Shown: positions 1-64,000 of the stretch, one piece after another
Layout of the letters: each line of letters starts with the position of its first letter
Numbering within the stretch: the first letter of the stretch is position 1
Origin: Lignipirellula cremea
GTDB taxonomy: Bacteria > Planctomycetota > Planctomycetia > Pirellulales > Pirellulaceae
NCBI RefSeq assembly: GCF_007751035.1
Contig: NZ_CP036433.1
Coordinates: 838,437-902,436 of the forward strand
DNA length: 64,000 nt
Direction of reading: 5' to 3'
The notes under the pieces: model-generated
What the model saw: the letters and a program-made list of their open reading frames with translations, nothing else
Databases searched by the model: none
Told to the model about the DNA's origin: nothing
Position numbers and translations under genes: made by a program

Positions 1-2245
1 CCATCGCCCGGGCGCGGTCGTACGTCCAGCTGTTGTTGAGCAGCATCAGGGCCTGGGTCGAAGTCGTGGTGCGGTGTCGCTTGCCTGTGCTGCGGATGCG
101 GTCGGGAAAGTCGAACAAGGCCGCCAGCGGGTCCGGCTGGTTCCGTTTGACGGGCTTGTAGATCGCCCGTTTCTTCCCTTCCAGTTCGCCGCTGGCCGAG
201 AGCATGGCGTCGGCGATTTCTTCGCCCGACAGCCGCCGGGGCGACATCCGCCACAGCAGCTGGTTCTCGATGTCCTTGCGGGCCAGTTCGTCGGTCAACG
301 GTCGCTGCGACGTTTGCCGGTAAGCGGCCGAAGTGAGGATCCGGCGGTGCAGCTTTTTCAGACTCCAGCCGTCTTCCATGAAGCGGCGGGACAGCCAGTC
401 CAGCAGTTCCGGGTGCGAAGGCGGCGCGCCCAGGTGACCGAAGTCGCTGGACGTTTCCACCAGGCCCCGGCCAAAATGTTGCTGCCAGACTCGGTTCACC
501 ATGACCCGGGCGGTCAGCGGATTCTGCGGATCGGTAATCCAGCCAGCGAGCGCTGTGCGACGGCCCGTACTGGCCAGCGCCGGCGGCGGTGGAATAATCG
601 ATGCTGGCTTGCTGTCGAGAATGGTGGGGAAGCCCGGGGCGACGGGGCCGGCGGTTTCCAGCCCGGGGATGAGCGTGGGCGGCGCCTGGGGGCCGACATC
701 GCTGACGACATACGACAGCGTGGGCAGCGGCTGGGGTTTGATCTCGTCGAACTGGGCTAGTTGCTGGAGCAGCTCCTGGCGGGTCGCTTCTGTTTTTTCG
801 TCCAGCCATTCGGGCAGCTTGTCGGGATGCACATCGAACTGGCGACCGGCCAGCGAGGCGATCTGGTGCTCGTACGGCAGGCGTTCGCCCGGCCGTTTGG
901 AGATCATGTCGCGGATCTCGGGCACGAACCGCTTGACCCCTTCCCGCGTCGAGTGTTTCAGCAGCACGGGGTTCTCAATCGCGAACAATTTCTGGCGGAT
1001 GTCGGCCGTCGCCTGTTCCCAGACGGCCAGCTGCTGTTCGTACTCGCGGCGGGCGTCGACATCGGCGATCGGCAGGTCCTCACGTGGCAATAGCGGCGCA
1101 AAGAACGCTTTCAGCCGGTAGTAATCCTGCTGCAGCAGCGGGTCGAATTTGTGGTCGTGGCAGCGAGCGCATTTGAGCCCCATAGCCAGGAACGCGTCGG
1201 CGGTGGTTTCCGTCACGTCGTCGAGAATCGCCTGCCACTGGCCTTCGACATCGCGCTGGTTCCATTCATAAATCCAGTGCCGCAGGAACATGGTGGCGAC
1301 CAGAGCGTCGCGGTTGCCAGGGTCTGTTTCATCGCCAGCCAGCTGCTCCGTGACGAACTGGTCGTACGGTTTGTCGGCGTTGAACGAGCGGATCACATAG
1401 TCCCGATACTGGTGCGCTTGGGGCCGGGCGAAGTCGGCCCGATAGCCGTCGGATTCCGCGTATCGCACCAGGTCGAGCCAGTACCGGGCCTGGTTCTCGC
1501 CGTAGGTTTCCTCCTGCAGCAGACGATCGACGAGCCCTTCATAGTCCAGCGCTGCCGACGCTGCCTCGGTCTGCGGCGGCAGGCCGGTCAGGGCGAAGTG
1601 CAGCCGGCGCTGCAGCGCGGCGGGCGAGGCTTCCGCGGCCGGCTCGATCCCTTCCTTCGCCAGCCGGGCGAAGAGAAACCGGTCGATCTCATTGCGGCAC
1701 CAGCCGCCGTCGTCGACGACGGGGACGGCTGGATCGGTGATTGGCTGGATGCACCACCACTGGCGATCTTCGGCCGTGATCTTGGGCGGAGATTTCAGCT
1801 CCACGCCCGGCGGCCAGGCAGCGCCAGCGGCGATCCATTTTTCCACCGCCTGGATGACGGGCTTTTTCAGCTGTCCGTCCGGCGGCATCTCGAAGCCTTC
1901 GTAACGGATCGCTTCCACCAGCAGGCTCTCGTCCGGCTTGCCGGGAATCAGGGCCGGGCCGGAATCGCCTCCTTTAAGCAGCAGCTCCAGGGTCGTCACC
2001 TGCAGGCCGCCTTCCTGTTTACCGGGGCCATGGCAGTGCAGGCAGCGGGTCGTCAGCGTGGGGCGGATGTGCGTTTCAAAGTCGTTCTCCTGCTGTTGCG
2101 TGATCTCGGCCGCGGCCAGACTGGACGACAAGAACAGTGCGCCCAGGCCGACCTGTGACAGGACGACCAGCGCCAGACAGGCAAACGGGAGACGGGAGAA
2201 AGGCAGGCGGGGCCGCGCAACGGGGCGGGCGGGGGGCGTCATCAT
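1..2245 (-). CDS. PSD1/PSCyt1-type cytochrome c protein (DUF1549 + DUF1553), C-terminus beyond window
   Basis: The frame stays open from an ATG at 2245 to the window edge (748 codons), so the gene is cut at its C-terminus. After an N-terminal hydrophobic export segment (about residues 18-46) there is a CLHCH haem-binding site (68-72) typical of the planctomycete cytochrome c domain PSCyt1. Next come a DUF1549-like region (about 180-385) with a second motif CARCHDHKFDP (359-369) and a DUF1553-like region from about 480, ending near the edge with TQALMLLNN. Such proteins are abundant in planctomycetes and are predicted to be periplasmic; their reaction is not established. The start overlaps the stop of the FecR-like gene as ATGA (2245-2242), so translation is probably coupled. 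ATG 2242 is an equally possible start. Confidence 0.93.
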   Translation of the reverse strand, partial: MMTPPARPVARPRLPFSRLPFACLALVVLSQVGLGALFLSSSLAAAEITQQQENDFETHIRPTLTTRCLHCHGPGKQEGGLQVTTLELLLKGGDSGPALIPGKPDESLLVEAIRYEGFEMPPDGQLKKPVIQAVEKWIAAGAAWPPGVELKSPPKITAEDRQWWCIQPITDPAVPVVDDGGWCRNEIDRFLFARLAKEGIEPAAEASPAALQRRLHFALTGLPPQTEAASAALDYEGLVDRLLQEETYGENQARYWLDLVRYAESDGYRADFARPQAHQYRDYVIRSFNADKPYDQFVTEQLAGDETDPGNRDALVATMFLRHWIYEWNQRDVEGQWQAILDDVTETTADAFLAMGLKCARCHDHKFDPLLQQDYYRLKAFFAPLLPREDLPIADVDARREYEQQLAVWEQATADIRQKLFAIENPVLLKHSTREGVKRFVPEIRDMISKRPGERLPYEHQIASLAGRQFDVHPDKLPEWLDEKTEATRQELLQQLAQFDEIKPQPLPTLSYVVSDVGPQAPPTLIPGLETAGPVAPGFPTILDSKPASIIPPPPALASTGRRTALAGWITDPQNPLTARVMVNRVWQQHFGRGLVETSSDFGHLGAPPSHPELLDWLSRRFMEDGWSLKKLHRRILTSAAYRQTSQRPLTDELARKDIENQLLWRMSPRRLSGEEIADAMLSASGELEGKKRAIYKPVKRNQPDPLAALFDFPDRIRSTGKRHRTTTSTQALMLLNNSWTYDRARAM

Positions 2246-4038
2246 TGGTCCTCTCCGGGGGGCAACGGCAAGCCGCCGATGTATACGGGATCCACGATAT
2301 GCTTGTCATCGTGGGCGTCCTGGAAGAACAGGCCGTCGACCTGCTCGCCTTCCTGGTAGCCCAGGTCGGACAGATCAATGCCGACCGCCAGCACGCGGAA
2401 GCGAATCGCCTGGGCCCGCGGCGTACAGACGTGCGTCTCCAGCTCCGCCAGCGACTGCACCGGCCCGGCAAACAGGAACACGTCGAAGTCGGCTGCCTCG
2501 CGCACGCCGGGCGATTCCATGGTGAGATCGTAAACGCGAATCGTGTGCGTTCGCAAGCCGTCCCGGAACTGCAGCGGGCTCACGTGAAAAGCGTCGCCGT
2601 CGGACGGGTTGATGTACGACTGCAGATCAAAAAAGACGACATCAGCGCCAGGCCCGTTCACGACCGGCTGGGCGAACTGCACCGCCATGCCGGGCGTCGC
2701 CTGGGGGTCGTCGGTCCGCATCACCGGGCTGGCGGTCAGCGGCTGCTCACTGCCGCCCGGGTTGATCACGCCGGTCGCCAGACGCAGGTCCGACGAGGTC
2801 GTCTGGCGTTGTGCGGGCAGTTCCCCGTTGCTTGCCAGGTAGGCGTATTCCGGCTCGCCCTGGAACCAGGTGAGGTGCGACGGGATGAGCGCTGCCGCCG
2901 GGATCGTGGCCAGCCGGCCGCCGCGCTGGACGGACACGCTGAGCAACTCGTCGGCCCCGCCGGAGGCGTCGGACGTCGCCTCGTAAGCGACGATGCGGTC
3001 CGGTAACTGGCGACGATAGGCGCCGGCGTTAAACGGCAACCGATCGTTGGTCGGCTTGTCGCGGCTGGCGAACTTGCGGGCCTGGCCATCGGTCAGGCGA
3101 TGCTCGCTGCCGGACGGCGGGTCGTGCGACAGGGCGGCCGCATGCTCGTATACGTCGGCGATCCCTTCGATCACCTGCACTTCGGTCTCGCTCGTTTCGG
3201 AAACACGCACGGCGAACCGCGTGCCGCGATCAACCACTCGCGTGAGCGGCGTGTCGACCCGAAAGCCTTCGGCCCCCTCCGGAGCATGCACCGAACAGCT
3301 GCCGACATCCAGAGCCAGCACATCGGCCGAGACCACGCGGAATACGGCTGGCCCCTCGACAATCGCCGCGGCGCCGGCCGGAAAGGCCAGCTCGATCATT
3401 CCCTGCGTGAGCACATACTCGCGGTTCCAGGACAACTCGGCCCCGACCGGCGGAGCCAGTTCGCCAAAGAACTTCGCCTGCGCCATGCTGGCCAGTCGCA
3501 CATCGGACTTGCCGCCGTTCGCCGCAGTTCCAGCCGCAAGCGATCCCGCCGCTGGATCCACGGCAGAGCCGTTGCCGGTCGACCAGGACCATACTCCCCA
3601 GCCGCAGGCGAGCAGCAGGGTGAGCACCACCAGCCCTTGCCACAAGCGATTCGATCGCGGCCCGCCCGCAGGTCGCGGGGCCAGTGCAGGCGGCGTACCG
3701 ACGGCGGGAGCAGGCAGCACGGAAGCCACCGGGGCGGCCGCCGCCACCTGGGACATGATTTGCGAGACGAAAGCGTCGGTCTGGGCGGGGACGAGCGCGA
3801 TCGTGCTGCGTACAAACTGCTCCCGTTGGGCCGGCTCTTCGGCGACGATCAGTCCCAGCAGACGGTGCGTCTGGTACAAGTCGACGGCCTCTTTCAGCAG
3901 CCCTTCGTCCGCCGCCATTAACGCCCTCAGCTCCAGAAAGCCGGGCTCTTCCAGTTCCCCTTCCAGGTAATCGGTCCAGAGCAGCGCGAACCGTTCCCGG
4001 TCCGTTGCCTGATTGTTGGCGGGATCAAGATCGCTCAC
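2242..4038 (-). CDS. FecR-domain membrane protein, putative anti-sigma/signal transducer
   Basis: 598 residues. Residues 1-100 are a helical cytoplasmic region resembling the anti-sigma-like N-terminus of planctomycete FecR proteins. One membrane segment lies at about 132-152. A FecR-type beta domain covers about 215-298, with the core VDTPLTRVVDRGTRFAV. The remaining 300 residues are an extracytoplasmic beta-rich region with no family I can name. The start ATG at 4038 overlaps the sigma-factor stop (ATGA), and its own stop overlaps the start of the PSD1 gene, giving a three-gene coupled unit. By analogy with FecI/FecR pairs it probably regulates the upstream sigma factor; that role is inferred. 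Confidence 0.88.
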   Translation of the reverse strand: MSDLDPANNQATDRERFALLWTDYLEGELEEPGFLELRALMAADEGLLKEAVDLYQTHRLLGLIVAEEPAQREQFVRSTIALVPAQTDAFVSQIMSQVAAAAPVASVLPAPAVGTPPALAPRPAGGPRSNRLWQGLVVLTLLLACGWGVWSWSTGNGSAVDPAAGSLAAGTAANGGKSDVRLASMAQAKFFGELAPPVGAELSWNREYVLTQGMIELAFPAGAAAIVEGPAVFRVVSADVLALDVGSCSVHAPEGAEGFRVDTPLTRVVDRGTRFAVRVSETSETEVQVIEGIADVYEHAAALSHDPPSGSEHRLTDGQARKFASRDKPTNDRLPFNAGAYRRQLPDRIVAYEATSDASGGADELLSVSVQRGGRLATIPAAALIPSHLTWFQGEPEYAYLASNGELPAQRQTTSSDLRLATGVINPGGSEQPLTASPVMRTDDPQATPGMAVQFAQPVVNGPGADVVFFDLQSYINPSDGDAFHVSPLQFRDGLRTHTIRVYDLTMESPGVREAADFDVFLFAGPVQSLAELETHVCTPRAQAIRFRVLAVGIDLSDLGYQEGEQVDGLFFQDAHDDKHIVDPVYIGGLPLPPGEDQ

Positions 4039-4628
4039 GACAGGCCTCCTTCATGTTCCATGCGAGATTCCACGCATTGCTGGAGCTTTTGCCTGATCTT
4101 CCACAGCTGCTTTTTGATCGCCCCGACGGAGCGATCGCAACGGGACGCCATTTCTTCCAGCGGCAGGTTGTCGGCGTACCGCCAGGTAATGTATTGCCGC
4201 AACGATTTGTCCAGGCAGCGCAAGCAGGACTGCAGATGCTCCAGCCGTGTCGACCAGATCTCGGGCGTTTCTTCGCTTCGCTGGTCCAGCGCCCGCTGCA
4301 GCAGGTCGGGCGCATAGCGGGTGTGGTAGTCGGCGATCCGCCGCAGGCGGGTGGTTTCCGTGCGGAGCTGGAAGCGGGTGATCGCCAGCAGCCAGGCGGT
4401 GAAATGGGTGCCGGGCGTGTACTCATTCAGCCGGGTAAAGGCGGCCAGAAAGCTCCGCTGGGCCAGATCGTCGACATCGACCCCAGGCGGAGCATGCACC
4501 GACAGCCAGGTGCGGACCAGTCGCTCATGCTGGCGGACCACCACCTCAAAGGCGGCCGTATCCCCGCTGCAGACCCGGCGAATCGCGGCCTCGATGGCGT
4601 CGTCGTCGTTAGGAAGCATGTCGTTCAT
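4035..4628 (-). CDS. ECF-like sigma-70 family RNA polymerase sigma factor
   Basis: 197 residues. Region 2 lies at about 24-92, with a DDLAQRSFLAAFTRL core and the TAWLLAITRF helix. Region 4 lies at about 128-185, with a helix-turn-helix at LPLEEMASRCDRSVGAIKKQL. The length and the lack of regions 1 and 3 fit small ECF-type factors, most like the planctomycete/verrucomicrobial subfamily. It is first in a coupled unit with a FecR-domain gene and a cytochrome-type gene, so it probably directs transcription of its own cluster. A second ATG three codons in (4619) is possible. The 211-bp gap to the divergent DUF1501 gene should carry both promoters. Confidence 0.92.
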   Translation of the reverse strand: MNDMLPNDDDAIEAAIRRVCSGDTAAFEVVVRQHERLVRTWLSVHAPPGVDVDDLAQRSFLAAFTRLNEYTPGTHFTAWLLAITRFQLRTETTRLRRIADYHTRYAPDLLQRALDQRSEETPEIWSTRLEHLQSCLRCLDKSLRQYITWRYADNLPLEEMASRCDRSVGAIKKQLWKIRQKLQQCVESRMEHEGGLS

Positions 4629-4839
4629 CAGGAAAGAATGGCAGAAACTTCGCTCTGGTTACCCATGAATTTGCACAAAACTTCAGATTTTGGTCCTTTC
4701 TTGGCCAAAAGAGACCGCGGAAAGGCCGATTTCGCTCCCTTCCCGGTTTTCTTGCCTTCTCTGGCTTTGTATCCCACCGGCCGTATCGTTATCATCAACG
4801 CCTGGTAATGCGTTTATTGTTTCAGGAAGGATCGCGACC

Positions 4840-6186
4840 ATGCTGAGAATCGAAGGCAATGCGGGCCGATTTTGCGACGGTGTTTCACGCCGTTCGTTTC
4901 TGCAGATTGGCGGGCTGGCGCTGGGCGGCGCCGCTTTACCGCAGATCCTTCAGGCGCAGCAACAAAGCGGCAAGGGGTCGCAGCATAAAGCGGTGATCAT
5001 GATCTTCCTGGCCGGCGGGCCGCCCCATCAGGACATGCTGGATCTCAAGCCGGATGCTCCCGTTGAGGTCCGCGGCGAATTTGATCCGATTGCGACCAGC
5101 GTGCCCGGCATTCAAATCAGCGAGCTGATGCCCCGCATCGCCGGGATGATGGACAAGTTCGCCATCATCCGCTCGCTGGTCGGCGCCCAGGGCGGACACA
5201 ATTCGATCCAGTGCACCACAGGCCATCCCGCGGGCGGCAACGCCCCGCAAGGCGGCTGGCCCGCGATTGGTTCGTCGCTTTCCAAACTGGCCGGACCGGT
5301 CGATCCGTCTGTGCCGCCTTACCTGGATCTGTCGCATCAAATGGCGCACGACCCCTGGAACCAAAAAGGCCCCGGTTTCCTGGGGACGGCCCATGCGCCA
5401 GTCCGGGCGGACGGGGAGTCGATCCAGAACATGCGCCTGAGCGAGGCCGACTCCGACCGGCTGCACAGCCGGGCCAACCTGCTGGGCCGTTTGGATCGCT
5501 TTCGCCGGGCCGCCGACGCCCAGCTGGATGCGGGACAGCTCGATACGTTCACCGCCCAGGCGCTCGGCGTGTTGAGTTCCTCCCGGCTGGTCGACGCGCT
5601 GGATCTGGAACGGGAAGATCCGGCCGTGCGGGCCCGTTACGGCCAGGACGATCCCGATGTGCTGGGCTATTCGCACGACAAAGGCTACCAGGCGATGCCG
5701 TCGCGGTTCCTGCAGGCTCGTCGGCTGGTCGAGGCGGGCGTCCGCTGCGTGACCCTCAGCTTCGCGCATTTCGACTGGCACGGCAACAACTTCGGCAGCG
5801 CCCGGAAGGTCGTGCCGCTATTGGATCAGGGCGTCGCGGCTTTGGTGGAAGATCTGCACGAACGCGGCCTGGATCGGGATGTCACCGTGCTGGTCTGGGG
5901 CGAGTTTGGCCGTACGCCAAAGATTAATGAGAGGGCCGGCCGCGACCATTGGCCCAGCGTCCACGCCGCCCTGATGGCGGGCGGCGGCATGCAGACGGGG
6001 CAAGTCATCGGCTCAACGAACCGCCTGGCGGAAGTCGCCGAAGATCGGCCGGTGCACATGCAAGAAGTGTTCGCCACGCTCTACCACAACCTGGGCATCG
6101 ACGTGGCGACCACCACCATCCCCGACCACAACGGCCGCCCCCAGTATCTGGTCGACCACCGTGAGCCGATTCGCGAACTGGTCTAA
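4840..6186 (+). CDS. DUF1501 domain-containing secreted protein
   Basis: 448 residues from ATG 4840, chosen because AGGAAGG lies just upstream and because a Tat-like signal follows (RRSFLQIGGLALGG, about 20-33). Family signatures are DLKPDAPVEVRGEF, GGHNSIQCTTGH, FDWHGNNF and VWGEFGRTPKIN near the C-terminus. DUF1501 proteins resemble alkaline-phosphatase/sulfatase-fold enzymes and in planctomycetes usually accompany DUF1549/DUF1553 cytochrome proteins. That is the case here, with the PSD1 gene in the divergent unit. Their substrate is unknown. An in-frame open region extends back to 4690 but has no convincing start. Confidence 0.93.
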   Translation: MLRIEGNAGRFCDGVSRRSFLQIGGLALGGAALPQILQAQQQSGKGSQHKAVIMIFLAGGPPHQDMLDLKPDAPVEVRGEFDPIATSVPGIQISELMPRIAGMMDKFAIIRSLVGAQGGHNSIQCTTGHPAGGNAPQGGWPAIGSSLSKLAGPVDPSVPPYLDLSHQMAHDPWNQKGPGFLGTAHAPVRADGESIQNMRLSEADSDRLHSRANLLGRLDRFRRAADAQLDAGQLDTFTAQALGVLSSSRLVDALDLEREDPAVRARYGQDDPDVLGYSHDKGYQAMPSRFLQARRLVEAGVRCVTLSFAHFDWHGNNFGSARKVVPLLDQGVAALVEDLHERGLDRDVTVLVWGEFGRTPKINERAGRDHWPSVHAALMAGGGMQTGQVIGSTNRLAEVAEDRPVHMQEVFATLYHNLGIDVATTTIPDHNGRPQYLVDHREPIRELV

Positions 6187-6238
6187 GGCAGGTGCGACGA
6201 ATGACTGTCGGAACTCGAAAGGAATGACTGGCAGATAT

Positions 6239-6332
6239 TGATTCGTCGTTTCGAGGAAGAACAGACGCCGGTCAGTCGTCTTTCACTCCGTGAAAGAACG
6301 CGTACTTTCGCGGAGCGAAAGTCGACATTCTG
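6239..6332 (+). repeat. 94-bp double-hairpin repeat, copy 1 (REP-like)
   Basis: Runs from TGATTCGTCGTTT to CGACATTCTG. It aligns without gaps to 44016-44109 on the other strand, with roughly 15 mismatches over 94 bases. It contains two 7-bp hairpins, CTTTCAC-tcc-GTGAAAG and CTTTCGC-gga-GCGAAAG. It lies 52 bp after the DUF1501 stop, in that gene's orientation. Confidence 0.85.
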
Positions 6333-6431
6333 CGCCTGATTTCACGCCCAGCGACGAAACCATATCGTGAGTCGTATTCCTCGCGTTCCTAAGCGGGGGG
6401 ATCGCGGCCCGTCATAGTCGCCGCCGCCGAC

Positions 6432-6475
6432 GGGAATCGAGGAGGATCGCTGGGCAATCCTCCTCCCGCATTCCC
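6432..6475. repeat. Imperfect palindrome resembling fused IS ends
   Basis: The left arm (6432-6450) and right arm (6453-6475) form an inverted repeat with GGGAAT...ATTCCC outer and AGGAGGATcGC/GCAATCCTCCT inner stems. The inner arms match the 18-bp terminal repeat of the adjacent insertion sequence, in IS-end orientation. It could be an internally deleted remnant of an earlier copy, or a hairpin that served as target. Confidence 0.6.
6466..6475. repeat. Target-site duplication, left
   Basis: CCGCATTCCC, identical to 7756-7765 immediately outside the other end of the insertion sequence. Ten base pairs fits the 8-10 bp duplications made by ISAs1-family elements. Confidence 0.9.
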
Positions 6476-7755
6476 CAGGAGGATTGCAAAGTCCTTGAGG
6501 TCGGAGGGGCGAACCGTTTGGATTGATTCGGCGTAGGGCTGGTAAGGGATTTGGCGATTACACGGCTAGGGTTGGTCGTCGTTATCACGGAGGGACCACC
6601 ATGTCTGATGATTTCCCGCTGCGCGCGCTGCACGAAGTCTTTTCCGCCATCCCCGATCCACGGCGTCGACGAGGGCGAAGGCATCCGTTCCCCGCCATCT
6701 TAAGCCTGGCGTTTCTGGGCCTCGTCTGCCGCATTCGCGAGTTCGCCACGCTCCAGTCTTGGGCGGCAGTCCACTGGGAACTACTGCAGGAGCCGCTGGG
6801 CTTCAATCGGCGGCACCCTCCGCACGCCACGACGATGAGCCGGGCGTTGGCTCAGTTTTCGCTCGCCGATTTTCAAGCCGCCTTTGGCGTCTGGCTGCTC
6901 TCGTTGGTGGACGAAGAGGATTTGAAAGTCGTCGCCGTCGATGGAAAGACCGCCTGCCAAGGCTATGAAGACGGCTCGCCGGTGCACATGCTGAACGTGT
7001 TCGCGCAGCGCGCCAAGGTGGTGCTCGCCCAGTGGTCGGTGACGGGAGACAAAACGAACGAACCGGGCGAACTGAAACTGCGACTGTCGTCGCTGTTAGA
7101 AGATTTTCCGATGATCGAACTGCTTACCGGCGATGCGATTTTCGCCCAACGTCCGCTGGCCGAACTTCTCTCGGGAACCACCTGCGATTATCTGTTTCAG
7201 ATCAAGAAAAACCAAGGCGACATGCTCGACGCGCTGGAAACCTGCTTTGCTGATCGAGGCGAAGCGGACGCCAAGGAGTTCGATAAAAAAGGGGTCGCGT
7301 TGAAACCCGTCGCATCTGGTGCAATACCGAGGACGCCGACTACTGTCGAGACCAACTGCAGTTCCCCGACTGCAGCATCCTACTCTGCGTGGAGCGTGTG
7401 GTCGTTGAGCGGGGGACGGAAACTCTTCGTGATGTAAGATACTTCGTCAGTAGCCTTGATGCGGACACCGTCACGCCTCAGCAACTGCTGGGCTGGGTGC
7501 GTGGTCACTGGTCGGTGGAGAACAATCTTCACTTTGTGAAAGACCGCTGGTGGGATGAAGACCGGCACTATCTCCGCCGCCCCGGCTTGGCCGAGCGGAT
7601 GGCGACTCTGACCTCTTGCGCGCTGGCATTTGTGCAGCTCGTGGCCCAAACCGCCGATCGGGGCCTCCGTCGCCAGGCCGACCTCTTCGCCTGGCGCCCC
7701 CAAACCGCCCTCCACCAGTTGGGATTCAAGTAAGATCGACTTTGCAATCCTCCTG
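6476..7755 (+). mobile_element. ISAs1-family insertion sequence, 1280 bp
   Basis: Bounded by perfect 18-bp terminal inverted repeats: CAGGAGGATTGCAAAGTC at 6476-6493 and its reverse complement at 7738-7755. Flanked by identical 10-bp direct repeats. It carries one transposase reading frame (6601-7733) of the expected length, disrupted by a -1 shift. The intact ends and duplications indicate a fairly recent insertion. It lies between the DUF1501 gene and the first gene of the Bat-like locus, ending 109 bp before that gene's start, so it may have replaced or altered the locus promoter. Confidence 0.93.
6601..7733 (+). pseudogene. ISAs1-family transposase, frameshifted
   Basis: Start ATG 6601 follows GGAGGG. 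The first frame ends at 7437, but homology-like sequence moves to the -1 frame at a run of six A and four G (7285-7294); continuing there gives 377 residues, the usual family length. The DDE catalytic residues are visible: D114 in VAVDGKTA, D178 in LTGDAIF, and the glutamate of HWSVENNLHFVKDRWWDED in the second frame. The N-terminus shows the family's DPRRRRGRRHP element. The site is not a canonical A_AAA_AAG heptamer in the first frame, so a homopolymer mutation or sequencing error is more likely than programmed frameshifting. Slippage on the A6 run cannot be excluded. Confidence 0.88.
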
Positions 7756-7765
7756 CCGCATTCCC
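7756..7765. repeat. Target-site duplication, right
   Basis: CCGCATTCCC, the perfect partner of 6466-6475. Confidence 0.9.
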
Positions 7766-7864
7766 CCTTTCGCTTGTTGACGTCCTGGCGGGATGGTAAA
7801 AGAGGATAAGAGGTCGGCTCCTGACCGCCTCGCAAAGTTCCCGCCCTGACTCCTTCCTGTCGCC

Positions 7865-8902
7865 ATGTCGCCCCTTTCTCTTGCCGTTGGCATCGGCCTT
7901 GCCGTTGCGCTGCTGACCGCCGTTGCCGAGTACTGGCACCGCTTGCGCTGGCGTCCGATGTCGCGACTGCTGTTCGGTCCGCGGGGCAGACCGCGTCGCT
8001 GGACCGATGCGGCGCCTGTGCTACGGGTGGCCGCCTGTGGGCTGCTGGGTTGGGGTCTGGCGTACCTGGCGCTGGCGGAGCCGGAACTGCTGGAAGCGAC
8101 CGGATCCAGCGAGACGCAGGAGACCGACCCGCAGGACGTGCAGCGGGTGATGCTGGTGCTTGATATTTCTCCCAGCATGAATGTGGCTGACTCGGGACTG
8201 AAACAGTCGATGCGCCGCCGCGATCGGGTGTATGAAGTTATCGAAGGGGTCCTGTCGCGGATCGCCCTGACCCGCACGCGGTTCAGCGTGGTCGTTTTTT
8301 TCACGTCGGCCCGGCCGGTTGTGGTGGATGCGACCGACACGGCACTGGTGCGGAACGTGCTCGACAACTTGCCGCTGGTCTGGTCGTTCAAGCCGGGCGA
8401 AACGGACCTGGTTTCCGGGCTGGAAACGGCCGGCGAGCTGGCTAAAGACTGGCCGCCGCAAAGCACCACATTGTTCCTGTGCACCGATGGCGATACGGTC
8501 GATTTCAACGAACTGCCCCAGCTGCCCCGCTCCATCCGCAAGCTGGAGATCCTGGCGGTTGGCGATCCGATGATCGGCACCTTTGTCGGCAACCATGATT
8601 CCCGCCAGCAGTCGGGCGTGCTCAAACGACTGGCGGCCGAGCTGGGCGGAACCTATCACAACGTCAACCAGCAACACATGGCGACTTCCGCACTGGCCGA
8701 TCTGGCCCGCGTTCCTCCGCCGCTGCCTGGCAAAGGGCTGCAGCTGAAAGACCTGGCCCGCATCGCCGTGGGTTTGGGCGCGGCCATCCTGGCGTTGTTG
8801 CCGCTGGCCCTGCAGTACGGCGGCAGTTCCTGGAAACCGCATCGCGAACTGCCGGCCCGCTCGCCGCGGACCGCCGACCTGGCTACGGGAGAGAACGGAT
8901 GA
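7865..8902 (+). CDS. VWA-domain membrane protein, BatB-like
   Basis: 345 residues. Membrane segments lie at about 2-20 and 50-70, with a third near the C-terminus (about 297-320). The VWA domain between them has an intact MIDAS motif DISPS (100-104) and a later LCTDGD element. This layout is that of the Bat (Bacteroides aerotolerance) VWA proteins. It is followed by a TPR gene (4-bp ATGA overlap), as BatB is followed by BatC in other bacteria. These proteins sit in the inner membrane with MoxR ATPases and are thought to assist assembly or stress tolerance; the exact role here is inferred. The insertion sequence ends 109 bp upstream. Confidence 0.88.
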   Translation: MSPLSLAVGIGLAVALLTAVAEYWHRLRWRPMSRLLFGPRGRPRRWTDAAPVLRVAACGLLGWGLAYLALAEPELLEATGSSETQETDPQDVQRVMLVLDISPSMNVADSGLKQSMRRRDRVYEVIEGVLSRIALTRTRFSVVVFFTSARPVVVDATDTALVRNVLDNLPLVWSFKPGETDLVSGLETAGELAKDWPPQSTTLFLCTDGDTVDFNELPQLPRSIRKLEILAVGDPMIGTFVGNHDSRQQSGVLKRLAAELGGTYHNVNQQHMATSALADLARVPPPLPGKGLQLKDLARIAVGLGAAILALLPLALQYGGSSWKPHRELPARSPRTADLATGENG

Positions 8903-9651
8903 AACGCTGGCTCTTGCTGTTATGGCTGCTCGTCCCTGTCGCCCTGCTGAGCTACCACTTTGGCCCCGGCCAGGCGGCGCTCGCTTATCGGCAGTCGCAG
9001 CAGAATTTTCAGCTGGCCCAGGAACTGGAAGAGACGGGCCATTTCGACGAAGCGATCGACCAGTACGGCGAAGCGCTGTCGTCCTTGCCGGCGACCACCG
9101 AGCCGGCGGCCGTCGCCCGGGACCAGATCCGCCTGGCGCAAGTCCGGGTGCGGTTCCAGCAGGGACGCCTGGCCGAAACGCTGAGCAGCCTGGGCGTGCT
9201 GGTGGAAGAGATCGAACAGACGCACGGCGCCGACTCCGCCCTGGCGTACGAGACACGCGACTTCCTGGGCCGCGTGCACTACCAGGCGATGGCCGCTTTG
9301 CGTCTGGAATCGGCCGAGAAAGAAGTCTGGCTGCGGCACTGGGAGCTGTCCCGGCAGAACTACCGGTATCTGGCGGAGCACACGCCCGGCGGTCGGAACG
9401 ATCGCGACCGGCGGAACCTCGAAGTGGTGATCAAGTCGTTCAACGATCCCGTGCCGCCCACCGCCGCCTCCGCCGCCGGCGGCGGTTTTGATACGGCCGG
9501 TCTGACCGATGTCATTACGCCGCCTCCGCCCGACGCCCCGATTGCCCCCGGCTTCGGCCCGCCGCCGCCGACCGTGATTGACGCTCGTCCCCGCGAGCCG
9601 ACGCCCGAGTCGCCTGCCCCGGAACTTAATGAGTTCGATCTGGGGTCCTGA
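8899..9651 (+). CDS. Membrane-anchored TPR-like protein, BatC-like
   Basis: 250 residues. An N-terminal hydrophobic anchor (about 4-22) is followed by helical repeats; the clearest TPR-like unit is at about 36-70 (AQELEETGHFDEAIDQYGEA). From about 190 the chain is disordered and rich in Pro and Ala. Its start overlaps the stop of the VWA gene, so the two are probably translated together. Position and architecture match BatC, the TPR partner of the VWA proteins in Bat operons. No catalytic motif is visible. Confidence 0.78.
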   Translation: MKRWLLLLWLLVPVALLSYHFGPGQAALAYRQSQQNFQLAQELEETGHFDEAIDQYGEALSSLPATTEPAAVARDQIRLAQVRVRFQQGRLAETLSSLGVLVEEIEQTHGADSALAYETRDFLGRVHYQAMAALRLESAEKEVWLRHWELSRQNYRYLAEHTPGGRNDRDRRNLEVVIKSFNDPVPPTAASAAGGGFDTAGLTDVITPPPPDAPIAPGFGPPPPTVIDARPREPTPESPAPELNEFDLGS

Positions 9652-9743
9652 TCGTCCCCGGACGCGGGACGATGAGATTCATCTGGGAATGGATTCCACT
9701 TTCCTTTTTTTGCTGCAGGTTTTGTCGAATGTTGGGAACTGCC

Positions 9744-12700
9744 ATGACGGGCGTTTTACGAAGTGCGTTGCTGCTGACGGCGATGGCCTGGCTGCTGGGG
9801 GCGGGCTTCGATGCCAGATTGCTGGCGGAAGATGAGCCGCCGGCCGTCGTTCCATTGCGGAAAGATGTCAACGCGCTCGCAGGCTTCCGCTACACGCGTC
9901 TGGCGGAGGAGGCGTTCGAGGCGGCCGTCATTCCGGAAGACCCGGAGTGGGACGAACCGACCCGCCTGCGTCACTGGGTGCGCGCCGGCGACTGGGAAGC
10001 AGTCGGCAAGTTCCTCGCCCTGTTTGAGCCGGAATCCGCGCGGCGGCTGCATACCAAGATTCTGTCGGACCTGTCGTACGCCAATCCCAAACCGACCCTG
10101 CTTCCGGAAGACGTACTGGCCCTGGCCGACGCTTCGCCGGTGGAACTCGACGAACGCCAGATCACCCATCTCGGCAGCATCATGCGCACCGCCATGCGCG
10201 AGTCTGAGTTCCGCACCGAGCTGGTCGAGGCTCTCACCCAGGGCACCAAACGCCTGGGCGGACCCGACCCGGACCGCCGCCGCCTGGCCGGTCGTCTGCT
10301 GGCGGGAGCCTTGCTGTACGCCGAGGCGAAATCCTTCGGCCTGACCGACGCGGAATTGCCGGAGGAAGCCCGCGGCCTCAATCTGACGCCGCTTTCCAGT
10401 GGACGCAACTGGGAGGAAACGGTCGCCGTGCTGAGGAAAGATCCGCTCAGCCCCGAGGACCATGCCGCCGCCCTGGAAGACCTGCACCAGCTACTGCTCA
10501 GCAGCACGCCGCAAGCCGCAAGGCAGCACCTGCGTGCGTTGTTGACCACGCCGGCCGATCACGAACTGGCCCAGGAGGTCGTCGGGATCATCGGCCAGAA
10601 AACGGCCCTGGCCAGTCGCGAAGTCGACATGGCTTCGCGCACCATCCACCTGGAACTGCAGCACCTGGCGCTGGAGCAGGTCGAAGCCGTCGACGGCTTT
10701 ACCAAAGCGCCCTGGCCGATTATCGCCAATCTGGCCGCCGCCAACTGGCTGAACGAAGCGCTGTACAGCTACAAAACGTATCCCAGCTGGCAACGGTCCA
10801 CCACCGAATCCAGCCGCGACCGGAATGCGCACGTGCCGGTCGAACACCTGGTCCAGCACGCCCCTTCGGGCAAGTGGATGCTGGCCCTGGAACCGCAACT
10901 GGCCACCCAGGTGCGCACCGTTCTGACCCGGCTGATCCTGTTTTCCAAAGACATCAGCCGGGCGACCGCTCCCATCCGCGAACTGCAGAAAACCGACCAC
11001 CAGGCCGCTGCCGCCTTGGCGAATGCCTATCTGGAGAACTGGGCCCTGCGACACGACCCGAATCTGTCGCCGGAGATGCTCAAAGAGTACCGACTGGACA
11101 GCAGCCAGGTGGTGGTGCTGACCCGCAGCGAACAGGAAGCCAGCCTGAAACAGCTGGGCGGCATGCTGGCGGCGCTCGACCCGTCGACGCGAGACCTGCT
11201 GGAAGAGACGCATCTGGTCGAAGCGTTTGACTTCTGCCACAGCCGGGCCGAAATTTTCACGCTGGCCCATATCGTGCAGGTGTTTGGCCCACTGGAATCG
11301 TTGTCCCCTGAGTTGGCCCTGCAGCTGGTCGACCGGATGCGGACCAAGCTGGCGCAGCAGTGGCGGGATCTGTCTGTCCAGCGGGACGCGGCCACCCGGC
11401 GGACGGCCGCTGATGTGTTCGAACTGGTGAACCAGGGTTACGCCGAAGCCGCGTTGATCGCCCAGCAGTGGCTGGACAGCCATCCTGATTCCTGGCGGAT
11501 GCAAAGCGCCGCGGGCTCGTTGCTGGCCGACTGGGCTGAGTTCGCCTACTTCCAGAGCGTCGCCGTGGAAGACGGCGGCGACCGGTTCGACGCTTACCTG
11601 GAGCGCAGCGCCAAGTCGCTCGATCATTTCCGCGCCGGAGCCAAAGCGTACGCAGGCCAGGTGAAGAGCCTCGGTCGAGAAGAGTTCTCGCTGCTCCCCT
11701 TTCGCGCCTGGTTCTATGGCCTGCTGGGCATCACCCACGACGGCGGCATTAACCTCCGCAAAGGGGTCGCCGACGAAGGCCTTGCTGAACTGCGCCAGGC
11801 GATCCTCGATCTGCCCGGCGGCGCCGGCGAGTCGCACCTGCAGCTGTTCTCCGCGATGATCGCCGAGAACCTCGAAGAGAACCGGATCGCCCCGGAAATG
11901 AAGTACCGCTATCTGTCCAGCGGCGTGCAGGTCACCGGCAGCCGGGCCACCGTTTACCCGGCTGAAGAAAAGGTCAAATACTATGACTCGCTGCTGCAGG
12001 AAATCCACCTGCAGACCCGCGTCGATGGCGACGAGAAGATCCATGCCCCTGGCGTGTTTGGACTCTTTGTCAGCCTGGTGCATACGGCCGACGTGGCCCG
12101 TGAAAGCGGCGGCTTTGGCAAGTACGTCATGAACGAGGTGCAGCGGACCGTGTCCGGCCGCACCGTGATTGAGAAACCGCTGTACCGCGATCGCCTGGAA
12201 GAATCGCTCCGGGTGTCGCTGGGGAACTTTTTTGAGATTCGCACTATCGCCTTTGCCGACCCGACTGCCGGCGTCCGCGACGCCCCGACTCCGCCCGGCG
12301 CCGGCGATCGTCCCTGGCAGGAAACGCCCCTTTGTTACCTGCTGCTGGCGGTGAAAGATCCGACCGTGGACCGGATCCCGGCGCTGGAGATCGAGCTGGA
12401 TTTCTTTGATCGCGAAGGAAAGGTGATCCTCCCGGCGCCGTCGCATCCGCTGCCGATTGAGATTTCCGCCGACGCCCCCGCCCAGCGTCCCGCCAGGAAC
12501 GTGAGCGTCACGCAGATCGTCGACAGTCGCGAGTTGGCGGATCAGCGTCTCAAGATCGATGTCGTCGCCGCCGCCGACGGCCTGGCGCCCGACCTGGATC
12601 AACTGTTGCGGTTGTCGGATTACTCGCTGCCGGTGACCGAGATCGTCGAGCAGCAGAACCTGCATGTGCATCGACTGCATCACGGTCCCGACGGTCTGTA

Positions 12701-13256
12701 CCCGCAATCGGAACGCAGCTGGACGCTCCACCTGGACCCGACGAAGCTGCTTCGCGGCGCCTCCCGTCAGATTGAATTTCAGTTCCCCCAGGCGATTTCC
12801 GCCGACACGCAGATGGCGTATCGCCGTTACGAAGATATGGACCCCGTTGAAGCGGCCGCCAACGTGACGCTCGCCGAAGGCGAGCCGGTAGAACAACTTG
12901 CCCTGGTCGATTATCGCTGGTGGGGCGCCGGGGCCGTTGGCGTTTTACTGCTGGCTGGCCTGGGGGTGCTGCTGGTGCGCAACCGGAAAGATGCGGTCGC
13001 CGTGGGACCGCCGCTGTTCACGCTGCCGGCCGAGCTCACGCCGTTCTCGGTGATCGCCCTGCTGCACCGGATCCAGAGGAGCCCGGCCGTACAACTGTCG
13101 GAAGACCAGCGGCAGCAGCTGCAGGCCGACATCCGCACGCTGGAACAACAGACCTTCGCCCCCCAGGCAAAGACCGCCGCCCCGGCCGAGCTGCAGACGA
13201 TCGCCAGCCGCTGGGTCGACGCCGCCGCCCCCGCCACCCTGGCGACCGCTGGGTGA
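9744..13256 (+). CDS. Large membrane-anchored helical-repeat protein of the Bat-like locus, unrecognised
   Basis: 1170 residues from ATG 9744, chosen because a normal signal peptide follows (GVLRSALLLTAMAWLLGAG). ATGs at 9672 and 9729 are in frame. I do not recognise a family. The first 700 residues look like degenerate helical repeats and the next 300 like beta-rich domains. A single membrane span lies near residue 1061-1081, followed by a cytoplasmic tail of about 90 residues with an amphipathic helix (QLSEDQRQQLQADIRTLEQQ). Its place after the VWA and TPR genes is where batD often lies, so it may be a functional equivalent (inference). Codon bias matches its neighbours. Confidence 0.85.
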   Translation: MTGVLRSALLLTAMAWLLGAGFDARLLAEDEPPAVVPLRKDVNALAGFRYTRLAEEAFEAAVIPEDPEWDEPTRLRHWVRAGDWEAVGKFLALFEPESARRLHTKILSDLSYANPKPTLLPEDVLALADASPVELDERQITHLGSIMRTAMRESEFRTELVEALTQGTKRLGGPDPDRRRLAGRLLAGALLYAEAKSFGLTDAELPEEARGLNLTPLSSGRNWEETVAVLRKDPLSPEDHAAALEDLHQLLLSSTPQAARQHLRALLTTPADHELAQEVVGIIGQKTALASREVDMASRTIHLELQHLALEQVEAVDGFTKAPWPIIANLAAANWLNEALYSYKTYPSWQRSTTESSRDRNAHVPVEHLVQHAPSGKWMLALEPQLATQVRTVLTRLILFSKDISRATAPIRELQKTDHQAAAALANAYLENWALRHDPNLSPEMLKEYRLDSSQVVVLTRSEQEASLKQLGGMLAALDPSTRDLLEETHLVEAFDFCHSRAEIFTLAHIVQVFGPLESLSPELALQLVDRMRTKLAQQWRDLSVQRDAATRRTAADVFELVNQGYAEAALIAQQWLDSHPDSWRMQSAAGSLLADWAEFAYFQSVAVEDGGDRFDAYLERSAKSLDHFRAGAKAYAGQVKSLGREEFSLLPFRAWFYGLLGITHDGGINLRKGVADEGLAELRQAILDLPGGAGESHLQLFSAMIAENLEENRIAPEMKYRYLSSGVQVTGSRATVYPAEEKVKYYDSLLQEIHLQTRVDGDEKIHAPGVFGLFVSLVHTADVARESGGFGKYVMNEVQRTVSGRTVIEKPLYRDRLEESLRVSLGNFFEIRTIAFADPTAGVRDAPTPPGAGDRPWQETPLCYLLLAVKDPTVDRIPALEIELDFFDREGKVILPAPSHPLPIEISADAPAQRPARNVSVTQIVDSRELADQRLKIDVVAAADGLAPDLDQLLRLSDYSLPVTEIVEQQNLHVHRLHHGPDGLYPQSERSWTLHLDPTKLLRGASRQIEFQFPQAISADTQMAYRRYEDMDPVEAAANVTLAEGEPVEQLALVDYRWWGAGAVGVLLLAGLGVLLVRNRKDAVAVGPPLFTLPAELTPFSVIALLHRIQRSPAVQLSEDQRQQLQADIRTLEQQTFAPQAKTAAPAELQTIASRWVDAAAPATLATAG

Positions 13257-13274
13257 AGGAACGTCGTCTGTCTT

Positions 13275-13420
13275 CTGTAGAATGGGCGCTCCTGCCCGTT
13301 CACGATTGCCGGATGAAAGCGGAGTTAGCGACGCATGGAAACGATAGAGAAACACCGATCGCCATACCGTTTGAACACTACTGCCGTCGAACGGGTCGGG
13401 CAGGAGTGCCCAACCTGCAG
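13275..13420 (+). repeat. MITE-like element copy A, 146 bp
   Basis: Begins CTGTAGAATGGGCGCTCCTG and ends CAGGAGTGCCCAACCTGCAG. The 24-base termini are inverted repeats of each other (20 of 24 match). A second copy lies at 29587-29731 in the same orientation: 38 of the last 40 and 29 of the first 34 bases agree, while the centre is diverged. No protein is encoded. It fills the gap between the large Bat-locus gene and the MoxR gene. Confidence 0.85.
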
Positions 13421-13461
13421 AGTCTTTTTGCCTCATATTTACCACAAGGGTTTCGTTCCCC

Positions 13462-14433
13462 ATGACAGTGTTGAAATCGAATCTGGTGAGCGAAATTCGC
13501 AACCGCGTCGCCGAGGTTGTCGTCGGTCAGGATGTGGTCGTCGAACGCATTTTGATCGCCCTTCTGACCGGCGGCCATCTGCTGCTGGAAGGGGTGCCGG
13601 GCCTGGCGAAAACGCTGCTGGTCAACACGGTCGCCCGCACCATCGGCATGAAGTTCGGCCGCGTGCAGTTCACCATCGACATGCTCCCTTCCGATGTGAT
13701 CGGCTCCGAAATTCTCGACCAGTCGACGCACGAGTTTCGCATCCACAAGGGGCCCGTGTTCACCAACCTGTTGCTGGCCGATGAGATCAACCGGGCGGCC
13801 CCCAAGGTTCAAGGTTGCCTGCTGGAATCGATGCAAGAGCGGAAGGTGACGCTAGGGAATAAAACGTTCCCGCTGCCGGCTCCCTTCCTGGTGATTGCTA
13901 CGCAGAACCCGATCGAACAGGCCGGCACGTTCGAGCTGCCCGAGGCGCAGCTGGACCGCTTTATGCTGTGCCATCGGCTGCACTATCCGTCCGCCGACGA
14001 AGAGAAGGACATCTACCGTCGCCAGCTGAACATGGGGCTGAGTCGACCAAAAGAAGGCGGCGCCGTGCCCCGCAGCGCTTTCGATATGATCGCCGACGGC
14101 CCCGTGTGCGGCATCGACGATCTGGTCGAAATGATGGAGCAGGTGCAAACAGTGCATGTCAGCGAAACCTTTACCGAGCATGTCGTCCGCATGGTCCGCC
14201 GCACGCGGGAACACAACGCGCTGGAAGTCGGCTGCAGTCCCCGCGCTGGCCTGTCGCTGGTGCAGGCGGCCCGGGCCCGGGCCTTTTTGCACGATCGGGA
14301 TTTTGTCACGCCGGAGGACCTGTTCTCGCTGGCGGAAGATATTGTGCTGCACCGTATTCGGCTCACCTACGAAGCGGTCGCCCGCGGCTTGAGCCTGCGG
14401 GACGTGCTCGAAGAAATCATGCGCGAGGTTTAA
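13462..14433 (+). CDS. MoxR-family AAA+ ATPase
   Basis: 323 residues with all hallmarks of the MoxR family: Walker A GVPGLAKT (44-51), Walker B LLLADEIN (103-110), sensor 1 ATQNP (146-150) and the conserved stretch ELPEAQLDRF. MoxR ATPases act as chaperone-like partners of VWA proteins and are followed by DUF58 genes, as here. The upstream gap of 205 bp is almost filled by a MITE-like repeat, so the gene may have a separate promoter or depend on read-through across the element. Confidence 0.96.
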   Translation: MTVLKSNLVSEIRNRVAEVVVGQDVVVERILIALLTGGHLLLEGVPGLAKTLLVNTVARTIGMKFGRVQFTIDMLPSDVIGSEILDQSTHEFRIHKGPVFTNLLLADEINRAAPKVQGCLLESMQERKVTLGNKTFPLPAPFLVIATQNPIEQAGTFELPEAQLDRFMLCHRLHYPSADEEKDIYRRQLNMGLSRPKEGGAVPRSAFDMIADGPVCGIDDLVEMMEQVQTVHVSETFTEHVVRMVRRTREHNALEVGCSPRAGLSLVQAARARAFLHDRDFVTPEDLFSLAEDIVLHRIRLTYEAVARGLSLRDVLEEIMREV

Positions 14434-14439
14434 CGGCTG

Positions 14440-15291
14440 ATGCCCTATCGCTTGCCAGCCGCCGCCGCGGCCCGACGCCAGTTTGAGTTTGAAATCAAAC
14501 GCCTGGCCGACAGTTTGAACTTTGGGGGCGACCCTTCCCGCTTCCTCGGTTCCGGCCTGGAGTACGCGCAGTCCCGCCCTTATGAGCCCGGCGATCCGGT
14601 CAAAGCGATTGACTGGCGCGTGACCGCGCGCACTGGCAAGCCGTATGTCAAAGAGTACGAAGCGACCCGGCAGACGCCCATCTATCTGCTGGTCGACACG
14701 TCGGCTTCCATGTGCCTGGGCTCCACGGAACGCACCAAGTACGAATGGGCCGTGCGCCTGGCCGCCGGCTTCGCCAGGGCGGCGCAAGAGCGGATGAGCC
14801 CGGTCGGCCTGCTGACCGCCGGCGAACGGAACCTGCGTGTTTCTCCCACCATGTCGGCCAGCGCCGCCATGCGCTGGGCCCATGAGTTGCGGCTGTTCGA
14901 CTTTCAGGAGAAGACCCGGCTGGAGGAACGCATGCGTACGCTGGCGGCCGCCCTGAAGGCCCGTACGGTGATCATGGTATTAAGCGACCTGCACGAACCG
15001 ACCGCCTTCCCGGCCTTGGAACTGCTGGCCGCTTCGCACGAGGTGATCGTCTTCTGGCTGGAGGATCCGGCCGAGGTCCAGCCGCCGGCCCGGGGGATTT
15101 TTCAGGCCCGCGAAGCGGAAACCGGACAGACGTTCGCCCTGACGCGGCGCACCCGGCTGACGACGCACGAGCGCATCCGCGAGTCGCTGGTCGACGGCGG
15201 CATGGAGTTCCTGCACTTGCCGATCGACCAGCCCATCCTGCCGCGAGTGCGTCACTTCCTGCAGCATCGTAAATCCCTGGGGCATGCCTGA
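14440..15291 (+). CDS. DUF58 domain-containing protein (VWA-like)
   Basis: 283 residues, starting 6 bp after the MoxR stop. The DUF58 signature YEPGDPVKAIDWRVTARTGK lies at about 48-67, and a degenerate VWA-like metal motif VDTSASM at 85-91. No membrane segment is evident, so it is probably cytosolic. DUF58 proteins are constant neighbours of MoxR ATPases and are thought to link them to the membrane VWA proteins. Confidence 0.94.
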   Translation: MPYRLPAAAAARRQFEFEIKRLADSLNFGGDPSRFLGSGLEYAQSRPYEPGDPVKAIDWRVTARTGKPYVKEYEATRQTPIYLLVDTSASMCLGSTERTKYEWAVRLAAGFARAAQERMSPVGLLTAGERNLRVSPTMSASAAMRWAHELRLFDFQEKTRLEERMRTLAAALKARTVIMVLSDLHEPTAFPALELLAASHEVIVFWLEDPAEVQPPARGIFQAREAETGQTFALTRRTRLTTHERIRESLVDGGMEFLHLPIDQPILPRVRHFLQHRKSLGHA

Positions 15292-15386
15292 GCATGCGGA
15301 CGTCCTGATCCGCCTGTCGTCCTGTTCGTCTTTTGAGACCGCCTTGTTGTTGACCCCTTTTTTTGCCGGAACGGTCCTGCCCGTCG

Positions 15387-16286
15387 ATGTCTGATTCTGT
15401 CACTTCGAAAACTTCCCGCTGGAATCTGGCGCTGGCCCTGGCGGTCGCCGTCGGGGCGGCGCTACTGGTCATTGCAGCGCCGTGGCTGCTGCTGGGAAAG
15501 AAAGACGCCCTGACGATCGGCGTGGAAGGACGTTACAGCCTGGTGCTGCCGGAACGCGGCCTGGCGGCCGTTCCCTACACGCATGGCGACGCACTGGCGG
15601 TGCGGATCGCCCAGGCGACGCCGGTCGACGGCGGCGTGCGTTACGACATTCGCTACATGGCGTACGGGCCTGGCCCGCACGACCTGGCCCGGTTCCTGGT
15701 CGCGGCTCCTGGCGCTGCACCACTGGATCTGCCCGAACTGCCGGTGCAGGTCGAGCCGCTGCTGCCGGCCGATTACAGCGGCGTGCTGTTTGACTCGACG
15801 CCGTCGCCGGTGAATTTGCATTCGCGTTACCGCTATTACATGACGGCCTTGTGGCTGGCCTGGGCCGGGCTGCTGGTTCCGTTGCTGCTGATTGGCTGGC
15901 GCCGTCGCCGTTCGGTTCGACCGGTCCCTGTCCCGACGACGGCCGAGCGACTGCATGCGTTGCTGCAGCAGGCCGAACAGGAGCCGCTGGCGCCGGAGCA
16001 ACTGGCCGATCTGGAACAGCTGCTGCTCGCGTGGTGGGCCGAACAGCTGGATGTCCACTGCGATCGCCTGTCGGATACGCTGGCTCGGATCCGGCAGCAT
16101 CCGCCGGCCGCCCTGCAGATCGCCGCGGTGGAACAATGGCTGCACGACCGATCTGGCGCTGCGGGGAAGAACGTCCCGCGAGAGCTGCTGCGTCAACTTG
16201 GCTGGAGCCATGCCGCGCCGAAAGCGGATTCACCGGAGTCGTCCTCGCCGGAATCGTCCCCGACCCAGGAAGCACTGGCCCGATGA
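15387..16286 (+). CDS. Two-span membrane protein of the MoxR locus (DUF4381-like position)
   Basis: 299 residues from ATG 15387. Membrane spans lie at about 13-33 and 154-172, with an extracytoplasmic domain between them and a helical cytoplasmic C-terminal part rich in Gln, Leu and Glu. Its position between DUF58 and VWA genes is where DUF4381-type proteins occur in MoxR operons. The sequence alone does not let me assign that family firmly. Its stop overlaps the next start (ATGA, 16283-16286). Confidence 0.8.
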   Translation: MSDSVTSKTSRWNLALALAVAVGAALLVIAAPWLLLGKKDALTIGVEGRYSLVLPERGLAAVPYTHGDALAVRIAQATPVDGGVRYDIRYMAYGPGPHDLARFLVAAPGAAPLDLPELPVQVEPLLPADYSGVLFDSTPSPVNLHSRYRYYMTALWLAWAGLLVPLLLIGWRRRRSVRPVPVPTTAERLHALLQQAEQEPLAPEQLADLEQLLLAWWAEQLDVHCDRLSDTLARIRQHPPAALQIAAVEQWLHDRSGAAGKNVPRELLRQLGWSHAAPKADSPESSSPESSPTQEALAR

Positions 16287-17224
16287 TCTTCACGTACCCG
16301 TTGCTGTTCCCCCTGCTCGCCTTGCCGGTGCTGCTGGGTTTCTGGAGCTGGTTCGCCCGCGGCCAGCAGCTGGCGTTGCCGTTGGATCATGCGCAAGCAC
16401 GGCGGGGTCGGCTGCTGCAGGTTGCCGTGCGGATCGCCAACCTGGCTCCGTATAGCCTGCTGGCGGCGGCGCTGTTGTTGCTGGCCCAGCCGCTGGAGGA
16501 AGGTCCGCCGTCGCACCCGACGCAGGTGACCAATATCCAGATCGCTCTGGATACGTCGGGCAGCATGAACGAGGCATTCGGCGATCGGGTCAAAGCCGAC
16601 GGCAACCAGTTCACCCGTTTTGATGCGGCGATGGAAGCGATCGACCAGTTCACCCAGCGACGGGAGGGCGACGCCTTTGGGCTGTCGATCTTTACCCGCA
16701 AGGTGATCCACTGGGCTCCGCTGACGACGGATCTGTCGGCCATTCGCCTGTCGACGCCGTTTGTGCGGCCGGGCGCCTTTCCGCTGGAATGGTGGGACGG
16801 CACGCTGATCGGCAACGCCATTTTAACCTGCGCCGATCTGCTGGAAGAACGCAGCGAAGGGGACCGCATGCTGATCCTGTTGACCGACGGCGAAAGCAGC
16901 GATCTGCAGGGCGAGCTGGCCCTGCAGGCCGGTCAAAAGCTGCAGGAAAAGAACATTACCCTGTACGCCATTTCGGTCCGCGCCGAATCGTACTCGGAAG
17001 ACCTGTCGCGGGTCTGCGAACTCAGTGGAGGCCGCCTGTTCGAGTCGGGCGACGTCCCCGCTTTGCAGGCGGTTTTCCAGGAGATCGACCAGCTGCAGCG
17101 GGCCAAACTGGCGTCCGCCCAGACGCGCTGGCTGCAGTTCGATCGCCCCTTCGCCTGGGCCGGCCTGTTCCTGCTGGCGCTCCAGCAGCTGGCCGCCCTG
17201 GGACTGCGCTACGCTCCCTGGTAA
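16283..17224 (+). CDS. VWA-domain membrane protein, BatA-like
   Basis: 313 residues. It starts at ATG 16283 inside the preceding stop; an open frame continues upstream to 15851 but only as a shadow of the previous gene. N-terminal membrane spans lie at about 4-22 and 55-70, with a perfect MIDAS motif DTSGSM (90-95), a second metal-site element LTDGES, and a C-terminal span at about 288-308. This is the standard BatA arrangement. It ends the locus; the next gene is convergent after 15 bp. Confidence 0.93.
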   Translation: MIFTYPLLFPLLALPVLLGFWSWFARGQQLALPLDHAQARRGRLLQVAVRIANLAPYSLLAAALLLLAQPLEEGPPSHPTQVTNIQIALDTSGSMNEAFGDRVKADGNQFTRFDAAMEAIDQFTQRREGDAFGLSIFTRKVIHWAPLTTDLSAIRLSTPFVRPGAFPLEWWDGTLIGNAILTCADLLEERSEGDRMLILLTDGESSDLQGELALQAGQKLQEKNITLYAISVRAESYSEDLSRVCELSGGRLFESGDVPALQAVFQEIDQLQRAKLASAQTRWLQFDRPFAWAGLFLLALQQLAALGLRYAPW

Positions 17225-17239
17225 GGCGTATCCGGTCGC

Positions 17240-17728
17240 TTAAAAAAGGTGCCTGAAGCCGGCTTCGCGGCGGCAGCTGGACAGTTGCGCTGAATGAAAA
17301 CCAAAGTGGTTCGTCAGCAGGACGGCAGTCAGGTCGCCGATCGTCTGGATGGGCGTGTCGGCAAGCAGTTCCATGCCGTGGGGGCGGTCCATCAGCGGAT
17401 CGCTGGCTTTCTCCAGAGTCAACTGCCGCAGGGCCGCGTAACCTTCAAGATTGGCGTCGATCAACGCCTGTTTGGAGAGGGCGTCGGTCTTCTCCACCGC
17501 GCCGGAAGAACCGGGAGCGAACGGCGTCAGCCACTCGGGATGCGTCAATTGGCCGCCCAGCATCTGCTGGCCGACTTCGGCGCAAATGGCCAGATGCCCC
17601 AGCACCCAGACCGGCAGATGCCCATGCCCGGCCGCTGGCGTATACAGGCTCTCTTCCGGGATGTCGGCGGCAATCTTCGTGAACAGACCCAGCTGGAACT
17701 GGTTGATGGCAACTTCACGCGTAAACAT
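17240..17728 (-). CDS. DinB-superfamily protein
   Basis: 162 residues from ATG 17728, preceded by GGAG; an ATG further upstream at 17764 lacks this. The helical-bundle features of DinB/YfiT-like proteins are visible: LPVWVLGHLAICAE carries the first His, and LLTNHFGFHSAQLSSCRREAG near the C-terminus gives the paired His of the usual metal site. These proteins are thiol or sugar transferases or of unknown function. It is last in the minus-strand copper-type operon, 115 bp after the ATP-grasp gene, so it may be co-transcribed. Confidence 0.82.
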   Translation of the reverse strand: MFTREVAINQFQLGLFTKIAADIPEESLYTPAAGHGHLPVWVLGHLAICAEVGQQMLGGQLTHPEWLTPFAPGSSGAVEKTDALSKQALIDANLEGYAALRQLTLEKASDPLMDRPHGMELLADTPIQTIGDLTAVLLTNHFGFHSAQLSSCRREAGFRHLF

Positions 17729-17843
17729 CGCAGCGTCTCCAGTGCGAGGATTGGGGCGACGCAACCGCTTGCAACACCGCCAGGGAAAAAAAGGGGCTCA
17801 CTCCCACCGATCTCCTGACTTGCATCCTGCCGCCGGGGAAGCA

Positions 17844-18689
17844 TTACGCTTTTGTGGCTGCATGCAGACTCAGGGCGACGCGGGAAACGGCTTGCACCAC
17901 CGCGTCCTTGTCGCAACCGTAAAGGCTGGAGAAACTAAAGCCGCCAATCTCCAGTAGATGATACCCGCCGTCGTCCGTCCGGCAAACATCCACCATCCAG
18001 ACCGGATCCGGCCGGAAGCCCGCGGCGACCACCGCGTTCGCAAACGCTAGCGCCCCGGCATCCTGGGCCGGCAGCGCCGTCGGCTCTCCTTCATTCACAT
18101 ACAGCGTTCCGGCGACGATCTCTCCTGCGGCCGCCACGAATCGCCATTCCGACACGATCGTTTTCGGCGAGCTGACCACGACCAGCGACTCCACCGGGAA
18201 CTCATAGAAACCCATGAATTCGTAATCTTTGTCGAACGTCGAGCGGGACAGGGTCATCCCGGTGAAAATCTTCAGCGGCGAATCAGGCCGGACGAACAGC
18301 CGATCGTCCCGTCCCAGCGCGGCAAACAGAAAATCGCGGCAGCGGGGCAGCTCCGCATACGGCAACATCAGGTAATCCTTGTTCAGCAGGAACCGTCCAC
18401 AATGGGCGTAGTAGTGCGAACAGAAGAAATGCGGCACGGTCGCAAAGGCGCCAGGCGTCCACCGGTCGTCGGCCAGGATGCGGCCCACCAGGTCAATATC
18501 GGCATGCGCCACCACGCAGTCGCCGGCCGGAAAGGCGCGTCGATAGGCTGCACTCGCATCGTCCCAGTCATACGGCGGATCAGGCCGATTGAGCGAAACG
18601 ACCCGCTGCCCCTGCCGCACGACCGCCGCCGCAAGTTCCTCGTGGTACGCGTCAAAGATACCCGCATCGATCAACCAGCCAACCGTCAT
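17844..18689 (-). CDS. ATP-grasp domain protein (DUF4343-like)
   Basis: 281 residues. Visible features of an ATP-grasp fold are LFVRPDSPLKIFTGMTL (nucleotide-binding strand and loop), VVSSPKTIVSEWRFV, and the metal-binding end WMVDVCRTDDGGYHLLEIGGFSFSS. The C-terminal half resembles DUF4343/ATP-grasp carboxylate-amine ligases encoded as solitary genes in many bacteria. The substrate is unknown. It follows the multicopper oxidase gene by 23 bp on the same strand, so it is probably in one operon, but nothing in it suggests metal binding. Confidence 0.78.
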   Translation of the reverse strand: MTVGWLIDAGIFDAYHEELAAAVVRQGQRVVSLNRPDPPYDWDDASAAYRRAFPAGDCVVAHADIDLVGRILADDRWTPGAFATVPHFFCSHYYAHCGRFLLNKDYLMLPYAELPRCRDFLFAALGRDDRLFVRPDSPLKIFTGMTLSRSTFDKDYEFMGFYEFPVESLVVVSSPKTIVSEWRFVAAAGEIVAGTLYVNEGEPTALPAQDAGALAFANAVVAAGFRPDPVWMVDVCRTDDGGYHLLEIGGFSFSSLYGCDKDAVVQAVSRVALSLHAATKA

Positions 18690-18712
18690 CCTGTTTCCTC
18701 GCCGGGGCGCTC

Positions 18713-20281
18713 TCAGGGGTGCTTGTTCAAGCCTGGCATCTCCATGCCTGGCATCTCCATGCCTGGCATCTCCATGCCCGGCATCTTCATTTTGGGCGCT
18801 TCTTTGTAGTTTGCCGGATTGCCGAAGCGACGGACGATCTCGGTGAAGAATTCGCCTTGGGGAATCTCTTCGTCGGTCTCCATCAGGCGGTGGTACAGGT
18901 CGTCGGGCAGCACGCGCATCGCCGTCATTAGGCCCATCATCGACATCGGCGCCGTGGCCCGCATCCCTTGCATCGTGCGCTGGGCCCAGATCTTTTTCAT
19001 GAAGGCCGGGTTCATCTCCATGCCTTGCATCTCTTGCGGGTAGCCAGGCGGTTCGGCCCCGGCGGCGGTCGGCGAAACTTCGGCCGGCGGGCGGGTGTTG
19101 AGGTTCGCCAGGTAACGATCCACCGAACTGCCGGGGCGGATGCGAGGGCCGACCTGCTCGACCATGTGGTTCATCATATGATGCACCATGTGGCAGTGGA
19201 ACATCCAGTCGCCCGGGTTGTTGGCGATGAACTCAAAAGTCGACGCCTGGGCCACCGCCACCAGTTCCGTGTTCCGCGGGATCCAGGCCGACTTCGGGAT
19301 GCGGGCGCCTTCGTGGGCGGTCACCCAGAACGTATGGCCGTGCATGTGGACCGGGTGATGCTGCATCGGGCTGAAGTTGAGCAGCCGCACACGGACGCGT
19401 TCGCCGTGTCGGCAGACGAGCGGGCTGGCGAAAGGACCGCTGCGGCCGTTGATGGTGTGCCAGTTCCAGTCCATCTTTTGCGAGTCGGCGACCGTCTGGT
19501 TCGGACCGATGAAGAAGTTCTGGAACAGCAGGCCGAAGTCGCGATCGACGGGCGGATCAAATACCTTGCGCGGATGGACGATCATCCAGCCGATCATGCC
19601 GAACGCTTCCTGCATCGCCACATGCGTGTGATAGAAAAACGTGCCTTCTTCGTGCACGTCGAACTCATAGACGTATGTCTGCCCCGGCCTGATCGGGTTC
19701 TGGGTCATCGTGGAAGAGCCGTCCTGCTGCACGGGCAATTCAAAGCCGTGCCAGTGGATCGTGGTATCTTCCGGCAGTTCATTGGTGACGATCACGCGGA
19801 TGCGGTCGCCCTGGTTGATCTCAATCGTAGGACCGGGCATCGAGCCGTTGAAGCCCCAGACGTTCATCCAGTAGCCAGGCAGAAACTCCCGCTGTACGGG
19901 CTGCGGGACCAGGTGGAATTCCTTCACGCCGTTCTTCAGGACGTACGGCAGCTTGTCGAGATTCGGCGCCTCGAACGGCGCGGGACCGTCGGCCGCCTGG
20001 CGGAAGCCGGGCACCGTTTTTCCCAGATAGAACGGGCTGTCGGGATCGTTGCCGCGACTGGGCTGGAAGCGGGAGAAACCCTCGTACTCGGCCTGCACAT
20101 GGTCGGGATGCTGGGGCTGCGGACGCTGATGGTGCGGGGGCGCCGGCGGCAGTTGTTCGGCCGGAGCGTCGCCTGCCTGGGCGGCGACGGCGGTCGTGGG
20201 CTGGCGGATCGCGGCCAGGAAACCGGCGGCGGCGAGCGAGCCTTTTTTCAGGAAGTCACGTCGTCCGGGAGAAGCGGTCAT
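18713..20281 (-). CDS. Tat-exported multicopper oxidase with Met-rich tail (CopA-like)
   Basis: 522 residues. An N-terminal twin-arginine signal (RRDFLKKGSLAAAGFLA) is followed by cupredoxin domains with all four copper motifs: IHWHG (175-179), FYHTH (216-220), HHPVHMHGH (308-316) and HCHMVHHM (362-369). The set HxH, HxH, HxxHxH, HCHxxxHxxxxM indicates type 1 and trinuclear sites. The C-terminus repeats MPGMEMPGMEMPGMEMPG, a Met-rich copper-binding-type tail encoded by tandem 15-bp units. The likely role is oxidation of Cu(I) or other substrates in the periplasm. The neighbouring TolC-like and Cys-rich genes support copper handling. Confidence 0.95.
   Translation of the reverse strand: MTASPGRRDFLKKGSLAAAGFLAAIRQPTTAVAAQAGDAPAEQLPPAPPHHQRPQPQHPDHVQAEYEGFSRFQPSRGNDPDSPFYLGKTVPGFRQAADGPAPFEAPNLDKLPYVLKNGVKEFHLVPQPVQREFLPGYWMNVWGFNGSMPGPTIEINQGDRIRVIVTNELPEDTTIHWHGFELPVQQDGSSTMTQNPIRPGQTYVYEFDVHEEGTFFYHTHVAMQEAFGMIGWMIVHPRKVFDPPVDRDFGLLFQNFFIGPNQTVADSQKMDWNWHTINGRSGPFASPLVCRHGERVRVRLLNFSPMQHHPVHMHGHTFWVTAHEGARIPKSAWIPRNTELVAVAQASTFEFIANNPGDWMFHCHMVHHMMNHMVEQVGPRIRPGSSVDRYLANLNTRPPAEVSPTAAGAEPPGYPQEMQGMEMNPAFMKKIWAQRTMQGMRATAPMSMMGLMTAMRVLPDDLYHRLMETDEEIPQGEFFTEIVRRFGNPANYKEAPKMKMPGMEMPGMEMPGMEMPGLNKHP
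18731..18790. repeat. Four tandem 15-bp units in the oxidase 3' end
   Basis: The unit GCCTGGCATCTCCAT is repeated three times exactly and a fourth time with two changes. On the minus strand it encodes MEMPG units, so it is coding repeat expansion rather than an intergenic array. Confidence 0.93.
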
Positions 20282-20333
20282 CGGAATTCACCTCAAGGCC
20301 ATGTGCAGTTTCTTGTCGCCAGGAACAGGCCGG

Positions 20334-21911
20334 CTATCGCGGTTTGGGAACCGAGTCGATATGGCCCGGCGGCAAGGCCGTCTCTGGCGCCATCAATCCG
20401 CCGTGCAGCAGGAAGCCGGTGATCAGCACTTCATTCTCCCGCCAGGCGATCAGGTTGCGAATATATTCGGCCCGCAGCAGGAAGTACGTCTCTTGCGTTC
20501 GCAGCACTTCGTTCCAGGCAATACGGTTTTCTTTATAGCTATTCAGCTGCAGTTCATACGCCTGTTGCGCCTCGGGCAAAATGCTGTGCTGGTAGTTGTC
20601 CGCATGCTGCAGGGCGGTCAGATAATTGCGATAGGTGCGGGCCAGGTCCTGCTTCAGCGTGAGTTCGATCCGGCGGATCTCGCCTTGCTGTCGGGCGTAG
20701 TCGGCTTCGGCCTGGCGGATGGCGCCCTGGTTCCAGTCGTAGAGCGGGACCTGGACGGAGACCCGGGCCATGCCGACCGTTTCGGTCGTTTCAAAGTTAT
20801 TGCCGACGCCGCCTTCGACGACGATATCGGGAACTGGCTCGACCGTTTCGCGGCGGATCTTGATGCGGTCGGAGTCCAGCTTGTTGCGGGCCGCCATCAT
20901 TTGCGGCGACTCGTCGGACAAACGCCCCAGCGCTTGTTGATAGTCGATCGGCGTGAGATCGCCGGCAAGCGGCGTGTCCAGCGGAGCGATCGGCAACTCC
21001 ACGCCCAGCAAGGCGGTGAGCACTTCGAACGCTTCGCGGTAGTTGTTCTCGTTCTTCAGCAAGTCCAGCCGGGATCGCTGCAGGGCGACGTTGGCCAGAT
21101 GCACGTCGGCCTGCGTCGCCTGGCCCACGTTGTAGCGTTCGCGCTGGGTGAGGACGTTATCCTCCGCGTTCTTCACCAGCTCGCGATGAATCTCGACCAG
21201 TTCGAAATGGCCGCGGGCGCGGAAGTAGTGCACGCGGACATCGTTCAGCACGCGGTACTGTTGTTCGAGGGCTCGCCACTCGGCCGCCCGAGTGCGGGCC
21301 AGGAATTTCTGGCGACTGAGGTCGAGCTTATGGCCGGTGACGATCCGCTGGCGGACCGTGCCGCCGACGAATTCGCCGGGCGTGCCTTCGACGCCGATCT
21401 GTTCCTGGACGTAGCTCAAAGTCGGGTTCGGCCAGAGGCCGGCCTGGATCGCCTTGCCGAGTTCCCCTTGCACCTGGGCCTGCGCCTGCATCAGTGTGGG
21501 GTTGTGCTGGCAGGCGAGCGCTTCGGCCAGTTCCAGCGACAGTGGTTCGCCCAGCGGCGGCAGGTTCCCGTTCGCGCTCAGGTCGGGCGGAGCCGGCGGC
21601 GTGCCGGCCGGCGCCTGGAAGCGATGCTGCTTGAGCGGTTGCTGGTCGTCCGTCTGCATGCCGTCCATTTTCTCATCGTTGTGCATTGGCATCTGCACGG
21701 AAGCGAGCTGGACGGAAGGCTGGTCGGAGAGCGACGCCTGCCGGACCGCTGGACGCGCGGCGACCGGCGCGTTGGTTTTTTCGGTGGGACGTGCGGCCTT
21801 TGTCTGATCGATGGCCACGGGACGCGCGGCCTGCTTTTCGGCGGCCGAACAGCCCAGCATGGCGGCGGACAGCAGCAGCGGGCCGGCCCATCGTCGACTG
21901 GTGGATTTCAT
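20334..21911 (-). CDS. TolC-family outer-membrane efflux lipoprotein
   Basis: 525 residues from ATG 21911, preceded by AAGGAA. The lipobox AMLGC places the lipidated Cys at residue 21. A linker of about 100 residues rich in Gln, Pro and Met-Asp (MDGMQTDDQQ) is followed by the two long coiled-coil OEP halves (LSLELAEALACQHNPTLMQA; RRIELTLKQDLARTYRNYLTALQ). TolC/CzcC-type proteins form the outer-membrane channel of heavy-metal efflux systems. No RND or membrane-fusion gene is present in the window, so the partner pump must lie elsewhere or be absent. It sits 52 bp before the multicopper oxidase. Confidence 0.93.
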   Translation of the reverse strand: MKSTSRRWAGPLLLSAAMLGCSAAEKQAARPVAIDQTKAARPTEKTNAPVAARPAVRQASLSDQPSVQLASVQMPMHNDEKMDGMQTDDQQPLKQHRFQAPAGTPPAPPDLSANGNLPPLGEPLSLELAEALACQHNPTLMQAQAQVQGELGKAIQAGLWPNPTLSYVQEQIGVEGTPGEFVGGTVRQRIVTGHKLDLSRQKFLARTRAAEWRALEQQYRVLNDVRVHYFRARGHFELVEIHRELVKNAEDNVLTQRERYNVGQATQADVHLANVALQRSRLDLLKNENNYREAFEVLTALLGVELPIAPLDTPLAGDLTPIDYQQALGRLSDESPQMMAARNKLDSDRIKIRRETVEPVPDIVVEGGVGNNFETTETVGMARVSVQVPLYDWNQGAIRQAEADYARQQGEIRRIELTLKQDLARTYRNYLTALQHADNYQHSILPEAQQAYELQLNSYKENRIAWNEVLRTQETYFLLRAEYIRNLIAWRENEVLITGFLLHGGLMAPETALPPGHIDSVPKPR

Positions 21912-21971
21912 TTGCGCATTCCTTTGCGGCCCCACCTTGAAACGTTCCCGCGTGGCGTCGTCCTGCTGGCG

Positions 21972-22412
21972 TTACTTGTGACAGTCCTTGACACTGCCCC
22001 AGTGCGGGCGGCTTTCCTGCAGGCGAATCCACGCCCTTGTGATCCCGGCGGCGAAGGCGCCGCAATTGCCGCTGGGGCAATCGTGCATGCTGTTCTTCGG
22101 GTCGTCGTCGAGCGCGTACGTGCCGTAGTACAAAAATCGGCCATGATTCGTATCGCACGGGGCGCACGGAGCCGGGCCGAAGCAGCGCCAGCAATCCCGC
22201 GGCGGCAACGGTTTGCGGGCGAGGTGGCCCGCGCCAAAGACCGCATCGTCAGCCGGCGGGTAAGCGAATTGCGAATCCTCCGGCGCCGTGCCGCGGATCG
22301 CGGGCAGCACTTCCCGCAGCTCCTGGCCGGCGGCGGTCGCGGTGGCGACGGCCAGCAGCGCCAGGAGGGGAAAGTGATAGCATGCTAGCAGTCGTATAGA
22401 GGGCATCGCCAT
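21972..22412 (-). CDS. Secreted Cys-rich hypothetical protein at head of the copper-type operon
   Basis: 146 residues from ATG 22412; a longer frame to 22487 exists, but its 5' part is a dispersed repeat (22446-22496). A signal peptide is evident (LLACYHFPLLALLAVATATAAG). The mature part has clustered cysteines, CWRCFGPAPCAPC and later CPSGNC, plus a final Cys near the C-terminus, and two aromatic stretches (FLYYGTYALDD). I do not recognise the family. First place in an operon with TolC-like and multicopper oxidase genes, together with the Cys pairs, suggests periplasmic metal binding; this is inference. Confidence 0.72.
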   Translation of the reverse strand: MAMPSIRLLACYHFPLLALLAVATATAAGQELREVLPAIRGTAPEDSQFAYPPADDAVFGAGHLARKPLPPRDCWRCFGPAPCAPCDTNHGRFLYYGTYALDDDPKNSMHDCPSGNCGAFAAGITRAWIRLQESRPHWGSVKDCHK

Positions 22413-22791
22413 CAACCTGAAAAACCTGTTTCGACAAAAAGGGGCTGTCTCGTATTCCATCGGACGGAGGTTTCCGATTTGCCACACTTTTTATGCTCCT
22501 TCTTCTGGCGCGCTGTCCCTGTTCTGCAACTTCAGCGGGAACCTGGGGAGGCCGTGGCCCTTGTTCTCTTTGTCAATTGCTCTTTCCTCTTGTGTGCGGA
22601 TTGGGGTGTGGGGGCGTGCTGCATCGCCCAGTCTTTGTGCGGTTTCGGCCGGGCGACCGTTCCGACCGCGGGAATTCTGTCGTGGAAACAGGCTTTCGAA
22701 GATTTCACGAACAGGCGGCTTGTCGTTTGCATTATCAGGAATCGGAAGAGAGCGAGGGTTCGCCATCCCCCAGATCGCAGGAGAGTCTGAG
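22413..22791. other. Divergent intergenic region, no gene
   Basis: 379 bp between the Cys-rich gene (minus) and the globin gene (plus). It holds the first copy of a 51-bp direct repeat (22446-22496) and must contain both promoters, but I see no convincing -35/-10 pair. AGGAGAG at 22778-22784 is the globin ribosome-binding site. Confidence 0.6.
22446..22496 (+). repeat. 51-bp direct repeat, copy 1
   Basis: TGTCTC...TCCGATTTGCCACACTTTT.ATGC. About 42 of 51 bases match 23263-23313 in the same orientation. The two copies bracket the globin gene. Confidence 0.85.
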
Positions 22792-23199
22792 ATGCAAGTT
22801 TCTACCAGCCTGGCGGCGGTTCTGGATTCGCAAACACTGCTTGGAGAGCTGTTTTACAAGCAGTTATTTGAAGACTATCCGGAACTGCGACGCTACTTTT
22901 CCGAGATCGACATGCCGCGCCAGCGCATGATGTTAACCATGGCGTTGACGATCATCGCCCAGGTGCATGACACGCCTCGTCGGGCTACGGTCGCGTACCT
23001 GCGTTACCTGGGCACGCGGCATTACGATCGGGCCATTCCCCGTGAAGCATATGACTTATGGCGTCGCGCCATGCTGGCGACGCTGGCCGGTCTGCTGGGA
23101 TCCGATTGGACGGAGTCCCTGGAAGCGGACTGGAACGACGCCATCGATCAAACGGTCAAGATCATGATGGAAGGGTACGACCAGCGGTTCCACGTCTAG
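22792..23199 (+). CDS. Single-domain globin
   Basis: 135 residues from ATG 22792, chosen because AGGAG lies 8 bp upstream and because the globin A helix follows directly. The pattern fits bacterial haemoglobin-type globins: LLGELFYKQLFEDYPELRRYF gives the B-C corner with CD1 Phe36, Gln44 is in the distal E7 position, LGTRH gives proximal His77, and AYDLWRRAMLATLAGLLG is helix G. No reductase domain is attached. It probably binds oxygen or nitric oxide in the cytoplasm. It is isolated on its strand between divergent and downstream genes and is flanked by two 51-bp direct repeats. Confidence 0.87.
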   Translation: MQVSTSLAAVLDSQTLLGELFYKQLFEDYPELRRYFSEIDMPRQRMMLTMALTIIAQVHDTPRRATVAYLRYLGTRHYDRAIPREAYDLWRRAMLATLAGLLGSDWTESLEADWNDAIDQTVKIMMEGYDQRFHV

Positions 23200-23262
23200 C
23201 CGCGAGAGCGCCCAGGCCGCCCTTTTTTAATCCTGCCTTTCGTCACGCTAAAAGCCAGCGGT

Positions 23263-23313
23263 TGTCTCACGTTCCGTCGAACGGATGGCTCCGATTTGCC
23301 ACACTTTTGATGC
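23263..23313 (+). repeat. 51-bp direct repeat, copy 2
   Basis: Second copy of the repeat at 22446-22496. The most conserved part is the 19-base TCCGATTTGCCACACTTTT, identical in both. It lies between the globin gene and the DUF4838 gene. Confidence 0.85.
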
Positions 23314-23439
23314 ACGGTCTCTGCACGGTCTTTTCTCCAGAGGGTTGGATCCGGCAGGTGAAATTTTGACAGGGCGTCGCGCGGTGCAGTAGGTTGTGGC
23401 CTGAAATTGGCTATGGTCGTGCATTCGATGGGAGACGTC

Positions 23440-25395
23440 ATGAAACTTGCATTGCTGTTGATCTGTCTGCTGCCGGTGGCAGTCCAGGCGAAGGAGACCC
23501 AGCGTCTGGCCGACTATCGTCAGGTGGTGGTGGCTGCGGATGCGTTGCCTGTGCAGCGGGAAGCGGCGAAGGAGCTGGCGCATTACGTGGGCCAGATCAT
23601 CGGCAGGGAGCTGCCGGTCGTTGACCTCGCCGAGGGTCCGCTGGCGGAAGCTGAGGGGCTGCGATTCTTTGTCGGCGACGCCGCGGCGGCCAAGGTGCTG
23701 GGCCACACGCTTACGCCCTGGAAGGTAGAGGAGTGGTTGCTGAAAACGGTTCCCCAAGGAATGGTGATCGCAGGCGACGACGGCCCGGGCGATCCGTGGA
23801 GTGCGGTGACCCCTGCCGGATCGATGCTGGCGGCGTACACGCTGCTCGACGATCACCTGGGCGTGCACTGGTTCTGGCCGGGTGATTTTGGCGAGCAGGT
23901 CCCGCAGTCGCCGGACGCAACGTTGCCGTCGCTCGACCAGCGCGCGACGCCAGAGTTTGAGATCCGCTCGGTCGGGCTGGGTTATTCGAGCGTCTATCAT
24001 ACGAAAACCTGGACAGCTGCGGCGCGGAAGTGGGCTCGCCGGAATCGTCTGGCCTGGGTCCGTTCGGCCGTCTTTGGCCATAGCTGGTTTTACGCCTTTA
24101 ACCTGCGGACGGATGAATCGTTCCAGGAGCATCCGGAGTGGTTCGCGCTGGTGGATGGCAAACGTCGTCCGCCGCAGATGTGTACGACGCACCCGGAAGT
24201 GCTGGACCGGATGGTCGAGCATGTGCTTAACGGCAAGCAGCAGATCATGAACATCTCTCCCAGCGACGGCGGCGGCTTCTGCGAGTGCGAGCGGTGCCGG
24301 GCGCTGGATGTGCCGAACGTTCTGAGTTACGACGGCAAGACGGTGCAGCTGAGCGACCGGATCTTCACCTACGCCAACGAGATTGCCCGACGAGTGCGGG
24401 CCAAGGATCCGACGAAGGGCTGCGGCATGTTCGCCTATACGTTTTACAATCGTCCGCCGGTGAACATTGAGAAGCTGGAGCCGAATTTGTACCTGTCGTT
24501 CGTCTATCAAAGTGCGGCCCATCGCGACCCCGAAGCCCTGCAGCAGTGGCGGCAGTCGGTGGCCGGCTGGCAGAAGCTGGGCGCCAAGATGGTCGTCCGC
24601 GAAGGCTGGGGGAACCATTACTATCACGACATGCACATGCTGCATGCCGACCAGATCATGGCTAACCTGGCGGAAGCCGATCGGCTGGGATTTGTGGCCG
24701 CCTATGGGGAAGGCAGCAAGAACTTTGCCGCCATGGCGCCCAACTACTGGGCGTTGACCCACAAGCTGTGGGACCCCCAGCGCGACCCCGAAGCGTTGAT
24801 GCAGGAGTACTATCAGTCGGCTTACGGTCCCGTCGCCGCCGAGATGAAGGCGTTTTTTGACACGTACAGCAAAGCGCTCGATGAAAACTGGGACCAACGC
24901 GACCGAAACCTGGATACGACCGGCATCGCCTATGCCAATATCATCGCGGCTTGGCGCAAGCTGCTGCCGGAGGCGACCGTGGATCAGGCGGAAGCCCATT
25001 TGAAAGCGGCCGAAGCGAAAGCCCCGCCGGGCATCTACGCCGATCGCTTGCGGTTCCATCGCCTGGGGCAGGACTATACGCGGGTGATGCTCGAACTGCT
25101 GGAATGTTATCGCGAGCTGGCCATCCTGGGCGTCAAAATGGACTTCTTCTCGACGCTGGCCAAAGAACAGCGGGACGACCCGGCCGCTCTGAAGGCCCTG
25201 TTACAGAAGGCTTACGACCTGGGCGAGCTACGGGAAAAGCTGCTGCTGGCCCATCGCGACTGGTCCGGTCCCGATGAAGGGTTGTACGCCTTTACCAACG
25301 ACCGCGGCTTGCGGAAGTGGCACAGCACCGTCAAGGCGGAGCTGAAGATTGAACAGCCAACCGCCCTGACACAGGAGAAGCTGAACGCGCCGTAA
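23440..25395 (+). CDS. Secreted DUF4838 protein, alpha-glucuronidase-like architecture
   Basis: 651 residues from ATG 23440; upstream in-frame codons from 23407 give no signal peptide, whereas this start gives a short one ending VQAKE. The first 130 residues resemble the N-terminal domain shared with family 67 glucuronidases (AKELAHYVGQIIGRELPVV). The DUF4838 region follows (about 200-500), with PSDGGGFCECERC, HSWFYAFN and GEGSKNFA. These proteins are predicted carbohydrate-active enzymes of unknown specificity. The gene ends 15 bp before a convergent sulfatase. Confidence 0.88.
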   Translation: MKLALLLICLLPVAVQAKETQRLADYRQVVVAADALPVQREAAKELAHYVGQIIGRELPVVDLAEGPLAEAEGLRFFVGDAAAAKVLGHTLTPWKVEEWLLKTVPQGMVIAGDDGPGDPWSAVTPAGSMLAAYTLLDDHLGVHWFWPGDFGEQVPQSPDATLPSLDQRATPEFEIRSVGLGYSSVYHTKTWTAAARKWARRNRLAWVRSAVFGHSWFYAFNLRTDESFQEHPEWFALVDGKRRPPQMCTTHPEVLDRMVEHVLNGKQQIMNISPSDGGGFCECERCRALDVPNVLSYDGKTVQLSDRIFTYANEIARRVRAKDPTKGCGMFAYTFYNRPPVNIEKLEPNLYLSFVYQSAAHRDPEALQQWRQSVAGWQKLGAKMVVREGWGNHYYHDMHMLHADQIMANLAEADRLGFVAAYGEGSKNFAAMAPNYWALTHKLWDPQRDPEALMQEYYQSAYGPVAAEMKAFFDTYSKALDENWDQRDRNLDTTGIAYANIIAAWRKLLPEATVDQAEAHLKAAEAKAPPGIYADRLRFHRLGQDYTRVMLELLECYRELAILGVKMDFFSTLAKEQRDDPAALKALLQKAYDLGELREKLLLAHRDWSGPDEGLYAFTNDRGLRKWHSTVKAELKIEQPTALTQEKLNAP

Positions 25396-25410
25396 CAAGG
25401 CACGCCAGGA

Positions 25411-26943
25411 TTACGGCTTGCCAGGCTTTCGACGGGGCTTTCTCTTCACGTCGGCCGGCGGTTTGAGGTCGTCGGCCGGCTGGTTCCACAGGCGATACGG
25501 GTCGTCCAGGCGGCGCATCTCGGCCAGCAGCAGGGCTTCCATCTCGGCCAGCTTTTCGGCGTGCTGGGGGTCGCCTGCCAGGTTCGTTTGCTGCGAACCG
25601 GTCTGGCGGTGTTGGGTCAGGAATTCGTGCGGGTTGGCGGCGAGGTTGAAGAGCTGTGTTTCGTGGACCTGGCCGTCGAGTACGTCGTACTTGATCAGCT
25701 TCCAGTCCCCCTTCTTCACGCATCGCATGCCGGGCTTCGTGCCGCCGCTGTAGGAACCGTACAGCACGTCGCGGGTGGTTGCCTTCTTTCCTTCGAGAAC
25801 CGGCTTGAAGCTGATCCCTTCGTTGGAGGCGGGCGGTTCTACGCCGGCCAGGTCGCAGAGTGTAGCCAGCATGTCGAGCAGATAGACGTTCCCCACGGCC
25901 CGGGAGCCGGCGGCGATGCCGGGGCCCGTCACGATCAGCGGCACGCGCCAGGTATGCTCGTACAGGTTCTGTTTCCCCTGCAGGCCATGCCGGCCGATCG
26001 CCATGCCATGGTCGGCCGTGTAGACGATGTACGTGTTGTCGAGCTCGCCCTGCGCTTCCAGCTGTTTGAGCACGCGACCGATCTGGATATCGATGTTCTC
26101 GCTGCAGGCGAACTCGCGGCCCAGTTCGTTGCGAATCGTCCGTTCGTCCCGCTTTTCCCAGACGCCCGAGACGGCGACTTCATCGCGCAGATTGGGATGC
26201 CCGTGCGGGAACGGATGCTGCGGCAGGTAGTTCACCGGCAGCTCGGGCTGGCGGGGATCGGCGGCCGGCAGCGTTTTGCGATCGGTGTGATTGGCGGCCC
26301 CGTATTTGGCCAGCAGTTCGGGCGTGCCGTCGCGCGTGTCGTGCGGATGCGAGAAACCGAAGTACAGCAGGAACGGCTTGTCCGTCTTGGCGGCGGCCCG
26401 TTCGTCGAGCCAGGCCAGGACCTGGTCGGCGTGCCAGGCGCTGCCGGTTTCCGCCGTGCCGCCGCGCCGGGTGGCGTCGCGCACCACGGTGAACTGCGCA
26501 TTGGCGGCGGCGTAGCTGTTCCCTTTTTTGCAGGTCCGCATGGTGTCGTAGCCGGCCCGGTTGAAGACGGCGGCCAGCGTGCTTTCCGGCAGGTTGGGCG
26601 GGCAAAGTCCGGCCGCGACCGCTTGCGGGGCGATCGGCAAATGCCAGAGCGTCCGGCCGCACATCACCATGTGCCGCGACGGCGTGCAGACAGCCCCGCT
26701 GAACGACCCCATGTGATGGGCGCCGTCGAACGTCATCCCGGAGGCGGCCAGGCGATCCAGGTTGGGCGTCTCCAGCGTGGAGGCCGGGTTATAAATCTGC
26801 AGGTCCTGCGGCGACTGGTCGTCGACGATAATGAACAGCAGATTCGGCCGCGAACGGTCGGCCGCCAGCAGCGGAACCGACGCCCACAGGGCCAGCAGCA
26901 CGGCCAGCGACGGCAGGAAGCGAAGAGACGGGAGAGCAGACAT
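25411..26943 (-). CDS. Secreted sulfatase (type I, formylglycine-dependent)
   Basis: 510 residues from ATG 26943, giving a signal peptide ending LLAAD. The first metal-ligand pair is at DD 41-42 (LLFIIVDDQ). The active-site motif CTPSRHMVMCGR starts at Cys86 and fits C-x-P-x-R, so Cys86 should be converted to formylglycine. Further family elements are DTRDGTPE, TADHGMAIGRHGLQGKQN and the C-terminal WKLIKYD. Substrate prediction is not possible; planctomycete sulfatases usually act on sulfated polysaccharides. No dedicated maturase is adjacent. The 190-bp gap to the divergent DUF3050 gene should hold both promoters. Confidence 0.95.
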   Translation of the reverse strand: MSALPSLRFLPSLAVLLALWASVPLLAADRSRPNLLFIIVDDQSPQDLQIYNPASTLETPNLDRLAASGMTFDGAHHMGSFSGAVCTPSRHMVMCGRTLWHLPIAPQAVAAGLCPPNLPESTLAAVFNRAGYDTMRTCKKGNSYAAANAQFTVVRDATRRGGTAETGSAWHADQVLAWLDERAAAKTDKPFLLYFGFSHPHDTRDGTPELLAKYGAANHTDRKTLPAADPRQPELPVNYLPQHPFPHGHPNLRDEVAVSGVWEKRDERTIRNELGREFACSENIDIQIGRVLKQLEAQGELDNTYIVYTADHGMAIGRHGLQGKQNLYEHTWRVPLIVTGPGIAAGSRAVGNVYLLDMLATLCDLAGVEPPASNEGISFKPVLEGKKATTRDVLYGSYSGGTKPGMRCVKKGDWKLIKYDVLDGQVHETQLFNLAANPHEFLTQHRQTGSQQTNLAGDPQHAEKLAEMEALLLAEMRRLDDPYRLWNQPADDLKPPADVKRKPRRKPGKP

Positions 26944-27133
26944 GGAAGAGAAACCTTTGCTGAAAAGTAGCCGCGAACAGGGCCTGGCAGGAACGACGCC
27001 TGACGCATCGACCGCCGGCCCAGTATACTCGCTCGCTTGCCGCGACGGTATTCTTGCCCCGCGGCGGGGGCGTTCAGGCCGCCCCGGCAATACGACTCGC
27101 GCCCACGCACTCACCGGAAAAAGGTAATAAAGG

Positions 27134-27916
27134 ATGTCCACCGCAGACCGGCTGGCACACATTCACCAGCGACTGGCGCCGCTGCGCCAGGGATTGCTGG
27201 AACATGAAATTTACGGCCAGATTGATCGGCTGGAGAAGCTGCAGGTGTTTATGCAGCACCATGTGTTCGCCGTGTGGGACTTTATGTCGCTGCTCAAAAC
27301 GCTGCAGCTGCGGCTGTGCAGTTCGGGCGTGCCCTGGCTGCCGCCGACCGATCCGACAGCCGCCCGGCTGGTGAACGAGATCATGCTGGGCGAAGAGACC
27401 GACGAAGACGGCCACGGCGGTTTCGCCAGCCACTTCGACCTGTATCGCCGGTCGATGGATTGCTGCGGAGCGACCGGCGACGCGATCGACGGCTTTCTGG
27501 TCGAACTGCGCCAGGGCCAGACGGTCGAGGCGGCGCTCTCCCGGCCTGCGATCCCGCCGGCCGTGCGTCCGTTTGTGCGGCAGACGTTCGCCGTGATCGA
27601 CTCAGGCGACCTGTGCGCCGTCGCTTCGGCGTTTACGTTCGGCCGCGAGGACCTGCTGCCGGACGTGTTCCAGCGGATCGTCGATCGGCTGGGCGAAGAG
27701 AACGACGGCGTGCTCGACGACTTCAAATTCTATCTGCACCGGCATATCGAGTTGGACGGCGACCACCACGGCCCGCTGGCCGCCCGGATGATCGCCGCGT
27801 TATGCGGCGACGACGACGCCAAATGGCAGGCCGCCGAAGACGCGGCCGTGAGTTCACTCCAGTCCCGGCGGGATCTGTGGGACGGCATGGTCGCCGCGAT
27901 CCAGCACCCGGCCTGA
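27134..27916 (+). CDS. DUF3050 protein, haem-oxygenase-like fold (possible diiron oxidase)
   Basis: 260 residues covering the complete DUF3050 family. Conserved blocks are [14 protein letters not shown] (42-55), LGEETDEDG....SHFDLY (85-104), [13 protein letters not shown] (167-179) and [13 protein letters not shown] (202-214). The last block and the Glu-His pair in the second are placed like metal ligands of haem-oxygenase-like diiron oxidases, which is an inference from motif placement. No signal peptide is seen, so it is cytosolic. It ends 9 bp before the convergent quinoprotein gene. Its biological substrate is unknown. Confidence 0.86.
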
Positions 27917-27925
27917 TCGACAGGC

Positions 27926-29389
27926 TTAAGAGCCCGAGCCGATGCAGTACAGCGTTTCCCGGCGTCCGCCGGCGCCGCTTTGGGCGACGCGGAGAAAGAT
28001 CTGGCCGTCGCAGATCGTGGGCGTGGCGAACATTTCATCGCCCAGCTGGTTCTGGGCGACCAGCTCGAACTTGCTGGGATCGGCGCGGAAGACGAACATC
28101 GTCCCGCGTTCGTCGGCGGCGTAAATGTTGCCGCCTGCCAGCACAGGCGAGGAACTGATCGGTCCCTGCAGACGCGTCTTCCACATCTCCTGGCCGTCGG
28201 ACGCTTTCCAGCAGTAGGCGACGCCCGGGTCGGTCACGGCGTACAAATAACCGTCGTGGACCAGCAGCGATTGCTCGTAACATTTGGCGTTGTTACTCCA
28301 CACCACGCGGCCGGAACCGTCGGCTTTCACGCAGACTGTTTCTGCTTTGGGGTAGCCGCCGCTGGCGAACACGTAATCGCCTTCCCAGACCATGGTGCCG
28401 GCCGTGGCGGCGGTGGTGGCCTCGGTCTGCCACAGGCCGCGGCCCGTGGCCGGGTCGTAGCTGGAAACCATGCCGCCGCCGCTGAGCAGCAGCTGATCGC
28501 GGCCGGCGATCGTCGCCACAATGGGCGAGGACCAGCTGAGCGTGGCCGGACGCTTCCCTTGCCAGACGACCTCGCCAGAACGGCGATTAAAGGCCGTCAG
28601 AAAGCTGCCCGTATCGCAGTCGCCGACGACGATCACCGTCTCTTTGTAGATCAACGGCGAGGCCGAGTAGCCGTACTTGTACGCCTTGGGCTGGAACGGG
28701 CCGACCGTCTTTTGCCACAGCTGCTTGCCGTCAAGCGACAGGGCGGTCAGGTCGATGCGATCGTTCCCCAGGAACGTGATAAACAGCCGCTCGCCGTCGC
28801 AAGCGACCGTCTGGGAGGCATGGGTGTTCTTGTTGTGGATCTTCGGAAAGCCGCCGCGGCCCACGATCGTTTGCCACAGCTGCTTGCCCGTGTTCCGATC
28901 GAAGCAGACGACCGACTGGGTCTGGGCCTGTTCATCGGCGGTCGCCAGGTAGAGGAAGTCGCCGAACACCGTCGGCGACGAATGACCGCGACCAGGGACG
29001 GGCGTTTTCCAGACCACATTCTGCGTTTCGTCCCAGGAGGTCGGCGGGGCGGGACCGTCGGCGACGCTGTTATCATTCGGTCCCCGCCAGTGGGGCCAGT
29101 CGCCGCGGCTGTCGGCCGGCTGGGCTTGCGCGGCGACGGCCTGGTTCGCCAGCATTTCGCGGACGAACTTCTGGTCGGCGGCGCTCAGTTTGGCGACCGG
29201 CACGGCGAACGTTTTGTCGTCGCCCGTTCGCAGCACGACGTTGCCGTTTTTGAACTCGACAAAGGCGGCGTTGATTTTGAACTGGCCGGTGGCGTCGCTC
29301 CATTCCCGCGACTGCGGTTCGGCCGCCTGGGCGACAATCGCCATCAGCACCAGGGCAGTCAGCAGGAAGGACTTGCAGAGCCATTTCAT
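27926..29389 (-). CDS. Secreted SHD1 + PQQ-repeat (BamB-like) quinoprotein
   Basis: 487 residues with a signal peptide (KWLCKSFLLTALVLMAIVAQA). Residues of about 28-75 form a SLA1-homology-1 (SHD1) domain (REWSDATGQFKINAAFVEF...LSAADQKFV), a common planctomycete module. The rest is an eight-bladed-type beta-propeller with PQQ/BamB repeats, recognisable by VVCFDRNTGKQLWQT, LTALSLDGKQLWQK and AYCWKASDGQEMWKT. Such proteins are periplasmic and may be scaffolds or dehydrogenase-like; no haem motif is present. AGGAGA precedes the ATG. Confidence 0.92.
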   Translation of the reverse strand: MKWLCKSFLLTALVLMAIVAQAAEPQSREWSDATGQFKINAAFVEFKNGNVVLRTGDDKTFAVPVAKLSAADQKFVREMLANQAVAAQAQPADSRGDWPHWRGPNDNSVADGPAPPTSWDETQNVVWKTPVPGRGHSSPTVFGDFLYLATADEQAQTQSVVCFDRNTGKQLWQTIVGRGGFPKIHNKNTHASQTVACDGERLFITFLGNDRIDLTALSLDGKQLWQKTVGPFQPKAYKYGYSASPLIYKETVIVVGDCDTGSFLTAFNRRSGEVVWQGKRPATLSWSSPIVATIAGRDQLLLSGGGMVSSYDPATGRGLWQTEATTAATAGTMVWEGDYVFASGGYPKAETVCVKADGSGRVVWSNNAKCYEQSLLVHDGYLYAVTDPGVAYCWKASDGQEMWKTRLQGPISSSPVLAGGNIYAADERGTMFVFRADPSKFELVAQNQLGDEMFATPTICDGQIFLRVAQSGAGGRRETLYCIGSGS

Positions 29390-29748
29390 GGAGAATCTCC
29401 TCGTTCCAGGTGTATCTCGCCCGACCGGCTGATCGAGGGATGAAGGCGGGTTGATGATGGGAACGGCCGCTTCGGGGCGACCCTCCCGGCGTGTTGTTTT
29501 ATCGTACCTGCAGAATCCTGCAGATGGCGAGTCGTACGTTTCCTTTTTTCACGATTTTCCCGCGGAGGGACGGGCGTCTTTCTCTTCTGTAGAATGGTCA
29601 CTCTCGCCCGTCCACGATTGGGGCTCGGAGCGGAGCTGGCGTCGCAGGTAAATGAGCGGCGAGCACCCTTTGTCATATCGCTAAAACGCTGCTTCCGTCG
29701 AACTGGTCGGGCAGGAGTGCCCAACCTGCAGCGGTAATTCTCCCTGCC
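29390..29748. other. Intergenic region with MITE-like copy B
   Basis: 359 bp between two minus-strand genes. The 29587-29731 element occupies the part next to the heparinase-like gene; the rest should hold the quinoprotein promoter. No small gene is supported. Confidence 0.6.
29587..29731 (+). repeat. MITE-like element copy B, 145 bp
   Basis: Same termini and orientation as 13275-13420: CTGTAGAATGG at the left and GTCGGGCAGGAGTGCCCAAC at the right. It ends 17 bp after the stop of the heparinase-like gene and may be transcribed into its 3' end. Confidence 0.85.
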
Positions 29749-32700
29749 TCAACGATCGAACGCTTCGGCGGCGGCCGCCTTGTCGGACAGTGTTTGCTGG
29801 CCGAGCTGGATCTGTCCGGCCGCTCCCAGCGTCAGGGTGAGCTTGTCGCCGCGCAGCTGGGCCGCGCCGGCGACGCCCTGGAACGCGAGCTTTTTATCGG
29901 CCGTCTGTAGCGCGCCGGCCGACAGTTCGGCTGTATTCTCTGCAGGCGGAGCCAGCACGGCGTAATCGGTTCCGAAACGGGTCTTCACTTCGGCGATCCG
30001 TCCTTCCGCATGCCAGAGGACCTGCGGCGGGGCTTCTCCTTTGAGTCGCGGATAGACCAGGCAGACCACGGCGCCGGGGCTTTTCAGCGTGGCGACCAGG
30101 GCCGTTTGTGTGAGACGCAGCGGCCCGACTTTGCCGTCGCGATTGCCGACCGTCATATCCTGGTATTCGGTCTGCGTGGTCAGGTTGAGCTGTTCGGGCT
30201 GATAGAAGAACAGGTCAAAGTCGACGTCGTCGGCGCCGGTGACGGTCACGCCCTGGTCATGGATCTGGACCGGTCTGGGGGGAGCGACGGTCTTCTTTTT
30301 CTTCGCTTCGGAGAGTTCGGAAAAGATATCGCCCAGCCCTTCGACGGCGGGCGGCTTGCCGGCGGGGACGCCCGGCTCGGGAAAGTCGGGGGCGTCCGGT
30401 TTGTCGGACACGGCCGGCTGGGCAGTCAGCCACATTCGCCAGACGGCCGGTTCCGCCGCGGCGTGCGTATCCCGCAGCAGGAAGAAGCTGGGGCCCAGTG
30501 GATCACGATCCTTGACAAAGCCGATCTGCCGCTGCCAGGCTCCCTTGCGGCCGGACACATAATCAAAGGCCGGCTGGGTCGAGAAGTCGGTCACCTGCAT
30601 GTTGCCGCCGCTGGCGGGCGAGGAGAGCAGGTTGTGATACTTTTGCGAGTGACGACCGATATAACCCCAGTCGTCGGCCAGCACGCGGCCTTTCCCCCAG
30701 ATCACGATGCTGCCGGAGTCATAGTCGTAATGCTCATGGTGGGAGCCGGCGATCAGGTGCAGGTACGTCTCCCTGCCGGAGCCGAGCTGGTTCCGCAGCA
30801 CCACGCCCGTTTTGCGGAACCAGGCGCTGCCATAGTCGGGCTGCTGTGGTTTCACGCCGTGCGCTTTGAGCAGGTCCTTGTAGCCCGTCATGCTGGGGAA
30901 GCTCCAGCCCAGACCCAGGTCGGGCGAGCCGTGCTGCTGGCACATCCATTCCATTCGGGCGGCGAACTGCGGGTCGCGTTTTTTCCAGACGCCGGCCACA
31001 ATGCCGAACATGCCGGTCGATTCGCCGTGATAGGTGTTGCCGATCGGCGGCAGATGGCGGAAGCCGCCCGTATGGGCGTCGGGCGGCGTCGAGATGCTGG
31101 CGAACCACTCCGCCACTTTACGCATGCGGTCTTCGTACAGATGATTGCCGAATCCGGCGCGGGCCGCCATGAGAAAGGCGCCCAGCATATGGTCGTAAGA
31201 GACCATGGCGTAATGCGGCGCCTCGAGCCAGCCGCCGTCTTCGTCGGACCAGGCGTCCAGCTGGTAACGCAGCGTGCCCAGCCCCTGGTCGGCCCATTCC
31301 CGGGCCAGCGGATGCGAAGGCAGCAGCGAGGCGATGGTTACCTTGTACTGCGCCACGGTCGTGGTCATGTTGGGATTGGCAGAGAAGCCGCGTTCCGGCG
31401 ACCAGTAGTCGGCCCGGTTCACCACGTAGCCCAGGAACGCCAGCTGCGCCAGGAAACGCTTGCGCAGTTCGGGCGTGAGTGATTCCACTCCCAGGGCCGA
31501 ATCGGCCAGGTTGAGCGTGGGCAGCAGCAGCACCGCCTGGTTATGCGGGGCGACGCCGAGCGTGACGCGGCCATGCTGCTCTAGCAGGTCGTCCAGGACG
31601 ACCGACTGCAGCCACTCGTCGGTTCGGCTGACGATCCGATCTCCCAGGATGGCGGAGCCCGAGGCGTAGTACTCTTTGAGCGGATCGCCGATGTTGTACT
31701 TGTCGATCGGCTGTTCCCTTTCCCAGCGGCGCCGTTCCCGCGGGTCGGACACCAGCGACTGGCGCAGGGCGGGCAGATCGTCTTTCCCGATCAGCAGCCG
31801 CGGGTACTGCTGGTGGTCGCCCTCCCAGGTGAGGACGTAATCTTTGACTTCGTCGAGCGGAAAGTCGCCGTGTTTAATCAGCAGCCGTTGCGGTTCGGGC
31901 GCCGCCTTGCGGTTCTTCTCGGCGAGCACTGCCAGGCTGGTCGCTTTCTCCGGCGCACCGAGCAGCCACTGTCGACGGCCGCCGCCCAGCGGGAACGCGA
32001 CGCGGGCGACGCCGTCCTGGATCTGCATGGAAACGGGCAGGGAAACGTGGGCCGCTTTGCCGGACCACTGGGGGTCTTTCCACAGGCTGGGACGCAGCAG
32101 GCCGATCATCAGCATGTTGGGGTGCGGATCGACGCGGGGCTTTTTGGCCAGCCCGCCCAGCAGTTCGTCGGCCGAGCTTTTCTCTTTGTTGTCGGTCGGC
32201 TGGTCGATGGAAATCTCCGCCGGCGGGGCGGCCGTGTAGAGCGCGCACCAGCTGCCGCGGCGATCCTCGTTCCACCAGTGCAGCCACGGCTCCAGCAGAA
32301 ACGCCCTGCCGTCGGTCAACGTGTAGGTTTTGACCTTGCCTGTGTCGTCGACGCCGCCGGCCCGATACAGCAGATCGGTCGGGCCGTAATCGGCGTCGCC
32401 CAGTGACACGCGGAAGTCGCCGCCGCCGGGGGCGTCAAAATGTTCTTCGACCAGCAGGACCGGCTCCTGGCTTTCCAGCCGGAAGCGTAAGCTCCACTTC
32501 CCTTCGTCGGCAAACTGCACTCGGCATTGGACCTCGATAAACACGGGGCCACGGGCCGTCACTTCGACCGTATACTGCGTCACGGCCGCGCCGCCGATCA
32601 ACGACGAGCCGCCCGTCCACTGGCCGCTGCGCAGGCGGAAGCGGGCAATCGGTCCCTCGCCGGCGGTCAGAGTTTTCCGCAGCACCACGCCGGTCAGGCC

Positions 32701-33114
32701 ATTCTCGATCCGCAATTCGGTGGGCGACTCCTGGATCTTCAGGTCGGCGCTCTCCGCCGCCTTGGCCTGGCGGTCGAAGTGGAACGCCCGGGTCGCCAGC
32801 GGCGGCAGATCGGTCTGCAACCAGAGTCGCGGCGACTGCTCACCGATGGCCGGCTGCAGCTGGTAAGCGACCGGCTGCCCGTCGTTGTCGACCAGCGGCG
32901 TCCCTTGCCCTGCCTGCGTCGCCTGGGCGGGCGTCAGCGGGAATGATACGCACTCATGGCTCCAGGCATGGCCCAAATGTTCCTGCAGAACGAAGTGGGC
33001 AACCGAGTCCGCGGCCTGGGCGGCAGGGTTCACGGCGACAGAGGTCAAGGCGACGACCGACAGCAGGAGCAGGAAGGCGATTCCAGGGAGCAATCTGTAG
33101 CGGGACCGAATCAT
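29749..33114 (-). CDS. Secreted heparinase II/III-like protein
   Basis: 1121 residues from ATG 33114, which gives a typical signal peptide (LLPGIAFLLLLSVVALTSVA); ATG 33150 adds twelve residues. The N-terminal 400 residues are beta-rich. A helical toroid follows (YWSPERGFSANPNMTTTVAQ; WSDEDGGWLEAPHYAMVSYD), then the heparinase II/III C-terminal beta domain with GSHHEHYDYDSGSIVIWGKG. The toroid plus beta-sandwich layout is that of PL8/12/15/17/21-type lyases. It probably acts in the periplasm or outside the cell on an uronate-containing polysaccharide; the substrate is not predictable. Confidence 0.88.
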   Translation of the reverse strand: MIRSRYRLLPGIAFLLLLSVVALTSVAVNPAAQAADSVAHFVLQEHLGHAWSHECVSFPLTPAQATQAGQGTPLVDNDGQPVAYQLQPAIGEQSPRLWLQTDLPPLATRAFHFDRQAKAAESADLKIQESPTELRIENGLTGVVLRKTLTAGEGPIARFRLRSGQWTGGSSLIGGAAVTQYTVEVTARGPVFIEVQCRVQFADEGKWSLRFRLESQEPVLLVEEHFDAPGGGDFRVSLGDADYGPTDLLYRAGGVDDTGKVKTYTLTDGRAFLLEPWLHWWNEDRRGSWCALYTAAPPAEISIDQPTDNKEKSSADELLGGLAKKPRVDPHPNMLMIGLLRPSLWKDPQWSGKAAHVSLPVSMQIQDGVARVAFPLGGGRRQWLLGAPEKATSLAVLAEKNRKAAPEPQRLLIKHGDFPLDEVKDYVLTWEGDHQQYPRLLIGKDDLPALRQSLVSDPRERRRWEREQPIDKYNIGDPLKEYYASGSAILGDRIVSRTDEWLQSVVLDDLLEQHGRVTLGVAPHNQAVLLLPTLNLADSALGVESLTPELRKRFLAQLAFLGYVVNRADYWSPERGFSANPNMTTTVAQYKVTIASLLPSHPLAREWADQGLGTLRYQLDAWSDEDGGWLEAPHYAMVSYDHMLGAFLMAARAGFGNHLYEDRMRKVAEWFASISTPPDAHTGGFRHLPPIGNTYHGESTGMFGIVAGVWKKRDPQFAARMEWMCQQHGSPDLGLGWSFPSMTGYKDLLKAHGVKPQQPDYGSAWFRKTGVVLRNQLGSGRETYLHLIAGSHHEHYDYDSGSIVIWGKGRVLADDWGYIGRHSQKYHNLLSSPASGGNMQVTDFSTQPAFDYVSGRKGAWQRQIGFVKDRDPLGPSFFLLRDTHAAAEPAVWRMWLTAQPAVSDKPDAPDFPEPGVPAGKPPAVEGLGDIFSELSEAKKKKTVAPPRPVQIHDQGVTVTGADDVDFDLFFYQPEQLNLTTQTEYQDMTVGNRDGKVGPLRLTQTALVATLKSPGAVVCLVYPRLKGEAPPQVLWHAEGRIAEVKTRFGTDYAVLAPPAENTAELSAGALQTADKKLAFQGVAGAAQLRGDKLTLTLGAAGQIQLGQQTLSDKAAAAEAFDR

Positions 33115-33429
33115 GGGCGGGAGCGACTTGAAAGGAGAAGAAGCGGGCATCAGCGGTCCGCGCGCAGGCGGTGCTGCGGAGGACGGAACGACAACGGCGG
33201 ACGTTTATCTTAACCGAAAGTTCCCAGCGAAACCGGCATTTCCGTCGGCGGCAGTGGGGAAGGGATGCTCGCGTTCGAACCGTCGCGTTGCGTTGGCGCG
33301 TCCCCCTTTGGCGGTGCACGGCGGTGTGCAGGGCGCCTCAATTTGTTAGGATTCTCTCCGCTGCCCTCGGTCGTGGGGGAAGCCGCTGCCAGGCGGCCAC
33401 GTTTGCCGATTTGTTGAACAGGAACCCGC
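33115..33429. other. Divergent intergenic region, no gene
   Basis: 315 bp between the heparinase-like gene (minus) and the bestrophin gene (plus). It must hold both promoters; I see no clear consensus boxes, repeat or hairpin. Confidence 0.5.
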
Positions 33430-34341
33430 ATGTATCTCGCACGTACTTTCACCTTGCGCGGACTGATTCAGTTCGGCTGGAAGCAATGCCTGCTTTTCGC
33501 TGTTGTGTCGACACTTGTGTGTCTGGTTTACGATCCCGACGAATTCCAGCATATCGCCATCCCCTTTTTGCCGCTGGCGACGCTGGGCACGGCGATGGCC
33601 ATTATTCTGGGTTTCCGGAACAACTCGGCTTACGATCGCTGGTGGGAGGCCCGCAAAATCTGGGGCGGGCTGGTGAATCAGAGTCGCACCTGGGCCATGC
33701 AGCTGGTCACCTGCCTGACGCCGGGCGAAGGGGAAGAGAAGGAAGCGGCCTTGGCCCGGCAGGAGATGGTTCATCGCCAGATCGGTTATCTCAACGCCTT
33801 GCGTCTGCAGTTACGGCGCCAGGACAACTGGGCCGAAGTAACGCCCTTACTGCCCGAACGCGAACGGGACCAGTTGCCGCTGTGGAAGAACAAGGCGACC
33901 CAGATCAACGTCTGCAACGCCGAGCAACTGCGCGAAGCGTGGAAACGCGGCTGGATTGATTCCTTCCACCATGTGGCCCTGCTGGATACGCTGGAGCAGT
34001 TCTATGAACTGCAGGGAAAGTGCGAGCGGATCAAGAATACGCCGTTGCCGCGCCAGTACTCTTTTTTCACGACGCTCTTCGTTTGGATTTTTATCCTGCT
34101 GTTGCCGTTCGGCTTTGTCAAAGAACTGCATTGGTGGACGGTGCCGATGTCGGTGCTGATCGGCTGGATTTTCATGGCGCTGGAACAGGTGGGCCGCTAT
34201 ACCGAAGAGCCGTTCAATAACTTCGTGCACGATGTGCCGATGACGGCCTTGTGCCGCACGATTGAAATCGATCTCCGCCAGACGCTGGGAGAAACAGAAC
34301 TGCCGCCGCCGGTCGAACCGGTCCGTAACATTCTGATGTAG
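33430..34341 (+). CDS. Bestrophin-family anion channel (UPF0187)
   Basis: 303 residues. The family core FRNNSAYDRWWEARKIWGGLVNQSR lies at about 57-81, preceded by two membrane spans (about 15-55). Two more spans are at about 212-255 (TTLFVWIFILLLPFGFVKEL; MSVLIGWIFMALEQVG), followed by the conserved EPFNNFVHDVPM. Bacterial bestrophins form pentameric ion channels. The frame ends 8 bp before a convergent thioesterase gene. Confidence 0.95.
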   Translation: MYLARTFTLRGLIQFGWKQCLLFAVVSTLVCLVYDPDEFQHIAIPFLPLATLGTAMAIILGFRNNSAYDRWWEARKIWGGLVNQSRTWAMQLVTCLTPGEGEEKEAALARQEMVHRQIGYLNALRLQLRRQDNWAEVTPLLPERERDQLPLWKNKATQINVCNAEQLREAWKRGWIDSFHHVALLDTLEQFYELQGKCERIKNTPLPRQYSFFTTLFVWIFILLLPFGFVKELHWWTVPMSVLIGWIFMALEQVGRYTEEPFNNFVHDVPMTALCRTIEIDLRQTLGETELPPPVEPVRNILM

Positions 34342-34349
34342 GCTCGCTT

Positions 34350-34793
34350 TCAGCGACGCCGGATTTTAGCGGGAACGGGCCGGCCTTCCAGCTTCTCGAC
34401 GGCGGCGCGGATGTGGTCCGGCACCGGAGCGGGCGCCCCCGTGGCGTTATCGACTAGCACCACGTCGCAGGCGCCTTCGGCGACCGGCACGCCCGTTTTC
34501 TGGTCGAGCATCAGGCACTCCAGCGAGACGCTCCCGAGCGACAGGCGAACCACCCGCACGCCCGCCACGACCACGCCCGGATAGTTGAGCGGGCGCAGAT
34601 ACCGGCAGCTGAGCGAAGCCAGCATCGCTCCCACGCCCGGCTGGCCTGGCAGCACGGCCACGCCAACCCGCATGGCGTACTCCGCGCGGGCCGCTTCGAA
34701 CCACTTGAGATAGGCCACATTGTTCACGTGCCCATAGGCGTCCAGGTCGCCCCATTGAATGGGCAGTTCCATGGACACGGGAAATCCCTGCAT
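34350..34793 (-). CDS. Acyl-CoA thioesterase (4HBT hot-dog family)
   Basis: 147 residues. The N-terminal motif WGDLDAYGHVNNVAYLKWFE (14-33) contains the catalytic Asp and the active-site His-Asn-Asn of 4-hydroxybenzoyl-CoA thioesterase-like enzymes. The rest (FAQLSCRYLRPLNYPGVVV-like strands) completes a single hot-dog domain. It is cytosolic and hydrolyses an acyl-CoA of unknown chain. It is convergent with the bestrophin gene, and the 144 bp upstream separates it from the alginate lyase gene on the same strand. Confidence 0.93.
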   Translation of the reverse strand: MQGFPVSMELPIQWGDLDAYGHVNNVAYLKWFEAARAEYAMRVGVAVLPGQPGVGAMLASLSCRYLRPLNYPGVVVAGVRVVRLSLGSVSLECLMLDQKTGVPVAEGACDVVLVDNATGAPAPVPDHIRAAVEKLEGRPVPAKIRRR

Positions 34794-34937
34794 GGCGATT
34801 GGTTTCCTTCCCTGGCGGATAAAAGAGAGTCGCTTGCTGTTGGCAGCACTATCGCCGATCGCCGCCGATCGTCCAACGGGGCAGCCGTTGATTTCTGGCT
34901 CTGGGGGACGCCTTGCCCGCCGCGCGGCGGGATCGCT

Positions 34938-35666
34938 TCAGGGCTGGACGTAGCGCAAAGCGTAGATGACGACCTCGCCGCTGGCGTCCGCTGCGTCTCC
35001 CCGGCTGGGGTTGGACTGGGTGTAGCAGCCGGCCTTGAAATAACACCCGCTACGGTCCACTTTCCATTGTAATTTTTGCTGACCGTTATAGGCAACTTCG
35101 ACCACCCCGTTTCGGACGGAGATCCGCAGATCGAAAGGCGTTCCTGTCTGATAGTGATTGTCAATCATGACATCGCTTTCGCCCGTTCGCTCAATCAACA
35201 GTTTTTCGCCTTCAAGGCGGATCATCAACAAGTCATTCTTTTTGTCATGGATCTGGGCGCAAACCACATGCTGTTTGACAGCCGGGGTGCTGGTTATGGC
35301 CAGTCGTAGCGCCAGTTCCCGCTTGACGGGATCGGTGGTGCTCCAGGAAGCCAGGCTTTCCCCGGTTCTGTTCCACTCGCGAAGTTCACAACGAGGATAT
35401 TTGGATCCCTTTGTGGTCGCGCCGCCGCAAGGGGCGCGAAACACGACTCCCTTCCCTGCGGGCCCCAGGTGGAAGAAGTCGGGGTGGGAAAACGTCTGCA
35501 GGTCGGCCGCGGAAATTTCGTCGGGATTTCCTTTGATTGGCGTGTCGACCGGCAGGGTAAGTTTCCAGGAAGAAAGGTCGATGACGGTGGCCGGAAGGGG
35601 ATCCGCCAGCACGACCGCCGGCAGTGCGACCCACACCGCCAGCAACAAAACCAGTTCTCGCAACAT
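34938..35666 (-). CDS. Polysaccharide lyase family 7 (alginate lyase-like), secreted
   Basis: 242 residues from ATG 35666, with AAAGG upstream and a signal peptide ending VVLAD. All three PL7 active-site blocks are present: RCELRE (92-97), QIH (138-140) and YFKAGCYTQS (209-218). Gln138 and His140 are catalytic candidates; the usual Ile in QIH is associated with poly-guluronate preference in characterised members. The WKLTLPV start of the jelly roll is also typical. Expected reaction: beta-elimination of alginate in the periplasm or outside the cell. Confidence 0.93.
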   Translation of the reverse strand: MLRELVLLLAVWVALPAVVLADPLPATVIDLSSWKLTLPVDTPIKGNPDEISAADLQTFSHPDFFHLGPAGKGVVFRAPCGGATTKGSKYPRCELREWNRTGESLASWSTTDPVKRELALRLAITSTPAVKQHVVCAQIHDKKNDLLMIRLEGEKLLIERTGESDVMIDNHYQTGTPFDLRISVRNGVVEVAYNGQQKLQWKVDRSGCYFKAGCYTQSNPSRGDAADASGEVVIYALRYVQP

Positions 35667-36741
35667 CGCAGGACCTTTTTTCAGACCGCTTTTTCTTGAC
35701 TGAAAACAAACACCTTCGCGTCCCTCCGGCCGCGGAACCAAATTCCTCCTTCGATGATACCCGCGAATCGTCGCGGCCGCATGCGGAGAAACTTTGTGGT
35801 TGCGAGTTGCGCCAACGAACGCCGCGTCCACTCGGAACAAACGCCTGCCACTGCTTGCCATGACGGAAGTCGAATGTCGATAACCGGCGATTGACTTCCT
35901 CCCGACAGAAAAGCTGTTCTTGCAGCGGCGCGTTCTGCGGTTTGGCAGATCTTTATGTGGAAACGAGCAGGCGTTTATGTTTTTCACGTGTCACTTTTGA
36001 AAACCGATAGTCTTATCTGACAAGTTGAGATTTGGTCGGATTGCGAGACACCATAAAAGTTCCCAAAAGTTGCCATTTTCTGTGCGCGAAAGCAAAACTG
36101 TTGGACGATCAGGTTGAGAAGTTGGGAGATTCTCTATTAATCGATCTGGCAGATAACTCTCCCGGAGGGTAACATGTTTTGAGGTGCGGTCTGCCGCACT
36201 TTATCCCCTTAATCATCTCACCTGCAGAATTGCGCAGCCGTGTTGTTGTTTGCACCCTGAATAGCAATCCGGTTTCCTGCCAACACGAAAGCCCGGGGTT
36301 TCCACGAGGATCGCCCGGTTGGAACCGCTGCATGAGGGTCGTCGAGCCTGCTGGCTTTGCGACGTCGGCATGCCGTGGTTCTTCTTCCTCTACTTTTTGC
36401 CCACGGAGTCCGATCAGCCACGTTTCGTCTTCGGCGAAGCGGAACTGGGCGCCCCGAGGCAAGCGTTGCTCGCCAGGCCGCATGGGGCAGTGCGGCCTGG
36501 TGGGGCGACGTATTTCTTCCACGCCGGCAGTCCTTCTCGCCGGAGCGTTCCGGGTTTCTGGTCTTCGCGGCCGGGATATTTTTCGCCGCACCCCCTTCAC
36601 GCCAGCGGCCGACATTTCAAGAATGGCGTTGCCCGTGCCGTTGACTTGACCGCAGGGGTCTGCGCTCGCTGGGGCGCGCCGTCGCTTGCGCATGGCTGGC
36701 GGTCTAACGGATTCGACTCCCCTGTTCCCGGAAATTTCGCC
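35667..36741. other. 1075-bp region without a clear gene
   Basis: The part 35930-36200 is much richer in A and T than the rest of the window. It ends in a strong Shine-Dalgarno and ATG followed at once by a stop (36164-36182) and a small hairpin. The part 36200-36741 is GC-rich, with open frames on both strands that lack family features and normal starts. It may be a long regulatory region, an unrecognised small RNA locus or a decayed gene. Confidence 0.55.
36164..36199 (+). promoter_or_regulatory. Shine-Dalgarno with two-codon ORF and hairpin
   Basis: GGAGG (36164-36168) lies 5 bp before ATG TTT TGA (36174-36182). It is followed by the hairpin GTGCGG-tctg-CCGCAC (36184-36199) and TTTATCC. 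It may be a minimal leader ORF, or the start of a gene broken at a run of four T: dropping one T would open 29 codons. Confidence 0.4.
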
Positions 36742-38607
36742 ATGAGCTCCGACGCTACGTCCGCCGATCCTGACGGCCGTTCCCTGTTTTCGCATCGCCG
36801 GTTGGGAGCCGTCCCGCAGGCTGATGGTTCGACCTGCTTTCGTATCTGGGCGCCTGTGCTGCCGGCGCTGCAGCTGGAGATTTTTCAAACCAACGGCGAT
36901 CCAAGCAACTTTCCCATGACCCGGACGGACGATGGCTTTTACACGGCCGTTGTGCCGGACTGCCCGGCGGGAACGTTGTATCGCTATCGCTTGCCGTCGG
37001 GCGACTGTCGCCCCGATCCAGCCAGCCGCTTCCAGCCCCAGGGCGTGCATGCCTGGTCGCAGGTCGTGGATCCCCAGGCGTATTCCTGGAATGACTCCGA
37101 CTGGCAAGGCGTGGCCAAAACCGATCTGATCCTGTACGAGCTGCATGTCGGCTGCTTCACCGAAGAGGGGACGTACCTCGCGGCCTGCGATCGCCTGGAC
37201 GAACTGGTCGAACTGGGCGTCACGGCGATCGAATTGATGCCGCTGGCTCAGGCGCCGGGGCAGTGGAACTGGGGCTACGACGGCGTGAGTCTGTTTGCGC
37301 CGAACCACGCGTTCGGTTCGCCCGACGACTTTCGCCGTCTGGTCGACGCGGCCCACCAGCGCGGTTTGGCTGTACTGCTGGATGTGGTCTACAACCACTT
37401 CGGACCGGAAGGGAATTATGCGGGCGAGTTCGGCCCCTATCTGTCGGACCGGCACTCGACGCCCTGGGGATCGGCGCCCAACTTCGATGGCGATGCTTGC
37501 GAACCCGTGCGCGACCTGATCGTGGGGAACGCCGTGTACTGGATCGACGAGTTCCATCTCGACGGCCTGCGTCTGGACGCCATCCACTGCATGGCCGATG
37601 ACAGCATGTCGCATGTGGCGACGGCCTTCGCCCAGGCGTTCGCCCGGCTGCAGACGCATGTCTCGCGACCGCTGCATTTGATCGCCGAAAGCAATGTTTA
37701 CGATCCCGAGTTGCTGCATCCGCTGGACGGCGGCGGCCACGGTTACGACGCCCTGTGGGCCGACGACTTTCTGCACTCGGTGTTCGCCCTGCTGTGTCCG
37801 GGCGATCATATGTCGTCGCGAGAGTACCATCCGCATACCGATATGGATTTGACCCTGCGACGGGGCTTTGTCTTTCAGGGAACCCTGCACGAAGCACGGC
37901 GCCGCATCCCGCTGGCGGAAACGGCCGACCTGCCGCCGACCTCGCTGGAGTCGCTGGTGTTCGCCATCCAGAACCACGACTTTATCGGCAACCATCCCCA
38001 GGGCAGACGGCTGCACCAGATTGCTTCGGCCGATGCGCAACAAGCGGCGGCCGCCTTGCTGCTGTTGCACCCGGCGATCCCGATGCTGTTCATGGGAGAG
38101 GAGTTCGCCTGCGAGCACCCGTTCTTCTTTTTCACCGATTTCCAGGACCCGCGGCTGCGGGAAGCGGTCGAACAGGGACGCCGGCGGGAGCATCCCCAGC
38201 ATGACTGGACCGATGTCGAATCGCCCCTGTCGCCGGCCGCCTTTGAGCGTTCCCGGATTGGTTCCGCCGCCGAGGGGAACGCGGCCATGCGGGCCTGGTA
38301 CCAGCAACTGCTGGCCCTCCGCCGGCAATGGCGATCCGACGGTCTGTTGTCGGGCGACCAGCTGTCGGGGGAATGGAACCAGGAGCACGATTACGCCCAG
38401 CTGATCTACGGCTCGGGAGCCGACGCGCGGTTTGTCCTGGTGCGGCTGCATCCGGCCGGCGAGTTCCCTTCGCGGATGCGCGTGACGGTTGAGGGTCAGG
38501 TGTTGCTGCAGCATCATTGCGAAACGACGCCCGAGGGGGACGCCTTGCTGCTGGGCGATCATGGCGTGCTGGTCGGACGGGGCGTCGTCACGGTGAAACC
38601 CGCCTGA
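36742..38607 (+). CDS. treZ: Malto-oligosyltrehalose trehalohydrolase
   Basis: 621 residues from ATG 36742. An N-terminal E-set/CBM48-type domain (FRIWAPVLPALQLEIF) is followed by a GH13 barrel with nucleophile Asp279 in DGLRLDAIH, acid/base Glu316 in LIAESN and transition-state Asp413 in QNHDFIGNH. YELHVGCFTEEGTY and QWNWGYDGVSLFAPNHAFG are typical of TreZ. The enzyme releases trehalose from maltooligosyltrehalose in the cytosol. The partner treY is not in the window, which is unusual but not unknown. A possible terminator follows at the stop codon. Confidence 0.96.
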   Translation: MSSDATSADPDGRSLFSHRRLGAVPQADGSTCFRIWAPVLPALQLEIFQTNGDPSNFPMTRTDDGFYTAVVPDCPAGTLYRYRLPSGDCRPDPASRFQPQGVHAWSQVVDPQAYSWNDSDWQGVAKTDLILYELHVGCFTEEGTYLAACDRLDELVELGVTAIELMPLAQAPGQWNWGYDGVSLFAPNHAFGSPDDFRRLVDAAHQRGLAVLLDVVYNHFGPEGNYAGEFGPYLSDRHSTPWGSAPNFDGDACEPVRDLIVGNAVYWIDEFHLDGLRLDAIHCMADDSMSHVATAFAQAFARLQTHVSRPLHLIAESNVYDPELLHPLDGGGHGYDALWADDFLHSVFALLCPGDHMSSREYHPHTDMDLTLRRGFVFQGTLHEARRRIPLAETADLPPTSLESLVFAIQNHDFIGNHPQGRRLHQIASADAQQAAAALLLLHPAIPMLFMGEEFACEHPFFFFTDFQDPRLREAVEQGRRREHPQHDWTDVESPLSPAAFERSRIGSAAEGNAAMRAWYQQLLALRRQWRSDGLLSGDQLSGEWNQEHDYAQLIYGSGADARFVLVRLHPAGEFPSRMRVTVEGQVLLQHHCETTPEGDALLLGDHGVLVGRGVVTVKPA

Positions 38608-38647
38608 TTGCCGGTATTCCTGATGGCTATTGTGGGCAATCTTTTTT
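38606..38647 (+). terminator. Putative rho-independent terminator of treZ
   Basis: GATTGCC (38606-38612) pairs with GGCAATC (38635-38641) and is followed directly by six T. The loop is long (22 bases), which lowers confidence. Confidence 0.45.
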
Positions 38648-38884
38648 CGGGCCGGCGGGCAATAAACTTCTACCGCTGGCCGACCGGGCCCGGCGTTTCT
38701 GCCTGGTCGCCGTCGTCCCAGGCTGTGCGCCGTTTGACCAGCTTGCGACCGGATTTTTTACTCAATAACCCGTAAAAACCGGGTGTTTATCACTCAGGCA
38801 CGCAAGTTGCATTGACCTCCAGGGATCGGAACGAACAGGCGAAGAAGGCTTCGTCTGTCGTGACTTCCCTCAAGGAGATACACC

Positions 38885-39196
38885 ATGAATCGTCAGGACT
38901 GTATCGACGCATGTCAGAAGTGCGCGACAGCTTGTGAATACTGCTTGCATGAAATGATCGGTGAAGATAGCGACAACGACTGCCCGTACTGTTGCCGGGA
39001 GTGTATCGATATCTGCCTGCTGTGCGCCCAGGCGATGGCCCGCGACAGCAAGTTCGCGGAATCGATTTGTCGCCTTTGCGCTGAGTTTTGCGAGTGGTGC
39101 GCGGAGCAGTGCAACGCTCATCAGCACGACCACTGCCAGGCGTGCGCCGCAGCCTGCCGCAAATGTGTTGCGGCGTGCCATGAAATGGCCGTCTGA
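38885..39196 (+). CDS. Cys-rich four-helix-bundle copper-binding protein (DUF326/Csp-like)
   Basis: 103 residues with about 21 cysteines in CxxxCxxC-type spacing along helices (CIDACQKCATACEYC at the start, CAAACRKCVAAC at the end). This is the pattern of DUF326 and copper-storage (Csp) proteins, where Cys side chains line the inside of a four-helix bundle and hold many Cu(I) ions. No signal peptide is present, so it is probably cytosolic. AAGGAG precedes the ATG. It stands alone between two hairpins. Together with the multicopper oxidase operon it suggests copper exposure in the habitat. Confidence 0.93.
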   Translation: MNRQDCIDACQKCATACEYCLHEMIGEDSDNDCPYCCRECIDICLLCAQAMARDSKFAESICRLCAEFCEWCAEQCNAHQHDHCQACAAACRKCVAACHEMAV

Positions 39197-39256
39197 TGTT
39201 CTCAGAGGCGGGCGCCTTGGCGGCCTGCCTTTCTCAATGAAATTTAACCATGACAA

Positions 39257-39296
39257 AACCGGCGGCCAGGGCGCTTGAAGCGCCCGCGCCGGTTTG
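39257..39296 (+). terminator. Strong two-part hairpin terminator
   Basis: The outer stem AAACCGGCG/CGCCGGTTT encloses an inner stem GGGCGCTT/AAGCGCCC, followed by GCTTGTCTTT. It lies 60 bp after the DUF326 stop and could end that transcript. Confidence 0.7.
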
Positions 39297-39328
39297 CTTG
39301 TCTTTACTCTTGAATGGAGGTCATTGCG

Positions 39329-39895
39329 ATGACCCGTAAATCCCTCGAAGGAAAAAAGATCGCCTTTCTGGCAACGGATGGCTTTGAACAGGTCGAATTG
39401 ACCAAACCCTGGGAAGCCGTCCAGCAGGCCGGCGGCGTAACGCACCTCGTTTCCCTTAAATCGGGTTCGATCCAGGGCGTGCATCATGACGAAAAGGGCG
39501 ATACGTTCGAGGTCGACAAAACGGTCGACCGCGTGAGCGCCGCCGACTACGACGGTCTGGTTTTGCCAGGCGGCGTGTTCAATCCCGACGCCTTGCGGGT
39601 GAACGATGCGGCCGTTGATTTTGTACGCGACTTTTTCAAGCAGCAGAAACCGGTCGCCGCGATCTGCCATGGCCCGTGGACTCTGATCGAGGCCGATGTG
39701 GTGCGTGACCGAAAGGTCACCTCCTGGCCGAGCCTGAAAACCGATCTCACCAACGCCGGCGCTCACTGGGTCGACGAGGAATGCGTATGCGACGAAGGCC
39801 TCGTCACCAGCCGCAACCCTGACGACTTGCCGGCGTTCTGCGAGAAGGCGGTGGAGGAGTTCGCCGAAGGGAAGCACGCCGAACAAACGGCGTGA
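39329..39895 (+). CDS. DJ-1/PfpI-family protein
   Basis: 188 residues from ATG 39329, preceded by GGAGG; ATG 39314 overlaps that site and is rejected. The N-terminal KKIAFLATDGFEQVELTKP holds the conserved Glu of the family, and the nucleophile elbow AICHGPW contains Cys113 followed by His114. Proteins of this subgroup (YhbO/PfpI type) are stress-linked glyoxalase or deglycase-like enzymes, and a few are proteases. Its position after the copper-binding gene suggests a stress context, but a terminator separates them. Confidence 0.95.
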   Translation: MTRKSLEGKKIAFLATDGFEQVELTKPWEAVQQAGGVTHLVSLKSGSIQGVHHDEKGDTFEVDKTVDRVSAADYDGLVLPGGVFNPDALRVNDAAVDFVRDFFKQQKPVAAICHGPWTLIEADVVRDRKVTSWPSLKTDLTNAGAHWVDEECVCDEGLVTSRNPDDLPAFCEKAVEEFAEGKHAEQTA

Positions 39896-39978
39896 TTCGC
39901 CCGCTTCTATCCCCGGCAGTCGGGGGTCAGTAAAATCGAAGAGTGACTGGCCCCCTGCCCCGTTGAGGAAGTGCTGCG

Positions 39979-40704
39979 ATGAAAAACGGCTTGCTGCGAT
40001 CTTTGTTCCTGCTCCTGTGCGGCCTGGTCGTCGCCAACTGCGGTGCGGAGGAGCCTGCCGGGCGGCAACGTCCGGCCGAGCTGCAGGCCAAAGTGGACGT
40101 GCAGATGAAGTATCTGCTCTATCTGCCCAAAGATTATGACCAGCAGGAATCCTGGCCCGTGTTGCTCTTTCTGCACGGTTCGGGTGAGCGGGGCAGCGAT
40201 CTGGAAAAAGTCAAAATGCACGGACCGCCGAAGCGGATCGCGGCCGGGGAAGATTTTCCGTTTATTGTGGTGTCGCCCCAGTGTCCGCCCGGCAAGTGGT
40301 GGGAGCCGCTGGAACTGGTCGCCCTGCTCGACGACCTTGCCGGCGAGTACAAGGTCGATAAAGATCGCCTTTATCTGACCGGTTTGAGCATGGGCGGTTT
40401 CGGCGCCTGGCGGTTGGCGTTCGCCTTTCCCGACAAATTCGCAGCGGTGGCGCCGATCTGCGGCGGCGGAGAAATCTACTGGGCCAGGGATATCGCCCAC
40501 CTGCCGATCTGGGTCTTCCATGGGGCCAAAGACCGGGGCGTCCCGCTGGAACGATCGCAGTCGATGGTCGACGCGCTGAAGGAAAGCGGCGGCGATCCGA
40601 AGTTCACCATCTATCCCGAAGCAGGTCACGACAGCTGGACGGAAACCTACGACAACCCACAGTTTTATGCATGGCTGCTCGACCAGAAAAAGAGCAGCAA
40701 GTAA
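39979..40704 (+). CDS. Secreted alpha/beta hydrolase (PHB depolymerase/phospholipase-like)
   Basis: 241 residues with a signal peptide (LLRSLFLLLCGLVVANCGAEE); the Cys there has Asn before it, so it is a poor lipobox. The catalytic triad is visible: Ser137 in GLSMGG, Asp185 in FHGAKD and His217 in AGHDSW. The oxyanion element LLFLHGSGERG is typical of esterases of the dienelactone hydrolase/polyhydroxybutyrate depolymerase type. The substrate is unknown; a role in carbohydrate-ester removal is possible given nearby lyases. Confidence 0.93.
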   Translation: MKNGLLRSLFLLLCGLVVANCGAEEPAGRQRPAELQAKVDVQMKYLLYLPKDYDQQESWPVLLFLHGSGERGSDLEKVKMHGPPKRIAAGEDFPFIVVSPQCPPGKWWEPLELVALLDDLAGEYKVDKDRLYLTGLSMGGFGAWRLAFAFPDKFAAVAPICGGGEIYWARDIAHLPIWVFHGAKDRGVPLERSQSMVDALKESGGDPKFTIYPEAGHDSWTETYDNPQFYAWLLDQKKSSK

Positions 40705-40820
40705 CGCATCCGGTTCCTGGCGCCGTATTTGCTTGTGAAGGACGGTACGCAAACCGCTCTCGTCGACTGTCTGGTGGTGGGGGCGGGTTTTGTGGCGGGC
40801 AAGCATGAAGGAAGGGAACG

Positions 40821-41126
40821 ATGGACCTGATACTCTCGATTCTGGGTTGGATTTTGCTGGGTCTGGTCGCAGGCCTGATCGCCAGGCTGCTTGTGCCTGG
40901 TCGCCAGGCGCTCGGTTGGGTGATGACGATCGGCCTGGGCATTGCGGGCTCTCTGCTGGGCGGGTTGGTCATGTGGCTGACCACCGGCGCTGGCGTGTTT
41001 GCGCCGGCCGGCTGGCTGGGCTCGATTATTTGTGCGACGGGGCTGCTGGCGCTTTGGGCCCTGTTTGCGGCCCGCCGACGTCGCTCCTGGTGGACGTTCT
41101 GGCGTCCGCGGCGCCGCTGGTTCTAA
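40821..41126 (+). CDS. GlsB/YeaQ/YmgE-family small membrane protein
   Basis: 101 residues with three hydrophobic spans. The family pattern is present: LGWILLGLVAGLIARLLVPG, then GWVMTIGLGIAGSLLGG. The C-terminus is very basic and aromatic (RRRRSWWTFWRPRRRWF), longer than in the enteric members. The old name transglycosylase-associated protein is not backed by an activity. Many relatives are general stress proteins. Confidence 0.88.
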   Translation: MDLILSILGWILLGLVAGLIARLLVPGRQALGWVMTIGLGIAGSLLGGLVMWLTTGAGVFAPAGWLGSIICATGLLALWALFAARRRRSWWTFWRPRRRWF

Positions 41127-41146
41127 GGGCCCCTCTGCCCTTTAAT
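41125..41146 (+). terminator. Weak hairpin at the stop of the YeaQ-like gene
   Basis: AAGGGC (41125-41130) pairs with GCCCTT (41137-41142), followed by TTAATT. The stem is short and the T-run poor. Confidence 0.35.
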
Positions 41147-41286
41147 TGGCGCAGGCAGGTGTTTTCCCGGCATCATTCTGCTTCCCCCCTGCGAAGGTTT
41201 TCCCTCGCTGCGGTATATTGACCGCCGCGGCCTGATCATTTTGATTGGCGGGCCGGTGTGGCGCCAATAACGAGGGAGCAGGTCTG

Positions 41287-42825
41287 ATGTTCGATGCGTT
41301 GAAGAATCTCTGGCAAAGCGACGGGGCGGAGCGTAGTCCGGAAGAGCTCGCCCATATTGCCGCCGTGGTCGGCGATCCACTTAACGATACTCCGCGCCTG
41401 GCGTACGCGCAGTGGCTGCGGAGCAACGGGGCCGGGGAGATTGCGGAGACGATCGAGCTGGACATTCGCACTGGCGACATGCAGCCGACCGATCCCGAAT
41501 ACCTGGCCCTGTGCGACCGGCTGGACGAACTGCAGAATGCGCACGGTTATCAAATCTACGCCGACCTGGCCAAAATCGGCGTGCTGCCGGAAGAAGAGGA
41601 CGAAGAAGGCTCCCTGCTGTATGTCGACGCCTGGATCGACCGCGGGCTGGTCACCAATATTCTGCTCACCGATCCCACCATCCTGCCCGGACGGGCCGAT
41701 GAGTTCTTTTATGCGGCGCCGTTCGTGTTGTCGCTTGAGTTCTGGTACGACCCGATCGAAATGCAGGCGCTGATGCAGCTGCCGCAAATGGCCCAGCTGC
41801 ATTCGCTGAAGTTCACACTGTCCGAACTTAGCACCGAGGACGTCCGTTTTCTGACGGAGTCGGAACATCTGACCGGTCTGAGGCAGCTGGAACTGGGCGG
41901 CGTGGAAGATCCTGTCGCCGCGGCCCGCCTGTTGGCGAAATCGATTCTGCTCGGCCAGTTGACCCACCTGGCATTTGACGATGTGGAGATTGGCGAGGCC
42001 GGTCTGCGGAACCTGCTTTCCTCGGGAAAGCTGCGACAACTAAAGAACCTGGCGCTGGGCGGCGCCCGCCTGGGCGAACAGGGATTGCTGCCCCTGCTGC
42101 AGTGTCAGGACCTGTCAGGGCTGGAAGAACTAAACCTGGAGCGGAATCTTGATCTGGGGCCGGCTATCGGCCGCCTGGCCGTGTCGTCGCTCAAAGGGCT
42201 GCGGCGGTTGAGCCTGGCTTCCTGTTACGGCGGCTGGGAGGACGGCTTTCGTTCCTTTGTCGAACAGCTGGCCTTGCCGCGGTTGGAAGCCTTGAACCTG
42301 GCGAATAACGAGCTGGGCGACGCAGGCGCCAGGGCGCTGGCTGCCGCTCCCTGGCTGGCTCGTCTGAAAGAATTGAACATCGCCCAATGCGGCGTCACGG
42401 TCGCCGGTATGCAGGCCCTGGCCGCCTCCCGGTATCTGGACCAGCTCACCCACCTGGACTGTTCCGAAAACGACCTGAGCGAAGGCGGGCTGGCGGCGCT
42501 GGTAAGCGCCCGTAACCTGCGTCTGGAGGGACTCACGGCCATCGATTGCCAGCTGGAGGCGGCAGATGTCCAGGCGCTGGCGAAAGCGCCGTCCTGTTCT
42601 TCCCTGCTCTGGCTCGATCTGTCCGGCAATGACTTCGACGAGGATGTCGTCGACGCCCTGTGCAACGCGACGTTTGCGGGTCGCTTGCTCTCGCTGAGCC
42701 TGAGCAATATCACCGAGGAAGACGAAGAACGTCTGATGGCCGCCTTTGGGGAGGACGTGATCAACGTTGACCAGGACGACGAGGTCGGCGACTGGGAAGA
42801 AGACGATTGGGACGACGAAGACTGA
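41287..42825 (+). CDS. TIGR02996-domain leucine-rich-repeat protein
   Basis: 512 residues from ATG 41287, preceded by GGGAG and AGG; an upstream TTG-type extension to 41245 has no support. Residues of about 20-45 contain the planctomycete TIGR02996 element (PLNDTPRLAYAQWLRSNG). From about 170 there are ribonuclease-inhibitor-type leucine-rich repeats of 24-28 residues (LTHLDCSENDLSEGGLAALVSA, SLLWLDLSGNDFDEDVVDAL). The C-terminal tail is very acidic. It is cytosolic, with a probable protein-interaction role; partner unknown. Confidence 0.93.
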   Translation: MFDALKNLWQSDGAERSPEELAHIAAVVGDPLNDTPRLAYAQWLRSNGAGEIAETIELDIRTGDMQPTDPEYLALCDRLDELQNAHGYQIYADLAKIGVLPEEEDEEGSLLYVDAWIDRGLVTNILLTDPTILPGRADEFFYAAPFVLSLEFWYDPIEMQALMQLPQMAQLHSLKFTLSELSTEDVRFLTESEHLTGLRQLELGGVEDPVAAARLLAKSILLGQLTHLAFDDVEIGEAGLRNLLSSGKLRQLKNLALGGARLGEQGLLPLLQCQDLSGLEELNLERNLDLGPAIGRLAVSSLKGLRRLSLASCYGGWEDGFRSFVEQLALPRLEALNLANNELGDAGARALAAAPWLARLKELNIAQCGVTVAGMQALAASRYLDQLTHLDCSENDLSEGGLAALVSARNLRLEGLTAIDCQLEAADVQALAKAPSCSSLLWLDLSGNDFDEDVVDALCNATFAGRLLSLSLSNITEEDEERLMAAFGEDVINVDQDDEVGDWEEDDWDDED

Positions 42826-42936
42826 AGAATGCGTCTTGTTAGCGGTTCGCTGTTAGCGATTAGCTTTTTTCTGTTTGCTGCCAGGCGGATTGTGTGTCCT
42901 GGCAGCGAGGGAAGTCGTTTGTGGTTGCTGGGGGAG

Positions 42937-43434
42937 TTAGCGACGGGCGGTGAAGGCGGCGTTGTCGTGGCGACGGACGGCCGGCTGATAGAACGGGTTC
43001 TGGATCATCTGCGCGTCGCCGCCGGCCGTGATGGCGGCAGGGGACGGCGTTCCGGCTGCTGCTTCCGCAGGGCGACCGGCGCGATAGAACGGGTTCTCAA
43101 TCATTTCCGGCGTCGGAGCCGGGGCGGCGACCGGCGCAACTGCCTGGCGCCCGGAGATCGCTCGCAACTCGGCCGGCAGAATTCCCGGCGGCAAAGCAAA
43201 CGGGCTGAATCCATACGGCCGGCGGACAATCTCGCTGCTGTAATAAACGGGCGGATGCAGCGCAAAATACGGCTGCTTCTCGTAGTCGCCATACAGACGG
43301 GAGCCATACAAACCGCGGGCTCCCACAAATCCGCCGCCCAGGTATCCGCCCCACTGGGCATGAGCTTCCGCGGCCGTACTGGCCAGCACGATCAACGACA
43401 ACAGCAACAGCGGCACGCGCACGAACGACTTCAT
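42937..43434 (-). CDS. Secreted hypothetical protein with NPFY repeats
   Basis: 165 residues from ATG 43434, with AAGG upstream; a TTG at 43449 is in frame. The signal peptide ends AEAHA before QWGGYLGGGF. The mature chain is Gly/Tyr-rich then Ala/Pro-rich, with two copies of a short motif, MIENPFYRAG and MIQNPFYQPA, 35-40 residues apart. No known domain is seen. The low-complexity, aromatic composition is like small envelope-associated proteins of planctomycetes. Confidence 0.75.
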   Translation of the reverse strand: MKSFVRVPLLLLSLIVLASTAAEAHAQWGGYLGGGFVGARGLYGSRLYGDYEKQPYFALHPPVYYSSEIVRRPYGFSPFALPPGILPAELRAISGRQAVAPVAAPAPTPEMIENPFYRAGRPAEAAAGTPSPAAITAGGDAQMIQNPFYQPAVRRHDNAAFTARR

Positions 43435-43633
43435 AGCAGACACCTTCAAGGGGAGGATTTCGCACAGGGGAGTGTGCCGACAACCGGCCAGCGGTTGTCT
43501 ACTTCCACCCTAAATACGCCCCGCGCCGCCCGCAACTATTTTTCACGGTCAGGGCGGGTAAATCCGGCCGCTTTCCCCGAAAATCATTCCCCCAGGTTCC
43601 GATTATGCGGGCAACCAGGCCAGTCTGTAACGA

Positions 43634-43972
43634 TCAGGCCAGACGTGCGCCGTTGGGGACCGGCTGTTCGGGGGAGGCCAGCACGACGGCGCCGTCTTCG
43701 CGATACAGGCCCGTCACCAGAAACTGGGAAAGAAACGGTCCGATCTGCTTGGGCGGAAAGTTCACCACGCCCAGAATCTGGCGTCCCAGCAGTTCTTCTT
43801 TGGTATACAGCACGGTGATCTGCGCGCTTGACTGTCGCACGCCCAGTTCCGGACCGAAGTCGACTTTCAGCTTGTACGCCGGTTTACGGGCGGCCGGGAA
43901 TTCTTCGACTGCGACGATCGTTCCCGCACGCAGCTCCACCCGCTCAAAGTCCGCCCAGGTAATCGTTTCCAA
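43634..43972 (-). CDS. CsaA-like tRNA-binding-domain protein, TTG start
   Basis: 112 residues from TTG 43972, preceded by AGGAG at a proper distance; CsaA proteins begin at exactly this point ([19 protein letters not shown]). The open frame continues upstream to 44098, but that part lies across the 94-bp repeat and has no CsaA-like sequence. The OB-fold EMAP/tRNA-binding core is complete ([24 protein letters not shown]). CsaA is a dimeric chaperone-like or tRNA-binding protein of the cytosol. Confidence 0.9.
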
Positions 43973-44015
43973 GGGAGCCGTCTCCTGACGTAAGGAACGT
44001 GAAACTTGTAACCGG

Positions 44016-44109
44016 CGGTATGTCGTCTTTTGCTCCGCCAAAGAACGCGTCCTTTCACGCAGTGCAAGGCGACTGACCGACGTCTGCTCTTTCTCCAAAC
44101 GACGAATCA
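44016..44109 (-). repeat. 94-bp double-hairpin repeat, copy 2
   Basis: On the minus strand it begins exactly at the stop codon of the GTPase gene (TGATTCGTCGTTTGG). Roughly 79 of 94 bases match copy 1 at 6239-6332. Each of its two hairpin stems has one mismatch, so this copy has decayed. Confidence 0.85.
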
Positions 44110-45432
44110 GGACTTGGCGTCGTCGGAGTGGGCGTTGAAGCTGATCTTCTTTTTGATCTCTTCTTTGAGATGATTCATGACCGACTCTTTGTCGGTGTTC
44201 TCCAGGATCCGGCCGACGACGACCTTGGGAGCTTCGCCGCCCCAGGAGGCGCCGTGCTCAAAGTAGTACTTGGCGGCCTGACCGACGATGTACGAACCAA
44301 AGCCGGCGGCGGCGCCTTGCGGCAGGGCCGTGATCAGGGTGCCGAATACGCCCGTCGCCAGTTTGAACATGCTGGCCAGGACACTCGTCACGGCTTCGCC
44401 CGCCATGACCCAGCCAGCGGCGGTGAGGATGCTGGTCACCAGGCCGCGGGCGTGTTTCCAGGACATCTCCAGACCATAGATGTGCGACAGAGTCAGCACC
44501 ATGGTGACATCGACCGCGCTGCCGCCCAGGATATCGACGACCGGCATCGGGTTCACGCCGACGGCTACGGCCTTCATGGCGGCGTAGCTCCAGATCGTTT
44601 GCGTGGCGGCCCGGTCGCGCAGTTGCACGCGGATGGCGGCGATGCGATCCGATTTGTCGGAGGCGTACATGGCCGCGTTGAGAGCCATCAGGGCGAGACC
44701 TTCCCGCTCTAGAATTTCCAGGATGCGGACTTTCAGCTGCTCGACCTTTTGTGACGGCTTGCGCCATTCTTCCCGACTGGAGCCGTCGGCCCCTTCGATC
44801 ACGTATTCGACTTCGCGAGGGTCGGCCGTGGTGGCGACGATATCGCTGGACGGTACGATATTGCGCAGCCGTTCGGCCAGGATCTCGTGCAGCCGTTCCC
44901 GCTGTTTGGCGGAGTACAGATCCATTTTGTTCAGCACCACGAGCATCGGCTTGTGGATACTGGCCAGGGCTGTGATGGCTGTGAACTCCGTTTCGTTGAG
45001 ATCGGAGTCGGTCACAAACAGCAGCAGGTCAGCCCGGCGGGCCGCCTCCCGGGCGAGGTCGGCGTGATCGGCGCCGCCGACTTCGTTCAATCCGGGCGTA
45101 TCGATCAGCACGACGGAAGAATCGGCCAGTCCCGGCACCACAAAGTTGCTGGCGCCCCAGGCGACCGGCCCCAGTTCCTTCGTCCAGCCGCCCTGCACAT
45201 CGACGCCGGCGACCGTATCGCCGACCAGGGCGTTGATCAGCGCGCTCTTGCCGGTGCTGATTTCGCCGACCAGTACAATCTCCACCCTGCCGGTGGTCAT
45301 TTTGGTGATCATCTCGCGCAGGTTAGCTACATCGGCGGCCAGTCGATCTTTCTCCGCCTGGCTGCAGCCGTCCATTTTGGCGAACGTCTGCTCCAGGGAA
45401 GCGAGCGCGTCGGAATACGTATCGTCGGTCAT
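44107..45432 (-). CDS. Dynamin-like/Era-like GTPase with C-terminal membrane region
   Basis: 441 residues from ATG 45432; a GTG at 45462 is in frame. G1 is GEISTGKS (56-63), G3 is DTPG (111-114) and G4 is NKMD (168-171). From about 260 a DUF697-like part with hydrophobic helices follows ([38 protein letters not shown]). Such YcjX/DUF697-type GTPases associate with the membrane and are poorly characterised. A 94-bp repeat starts at its stop codon. No operon partner is evident upstream. Confidence 0.9.
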
Positions 45433-45856
45433 GCAGGATCGCCAGAAGAGAAGCCGCAACACTCAGCACAAGGAGCAGGTGACAGGGTCCAGGCCCTATT
45501 GTACCCAAGCCAGCCGGCAGGAGTACGGGCTTGCCGCCAGGAGAATCCCTCGCCCCTGACGGACGTTTCTCCCCCCATCCCCGCGATTCCTGCATCCCAG
45601 GGCGTGCATCGCGGCTGGGCGCCGGGCGCCAGCAGAAGGGGCGCCCGGCAGAAGAATCCGGGCCGGTAAAAATACGGCTACCTCAAAAGGACCGCAAAAC
45701 GGGCCTTACTGCCCGGCGCCTGGCGAGGCGGACTCTCCGGCGGCACGTTTATTGCCCTAGGTAAAGAAAGAGGGATGCTGCGCGCGGTCGCGGGCGGCTC
45801 GTCCCCAGCAAACCCATCTCCACGAACCTGCTTTGGCGAGAGACGACCCCACTCCG
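45433..45856. other. Divergent intergenic region, no gene
   Basis: 424 bp between the GTPase gene (minus) and the potassium-channel gene (plus). It is GC-rich, with short inverted GGCGCC-type motifs near 45618-45650, but no convincing promoter, RNA or small ORF. Confidence 0.5.
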
Positions 45857-46927
45857 ATGAACCTTGTGACGGGCCCCTTTCAGCGAATCATCACCGGCAT
45901 CGTGTTCTTCGTGATCGTGTGCGGTCTCGCGGTGCTGGGCTATCTGTGGGCCGGGTGGTCCCTGATGGACGCCCTGTATATGACCGTCATCACCATTTTT
46001 GGCGTTGGCTATGGCGAGGTTCAGCCGGTGCACTCGCCCGGTTTGCGGGCGTTGACCATCAGCACCATTGTCGCCGGCTATGCGGCCGTGATTTACACGG
46101 TGGGCGGCTTTGTGCAGATGCTCATCGATGGCGAACTTAACAAAGCACTGGGAGCAAGGCGGATGACTCGCGGAATTGATCGCATGCACGACCACACCAT
46201 TATTTGCGGATACGGGCGCATCGGCGCCATGCTGGCCGATCACCTGGCCGCCGCCAAGGTTCCTTTTGTGGTCATCGACCAGAACACGGAACGGATCACC
46301 CAGGCCGAAGAAAAGGGCTACCTGGTGCTGCAGGGGAACGCGGCTGAAGAAGACGTCCTCCGCAAGGCGGGCGTCGCCCGGGCCCGCTTCCTGGCCTCAG
46401 TGCTGTCCGACGACGCGGCCAATTTGTATGTCACCATCACTGCGCGGGAATTGAATGAAGGGATGGAGATCCTGGCCCGCGGCGAGAACGTGGCGACCGA
46501 ACGGAAGCTGCTTCGCTGCGGCGCGTCGCAGGTGGTGATGCCGACTGCGATTGGCGCCGCGCGGATTGCCCAGCTGATTCGGCGGCCCAGCGCCGAGTCG
46601 CTGCTCAAGTCCGCCAGCGAACATGGCGACCTGGACCTGGAGCTGTCGCGGATCGGCCTGCAGCTGGATGAGCTGAAGGTCCAGAACAACTCGCCGCTGG
46701 TCGGCCGGACCATTGGCGATATTGAGATCCGCGGCAACCTGGGCTTCCTGATTCTTGCCTTGAAAAAAGCCGACGAAACGATCGACCGGAATCCGTCCGG
46801 CGACACCCAGCTGGCGGTCGGGGATACGGTGATTGTCCTTGGCCACCAGGACGACATCCCTCGCCTGGTCGAGAGGTACGCGCTGAAGAAGCAGGTCTAC
46901 TATCGGGGCGCACGGGTCGACAGCTGA
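45857..46927 (+). CDS. Two-TM potassium channel with RCK/TrkA domains
   Basis: 356 residues from ATG 45857; an in-frame TTG at 45833 is an alternative. Two membrane spans (about 10-31 and 68-92) flank a pore loop with selectivity filter TIFGVGYGE (46-54). Next are an RCK-N Rossmann domain (DHTIICGYGRIGAMLADHL) and an RCK-C domain ending VGDTVIVLGHQDDIPRLVERY. The architecture is MthK/GsuK-like. Function: ligand-gated K+ flux across the inner membrane. Confidence 0.95.
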   Translation: MNLVTGPFQRIITGIVFFVIVCGLAVLGYLWAGWSLMDALYMTVITIFGVGYGEVQPVHSPGLRALTISTIVAGYAAVIYTVGGFVQMLIDGELNKALGARRMTRGIDRMHDHTIICGYGRIGAMLADHLAAAKVPFVVIDQNTERITQAEEKGYLVLQGNAAEEDVLRKAGVARARFLASVLSDDAANLYVTITARELNEGMEILARGENVATERKLLRCGASQVVMPTAIGAARIAQLIRRPSAESLLKSASEHGDLDLELSRIGLQLDELKVQNNSPLVGRTIGDIEIRGNLGFLILALKKADETIDRNPSGDTQLAVGDTVIVLGHQDDIPRLVERYALKKQVYYRGARVDS

Positions 46928-46970
46928 CCACCGGGCCGACTGCTTTCCGCCAGCGTTTCGTTTGCCATGC

Positions 46971-47525
46971 TTACTGGGCGGGCGGTTCGATGCCGAAGTC
47001 GCGCACGGTCAGCAAGGTTCGCAGCTTGTAGCCCTGGGCGGCGAACGCCTCGGCTCCGCCTTCGAGCCGGTCGATGATGGCGATCACCTCGCGGACTTCG
47101 ATCCCCTGGGCGACGACTTTTTCAATCGCCTGGAGGGAGCTGCCGCCGGTGGTGACGACGTCTTCGACGATCACGACGCTGTCGCCGGCGACGACGGGAC
47201 CTTCGACATCGCGGCCCGTGCCGTGGGCTTTCGATTCTTTCCGGACGATGAAGCCTTTGAGCTTCTTCTGCTGGAAATGGGCCGTGGTGATGATGGCGGC
47301 CGTGATCGGGTCGGCTCCAATCGCCATGCCGCCGACGGCGTCGGGCAGGTCATCGCCCAGCAGCTCCAGCATACCAGCGGCGACCTGGGCGGCCCCTTCC
47401 GAGTCGAGTGTCAGCTTGCGACAGTCGAGATAGAACGACGCCTTTTTGCCGGAAGCGAGCGTAAAGTCGCCAAACTTCAGCGACAGCGATTTCACCAGTT
47501 CGATCAGTTTCTGTTTGTCGTACAT
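46971..47525 (-). CDS. pyrE: Orotate phosphoribosyltransferase
   Basis: 184 residues from ATG 47525. The PRPP-binding motif VVIVEDVVTTGGS is complete, and the N-terminal FGDFTLASGKKASFYLDCRKLTLDSEG is the PyrE orotate-site signature; GGMAIGADPI and VRKESKAHGTG are also typical. It catalyses formation of OMP from orotate and PRPP in pyrimidine synthesis. It lies 72 bp after the 1212-codon unknown gene on the same strand and could be co-transcribed with it. Confidence 0.97.
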   Translation of the reverse strand: MYDKQKLIELVKSLSLKFGDFTLASGKKASFYLDCRKLTLDSEGAAQVAAGMLELLGDDLPDAVGGMAIGADPITAAIITTAHFQQKKLKGFIVRKESKAHGTGRDVEGPVVAGDSVVIVEDVVTTGGSSLQAIEKVVAQGIEVREVIAIIDRLEGGAEAFAAQGYKLRTLLTVRDFGIEPPAQ

Positions 47526-47597
47526 CAATGCTTTCCAGGAGAACGAAAGACGGGAGCCGCCCGGTTGCCGGCCGCCCGCAGGGGAGGTGTTTGCAAT

Positions 47598-50500
47598 CTA
47601 CAGGGTCGCCATCGCCCGGCGGACGTCGCCGTGGATGCGGCGGCGGACCAGGTACTCGTCTTCATCGAGCCAGCGGCGGCTCTCGGCGTTTAACACCAGA
47701 TCGTCGCTCACCAGGGCCAGGACGAGCGCCTCGACGATCTTCAGTTGTAGCAGGGAAAAATGGCTGGAAGTCGATAACTTGTCCTCCAGCCCACGGGTGC
47801 GGCGCTGGTCGCCTTCGACGCCAAACAGGTGGCTCAATTCGGGCAGGCCGGAAGCGAGCGGCGCCTGGCTGAGGGCTTCGATATAACTGCAGATCAGCTG
47901 CGTGTTCAGCGGGGCCGGCCAGCGGCCGCGATACGCCAGGGGGCGGACCTCGTCGACGGCCGCCTGGGCCAGCTGGTTCTGCCCAAAGTAGAACCAGCCG
48001 CCGGCCGCCCTGAGCAGCAGCTTGCAGGATCGCATCTCGGCGTTGGCGACTTCCTTGGTCAGCAGGGGCGGGCCCCCGCCGGCCTTGTCCGGGGCGGTCG
48101 CGGCGGAGACGGAGCCTGTGGGAGCAGCGTCTTTTTCGTCCGAAGGACGCCGGGCATGTTCGGCAATGAGCGACAGCAGCTGGCCAATCTCGTTCCGCAT
48201 GCCCAGCTTGCGCAGACTGCGGAAAGACGCCGCGAGCAGCGATTCCAGGGCGCCGCCCGTTTCGACCGACAGCGAATCCTGCGAGCGGAAAGCGGCCACC
48301 AGTTCCGGAATCGCCTGCACAAAGTGCGCGACAAACGACCGCAGATGATCGGCCTGGTCAAAGTGGGCCGCCAGGAACAGGCCTTTTTCCAGCAGGGCCG
48401 AACGATCGTCGGGCGGCAACTGGGCGGCCAGCAGAGGCGGAGCCAGATCCAGCATTTTCCGGGCAAAGTCGGCTCCCAGTCGCGGCGCCAGCTCCAGGGC
48501 GGCGGTCAAAATACGCACCTGCGATAGCGTGACGCCCGGCGCCTGGTGCTGGGCCAGCAGGGTGAGCAGCGTCTCTTCGATCTGGTCGCGATTGCTGTTC
48601 TCGAACAGTTCCGCCAGCTCCCGTGTGAGCTCGTCGTTGTACTTGCGATGGAACCGGCGATAGGCGTCGACTGTTTCGTGCGGCTCCAGGATGCGCGAAG
48701 CCTCTCGCCAGCGGTTGATTTTGAACGCCAGGGGCAGCGGCAGTTCGGCCAGCTCTTCCAGCAGCGCCGGCTGCAGCGGTGCGGCGCCCGGCTGTCCGTC
48801 GCGGGCCTGCTGGATGCGCTGTTGCCAGGCGGCCAGTAGCCAGCGATGGACGGGCTCTTCCAGCGGGATGGCGGCCTGGGCTGCATCGAGACTTTCCTGG
48901 CAGGCGGCTGCATCGCCCAGTCGAGCAAAGCCGTACGCAAAGATCAGACTCGCATACGCGGTCGTTTGCGATGCGGGACCGCCGTGCTCTTTGATCCAGC
49001 GCAGCACCTGGGGCTGCAGATCGACGGCTGCCTCGCGCACCAGGCGGAAGCGCTGGGGATCGCCGGCGCCGGATCGCTGCAGGAAGCCAGGCAGGTCGGT
49101 TTCGGGCCGCAGTCCCTGCTGGAACAACCGCTCCAGCAGACGATCGCGGGCCCTGGCCAGCGCCAGGACATCGCCATGAGCGATCTGTGTGAAAGCAGTC
49201 CAGGCCAGCCAACAGGCGCGGACCGGCAGGTACGCTTCCTGGTTCCGCAGGAACTGGGCCAGCGGGACGGCCCGGTCACGCAGGGCGGCCGGAGTGCGAT
49301 CGTGCTGCACGCACCAGAGCAGATACGCCGTGAGCTTGCCCGCCAGCAACGGCGCCGCGTCGGTCAGGTCGCCCCGCATCCGGTCGAGCTCCGCCGCCGG
49401 CAAACCGTTCGCCCCGGCGCCGGGGTGCACGCTTTCCAGCCACCGGTCGGCCTGTTGCGGGTCGGCCGTCCCTTCCCAGAAGCCGTTGGCCCAGCAGATG
49501 GTCGCTTCGTGGAAGTGCTCCAGCGCCGCGTTCTGGGCGCCCAGCTGGAACCAGAGCGCACTGCGGACCGGGCTGTCCAGCGGTTCTTCCAGCGCCAGGA
49601 AGGATTCTTCGAGGCTGCGCAAACGCTGGCGGGCTTCGTCGGGCGCTAACGGCTCGGCGACTGAGGGGAGCAGCGCGACGGCCGCGTCGTTGGCGCCTTC
49701 GTCCGCCGCGGCGACGGACTGTTCTGGCAGCAACAATTCCGCATCGGCGTTCGCATCGTCTGGGCGCCGGCGTGTCGCGGTTGCCTTCTTCCGGGCGGGC
49801 GTTGTGGGCGGATTTGCGGGCGGCGGCGCGTCGTGGGTGACGAACGATTCGAACGCAAACTGGTTCGCCCCCAGCCAGGCGGCCAGCGGCTGGTGGTTCT
49901 GTTCCAGCACATAATCGACCCACTGGTCGAGCGGACGAAAGGCCGCATCAGGGATGCTCTCGGGACGAAAGCCGCCCGATTCCAAAGGCGTTAGCCAGGT
50001 GACGGCCCGTTTGTCGGCGGCCAGCAGTTTCGCCACCACATCGCGTCGCAACGGCGGATGCAGCCGGCGGTCGCAGGGGAGGAACAGGTTCGGCAGTTTC
50101 AGGTAAGGACGGCACGCCAGACCGGACAGCACCAGCACGGGCGGCGGCTGTTTCGACGGCCGCACGCGCAACAGGACCTTGCGTTGTCCGTCCTGTTCGC
50201 CCACCGCAAAGGCCAGCTGGGCGAGCATCTGGTTGTCGCTGTTGCGGACCAGCTCGTCGAGTTGCTGCTCTCCCTGTTCGCCCAGCACCCACATTTGCGG
50301 CGGTTCCAGCGATCCGCCGGGCGCCAGTCGCAGCGGGGCCGCCAGGCGTTCTTCCCAGGCAGCCGATTGCCACTCGCTGGCGAGGGCCGGCAGCTCAAAC
50401 TCCAGGACCTCGTACAGATCCTGGAACTTGCCCTCGGGGAGGGCGGTCCAGTCGCGGGGAGCGGCCAGGAGCAACCAGCTTCCGGCCGGCGGCGTGATCT

Positions 50501-51236
50501 GTTCGCCCAGCGGATGTTCGTAGCCGACCTCGACCCAGACGCGGCTGCTTTGCTCGCGATACGCCCGGAGGGAGGCCGGCTCGTTGTGTTGTTCGAGGGC
50601 TCGCAGCAGCGTGTAGTACGGCGGGCCGATCACCCGCAGGAGGACGCGGCGGCCCGTTTTTCCGGCCAGCACGCGAAAGCTCTGGCGGTCGTTTCCCAGT
50701 CGGAGGATCTCGTTGACCACCTCGGGCAACAGGGCCGTTTGCGGCAGGTCGAACAGGATCGGCAGGTTCTCGCCCGGCTCATGCGGAGCGGACAGCGGTC
50801 GCAGCGGCAAAGCCTGTTGCCAGCAGAGCAGCCGCGTATCGCACGGCAGGGCCGATTGTTCGGCTGCTTCGACGCCCAGCAGTTCCAGTTTGGCCAGGCA
50901 GGTACGCGAGACGGCTTTCGCCGGCTGCAGCCAGACGGATCCGTCGTCGCCAAAGCCGGCCTGGGCCGGCGCCTGGCTGAGCGATTTTGGCGCGGAACCG
51001 CTGGTCAAAGCCAGCTGCAGGGTCGCCAGTTGGGGGAATCGCAAGAATATCACAAGGAGTCGCCAGGCAGACCAACAGAACCGGAACGGCCGCGAAGAAG
51101 CGGGCACGTCCCTGATTTTAGGCACTGAGCCGCTTCCGGGGTACCACAGCGAATCGACTTGTCGCGATCCAGCATACCGTCTCTTCCGGGGGAATTGGCC
51201 GGCGGTCAAACGGGCCCGCAGGGAAAAAAGCAACAC
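47598..51236 (-). CDS. Large unrecognised protein, helical repeats in the second half
   Basis: The frame gives 1212 residues, but the start is uncertain. The first 70 residues are basic and unlike the rest, and a GTG near 51050 (sequence IFLRFPQL) may be the true start. Residues up to about 460 contain beta-rich segments. At about 465-520 there is a disordered Pro/Ala/Lys/Arg linker (PARKKATATRRRPDD). The rest consists of degenerate alpha-helical pairs with many Leu-Ala-Gln stretches, TPR/HEAT-like. No signal peptide, membrane span or catalytic motif is clear. It is followed by pyrE. Confidence 0.8.
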   Translation of the reverse strand: MLLFSLRARLTAGQFPRKRRYAGSRQVDSLWYPGSGSVPKIRDVPASSRPFRFCWSAWRLLVIFLRFPQLATLQLALTSGSAPKSLSQAPAQAGFGDDGSVWLQPAKAVSRTCLAKLELLGVEAAEQSALPCDTRLLCWQQALPLRPLSAPHEPGENLPILFDLPQTALLPEVVNEILRLGNDRQSFRVLAGKTGRRVLLRVIGPPYYTLLRALEQHNEPASLRAYREQSSRVWVEVGYEHPLGEQITPPAGSWLLLAAPRDWTALPEGKFQDLYEVLEFELPALASEWQSAAWEERLAAPLRLAPGGSLEPPQMWVLGEQGEQQLDELVRNSDNQMLAQLAFAVGEQDGQRKVLLRVRPSKQPPPVLVLSGLACRPYLKLPNLFLPCDRRLHPPLRRDVVAKLLAADKRAVTWLTPLESGGFRPESIPDAAFRPLDQWVDYVLEQNHQPLAAWLGANQFAFESFVTHDAPPPANPPTTPARKKATATRRRPDDANADAELLLPEQSVAAADEGANDAAVALLPSVAEPLAPDEARQRLRSLEESFLALEEPLDSPVRSALWFQLGAQNAALEHFHEATICWANGFWEGTADPQQADRWLESVHPGAGANGLPAAELDRMRGDLTDAAPLLAGKLTAYLLWCVQHDRTPAALRDRAVPLAQFLRNQEAYLPVRACWLAWTAFTQIAHGDVLALARARDRLLERLFQQGLRPETDLPGFLQRSGAGDPQRFRLVREAAVDLQPQVLRWIKEHGGPASQTTAYASLIFAYGFARLGDAAACQESLDAAQAAIPLEEPVHRWLLAAWQQRIQQARDGQPGAAPLQPALLEELAELPLPLAFKINRWREASRILEPHETVDAYRRFHRKYNDELTRELAELFENSNRDQIEETLLTLLAQHQAPGVTLSQVRILTAALELAPRLGADFARKMLDLAPPLLAAQLPPDDRSALLEKGLFLAAHFDQADHLRSFVAHFVQAIPELVAAFRSQDSLSVETGGALESLLAASFRSLRKLGMRNEIGQLLSLIAEHARRPSDEKDAAPTGSVSAATAPDKAGGGPPLLTKEVANAEMRSCKLLLRAAGGWFYFGQNQLAQAAVDEVRPLAYRGRWPAPLNTQLICSYIEALSQAPLASGLPELSHLFGVEGDQRRTRGLEDKLSTSSHFSLLQLKIVEALVLALVSDDLVLNAESRRWLDEDEYLVRRRIHGDVRRAMATL

Positions 51237-51318
51237 GGGGCCCGTTTGCAGGCTTTACCCCTTCGAGCTTATGATGTGGGCCAACTCTCGAACTCGCCCC
51301 CGAACCTGAGAACGAACC

Positions 51319-52455
51319 ATGGCGAAACCCCTGAATATCGGAATGATTGGCTATGGCTTTATGGGCCGGGCCCACTCGAACGCCTACGCCAAAGTCAGCC
51401 ACTTTTTCCCGAACACGCATACCCCCGTATTGAAGGCCCTGTGCGCTCGCAACGCCGAGCGCGGCAAGGAGTTTGCCGACAAATGGGGTTACGAATCGGT
51501 CGAAACCGACTGGCGCAAGTTGCTGGAACGCGACGACATCGACGCGGTCGATATCTGCACGCCGAACAACCTGCATAAAGAGATCGCCATCGCCGCCGCC
51601 CAGGCCGGCAAAATGATCCTGTGCGAAAAGCCTCTCGCCATGGATGTGGCCGAAGGCGAACAGATGTGCGAAGCGGTCGAAAAGGCCGGCGTGGTGAATA
51701 TGGTCTGGTACAACTACCGACGCGTGCCGGCCGTCACCCTGGCCAAACAGCTGATCGACGAAGGCCGGCTGGGACGGATCTTTCATTACCGGGCCAACTT
51801 CCTGCAGGACTGGACGATCTCGGCCGATGTCCCCCAGGGCGGCGAAGGGCTCTGGCGCCTGGACGCTGAAGCGGCCGGTTCCGGCGTCACCGGCGATCTG
51901 CTCGCCCATTGCATTGACACCGCGCTCTGGCTCAACGGCGGCATGAAAGATGTCAACGCCATGACGGAAACGTTCATCAAAGAACGCACCCACCAGGCGA
52001 CCGGCGAAGTCACCAAGGTGACGATCGACGATGCTTGCGCCTTTATGTGCCACTTCAATAACGGCTCGCTCGGCCTGTTCGAATCGACCCGTTACGCCCG
52101 CGGCCACAAGGCGCTTTACACATTTGAGATCAACGGCGAGCACGCTTCGATCTCCTGGGATCTGCACGACCTGGGCCGGCTGAACTATTTTGACCACAAG
52201 GACGACTCGCTTGTGCGGGGCTGGCACTCGGTGCATGTGACCGACACCGACATGCCGTACATGGGTAACTGGTGGGTGCCCGGCCTGCAGATTGGTTATG
52301 AGCATTCCTTTGTGCACCAGGTCGCCGACTTTTTGAAGAGCCTGGAAACGGGCGAGCCGGCCCATCCGACTTTCCGCGACGCCCTGGAAACCCAGAAAAT
52401 CTGCGACGGCGTGCTGAAGAGTGCGGCCGAACGGAAATGGGTCGACATCAAGTAG
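51319..52455 (+). CDS. Gfo/Idh/MocA-family oxidoreductase
   Basis: 378 residues. The nucleotide-binding start [19 protein letters not shown] (7-25), the conserved ILCEKPLAM and the substrate-side [17 protein letters not shown] with its catalytic-type His are typical. No Tat signal is seen, unlike many planctomycete members, so it is cytosolic. It is expected to oxidise or reduce a sugar or inositol derivative with NAD(P). It is divergent from the 1212-codon gene with about 80 bp between them. Confidence 0.95.
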
Positions 52456-52586
52456 TCCGTTATGTTCCCGGCAGGTCTTGGCGAGGGGGGCCGTCCAGGC
52501 AGGCGATTCCCCGCAGATCGCAAGAGATTTCCCGCCGAGCAACGGTGCGGCTTGTCACGACTTTCCTCTTTCCTCTTTTTCTCAAC

Positions 52587-53510
52587 ATGCTCCCTTGCCG
52601 CCGTCTGCTGTTGCTGTTTGTCGCTCTGTCTGCCTGCTTCCTCATCGGTTGCGGCGGAAAGCAGAGCGAGCACCCGCATCGCAATGGCGGCGACGAAGAT
52701 AAATCGGAAGCAAGGCCCAGCGACGTCGAACCTGCCGAAGAAATCCAGAAACCCTGGATCGACGGCGGAGCTGCGGCCGGCTGGCAGGGGCTGGATGATT
52801 TTGGACGCCTGGTATTTCGGAAGAATTCCAAGCTTGTAAAGTATGAATTCCCCGCGTTCGAGGTAACGCGTAACGCCAGCGATCTGTTGGCGACCGCGCC
52901 CCCGCCCGGCAAGCCCTTCGGGTTGGACTTGAGCAAGGCGAAGCTCTCCGACTCCGACTTGGATTTGCTGCTGCGGTTTCCCCATTTGAAATCCTTGCGG
53001 CTGCCAGCAAGTATGGGAGATGAGGCAATTGCGACCGTGGCCAGACTGGAAGAGCTGGAGCACCTGGATCTCAGCGGCACAAGCGTTACTTCGCTGGGGC
53101 TTGGCAAACTGGGCCAACTCCAGGAACTCAAGAGCCTGATGCTGGCCGACACCGGAACGACCGATGACGGCGTTGCCGCGCTGGGGAGCCCCGCCGCACT
53201 GCGATTGCTGGATCTGGCAAGAACCATGGTTTCAGACCAGGGGGTAAAAACCCTGGCGTCGATAGATACCCTCGGCAGCCTGGATTTATCAGGCTGTGCT
53301 GTCACCGATGAGGGAGTCAAGGCGATCCAAGATCTGCACGATCTGGAAATCCTGAACCTCTCCCGAACCAGCGTCGCGGACGACGGAATTGTCGCGCTCT
53401 CCTCGCTCAAAAGACTCCAGTGGCTCAAAGTCTACCGCACGTCGGTGACGACCTCGGGAGTCGAGCGACTGGCAGGGAAGCTATCCAACCATTGTCGGAT
53501 AGATCACTAG
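52587..53510 (+). CDS. Leucine-rich-repeat lipoprotein
   Basis: 307 residues from ATG 52587. The lipobox FLIGC puts the lipidated Cys at 22. After a charged linker (about 25-60) there are seven or eight leucine-rich repeats of about 24 residues with the pattern LEHLDLSGTSVTSLGLGKLGQL and LEILNLSRTSVADDGIVALSSL. This T-S-V-type repeat is common in planctomycete surface proteins. It is anchored in a membrane facing the periplasm. The next lipoprotein gene follows after 17 bp, suggesting an operon. Confidence 0.9.
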   Translation: MLPCRRLLLLFVALSACFLIGCGGKQSEHPHRNGGDEDKSEARPSDVEPAEEIQKPWIDGGAAAGWQGLDDFGRLVFRKNSKLVKYEFPAFEVTRNASDLLATAPPPGKPFGLDLSKAKLSDSDLDLLLRFPHLKSLRLPASMGDEAIATVARLEELEHLDLSGTSVTSLGLGKLGQLQELKSLMLADTGTTDDGVAALGSPAALRLLDLARTMVSDQGVKTLASIDTLGSLDLSGCAVTDEGVKAIQDLHDLEILNLSRTSVADDGIVALSSLKRLQWLKVYRTSVTTSGVERLAGKLSNHCRIDH

Positions 53511-53527
53511 GCGGGGGCCGATTTTCA

Positions 53528-54013
53528 GTGAATAAACACCGAACGATCATCGGGGCAATCATTTTGGTGACCGTATTGCTGGGCTGTTCCAGCGAACCAG
53601 GCAAGAGCGGCAACGTCCGTTCGGCGCCAAAAGCGGTGCTCCTTGGCGACCATCTGTGTACGGGCCTGGAGGGCGCCGAAGGGGATCAGTTCTTGTTCCT
53701 GATTGGCGAGGAGGAATTTGAGATACGCGCTGCGAACGGACCCCTTCCGATGCGAGTCGTCCAGGCGATAATCGGCCAGGAGACGGAAGTCGCTAGCATT
53801 ACGGGGAAGTGGCAGTATGCGGAAGGACGAATGACTTTGAGCGAGCTGTGTGTCGACGGAAACTGCGGCGATGGGACGTTCACTCTCAGACCCCTTGTGA
53901 CGCCTGTGTTGCGCGTGCACCTGGGCGGCCATCAGTACAAGCTGACCCGGTGGCATGGGGAATCCGCACCCGAAACCAAGGCAAAGTCGGAGACCGGGGA
54001 ACGCGAGAAATAA
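53528..54013 (+). CDS. Small lipoprotein, GTG start, unknown
   Basis: 161 residues from GTG 53528, chosen because a lipoprotein signal follows immediately (IILVTVLLGC, Cys20). The mature domain of about 120 residues is beta-rich, with one internal Cys pair (ELCVDGNCGDG), and ends in a charged tail. I do not recognise a family. It is 17 bp after the LRR lipoprotein gene and is probably co-transcribed. A strong hairpin follows at 54092. Confidence 0.75.
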   Translation: MNKHRTIIGAIILVTVLLGCSSEPGKSGNVRSAPKAVLLGDHLCTGLEGAEGDQFLFLIGEEEFEIRAANGPLPMRVVQAIIGQETEVASITGKWQYAEGRMTLSELCVDGNCGDGTFTLRPLVTPVLRVHLGGHQYKLTRWHGESAPETKAKSETGEREK

Positions 54014-54091
54014 CCCCGGTGTTTGCATGCCGCGGCGTCAGTTCCTGGAGCAAAAGAGCAGGGACAATTCCCGATCGCAACGCCGCCAAAA

Positions 54092-54129
54092 AAAGCCGAC
54101 TCGTACCTGGCAGGCGACGAGTCGGCTTT
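54092..54129. terminator. Bidirectional terminator between convergent genes
   Basis: Perfect 13-bp stem AAAGCCGACTCGT/ACGAGTCGGCTTT with a 12-base loop. It has A-rich sequence on the left and T/C-rich sequence on the right, so it can serve the plus-strand lipoprotein genes and the minus-strand DUF1552 gene. Confidence 0.85.
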
Positions 54130-54171
54130 CAACTTCAACTTCTGCTTCTCTTCCATTTCGTTCCAGGCTGG

Positions 54172-55503
54172 CTAGGCGAGCAGCTCTTTCAGTGGGCCGG
54201 TGCTGTCGGCGAACTGATTGACCGGGACGCCCATCTGCTGCAGCATGGTGACCAGCAGGTTCGACATGGGCGTGTCGTCGCCGTACTGCAGGTAGCGGCC
54301 GTGTTTCAGGCCCAGCTTGTTTCCGCCGGCCAGCAGCAGCGGGTAGTTCACGTTCTGGTGCGTGCGGCTGTTGCTGCTGCCGTACAGTACGAGCGTACGA
54401 TCCAGCAGATTGCCGTCCTGTTCCGGCGTATCGCGCAGGCGATCCAGGAAGTAGGCCAGGTTTTTCGCCAGGAACTGGTCGAAGCGGCCGATCTTTTCGG
54501 GGCCGCCTTCTTTGCCGGCGCCATGCGCCAGGCCGTGCCAATCGGCCAGACCGACGGCCGTGGGGAAGGTGCGGGCGATGGTCGGCCCGTAGCTGCCGAT
54601 CATGTACGTCAGCAGGCGGGTCGAGTCGGTCTGCAGGGCGAGGTACATCAGATCGTAAATCGCTTTGATGTACTCTTCCGGCCCCTGGGGATCGGCGTCG
54701 AGATTCACGACGGACGGATCGACGTGCGGCCGGGGCGTGTGCAGCCAGTCGCGGGCCCGGTCGACGCGCTGCTCCACATCGCGGACCGACGACAGGTATT
54801 CGTCCAGCTTCACCTGGTCCTGGCGGCCAATCTTCCCGTGCAGGGACCGCGAGCTTTCCAGCACCAGATCGAGGACGCTGGACGAGTTATCCAGTTCCAG
54901 GCTGCGGGCGGCGGTCGATCCGTCGGCGGCGAACAGTCGCTGGAAGATCTGCTTCGGTTCCGACAGGGCCGGGATCGGCTGGCCCTTGGCAGAGTACGAA
55001 AGCGTGGTGGAGCGGGTGCGGGGGCCGATCCCGCCGTCGCTGGAAAGGACGACCGAGCGGAAACGGGTGTGGTCGCCCAGGTGCTGCGCCGCGAGTTGAT
55101 CCATCGAGACGGTGTTCTGGCAGGTGGCGCCGTGAAAGGCGTTGCCCGTCAGCCAGGTGTCGCCCGTGTCGTGGCCGTTCATGCTGCGGCAGTTGGGGTG
55201 CGACAGACCGCCGAAAATGGTCATGCGGGACCGGTGCTGTGCCAGCGGCTGGAGCACGCTGGTCAGCTGGTAATTTTCGCCTTCGCCGGTGGGGAACCAG
55301 CCCCATTCGCGATCGGGAGCGTCGTCTTTGGGGAGGGCCACGCCGAACGGGAACAGAATGCAGCACATCCGTTTGGGCAGCGGTTCCGCGGTCTCTTTGG
55401 CGCGGGCCGTCCGGGACATGGCGTCGAGAAACGGCAGGGCCAGAGAAACGCCCGCTCCCTGCAGGCAGGTGCGGCGATCAATTTGCCAGGTCTTCTTCGA
55501 CAT
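54172..55503 (-). CDS. DUF1552 domain-containing exported protein
   Basis: 443 residues from ATG 55503, preceded by AAAGGA. The signal carries a weak twin-arginine (RRTCLQGAGVSLALPFLDAM). Family features include KRMCCILFPFGVALPKD, GLSHPNCRSMNGHDTGDTWLTG and LDRTLVLYGSSNSRTHQNVNYPLLLAGG. DUF1552 proteins share the DUF1501-like fold and are nearly always paired with a DUF1592 cytochrome protein, here encoded 74 bp upstream on the same strand. The enzymatic role is unknown. Confidence 0.94.
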   Translation of the reverse strand: MSKKTWQIDRRTCLQGAGVSLALPFLDAMSRTARAKETAEPLPKRMCCILFPFGVALPKDDAPDREWGWFPTGEGENYQLTSVLQPLAQHRSRMTIFGGLSHPNCRSMNGHDTGDTWLTGNAFHGATCQNTVSMDQLAAQHLGDHTRFRSVVLSSDGGIGPRTRSTTLSYSAKGQPIPALSEPKQIFQRLFAADGSTAARSLELDNSSSVLDLVLESSRSLHGKIGRQDQVKLDEYLSSVRDVEQRVDRARDWLHTPRPHVDPSVVNLDADPQGPEEYIKAIYDLMYLALQTDSTRLLTYMIGSYGPTIARTFPTAVGLADWHGLAHGAGKEGGPEKIGRFDQFLAKNLAYFLDRLRDTPEQDGNLLDRTLVLYGSSNSRTHQNVNYPLLLAGGNKLGLKHGRYLQYGDDTPMSNLLVTMLQQMGVPVNQFADSTGPLKELLA

Positions 55504-55577
55504 GGTGGTGGATCCTTTCGATATTTGTCGGCAAGCGCTGCCCAGGGGCGACGCGATCAAATGTCTGGGGGGGTAAT

Positions 55578-58046
55578 TTAGCGGGTGCGGAAGGTTTCGC
55601 TTTGCACCAGGGCGACAAGCAGCTCCTGCAGCCGCATGTCGTTAGCAAGGAATTCGGTCGTGAGTTGCTGTACTGCGTCGTTGTCGGATAATTCGAGCGA
55701 GCGGCCTAGTGAGTAAGCCAGCAGTCGTTTGACCACCGCGCGGGCGAACTGTTCGCGACGATTCTGCAGCAGGTATTTTTTCAACTCGGCGACGCCGTTG
55801 ATGTGGCTGCCGTCGGGCAGGACGCTGGCCTGGTCGACGGGGACGTCGGGCGCATCCTCGCGCCACAGGCCTACGGCGCTATAACTTTCCAGCGGGATGC
55901 CCCAGGGGTCGATCCCCTGGTGACAGCTGTTGCATGATTCTTTCTTTCGGTGGATTTCCAGCTGTTTCTTCAGTGTGAGACCGGCGAGGTCCTCGCTGGC
56001 GGGATCCAGTTCCGGCACATCCGGCGGCGGCGGGGCCGGCGGGGAGTCGAGCAGATGGTCGAGAATCCAGACCGCCCGTTTGATCGGATGCGACGATTCT
56101 CCATTGGAGCCGCCCAGCAGGAAACTGCCCTGCGTCAGCAGCCCGCCGCGACGGTCATCGGCCGACAGGGCGACTTTCTCAAAGGCCAGCCCTTTCGGGC
56201 CCGTGACGCCATAGTGCTGCGCCAGCGGATAATTCAGCATGGCGAAGTCGGCGTCGATCAGGTTTTTCGCACTCAGATTCTGCTGCAGGACTGCTTCAAA
56301 AAAGTGCTGCGTTTCGGCCTGCATGAACGGCTTGAGCGCGTCCTTGAACTCCGGGTGGAATTCCGGATTCACGGCTACGCGATCCAGCGCCGACAGATTC
56401 AGCCACTGGCTGGTGAAGTGTTTCGCCAACTGGTTGGCCTGGGGAGCGGCCAGCATCCGCTGGACCTGCCCTTCCAGGACGGCCGGATCGTGCAGCACGC
56501 CCGACTGCGCGACAGCCAGCAAGGCTTCGTCGGGCATGGTGCTCCACAGAAAGTACGACAGCCGCGAGGCCAGTTCATAATCGGTCAGCAACTCCCGCTG
56601 GTCGTCGTCGGTCCGCTGTTCCACCAGGTACAAAAAGTTGGGAGAGATCAGCACGCTGGCCAGCGTCTCCCGCAGCGCTTCCTCGAACGAGGCCATGCGG
56701 GGACGCACCTGGTCGAACAATGTGAGCTGCTGTTCGATCTCCTCCGGCGACACCGGCCGGCGCCAGGCTCGCTCCATGAACGCGGCCACCACCTGGCGGG
56801 CGTAACCCCGGTCGTCGAGATCGTCGGCCCGCGGCGTCAGAATGCGGGTATGGCTGGCGGGCGGCCACTGCGGATCGGCCGGGTACTGGAACTCGGCCGA
56901 CTCCACCGCCAGGCGATAGTTGGCGTTCAGACGGGGGGAGGGGAGCTTCTTCCGTTCCGGCTTGGGGACATTCTTCAAATCGATCTTCGGGGGCTGTTCG
57001 CCAAACGGCTCGGCGTCGGAGCCGTCGGCTTCAAAAAAGTCGATGACGAACACCATCCCCTGGAACGGGGCGTTGCCGAACGGGATCGGCCCGGGCTGCG
57101 GGAAATCTTCGATCCGTCCGCGGAACTCATAGACGGCCGGTTCCTCGCGGGTGGCCGTTACATCGACCTCGCCCACCACGCGACGCGGCAGGTGGATGAT
57201 GCCGGGCTGAAAGCCCAGCGCCACGCGCATGCGCGGGTAGGGATCGCCCTCTTCGCGAATGGCTCCGGCCTTGATCCGCAGGACGAATGCTCCGTGTCGC
57301 GGATACGGATCGACGCCGATGAGATACTCCGGATCGGCGCGTTCCTGTCCCTTGTTGCCGTTGCCGATTTTGCCCGTGTCGGTTTTCTCGATGCGGAATT
57401 GAATCGGCTCGGGCGGAGCACCGGTCACGATCGCTTCCGACAGACCCCGGCGGGCCGCGGCCAGATAGTACTCAATCTGCAGCGGAGAAACTTCCAGCGT
57501 AGAGCCGTTGTTCAAAAAGCCTTCGGTCGAAGGCGGCTCGGGCGGCAGGTCTTTGGCGTAATCCAGGTCCACGCCTAGCAGGTCGCGGAGCGTGTTGTTG
57601 TATTCGTAACGGGTCAGGCGTCGCATCACTACGCGGCCGCCCGTGCTGCGTTTGGCGGCGGCCGCCTGCTGCAGCTCGCCGGTGATCCAGTCCACCAGGA
57701 GCTTTCTCTGGGCGGCGCTGGGCTGCTTCTCTTTGGGCGGGGGCATTTCCCCCAGGTTCAGTCGATCCAGGACATCGGTCCAGCCTTCGGCATCGCCTGC
57801 CTGGAAGTCGACGCCGAGCGTATCCAGGCGAAAATCGGCCGCCTGCTTCTGCTCGCCATGACATTTCAGGCAGTGCTGCTGCAGCACGGGCTTAACCTGC
57901 TGGGAGTAAACTTCGGCCGGAGAAAGTTCCGCGGCGGCGGCCCTCGCACCGAATTGCGGAGCCATCAACAGGGCGGCAAACACCAGCACAGCGGAGCCGA
58001 TGCACGCAGGCTTGGAAGGGCAACAAGGACGAAGTCGCAAGGACAT
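55578..58046 (-). CDS. DUF1592-type cytochrome c protein (DUF1587/1592/1588/1585)
   Basis: 822 residues from ATG 58046, giving a signal peptide ending ARAAAAE; the frame extends to 58130. A haem site CLKCH (59-63) with a later MPPP (axial Met region) forms the planctomycete cytochrome domain. DUF1587 follows (RLTRYEYNNTLRDLLGVDLDYA), then DUF1592 (SRLSYFLWSTMPDEALLA), DUF1588 (RRGGLLTQGSFLLGGSNGE) and the C-terminal DUF1585. It is predicted to be periplasmic, possibly passing electrons to the DUF1552 partner (inference). Confidence 0.95.
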   Translation of the reverse strand: MSLRLRPCCPSKPACIGSAVLVFAALLMAPQFGARAAAAELSPAEVYSQQVKPVLQQHCLKCHGEQKQAADFRLDTLGVDFQAGDAEGWTDVLDRLNLGEMPPPKEKQPSAAQRKLLVDWITGELQQAAAAKRSTGGRVVMRRLTRYEYNNTLRDLLGVDLDYAKDLPPEPPSTEGFLNNGSTLEVSPLQIEYYLAAARRGLSEAIVTGAPPEPIQFRIEKTDTGKIGNGNKGQERADPEYLIGVDPYPRHGAFVLRIKAGAIREEGDPYPRMRVALGFQPGIIHLPRRVVGEVDVTATREEPAVYEFRGRIEDFPQPGPIPFGNAPFQGMVFVIDFFEADGSDAEPFGEQPPKIDLKNVPKPERKKLPSPRLNANYRLAVESAEFQYPADPQWPPASHTRILTPRADDLDDRGYARQVVAAFMERAWRRPVSPEEIEQQLTLFDQVRPRMASFEEALRETLASVLISPNFLYLVEQRTDDDQRELLTDYELASRLSYFLWSTMPDEALLAVAQSGVLHDPAVLEGQVQRMLAAPQANQLAKHFTSQWLNLSALDRVAVNPEFHPEFKDALKPFMQAETQHFFEAVLQQNLSAKNLIDADFAMLNYPLAQHYGVTGPKGLAFEKVALSADDRRGGLLTQGSFLLGGSNGESSHPIKRAVWILDHLLDSPPAPPPPDVPELDPASEDLAGLTLKKQLEIHRKKESCNSCHQGIDPWGIPLESYSAVGLWREDAPDVPVDQASVLPDGSHINGVAELKKYLLQNRREQFARAVVKRLLAYSLGRSLELSDNDAVQQLTTEFLANDMRLQELLVALVQSETFRTR

Positions 58047-58301
58047 GGCGATCCGTTGGTTCAGGCGGGAGCGTGACGCGAAGCAGGCAAAGGTCTCAGC
58101 CTCGCGGAGGGAGGAACGGAACTCGGCCACATTCTAATAAAAAAGCGGTTATATAAACAGCCTTTTTTGCGTGGAAAATGCCCTGGAATCCTCGCGTATA
58201 ATGAGGGCGCCCGCGCACCGGTTATGATCGGTCCCAGGGCCGTCAGGCCGGAAAAATTGCCTGAAACGGATCCGAAACCGAACCCGCACAAGAGACGATC
58301 C

Positions 58302-59483
58302 ATGCACCATCCCCCCATGAAAACGCCGCACCACCGGCAAACTTCCCTGGTTCTGCTCCTGCTGGCGGCGACCGTCGTCCTGGCGGGCGGTTGTTCTGGC
58401 GGCCCCGAAGATCCCGCCGGTACGTCCGCCTCCAAGTCGAATTCTCCGGCAGGCGCCACCAAAGCAGCGCCCGCGAAGCCGGCGGGGCCTCCCGTCCTGA
58501 CAAGCGCTTCAACCGGCATGGAGTTGCTGCTCATTCCGGCCGGCCAGTTCGACATGGGGGCGCCGCCCACGGAAAAGGGTCGCGGACACGATGAAAACCC
58601 CGTGCATCGGGTGGAGATTTCGCGGCCGTTCTATCTGGGCAAATACGAAGTGACGCGGGGCGAGTTCCGTCAGGTGATGGGCCGCGTCCCGCCTGTTTCC
58701 CTGGTTCCCGTCGTCGATCCGGCCCTCACGGGCGAGGCCGCAGAAGCGGCCGCCGTCGCCACGGAGATTACTGCCGCGGCCATCCGACAGACAAATGAAG
58801 CGTTCGCCCCGGAACAGGAGCGGCAGCCTGTCCATCATGTCACCTGGTACGACTGCGTGGAGTTCTGCAATCAACTCAGCGAGAAGGAAGGGCTGCCGCC
58901 TTACTATCAGCTCTCCGACGTGCAGCGCGAAGAAGTCGCCGAGGTGACCAGCGGGACGTATCTGTTTGGCGCCGGTGAAATGGTCGTGAGCGCGCAGGTC
59001 GCCATCCTGGGCGGCGTGGGTTATCGCTTGCCGACCGAGGCCGAATGGGAATACGCGTGCCGCGCGAGAACCAAAACGCCGTTTCACTTCGGCCGTGTGG
59101 CTCTGGGCGGCGAGGCGAATTTCGACGCCCGGGAGCCGTACCCGACCACCAGTCATGTCAACGCCAAAAAGCCCGGCGAAAGCCTGGGACGCCCGGCCCC
59201 GGTCGGCAGCTATCCGCCCAACGGTTTTGGCCTGCACGATATGCACGGCAACGTGTCCGAGTGGTGCAATGACCTGTACGACGCCGACTACTACCAGCGT
59301 TCGCCGGCGCGGAACCCGATGGGCGCGCAGACAACCGCGGAACCAAGTCATCCGCTGCGCGGCGGGGCCTGGATCTGGTGGCCCGAGTTCTGCCGCTCGG
59401 CGGCCCGCGGCTCGTCGTTGCCAGGCAACCGCCAGAACAACTTCGCCGGATTCCGCGTCGCCCGCAGCCTGGCGAAACCGTGA
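58302..59483 (+). CDS. Formylglycine-generating-enzyme-like (SUMF1) lipoprotein
   Basis: 393 residues from ATG 58302 with lipobox LAGGC (Cys31). The FGE/SUMF1 fold starts at about 68 (TGMELLLIPAGQFDMG), continues with GYRLPTEAEWEYACRA and FGLHDMHGNVSEWCNDLYD, and ends with FAGFRVARS. In true formylglycine-generating enzymes two active-site cysteines lie in the last block. Here only the second is present (PEFCRSAARG), while the first position is WW, so it is probably not a sulfatase maturase. A 45-residue Ala-rich insertion lies at about 140-185. Confidence 0.92.
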   Translation: MHHPPMKTPHHRQTSLVLLLLAATVVLAGGCSGGPEDPAGTSASKSNSPAGATKAAPAKPAGPPVLTSASTGMELLLIPAGQFDMGAPPTEKGRGHDENPVHRVEISRPFYLGKYEVTRGEFRQVMGRVPPVSLVPVVDPALTGEAAEAAAVATEITAAAIRQTNEAFAPEQERQPVHHVTWYDCVEFCNQLSEKEGLPPYYQLSDVQREEVAEVTSGTYLFGAGEMVVSAQVAILGGVGYRLPTEAEWEYACRARTKTPFHFGRVALGGEANFDAREPYPTTSHVNAKKPGESLGRPAPVGSYPPNGFGLHDMHGNVSEWCNDLYDADYYQRSPARNPMGAQTTAEPSHPLRGGAWIWWPEFCRSAARGSSLPGNRQNNFAGFRVARSLAKP

Positions 59484-59531
59484 CCGATGTCGCCGGGTCC
59501 ACCGTCGAGTCGAACAGCGAAGAAGGAGGGA

Positions 59532-59698
59532 TTCACCGCAGAGCTCGCAGAGGAACGCAGAGAAAAGAAGCGAGAGGAAGCGAATCGCTTTGGTTTACAT
59601 CCCGTTTTTTCCCAAACGCCAGGACGTTCCTCGCGGCGTGCGGTGCGTATTTCGGACCTCTTTCTCTCGGTGCTCCCTCGTGATCTCCGTGGTGAGTT
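59532..59698. repeat. Inverted-arm dispersed repeat, about 167 bp
   Basis: The left arm TTCACCGCAGAGCTCGCAGA and right arm TCTCCGTGGTGAG are imperfect inverted repeats, with CGCAGAGAAA and TTTCTCTCGG inside them. This CACCGCAGAG/CCGTGGTGA sequence is like dispersed repeats seen in other planctomycetes and Verrucomicrobia. It lies between convergent genes. Confidence 0.7.
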
Positions 59699-59719
59699 TT
59701 TTCGGGCAGGAGATCACTC

Positions 59720-61222
59720 TCAAGGACGCGCGTCTCTTCCAGAGCGGAACGGCGCCTGGCCTGGAGCCGGTAGTTCCAGGCTGGCGGCGAAGTCGTCTGC
59801 TTCCGCCTGGATCCACAGCTTGCCGCCCAGGACTTCGGCCGTTTCGCGGCACAGGGCCAGTCCGAGTCCGGCGTGCTGGCCGCCGCCGGAACGGGCGGTG
59901 TCGGCCCGCCAGAAGCGATCGCACGCATGTTCCTGCAGGTCGGCAGGTAACCGGGCTGCCGCGTTCTGAACGGTGATTTTCACGCGGCCCTGCTGCTCGC
60001 TGGAGCGGATGACGATCGTGCTATCGGCGTCGGCGTAGCTCACGGCGTTGTCCAGCAGGTTCCGCAGAATCAGCGACAGCAGCGCTGGATCGGACTGCAC
60101 CGTCAGTCCGGCAGGCGTTTGCCAGTCAGGCAGCAGTCCGCGGGCCTCGGCCGCCGGGGCGAGCATCGTCCAGCAGGCGTGCAACAGGTCCGACAGCGGA
60201 ACCGACTCGTGCTGCGGCTGCACCTGTCGGGCGTCGAGACGGGCCAGCACCAGCAGGTTCCCCGTCAGCGATTCGGCCTGCAGGCAGATCGCCAGGCACT
60301 GCTGGAGCGAGCGACGATACTCGCCCGCTTCACGCGGCCGGGTCAAAGCGACTTCCAGGGTCGACCGCAATCCGGCCAGCGGCGTACGCAACTCGTGCGC
60401 TACATTCGCCGAGAACGCCCGCTCCCGTTGGAACGCCGCATGCAGCCGATCAAGCAGGTCGTTCAGCCGATCGACCACGGCCCGTACTTCGTCGGGCGCA
60501 TCGGCCGCATCGACCGGCGTTAGCGCCTGGGGATCGAGCGACTGGATCCGGGCCGAGATTCTTTCCAGCGGACGCAGGCTGGCCCGCACGATGGGAGCCG
60601 CCGCCAGCAGCGAGGCCAGCACGGCCCCGCCAAACACGCCGGCCAGAAGCATGCCGATCCGCCGGAGCGTGTAGTCCAGGCTGACGGTGTCACGGGCCGC
60701 CACCAGCGTGACTTGAACGCGGGAATCGGTGTCGACAGGTGTTGTGTTCCGCGGCGTTGTGTTTCCGGATCTCGACGCGGCCGAACCGCTGAGCGGTTCC
60801 TCCGCTTCATGATGCGGAATAAACTGGAAGCCGACCATTCGACCCGGTAGCGAACCTGGCAGCCGGACCGCGCGAAACTGCGGTTGCGACAGCGTTCCGC
60901 CGAACGACGGCAGGTCGGCGGGCCCCAGGGCGCTGGAGCGCTCCACCTGGCGGCCTTGCGAGTCCCACACGGCGTAATGGATGGGGCGTCCCTGCGGCTG
61001 GAACTTCGACACGCCATGCTCGGCCATTTCGGTCGTCAGCCGTCCGTCCTTCTCTTCGACCAGCGTCGCCAGGGCATGGGCTTCGCTGGCCAGCGTGGCG
61101 TCGAACTCGGCGACCAGTTCGGCCCGGATCAGCAGGTACAGCACCACGCCTGCGGTCACCAGCACCAGGGAGACGCCGGCCGCCAGCCCCACCAGCAAGC
61201 GCATCTGCAGGGACCGCATCAT
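59720..61222 (-). CDS. Sensor histidine kinase (heavy-metal/CusS-like layout), no adjacent regulator
   Basis: 500 residues from ATG 61222, with AAGGGG upstream; the frame is open to 61387. Membrane spans lie at about 8-32 and 189-210, with a periplasmic sensor of about 155 residues between them. A HAMP-like linker follows, then the H-box FSANVAHELRTPLAGL with phospho-acceptor His276, the N-box LILRNLLDNAVSYA and the G-box HAGLGLALC. Such kinases usually follow a response-regulator gene, but none is present in the 880 bp upstream. Confidence 0.94.
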   Translation of the reverse strand: MMRSLQMRLLVGLAAGVSLVLVTAGVVLYLLIRAELVAEFDATLASEAHALATLVEEKDGRLTTEMAEHGVSKFQPQGRPIHYAVWDSQGRQVERSSALGPADLPSFGGTLSQPQFRAVRLPGSLPGRMVGFQFIPHHEAEEPLSGSAASRSGNTTPRNTTPVDTDSRVQVTLVAARDTVSLDYTLRRIGMLLAGVFGGAVLASLLAAAPIVRASLRPLERISARIQSLDPQALTPVDAADAPDEVRAVVDRLNDLLDRLHAAFQRERAFSANVAHELRTPLAGLRSTLEVALTRPREAGEYRRSLQQCLAICLQAESLTGNLLVLARLDARQVQPQHESVPLSDLLHACWTMLAPAAEARGLLPDWQTPAGLTVQSDPALLSLILRNLLDNAVSYADADSTIVIRSSEQQGRVKITVQNAAARLPADLQEHACDRFWRADTARSGGGQHAGLGLALCRETAEVLGGKLWIQAEADDFAASLELPAPGQAPFRSGRDARP

Positions 61223-62101
61223 CGACGGCCCCTTACCTGCGCAGCCAGCAGGACGGACGACGCGAACGATGCGCGGCGTTGGGTCGGGGCGGCATGGGGC
61301 GGCAAGGGAATGAGGAAAAGCCTGGCTGGCACGCGAGGTACGGTTCACAACAGAGAAGAACAGTTCGCCCGGCAGACGTGCGAACACCGGGGAAGAAGCT
61401 CAACCGGTCGCCGTTTATTCTCCTGTGCGGCGCGGGCAGCGACAACCGCAGAACGGACGCACGGCGAGCGATTGGGCTGCAGAAAAATGGAAAAATTTTC
61501 TGGGGGCTTAATGGGGCTGATCCGCCCTTTAGGTGGTGTTTGCTGCTGGCATCGCTTCCAGTCCGTCGCGGCGAGCCGGGAGATTTCCGGTCTGGCGGCG
61601 TTGGGGGCCTGAGGGCGGCCGAGAATCTCGGTTGTCGGTTCAGGCCTCTCTGGTTAAGCTCGCAGCATGATCCTTCCACCGTAATGCGTTGACTTTCAGG
61701 CGGGTCGCGTGCACTCCACGTGTCATGATTCCCCCTTTTAGCTTGCCACTTTTGGCAACCTCTTTCGACGCGGATTCCTTCGCTTCCCTGCTTCCTGCGG
61801 CGACGCCCTGGGCGGACTTGATGTTCTGCTGCGGGCCGATCCCTGGCGCCGGGGGTTTTGCGAAGCAGGAACGCCCCCGTTGCGTTCCGCCAGCCGCCCG
61901 ATGCCGTCTCCACGCCGGCCTGGAAACAGGCAGGCAGCGGAAAGCAGGCGCACGCTGGGAAACCGACAGGCGTTGCAAAGAGCCGTTCGGGAGCATCCCG
62001 GCAGGCAGCATTATCCCAGGCAGAGTGGAAACGTTGCGGCGGCCGATGGCTGCTGGCGTCGAACGTTTTCCTTTTGATGGAATGTCTTTTTCGGAAACAC
62101 C
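61223..62101. other. 879-bp region without a clear gene
   Basis: Between the divergent sensor-kinase and SulP genes. Open frames exist on both strands (for example 61233-61913 minus and 61689-62108 plus), but they lack ribosome-binding sites, family features and normal composition. A small inverted repeat TTGCCActttTGGCAA (61744-61759) is a possible operator. Confidence 0.55.
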
Positions 62102-63895
62102 ATGCTGAACTTCTTTCGACAACACTCGCACACTTATAAAGACGATGTGCTCTCCGGTTTGACGGTGGCCCTGGCCCTGGTGCCGGAGGCGATCGCCTTT
62201 TCCTTTGTGGCCGGAGTCTCGCCCCAGATCGGGCTGTACTCCGCGTTTTTTCTGTGCATGCTGGCGGCCGTGCTGGGCGGCCGGCCCGGGATGATCTCCG
62301 GCGCCACCGGCGCCATGGCGGTGGTGATCATCTCGCTGATGCGGGACCACGGCATCGCTTACCTGTTTCCGACCGTCATCCTGTGCGGCCTGCTGCAGAT
62401 CGCCATTGGACTGGCGCGGCTGGGAAAGCTGATTCGTATTGTGCCGCACCCGGTCATGCTGGGCTTTGTCAACGGGCTGGCGATTGTGATCGGCATGGCG
62501 CAGCTCGACAGTTTCAAAACGCTCTCCCCCTCAGGCAGCCTGGAGTTTCTCACCGGCGGTCCCCTGCTGCTGATGCTGGCCCTGGCGGGCCTTACGATGG
62601 CGATTATCTGGCTATTGCCGAGGTTGACCCGGGCGGTGCCGGCTTCGCTGGTCGCGATCCTGACGGTGACCTTCCTGGCCGTGGGAATCAACTACTGGGC
62701 TGCTTCGGGTGAGAAAGAGGGCGAGAAGGGGAATATGATCGCCACCGTCGGCGACATGCTGCGAGCCAATTCCGTGGCCGCCGCCCTGGGACATAACTCC
62801 CACGCGTCGGCGCCCGAGGGAGCGATCGACGTCCAACCGGCCGGCCTGCACGCCGCCACGATGGCCGAAACGGACGCCGTCGAACAGGCGGATGCCGCCA
62901 AAGCCGTCATCGCCAAAGCGAACCAGCCGGATGCGGCCGAGATTGAAGCCGCGGTCGCCGCCGCTTCTTCGACCGGAATGAGCAGTTCGTTGCCGATGCC
63001 GTACTTCCTGCAGTACGCCCTGGTCCCGTTCACGCTGGAAACGCTATGGATCATTTTCCCTTACGCCGTGATGTTGTGCGGCGTGGGGCTGATTGAGTCG
63101 CTGATGACGATGACCCTGATCGATGAAATCACCTCCACCCGCGGCCAGGGCAATCGCGAATGCATCGGCCAGGGAGCGGCGAACATCGTTTGTGGATTCT
63201 TCGGCGGCATGGGCGGTTGTGCGATGATCGGCCAGTCGCTGATTAACGTCAACTCGGGCGGCCGCGGTCGCTTGTCGGGCATTGCGGCGGCCGTGTTCCT
63301 GTTGCTGTTCATCCTGTTCCTGGGACCGCTGATCGAACAGATTTCCATGGCGGCCCTGGTCGGCCTGATGTTTATCGTAGTGATCGGAACCTTTGAATGG
63401 GCGTCGCTCAAAATGTTTGAAAGGATGCCCCGCGGCGATGTGCTGGTGATGGTGCTGGTGACCGGCTACACCGTGGTGATGCACAACCTGGCGATGGCCG
63501 TGATCCTGGGCGTGGTGGCTTCCGCGCTGATGTTCGCCTGGCAGCACTCGACCCATATTTTCGCCGACGTCAAGCTGAATGAGTTCGGCAGCAAAATCTA
63601 TCAGCTGCATGGGCCGTTGTTCTTCGCCTCGGTCTCGCACTTTAAAGACCTGTTTGATGTGGCGAACGACCCTGAGGATGTGGTGATCGACTTCTACTAC
63701 ACGCGGGTGTACGACCAGTCGGGACTGGAAGCGATCAACACGCTGGCCGAGAAATACCTGGCGGTCGGCAAACGCTTGCACCTGACGCACCTTAGCCCCG
63801 AGTGCCGCGACCTGCTCGACCGGGCCGGCGATCTGGTCGAGATCAACGTTTCCGAAGACCCCCAGTACCATGTCGCCACCGATCGGCTGGGCTAA
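62102..63895 (+). CDS. SulP-family anion transporter with STAS domain and long internal insertion
   Basis: 597 residues, GGAAACACC before the ATG. The membrane core is typical: [21 protein letters not shown] at TM1, then [25 protein letters not shown] and [22 protein letters not shown]-terminal STAS domain follows (about 495-590; [20 protein letters not shown]). Between two membrane helices, residues of about 221-296 form an Ala-rich hydrophilic insertion ([19 protein letters not shown]) where relatives have a short loop. Likely substrates: sulfate, bicarbonate or another inorganic anion. Confidence 0.95.
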
Positions 63896-63960
63896 CAGGC
63901 TGGGGACCGCGAAGAGAATATCTGCCGGATTTGGGATCGTCGTTTTGACAGCCGGAAGAC

Positions 63961-64000
63961 GCAGAAAGTACGCGCCCTTTCACAGAGTGAAAGGCGACTG
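63961..64000 (-). repeat. Double-hairpin repeat, copy 3, cut by the window edge
   Basis: On the minus strand CAGTCGCCTTTCACTC... matches 6273-6308 of copy 1 in 32 of the first 36 bases and keeps a perfect CTTTCAC-tct-GTGAAAG hairpin; the second hairpin is lost. It lies 65 bp after the SulP stop. Upstream, GATCGTCGTTTT (63936-63947) recalls the other end of the element but in the opposite order. Confidence 0.75.

Follow-up and report, generated by a model that had tools for sequence, protein, structure and literature searches.

The closest described relatives of the repeat reported here are REPINs and REPtrons, which we compare below on the accessible text of the papers cited. In Pseudomonas fluorescens SBW25, REPINs are extragenic, inverted doublets of REP sequences that form one hairpin and are linked to particular RAYT-type transposases (Bertels & Rainey 2011, PMC3116915). 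The REPs of the GTAG superfamily are short hairpins with a GTNG tag, arranged also as HH dimers and located between tandem and convergent genes; in REPtrons the RAYT gene is flanked by its cognate REPs (Di Nocera 2013, PMC3733652). Some families of this kind carry degenerate GTMG tags, which would include GTCG, and REPs as well as tyrosine transposase genes with flanking repeats have already been reported in Planctomycetes, R. baltica by name (PMC3733652). The enzyme of E. coli cleaves and rejoins REPs (PMC6006769).

Here we describe a repeat family of the planctomycete Lignipirellula cremea, three copies of which lie in the window, a 64-kb stretch analysed as a whole (positions 838437-902436 of the single 9,565,229-bp contig). 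The repeat is very probably a REPIN, the unit of a BIME: two inverted GTCG-tagged REPs joined by an 8-nt linker, non-autonomous and spread by the sole close RAYT-type HUH/Y1 transposase of the genome. It has the four features of SBW25 REPINs named above, but differs from them in its tag (GTCG), in its length (52 bp tag to tag, as against spacings of 71 and 110 bp) and in the conserved inverted arms that lie outside the tags in many copies (PMC3116915). With the GTAG superfamily it shares tagged short hairpins in inverted pairs, a RAYT gene beside cognate REPs and a location between tandem and convergent genes (PMC3733652); the R. baltica REPs are likened here by their description in that text. 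In the points compared, the system agrees with the REP/REPIN and REPtron descriptions except for the canonical tag and an NCBIfam cut-off (see below). The third base of the tag is C, outside the canonical GT[AG]G; because GTMG tags are known (PMC3733652), we treat GTCG as a variant and not as grounds for exclusion. The string GTCG is absent from the accessible text of PMC3733652, and does not occur at the start of a word in those of PMC6006769 and PMC8266576.

Three copies in the 64-kb window

The core of the unit reads GTCG-N-CTTTCRCTCCGYGAAAG-NACGCGTN-CTTTCRCGGAGYGAAAG-N-CGAC, that is, two tagged hairpins, mutually inverted and eight bases apart (Table 1). Copies 1 (6239-6332, plus strand) and 2 (44016-44109, minus strand) align without gaps at 87% identity over 90 nt, with two 17-nt hairpin units in each. 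A preliminary description of this DNA had credited all three copies with a gap-free two-hairpin core; this stands for copies 1 and 2, but copy 3 has lost its second hairpin and has 37 nt in common with the others rather than the whole core.

The genomic neighbors named in that description were confirmed. Copy 1 lies past a DUF1501 gene, the stop TAA of which (6184-6186) directly precedes the full unit. Copy 2 begins at the stop of a GTPase gene: the ORF 44107-45462 (minus strand) ends exactly on the TGA (44107-44109) that forms the first bases of the copy (compare the TAG of GTAG REPs, which supplies stop codons according to Di Nocera et al., PMC3733652). Copy 2 is also decayed, as had been stated, with mismatches in the stems of both hairpins. 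Copy 3 does lie past the SulP ORF (62102-63895), but does not share its orientation: on its own strand it stands 10 bp past a 435-aa ORF outside the window (locus L059, 4009-5316, minus strand), and its orientation therefore opposes that of SulP.

Copy 1 had been described as two separate small hairpins. Its best fold is instead one long imperfect hairpin, at -22 kcal/mol (z -3.0) for the DNA and -41 kcal/mol (z -4.4) for the RNA. The fold of copy 2 barely beats those of its shuffles (z -1.37).

Table 1. Coordinates of the three copies and their parts, numbered from the first base of the window
Feature	Position	Strand	Remarks
Copy 1, full mosaic unit	6187-6389	+	REPIN core plus outer inverted arms (GGCAGGTGCGACGAAT ... 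CTCGCGTTCC); boundaries by eye
Copy 1, REPIN core	6275-6326	+	GTCG tag, two inverted REPs, CGAC; 0 mismatches
Copy 1, GTCG tag of REP a	6275-6278	+	
Copy 1, REP a hairpin CTTTCACTCCGTGAAAG	6280-6296	+	
Copy 1, 8-nt linker AACGCGTA	6297-6304	+	contains CG, the predicted cleavage dinucleotide
Copy 1, inverted REP b hairpin CTTTCGCGGAGCGAAAG	6305-6321	+	
Copy 1, GTCG tag of REP b (CGAC on +)	6323-6326	-	
Copy 2, decayed REPIN core	44022-44073	-	mismatches in both hairpins
Copy 3, REP singlet	63964-63998	-	sole hairpin 63977-63993; second deleted; between convergent ORFs

The window holds other repetitive and mobile sequence. An ORF downstream of copy 1 (6601-7434) matches DDE_Tnp_1_assoc and is probably what remains of a transposase from another IS. 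Two copies of a further dispersed repeat (TCTTCTGTAGAATGG...CTCCTGCCCGT) lie at 13271-13420 and 29583-29731; a tract like it is present at L055:4560, and such tracts occur next to some REPINs and ∼1.5 kb from another Y1 transposase ORF. A 15-bp unit (GCATCTCCATGCCTG) is repeated in tandem at 18721-18780, and a pair of 64-bp repeats (22440-22503 and 23257-23320), 78% alike, is set 817 bp apart.

Copy number in the genome and in the family

A pattern of two hairpins plus linker matches 108 places genome-wide with up to three mismatches, the 8-nt linker being fixed in all, and the reversed control none. A single tagged hairpin matches 330 places (166 + 164) with up to two mismatches, again against none in the control. 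As the controls returned nothing, the family is real. The preliminary description had proposed a genome-wide count and named a small number of copies as the result that would speak against it; 108 doublets dispose of that objection. A Blast search with a 99-bp query gave at least 59 matches, from the 40 of 226 candidates scored.

Among 199 genomes of the family, a REPIN with the ACGCGT linker (up to three mismatches) occurs 99 times here, twice in genome G100 and once in G143. Since it is almost confined to its own genome, the double form with that linker is not a family-wide feature. The single REP is more widespread, being present in 57 of the 199.

A RAYT-type transposase

The preliminary description had also suggested looking for a RAYT-type (Y1) transposase, and such a gene exists. 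A Pfam Y1_Tnp search of the genome gave 21 matches, of which a weak one (5980911-5981126, E = 0.1), under the Pfam cut-off, belongs to a 234-aa ORF (5980851-5981555 of the contig, minus strand; locus L054, 3852-4556). A mismatch-free REPIN (L054, 3790-3841), without outer arms, stands 10 bp past the stop codon of this ORF. No REPIN was found on the 5′ side, where an 882-aa ORF only 9 bp upstream leaves no room for one. The RAYT ORF is bordered on either side by a longer ORF of its own strand, 882 and 450 aa in length (L054, 2400-7214), as if inserted in an operon. At E ≤ 1e-5 it is itself the sole match to its product in the genome.

The protein carries the HUH motif, a catalytic tyrosine with N at +4, and the W-Q...R residues: an alignment of 28 homologues shows no variation at H152 and H154 (HuH), W191, Q192, R201, Y212 and N216. 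Y212 stands at the position of the catalytic tyrosine in E. coli TnpAREP. W191, Q192, R201 and N216 are spaced like E. coli residues W94, Q95, R104 and N119 (PMC6006769). D197 stands where E. coli has E100. Against NCBIfam REP_Tyr_transpos (NF047646) the ORF scores 49.1 bits (E = 5e-13), short of the curated cut-off of 80 bits; it is a divergent relative.

In the AlphaFold model of the protein (mean pLDDT 78.9, pTM 0.72) residues 1-41 are poor; the top PDB match in Foldseek is E. coli TnpAREP/REP (4ER8), the complex of a RAYT with a REP hairpin (E = 5e-5, probability 1.00, TM only 0.33/0.45). A sequence search of the protein against solved structures returned no RAYT and nothing meaningful. 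The REPs themselves differ from those of E. coli in their short stems, which lack a bulge, and in the GTCG tag.

We also considered an IS200-type transposase as the mobilizer. The strongest Y1_Tnp match of the genome (3580739) has no CTTT-type hairpin in the 5.5 kb around it, and for this reason it was not taken as the partner.

RAYT genes and their flanking hairpins in related genomes

RAYT homologues occur in 97 of the 199 family genomes, our own included, and several genomes have more than one match. Two sets of loci were analyzed: 30 comprising our own and the best match of each of 29 relatives (L064-L093), and 60 further loci drawn among the matches listed (L203-L262). Repeated hairpins with a G[TG]NG tag are present in 30/30 of the first set as against 2/17 like-sized control segments, all taken from the window in our own genome. 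If the rule is tightened to a perfect stem of 6 or more, a GTNG tag and a minimum of two similar copies, 72 of the 90 loci retain such hairpins, 28/30 in the first set and 44/60 in the second; for segments of the window the figures are 1/17 and 1/38, and in both cases the single positive segment is the one that holds copy 1. The 16 further loci that fail this rule are counted against the involvement of the RAYT.

The hairpins are similar at their apex and diverse in their stems. A tagged GCTCCGC apex occurs in 29 of the 30 loci, and in 27 both flanks of the gene carry a tagged CTCC hairpin at a distance of no more than 150 bp; the other three, our own genome among them, have it on one side, in our case the 3′ side only. 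Tagged CTTT stems, as in our own genome, are found at 16 of the 30. Elsewhere the stems are CGTTC, GGATC, CGATC, CCTTC, ATTTC and more, and one of these 14 non-CTTT loci (L077) has in addition one untagged hairpin of the CTTT type.

Covariation of the stems was taken from an apex search that makes no demand on pairing, the perfect-stem set being uninformative on this point. The tagged apex was found 110 times, in 29 of the 90 loci, with 504 of 550 flanking cells paired. When each distinct pair of arms is taken once (20 in all), 76 of the 100 cells are paired, whereas 1000 shuffles average 50 and never exceed 65.

Stem type was read by eye at the best RAYT locus of each of the 30 genomes, and REPs of three types were counted. 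Exact CTTT-type REPs are more numerous in the 16 genomes with a CTTT-type locus than in the remaining 14 (p = 2e-5). For the CGTT type the counts are 45, 127 and 24 in the three genomes whose locus was read as being of that type, as against 0-9 in the 27 others. REPs of the GGATC type are scarce, with five exact places in 3 of the 30 genomes, three of them at RAYT loci. Across the whole set, CTTT-type REPs are present in 43 of 97 genomes with a RAYT match and in 14 of 102 without (p = 2e-6). Dependence is not strict: 9 of the 102 genomes in which no RAYT was detected hold at least 10 REPs, and 54 of the 97 with a RAYT lack the CTTT-type REP. Loss of the RAYT, other REP types, gaps in draft assemblies or other mobilizers are possible explanations. 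REP sequence is coupled to RAYT lineage, with exceptions.

Placement between genes

The position of doublets was determined for the 59 that have at least 900 bp on each side in the fetched loci (not a random draw of the 108). Genes were called by a program based on codon usage and trained on 29 window ORFs, and expectations were derived from the 45 gene pairs of the window, two gaps of which hold a copy. All but two doublets are intergenic; one was flagged as overlapping a called gene and one has no called gene to its left. Of the 57 that can be classified, 37 have tandem neighbors, 19 have convergent neighbors and one has divergent neighbors. In the window, 50% of the intergenic bases lie in divergent gaps, and 9 of the 45 gene pairs are divergent, so that a single doublet in 57 is a marked deficit by either measure (p = 5e-16 and 5e-5, respectively).

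Doublets between tandem genes are closer to the upstream 3′ end (median 88 bp) than to the downstream start (median 133 bp; Wilcoxon p = 0.023), as is the case for 24 of the 37 taken singly. Orientation shows no significant bias. The preliminary description had copies 1 and 2 running in the same direction as the preceding gene, but this does not hold as a rule across the genome: between tandem genes 22 doublets do so, 14 run opposite and one is undefined (p = 0.24); between convergent genes the division is 9 to 8, with two undefined. The non-randomness with respect to gene ends that it had supposed is real, in that doublets nearly avoid divergent gaps, but the pattern is one of exclusion from promoters rather than of linkage to stop codons on one strand.

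These results bear on the other suggestion made at the outset, namely that the hairpins are primarily RNA elements of gene 3′ ends (terminators or 3′-stabilizing hairpins) kept by selection, their mobility being incidental. The 19 of 57 doublets between convergent genes and the nearness to upstream 3′ ends in tandem pairs are what it leads one to expect; so are the strong RNA fold of copy 1 and the three weak terminator-like sites at copy 2, where 0.3 are expected. Both window copies with two hairpins were scanned for such sites, however, and copy 1 has none. No Rfam family reaches its gathering score within the window. The strand bias is not significant among the 36 tandem doublets of defined orientation, copies 2 and 3 persist in a decayed state, and hairpins of this kind also stand beside the transposase gene, the type abundant in a genome tending to match the flanks of its RAYT. 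Avoidance of promoters accounts for the placement. We thus regard a role at 3′ ends as a highly unlikely reason for the existence of the family and reject it as the primary function, although transcribed hairpins may have a secondary effect on mRNA 3′ ends.

Outer arms and the extent of the unit

The element is longer than the 94 bp first assigned to it. An alignment of 36 copies shows conservation between about -78 and +110, counted from the start of the core, equivalent to ∼6187-6389 in copy 1. The consensus so extended forms an inverted repeat in its own right: aligned with its reverse complement it is identical in 138 of 190 columns, and the score is 212, where the maximum of 200 shuffles is 100. 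The outer parts are a mosaic. Some copies start with GGAACGTGCGACGAATTACTG, others with another tagged hairpin (e.g., GTCGNCTTTCACTCGGAACGTGAAAAG), and others again are short; in the genomes of relatives the same core has different arms or none. A core with variable outer parts is the build of a BIME, a mosaic of REPs and linkers.

A plain REPIN would not be expected to have conserved arms beyond its GTCG tags, and these arms are counted against that interpretation. They would suit a classical MITE of ∼200 bp, with outer inverted repeats (GGAACGTGCGACGAATTACTG...) moved by a DDE transposase and the REPIN as a passenger, and by eye two of the six two-ended copies do show an identical 3-bp flank. 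The other four do not; several copies have a different tagged hairpin at their outer boundary in place of the GGAACGTGCGACGAATTACTG end, such arms are missing from the REPIN next to the RAYT gene, and in relatives the REPIN is found with other arms or with none. A MITE of this kind is scarcely probable. That the palindromes arose by chance or recombination with no mobilizer at all is refuted by their copy number, the zero control matches, the fixed linker of the 108 matches and the RAYT linkage, and has a negligible probability.

A related observation comes from the Baikal-deep-G167 MAG, in which the same REPIN core lies inside very different long inverted arms (GGACCGGCGCATCAATAACTGTCGCATT ...; loci L154, L158, L163, L164, L165, L168 and L170). 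As one core is here surrounded by different arms, the arms may have been gained repeatedly around the REPIN core.

Tag and cut site

In the published model the third and fourth bases of the tag pair with the cut dinucleotide, GTAG with CT and GTGG with CC (PMC8266576). Extended to the present tag, the model would predict CG for GTCG. A CG is present in the 8-nt linker of the REPIN of our own genome, and in copy 1 it would, on the model of PMC8266576, be the cleavage dinucleotide. Among RAYT loci, a CG is found no more than 6 nt from the hairpin at 33 of 43 with a GTCG tag and at 6 of 26 with a GTAG tag (p = 2e-5, kinship ignored). Within one locus (L090), GTAG goes with ACT in 5/5 hairpins and GTGG with CC in 2/3.

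Other counts speak against covariation. CT is not significantly tied to GTAG (8/26 GTAG as against 7/43 GTCG loci, p = 0.23), CC is commoner at GTAG loci (11/26 versus 5/43, p = 0.007), GTTG loci also show CG (∼0.6 on average), and the GTGG loci L070 and L077 have AGCG rather than CC. We therefore offer only as a tentative and rather doubtful proposal, drawn from sequence comparison, that in Pirellulaceae-type planctomycetes the third base of the tag may be C in one RAYT lineage and that the base after the C located 3′ of the hairpin may have followed: a natural covariation of guide and cut site. If true, the cut site of a REP would be predictable, and re-programmable, from sequence.

An IS1182-family element and a MITE inserted in REPs

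REPs of this genome are themselves targets of insertion. A 159-bp MITE with ends AGGCTGTGAATTTATT occurs in 11 copies (e.g., G000:C1:6934642-6934800), and three near-identical elements of 1560 bp with similar ends (e.g., from 1660331 onward) encode an IS1182-family transposase, which in the one element tested scores 311 bits against NF033551 (cut-off 270). All 14 (among loci L174-L202) have entered the loop of a REP at one and the same base and are bordered on both sides by CTCCG, the REP center. Two MITE copies (7709528 and 7725333) have identical flanks, so the number of independent insertions is at most 13. A more distant relative, judged from one end, occupies a like site at 821712.

Insertion sequences that target REPs are known from the IS3, IS110, IS4, IS256 and IS5 families (Tobes & Pareja 2006, PMC1525189). 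The present elements are like them in being a transposon family found in REPs, and unlike them in belonging to the IS1182 family, with a like-ended MITE, and in having CTCCG on both sides; the term IS1182 does not occur in the accessible text of PMC1525189. An IS1182-family element in REP loops is a second layer of parasitism on a first.

Discussion

Of the two roles first suggested for these hairpins, the one that has held up is that of a REP/BIME-type element mobilized by a transposase encoded elsewhere: doublets are inverted, numerous and nearly absent between divergent genes, and a RAYT-type ORF stands next to the same REPs, both in this genome and in relatives. More than 100 small paired-hairpin elements lie between genes, most likely copied by one domesticated transposase, a well-formed case of REP/REPIN elements in bacteria that have received little study.

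For a family with the structure, placement, RAYT linkage and stem covariation observed here, we envisage, by analogy with E. coli and Pseudomonas, the following cycle. The REPIN would fold in single-stranded DNA; the RAYT would bind the GTCG tag together with the hairpin and cut beside the hairpin, and the unit would be rejoined elsewhere in the genome. Copies that hit promoters would be lost by selection, which would leave those between convergent and tandem genes.

What is less usual about the system is its lineage of GTCG tags, the nesting of inverted outer arms (∼200 bp), the possible covariation of tag and flank, and the targeting by IS1182. For annotation, the results mean that hairpins of this kind should not be taken by default as terminators or gene-specific RNA elements. 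A large planctomycete repeat family is tied to one identifiable transposase, and by that tie an anonymous repeat becomes a testable mobile system. As tag, stem and flank vary with the RAYT across many genomes of one bacterial family, these genomes provide a natural data set on the choice of cut site by RAYTs.
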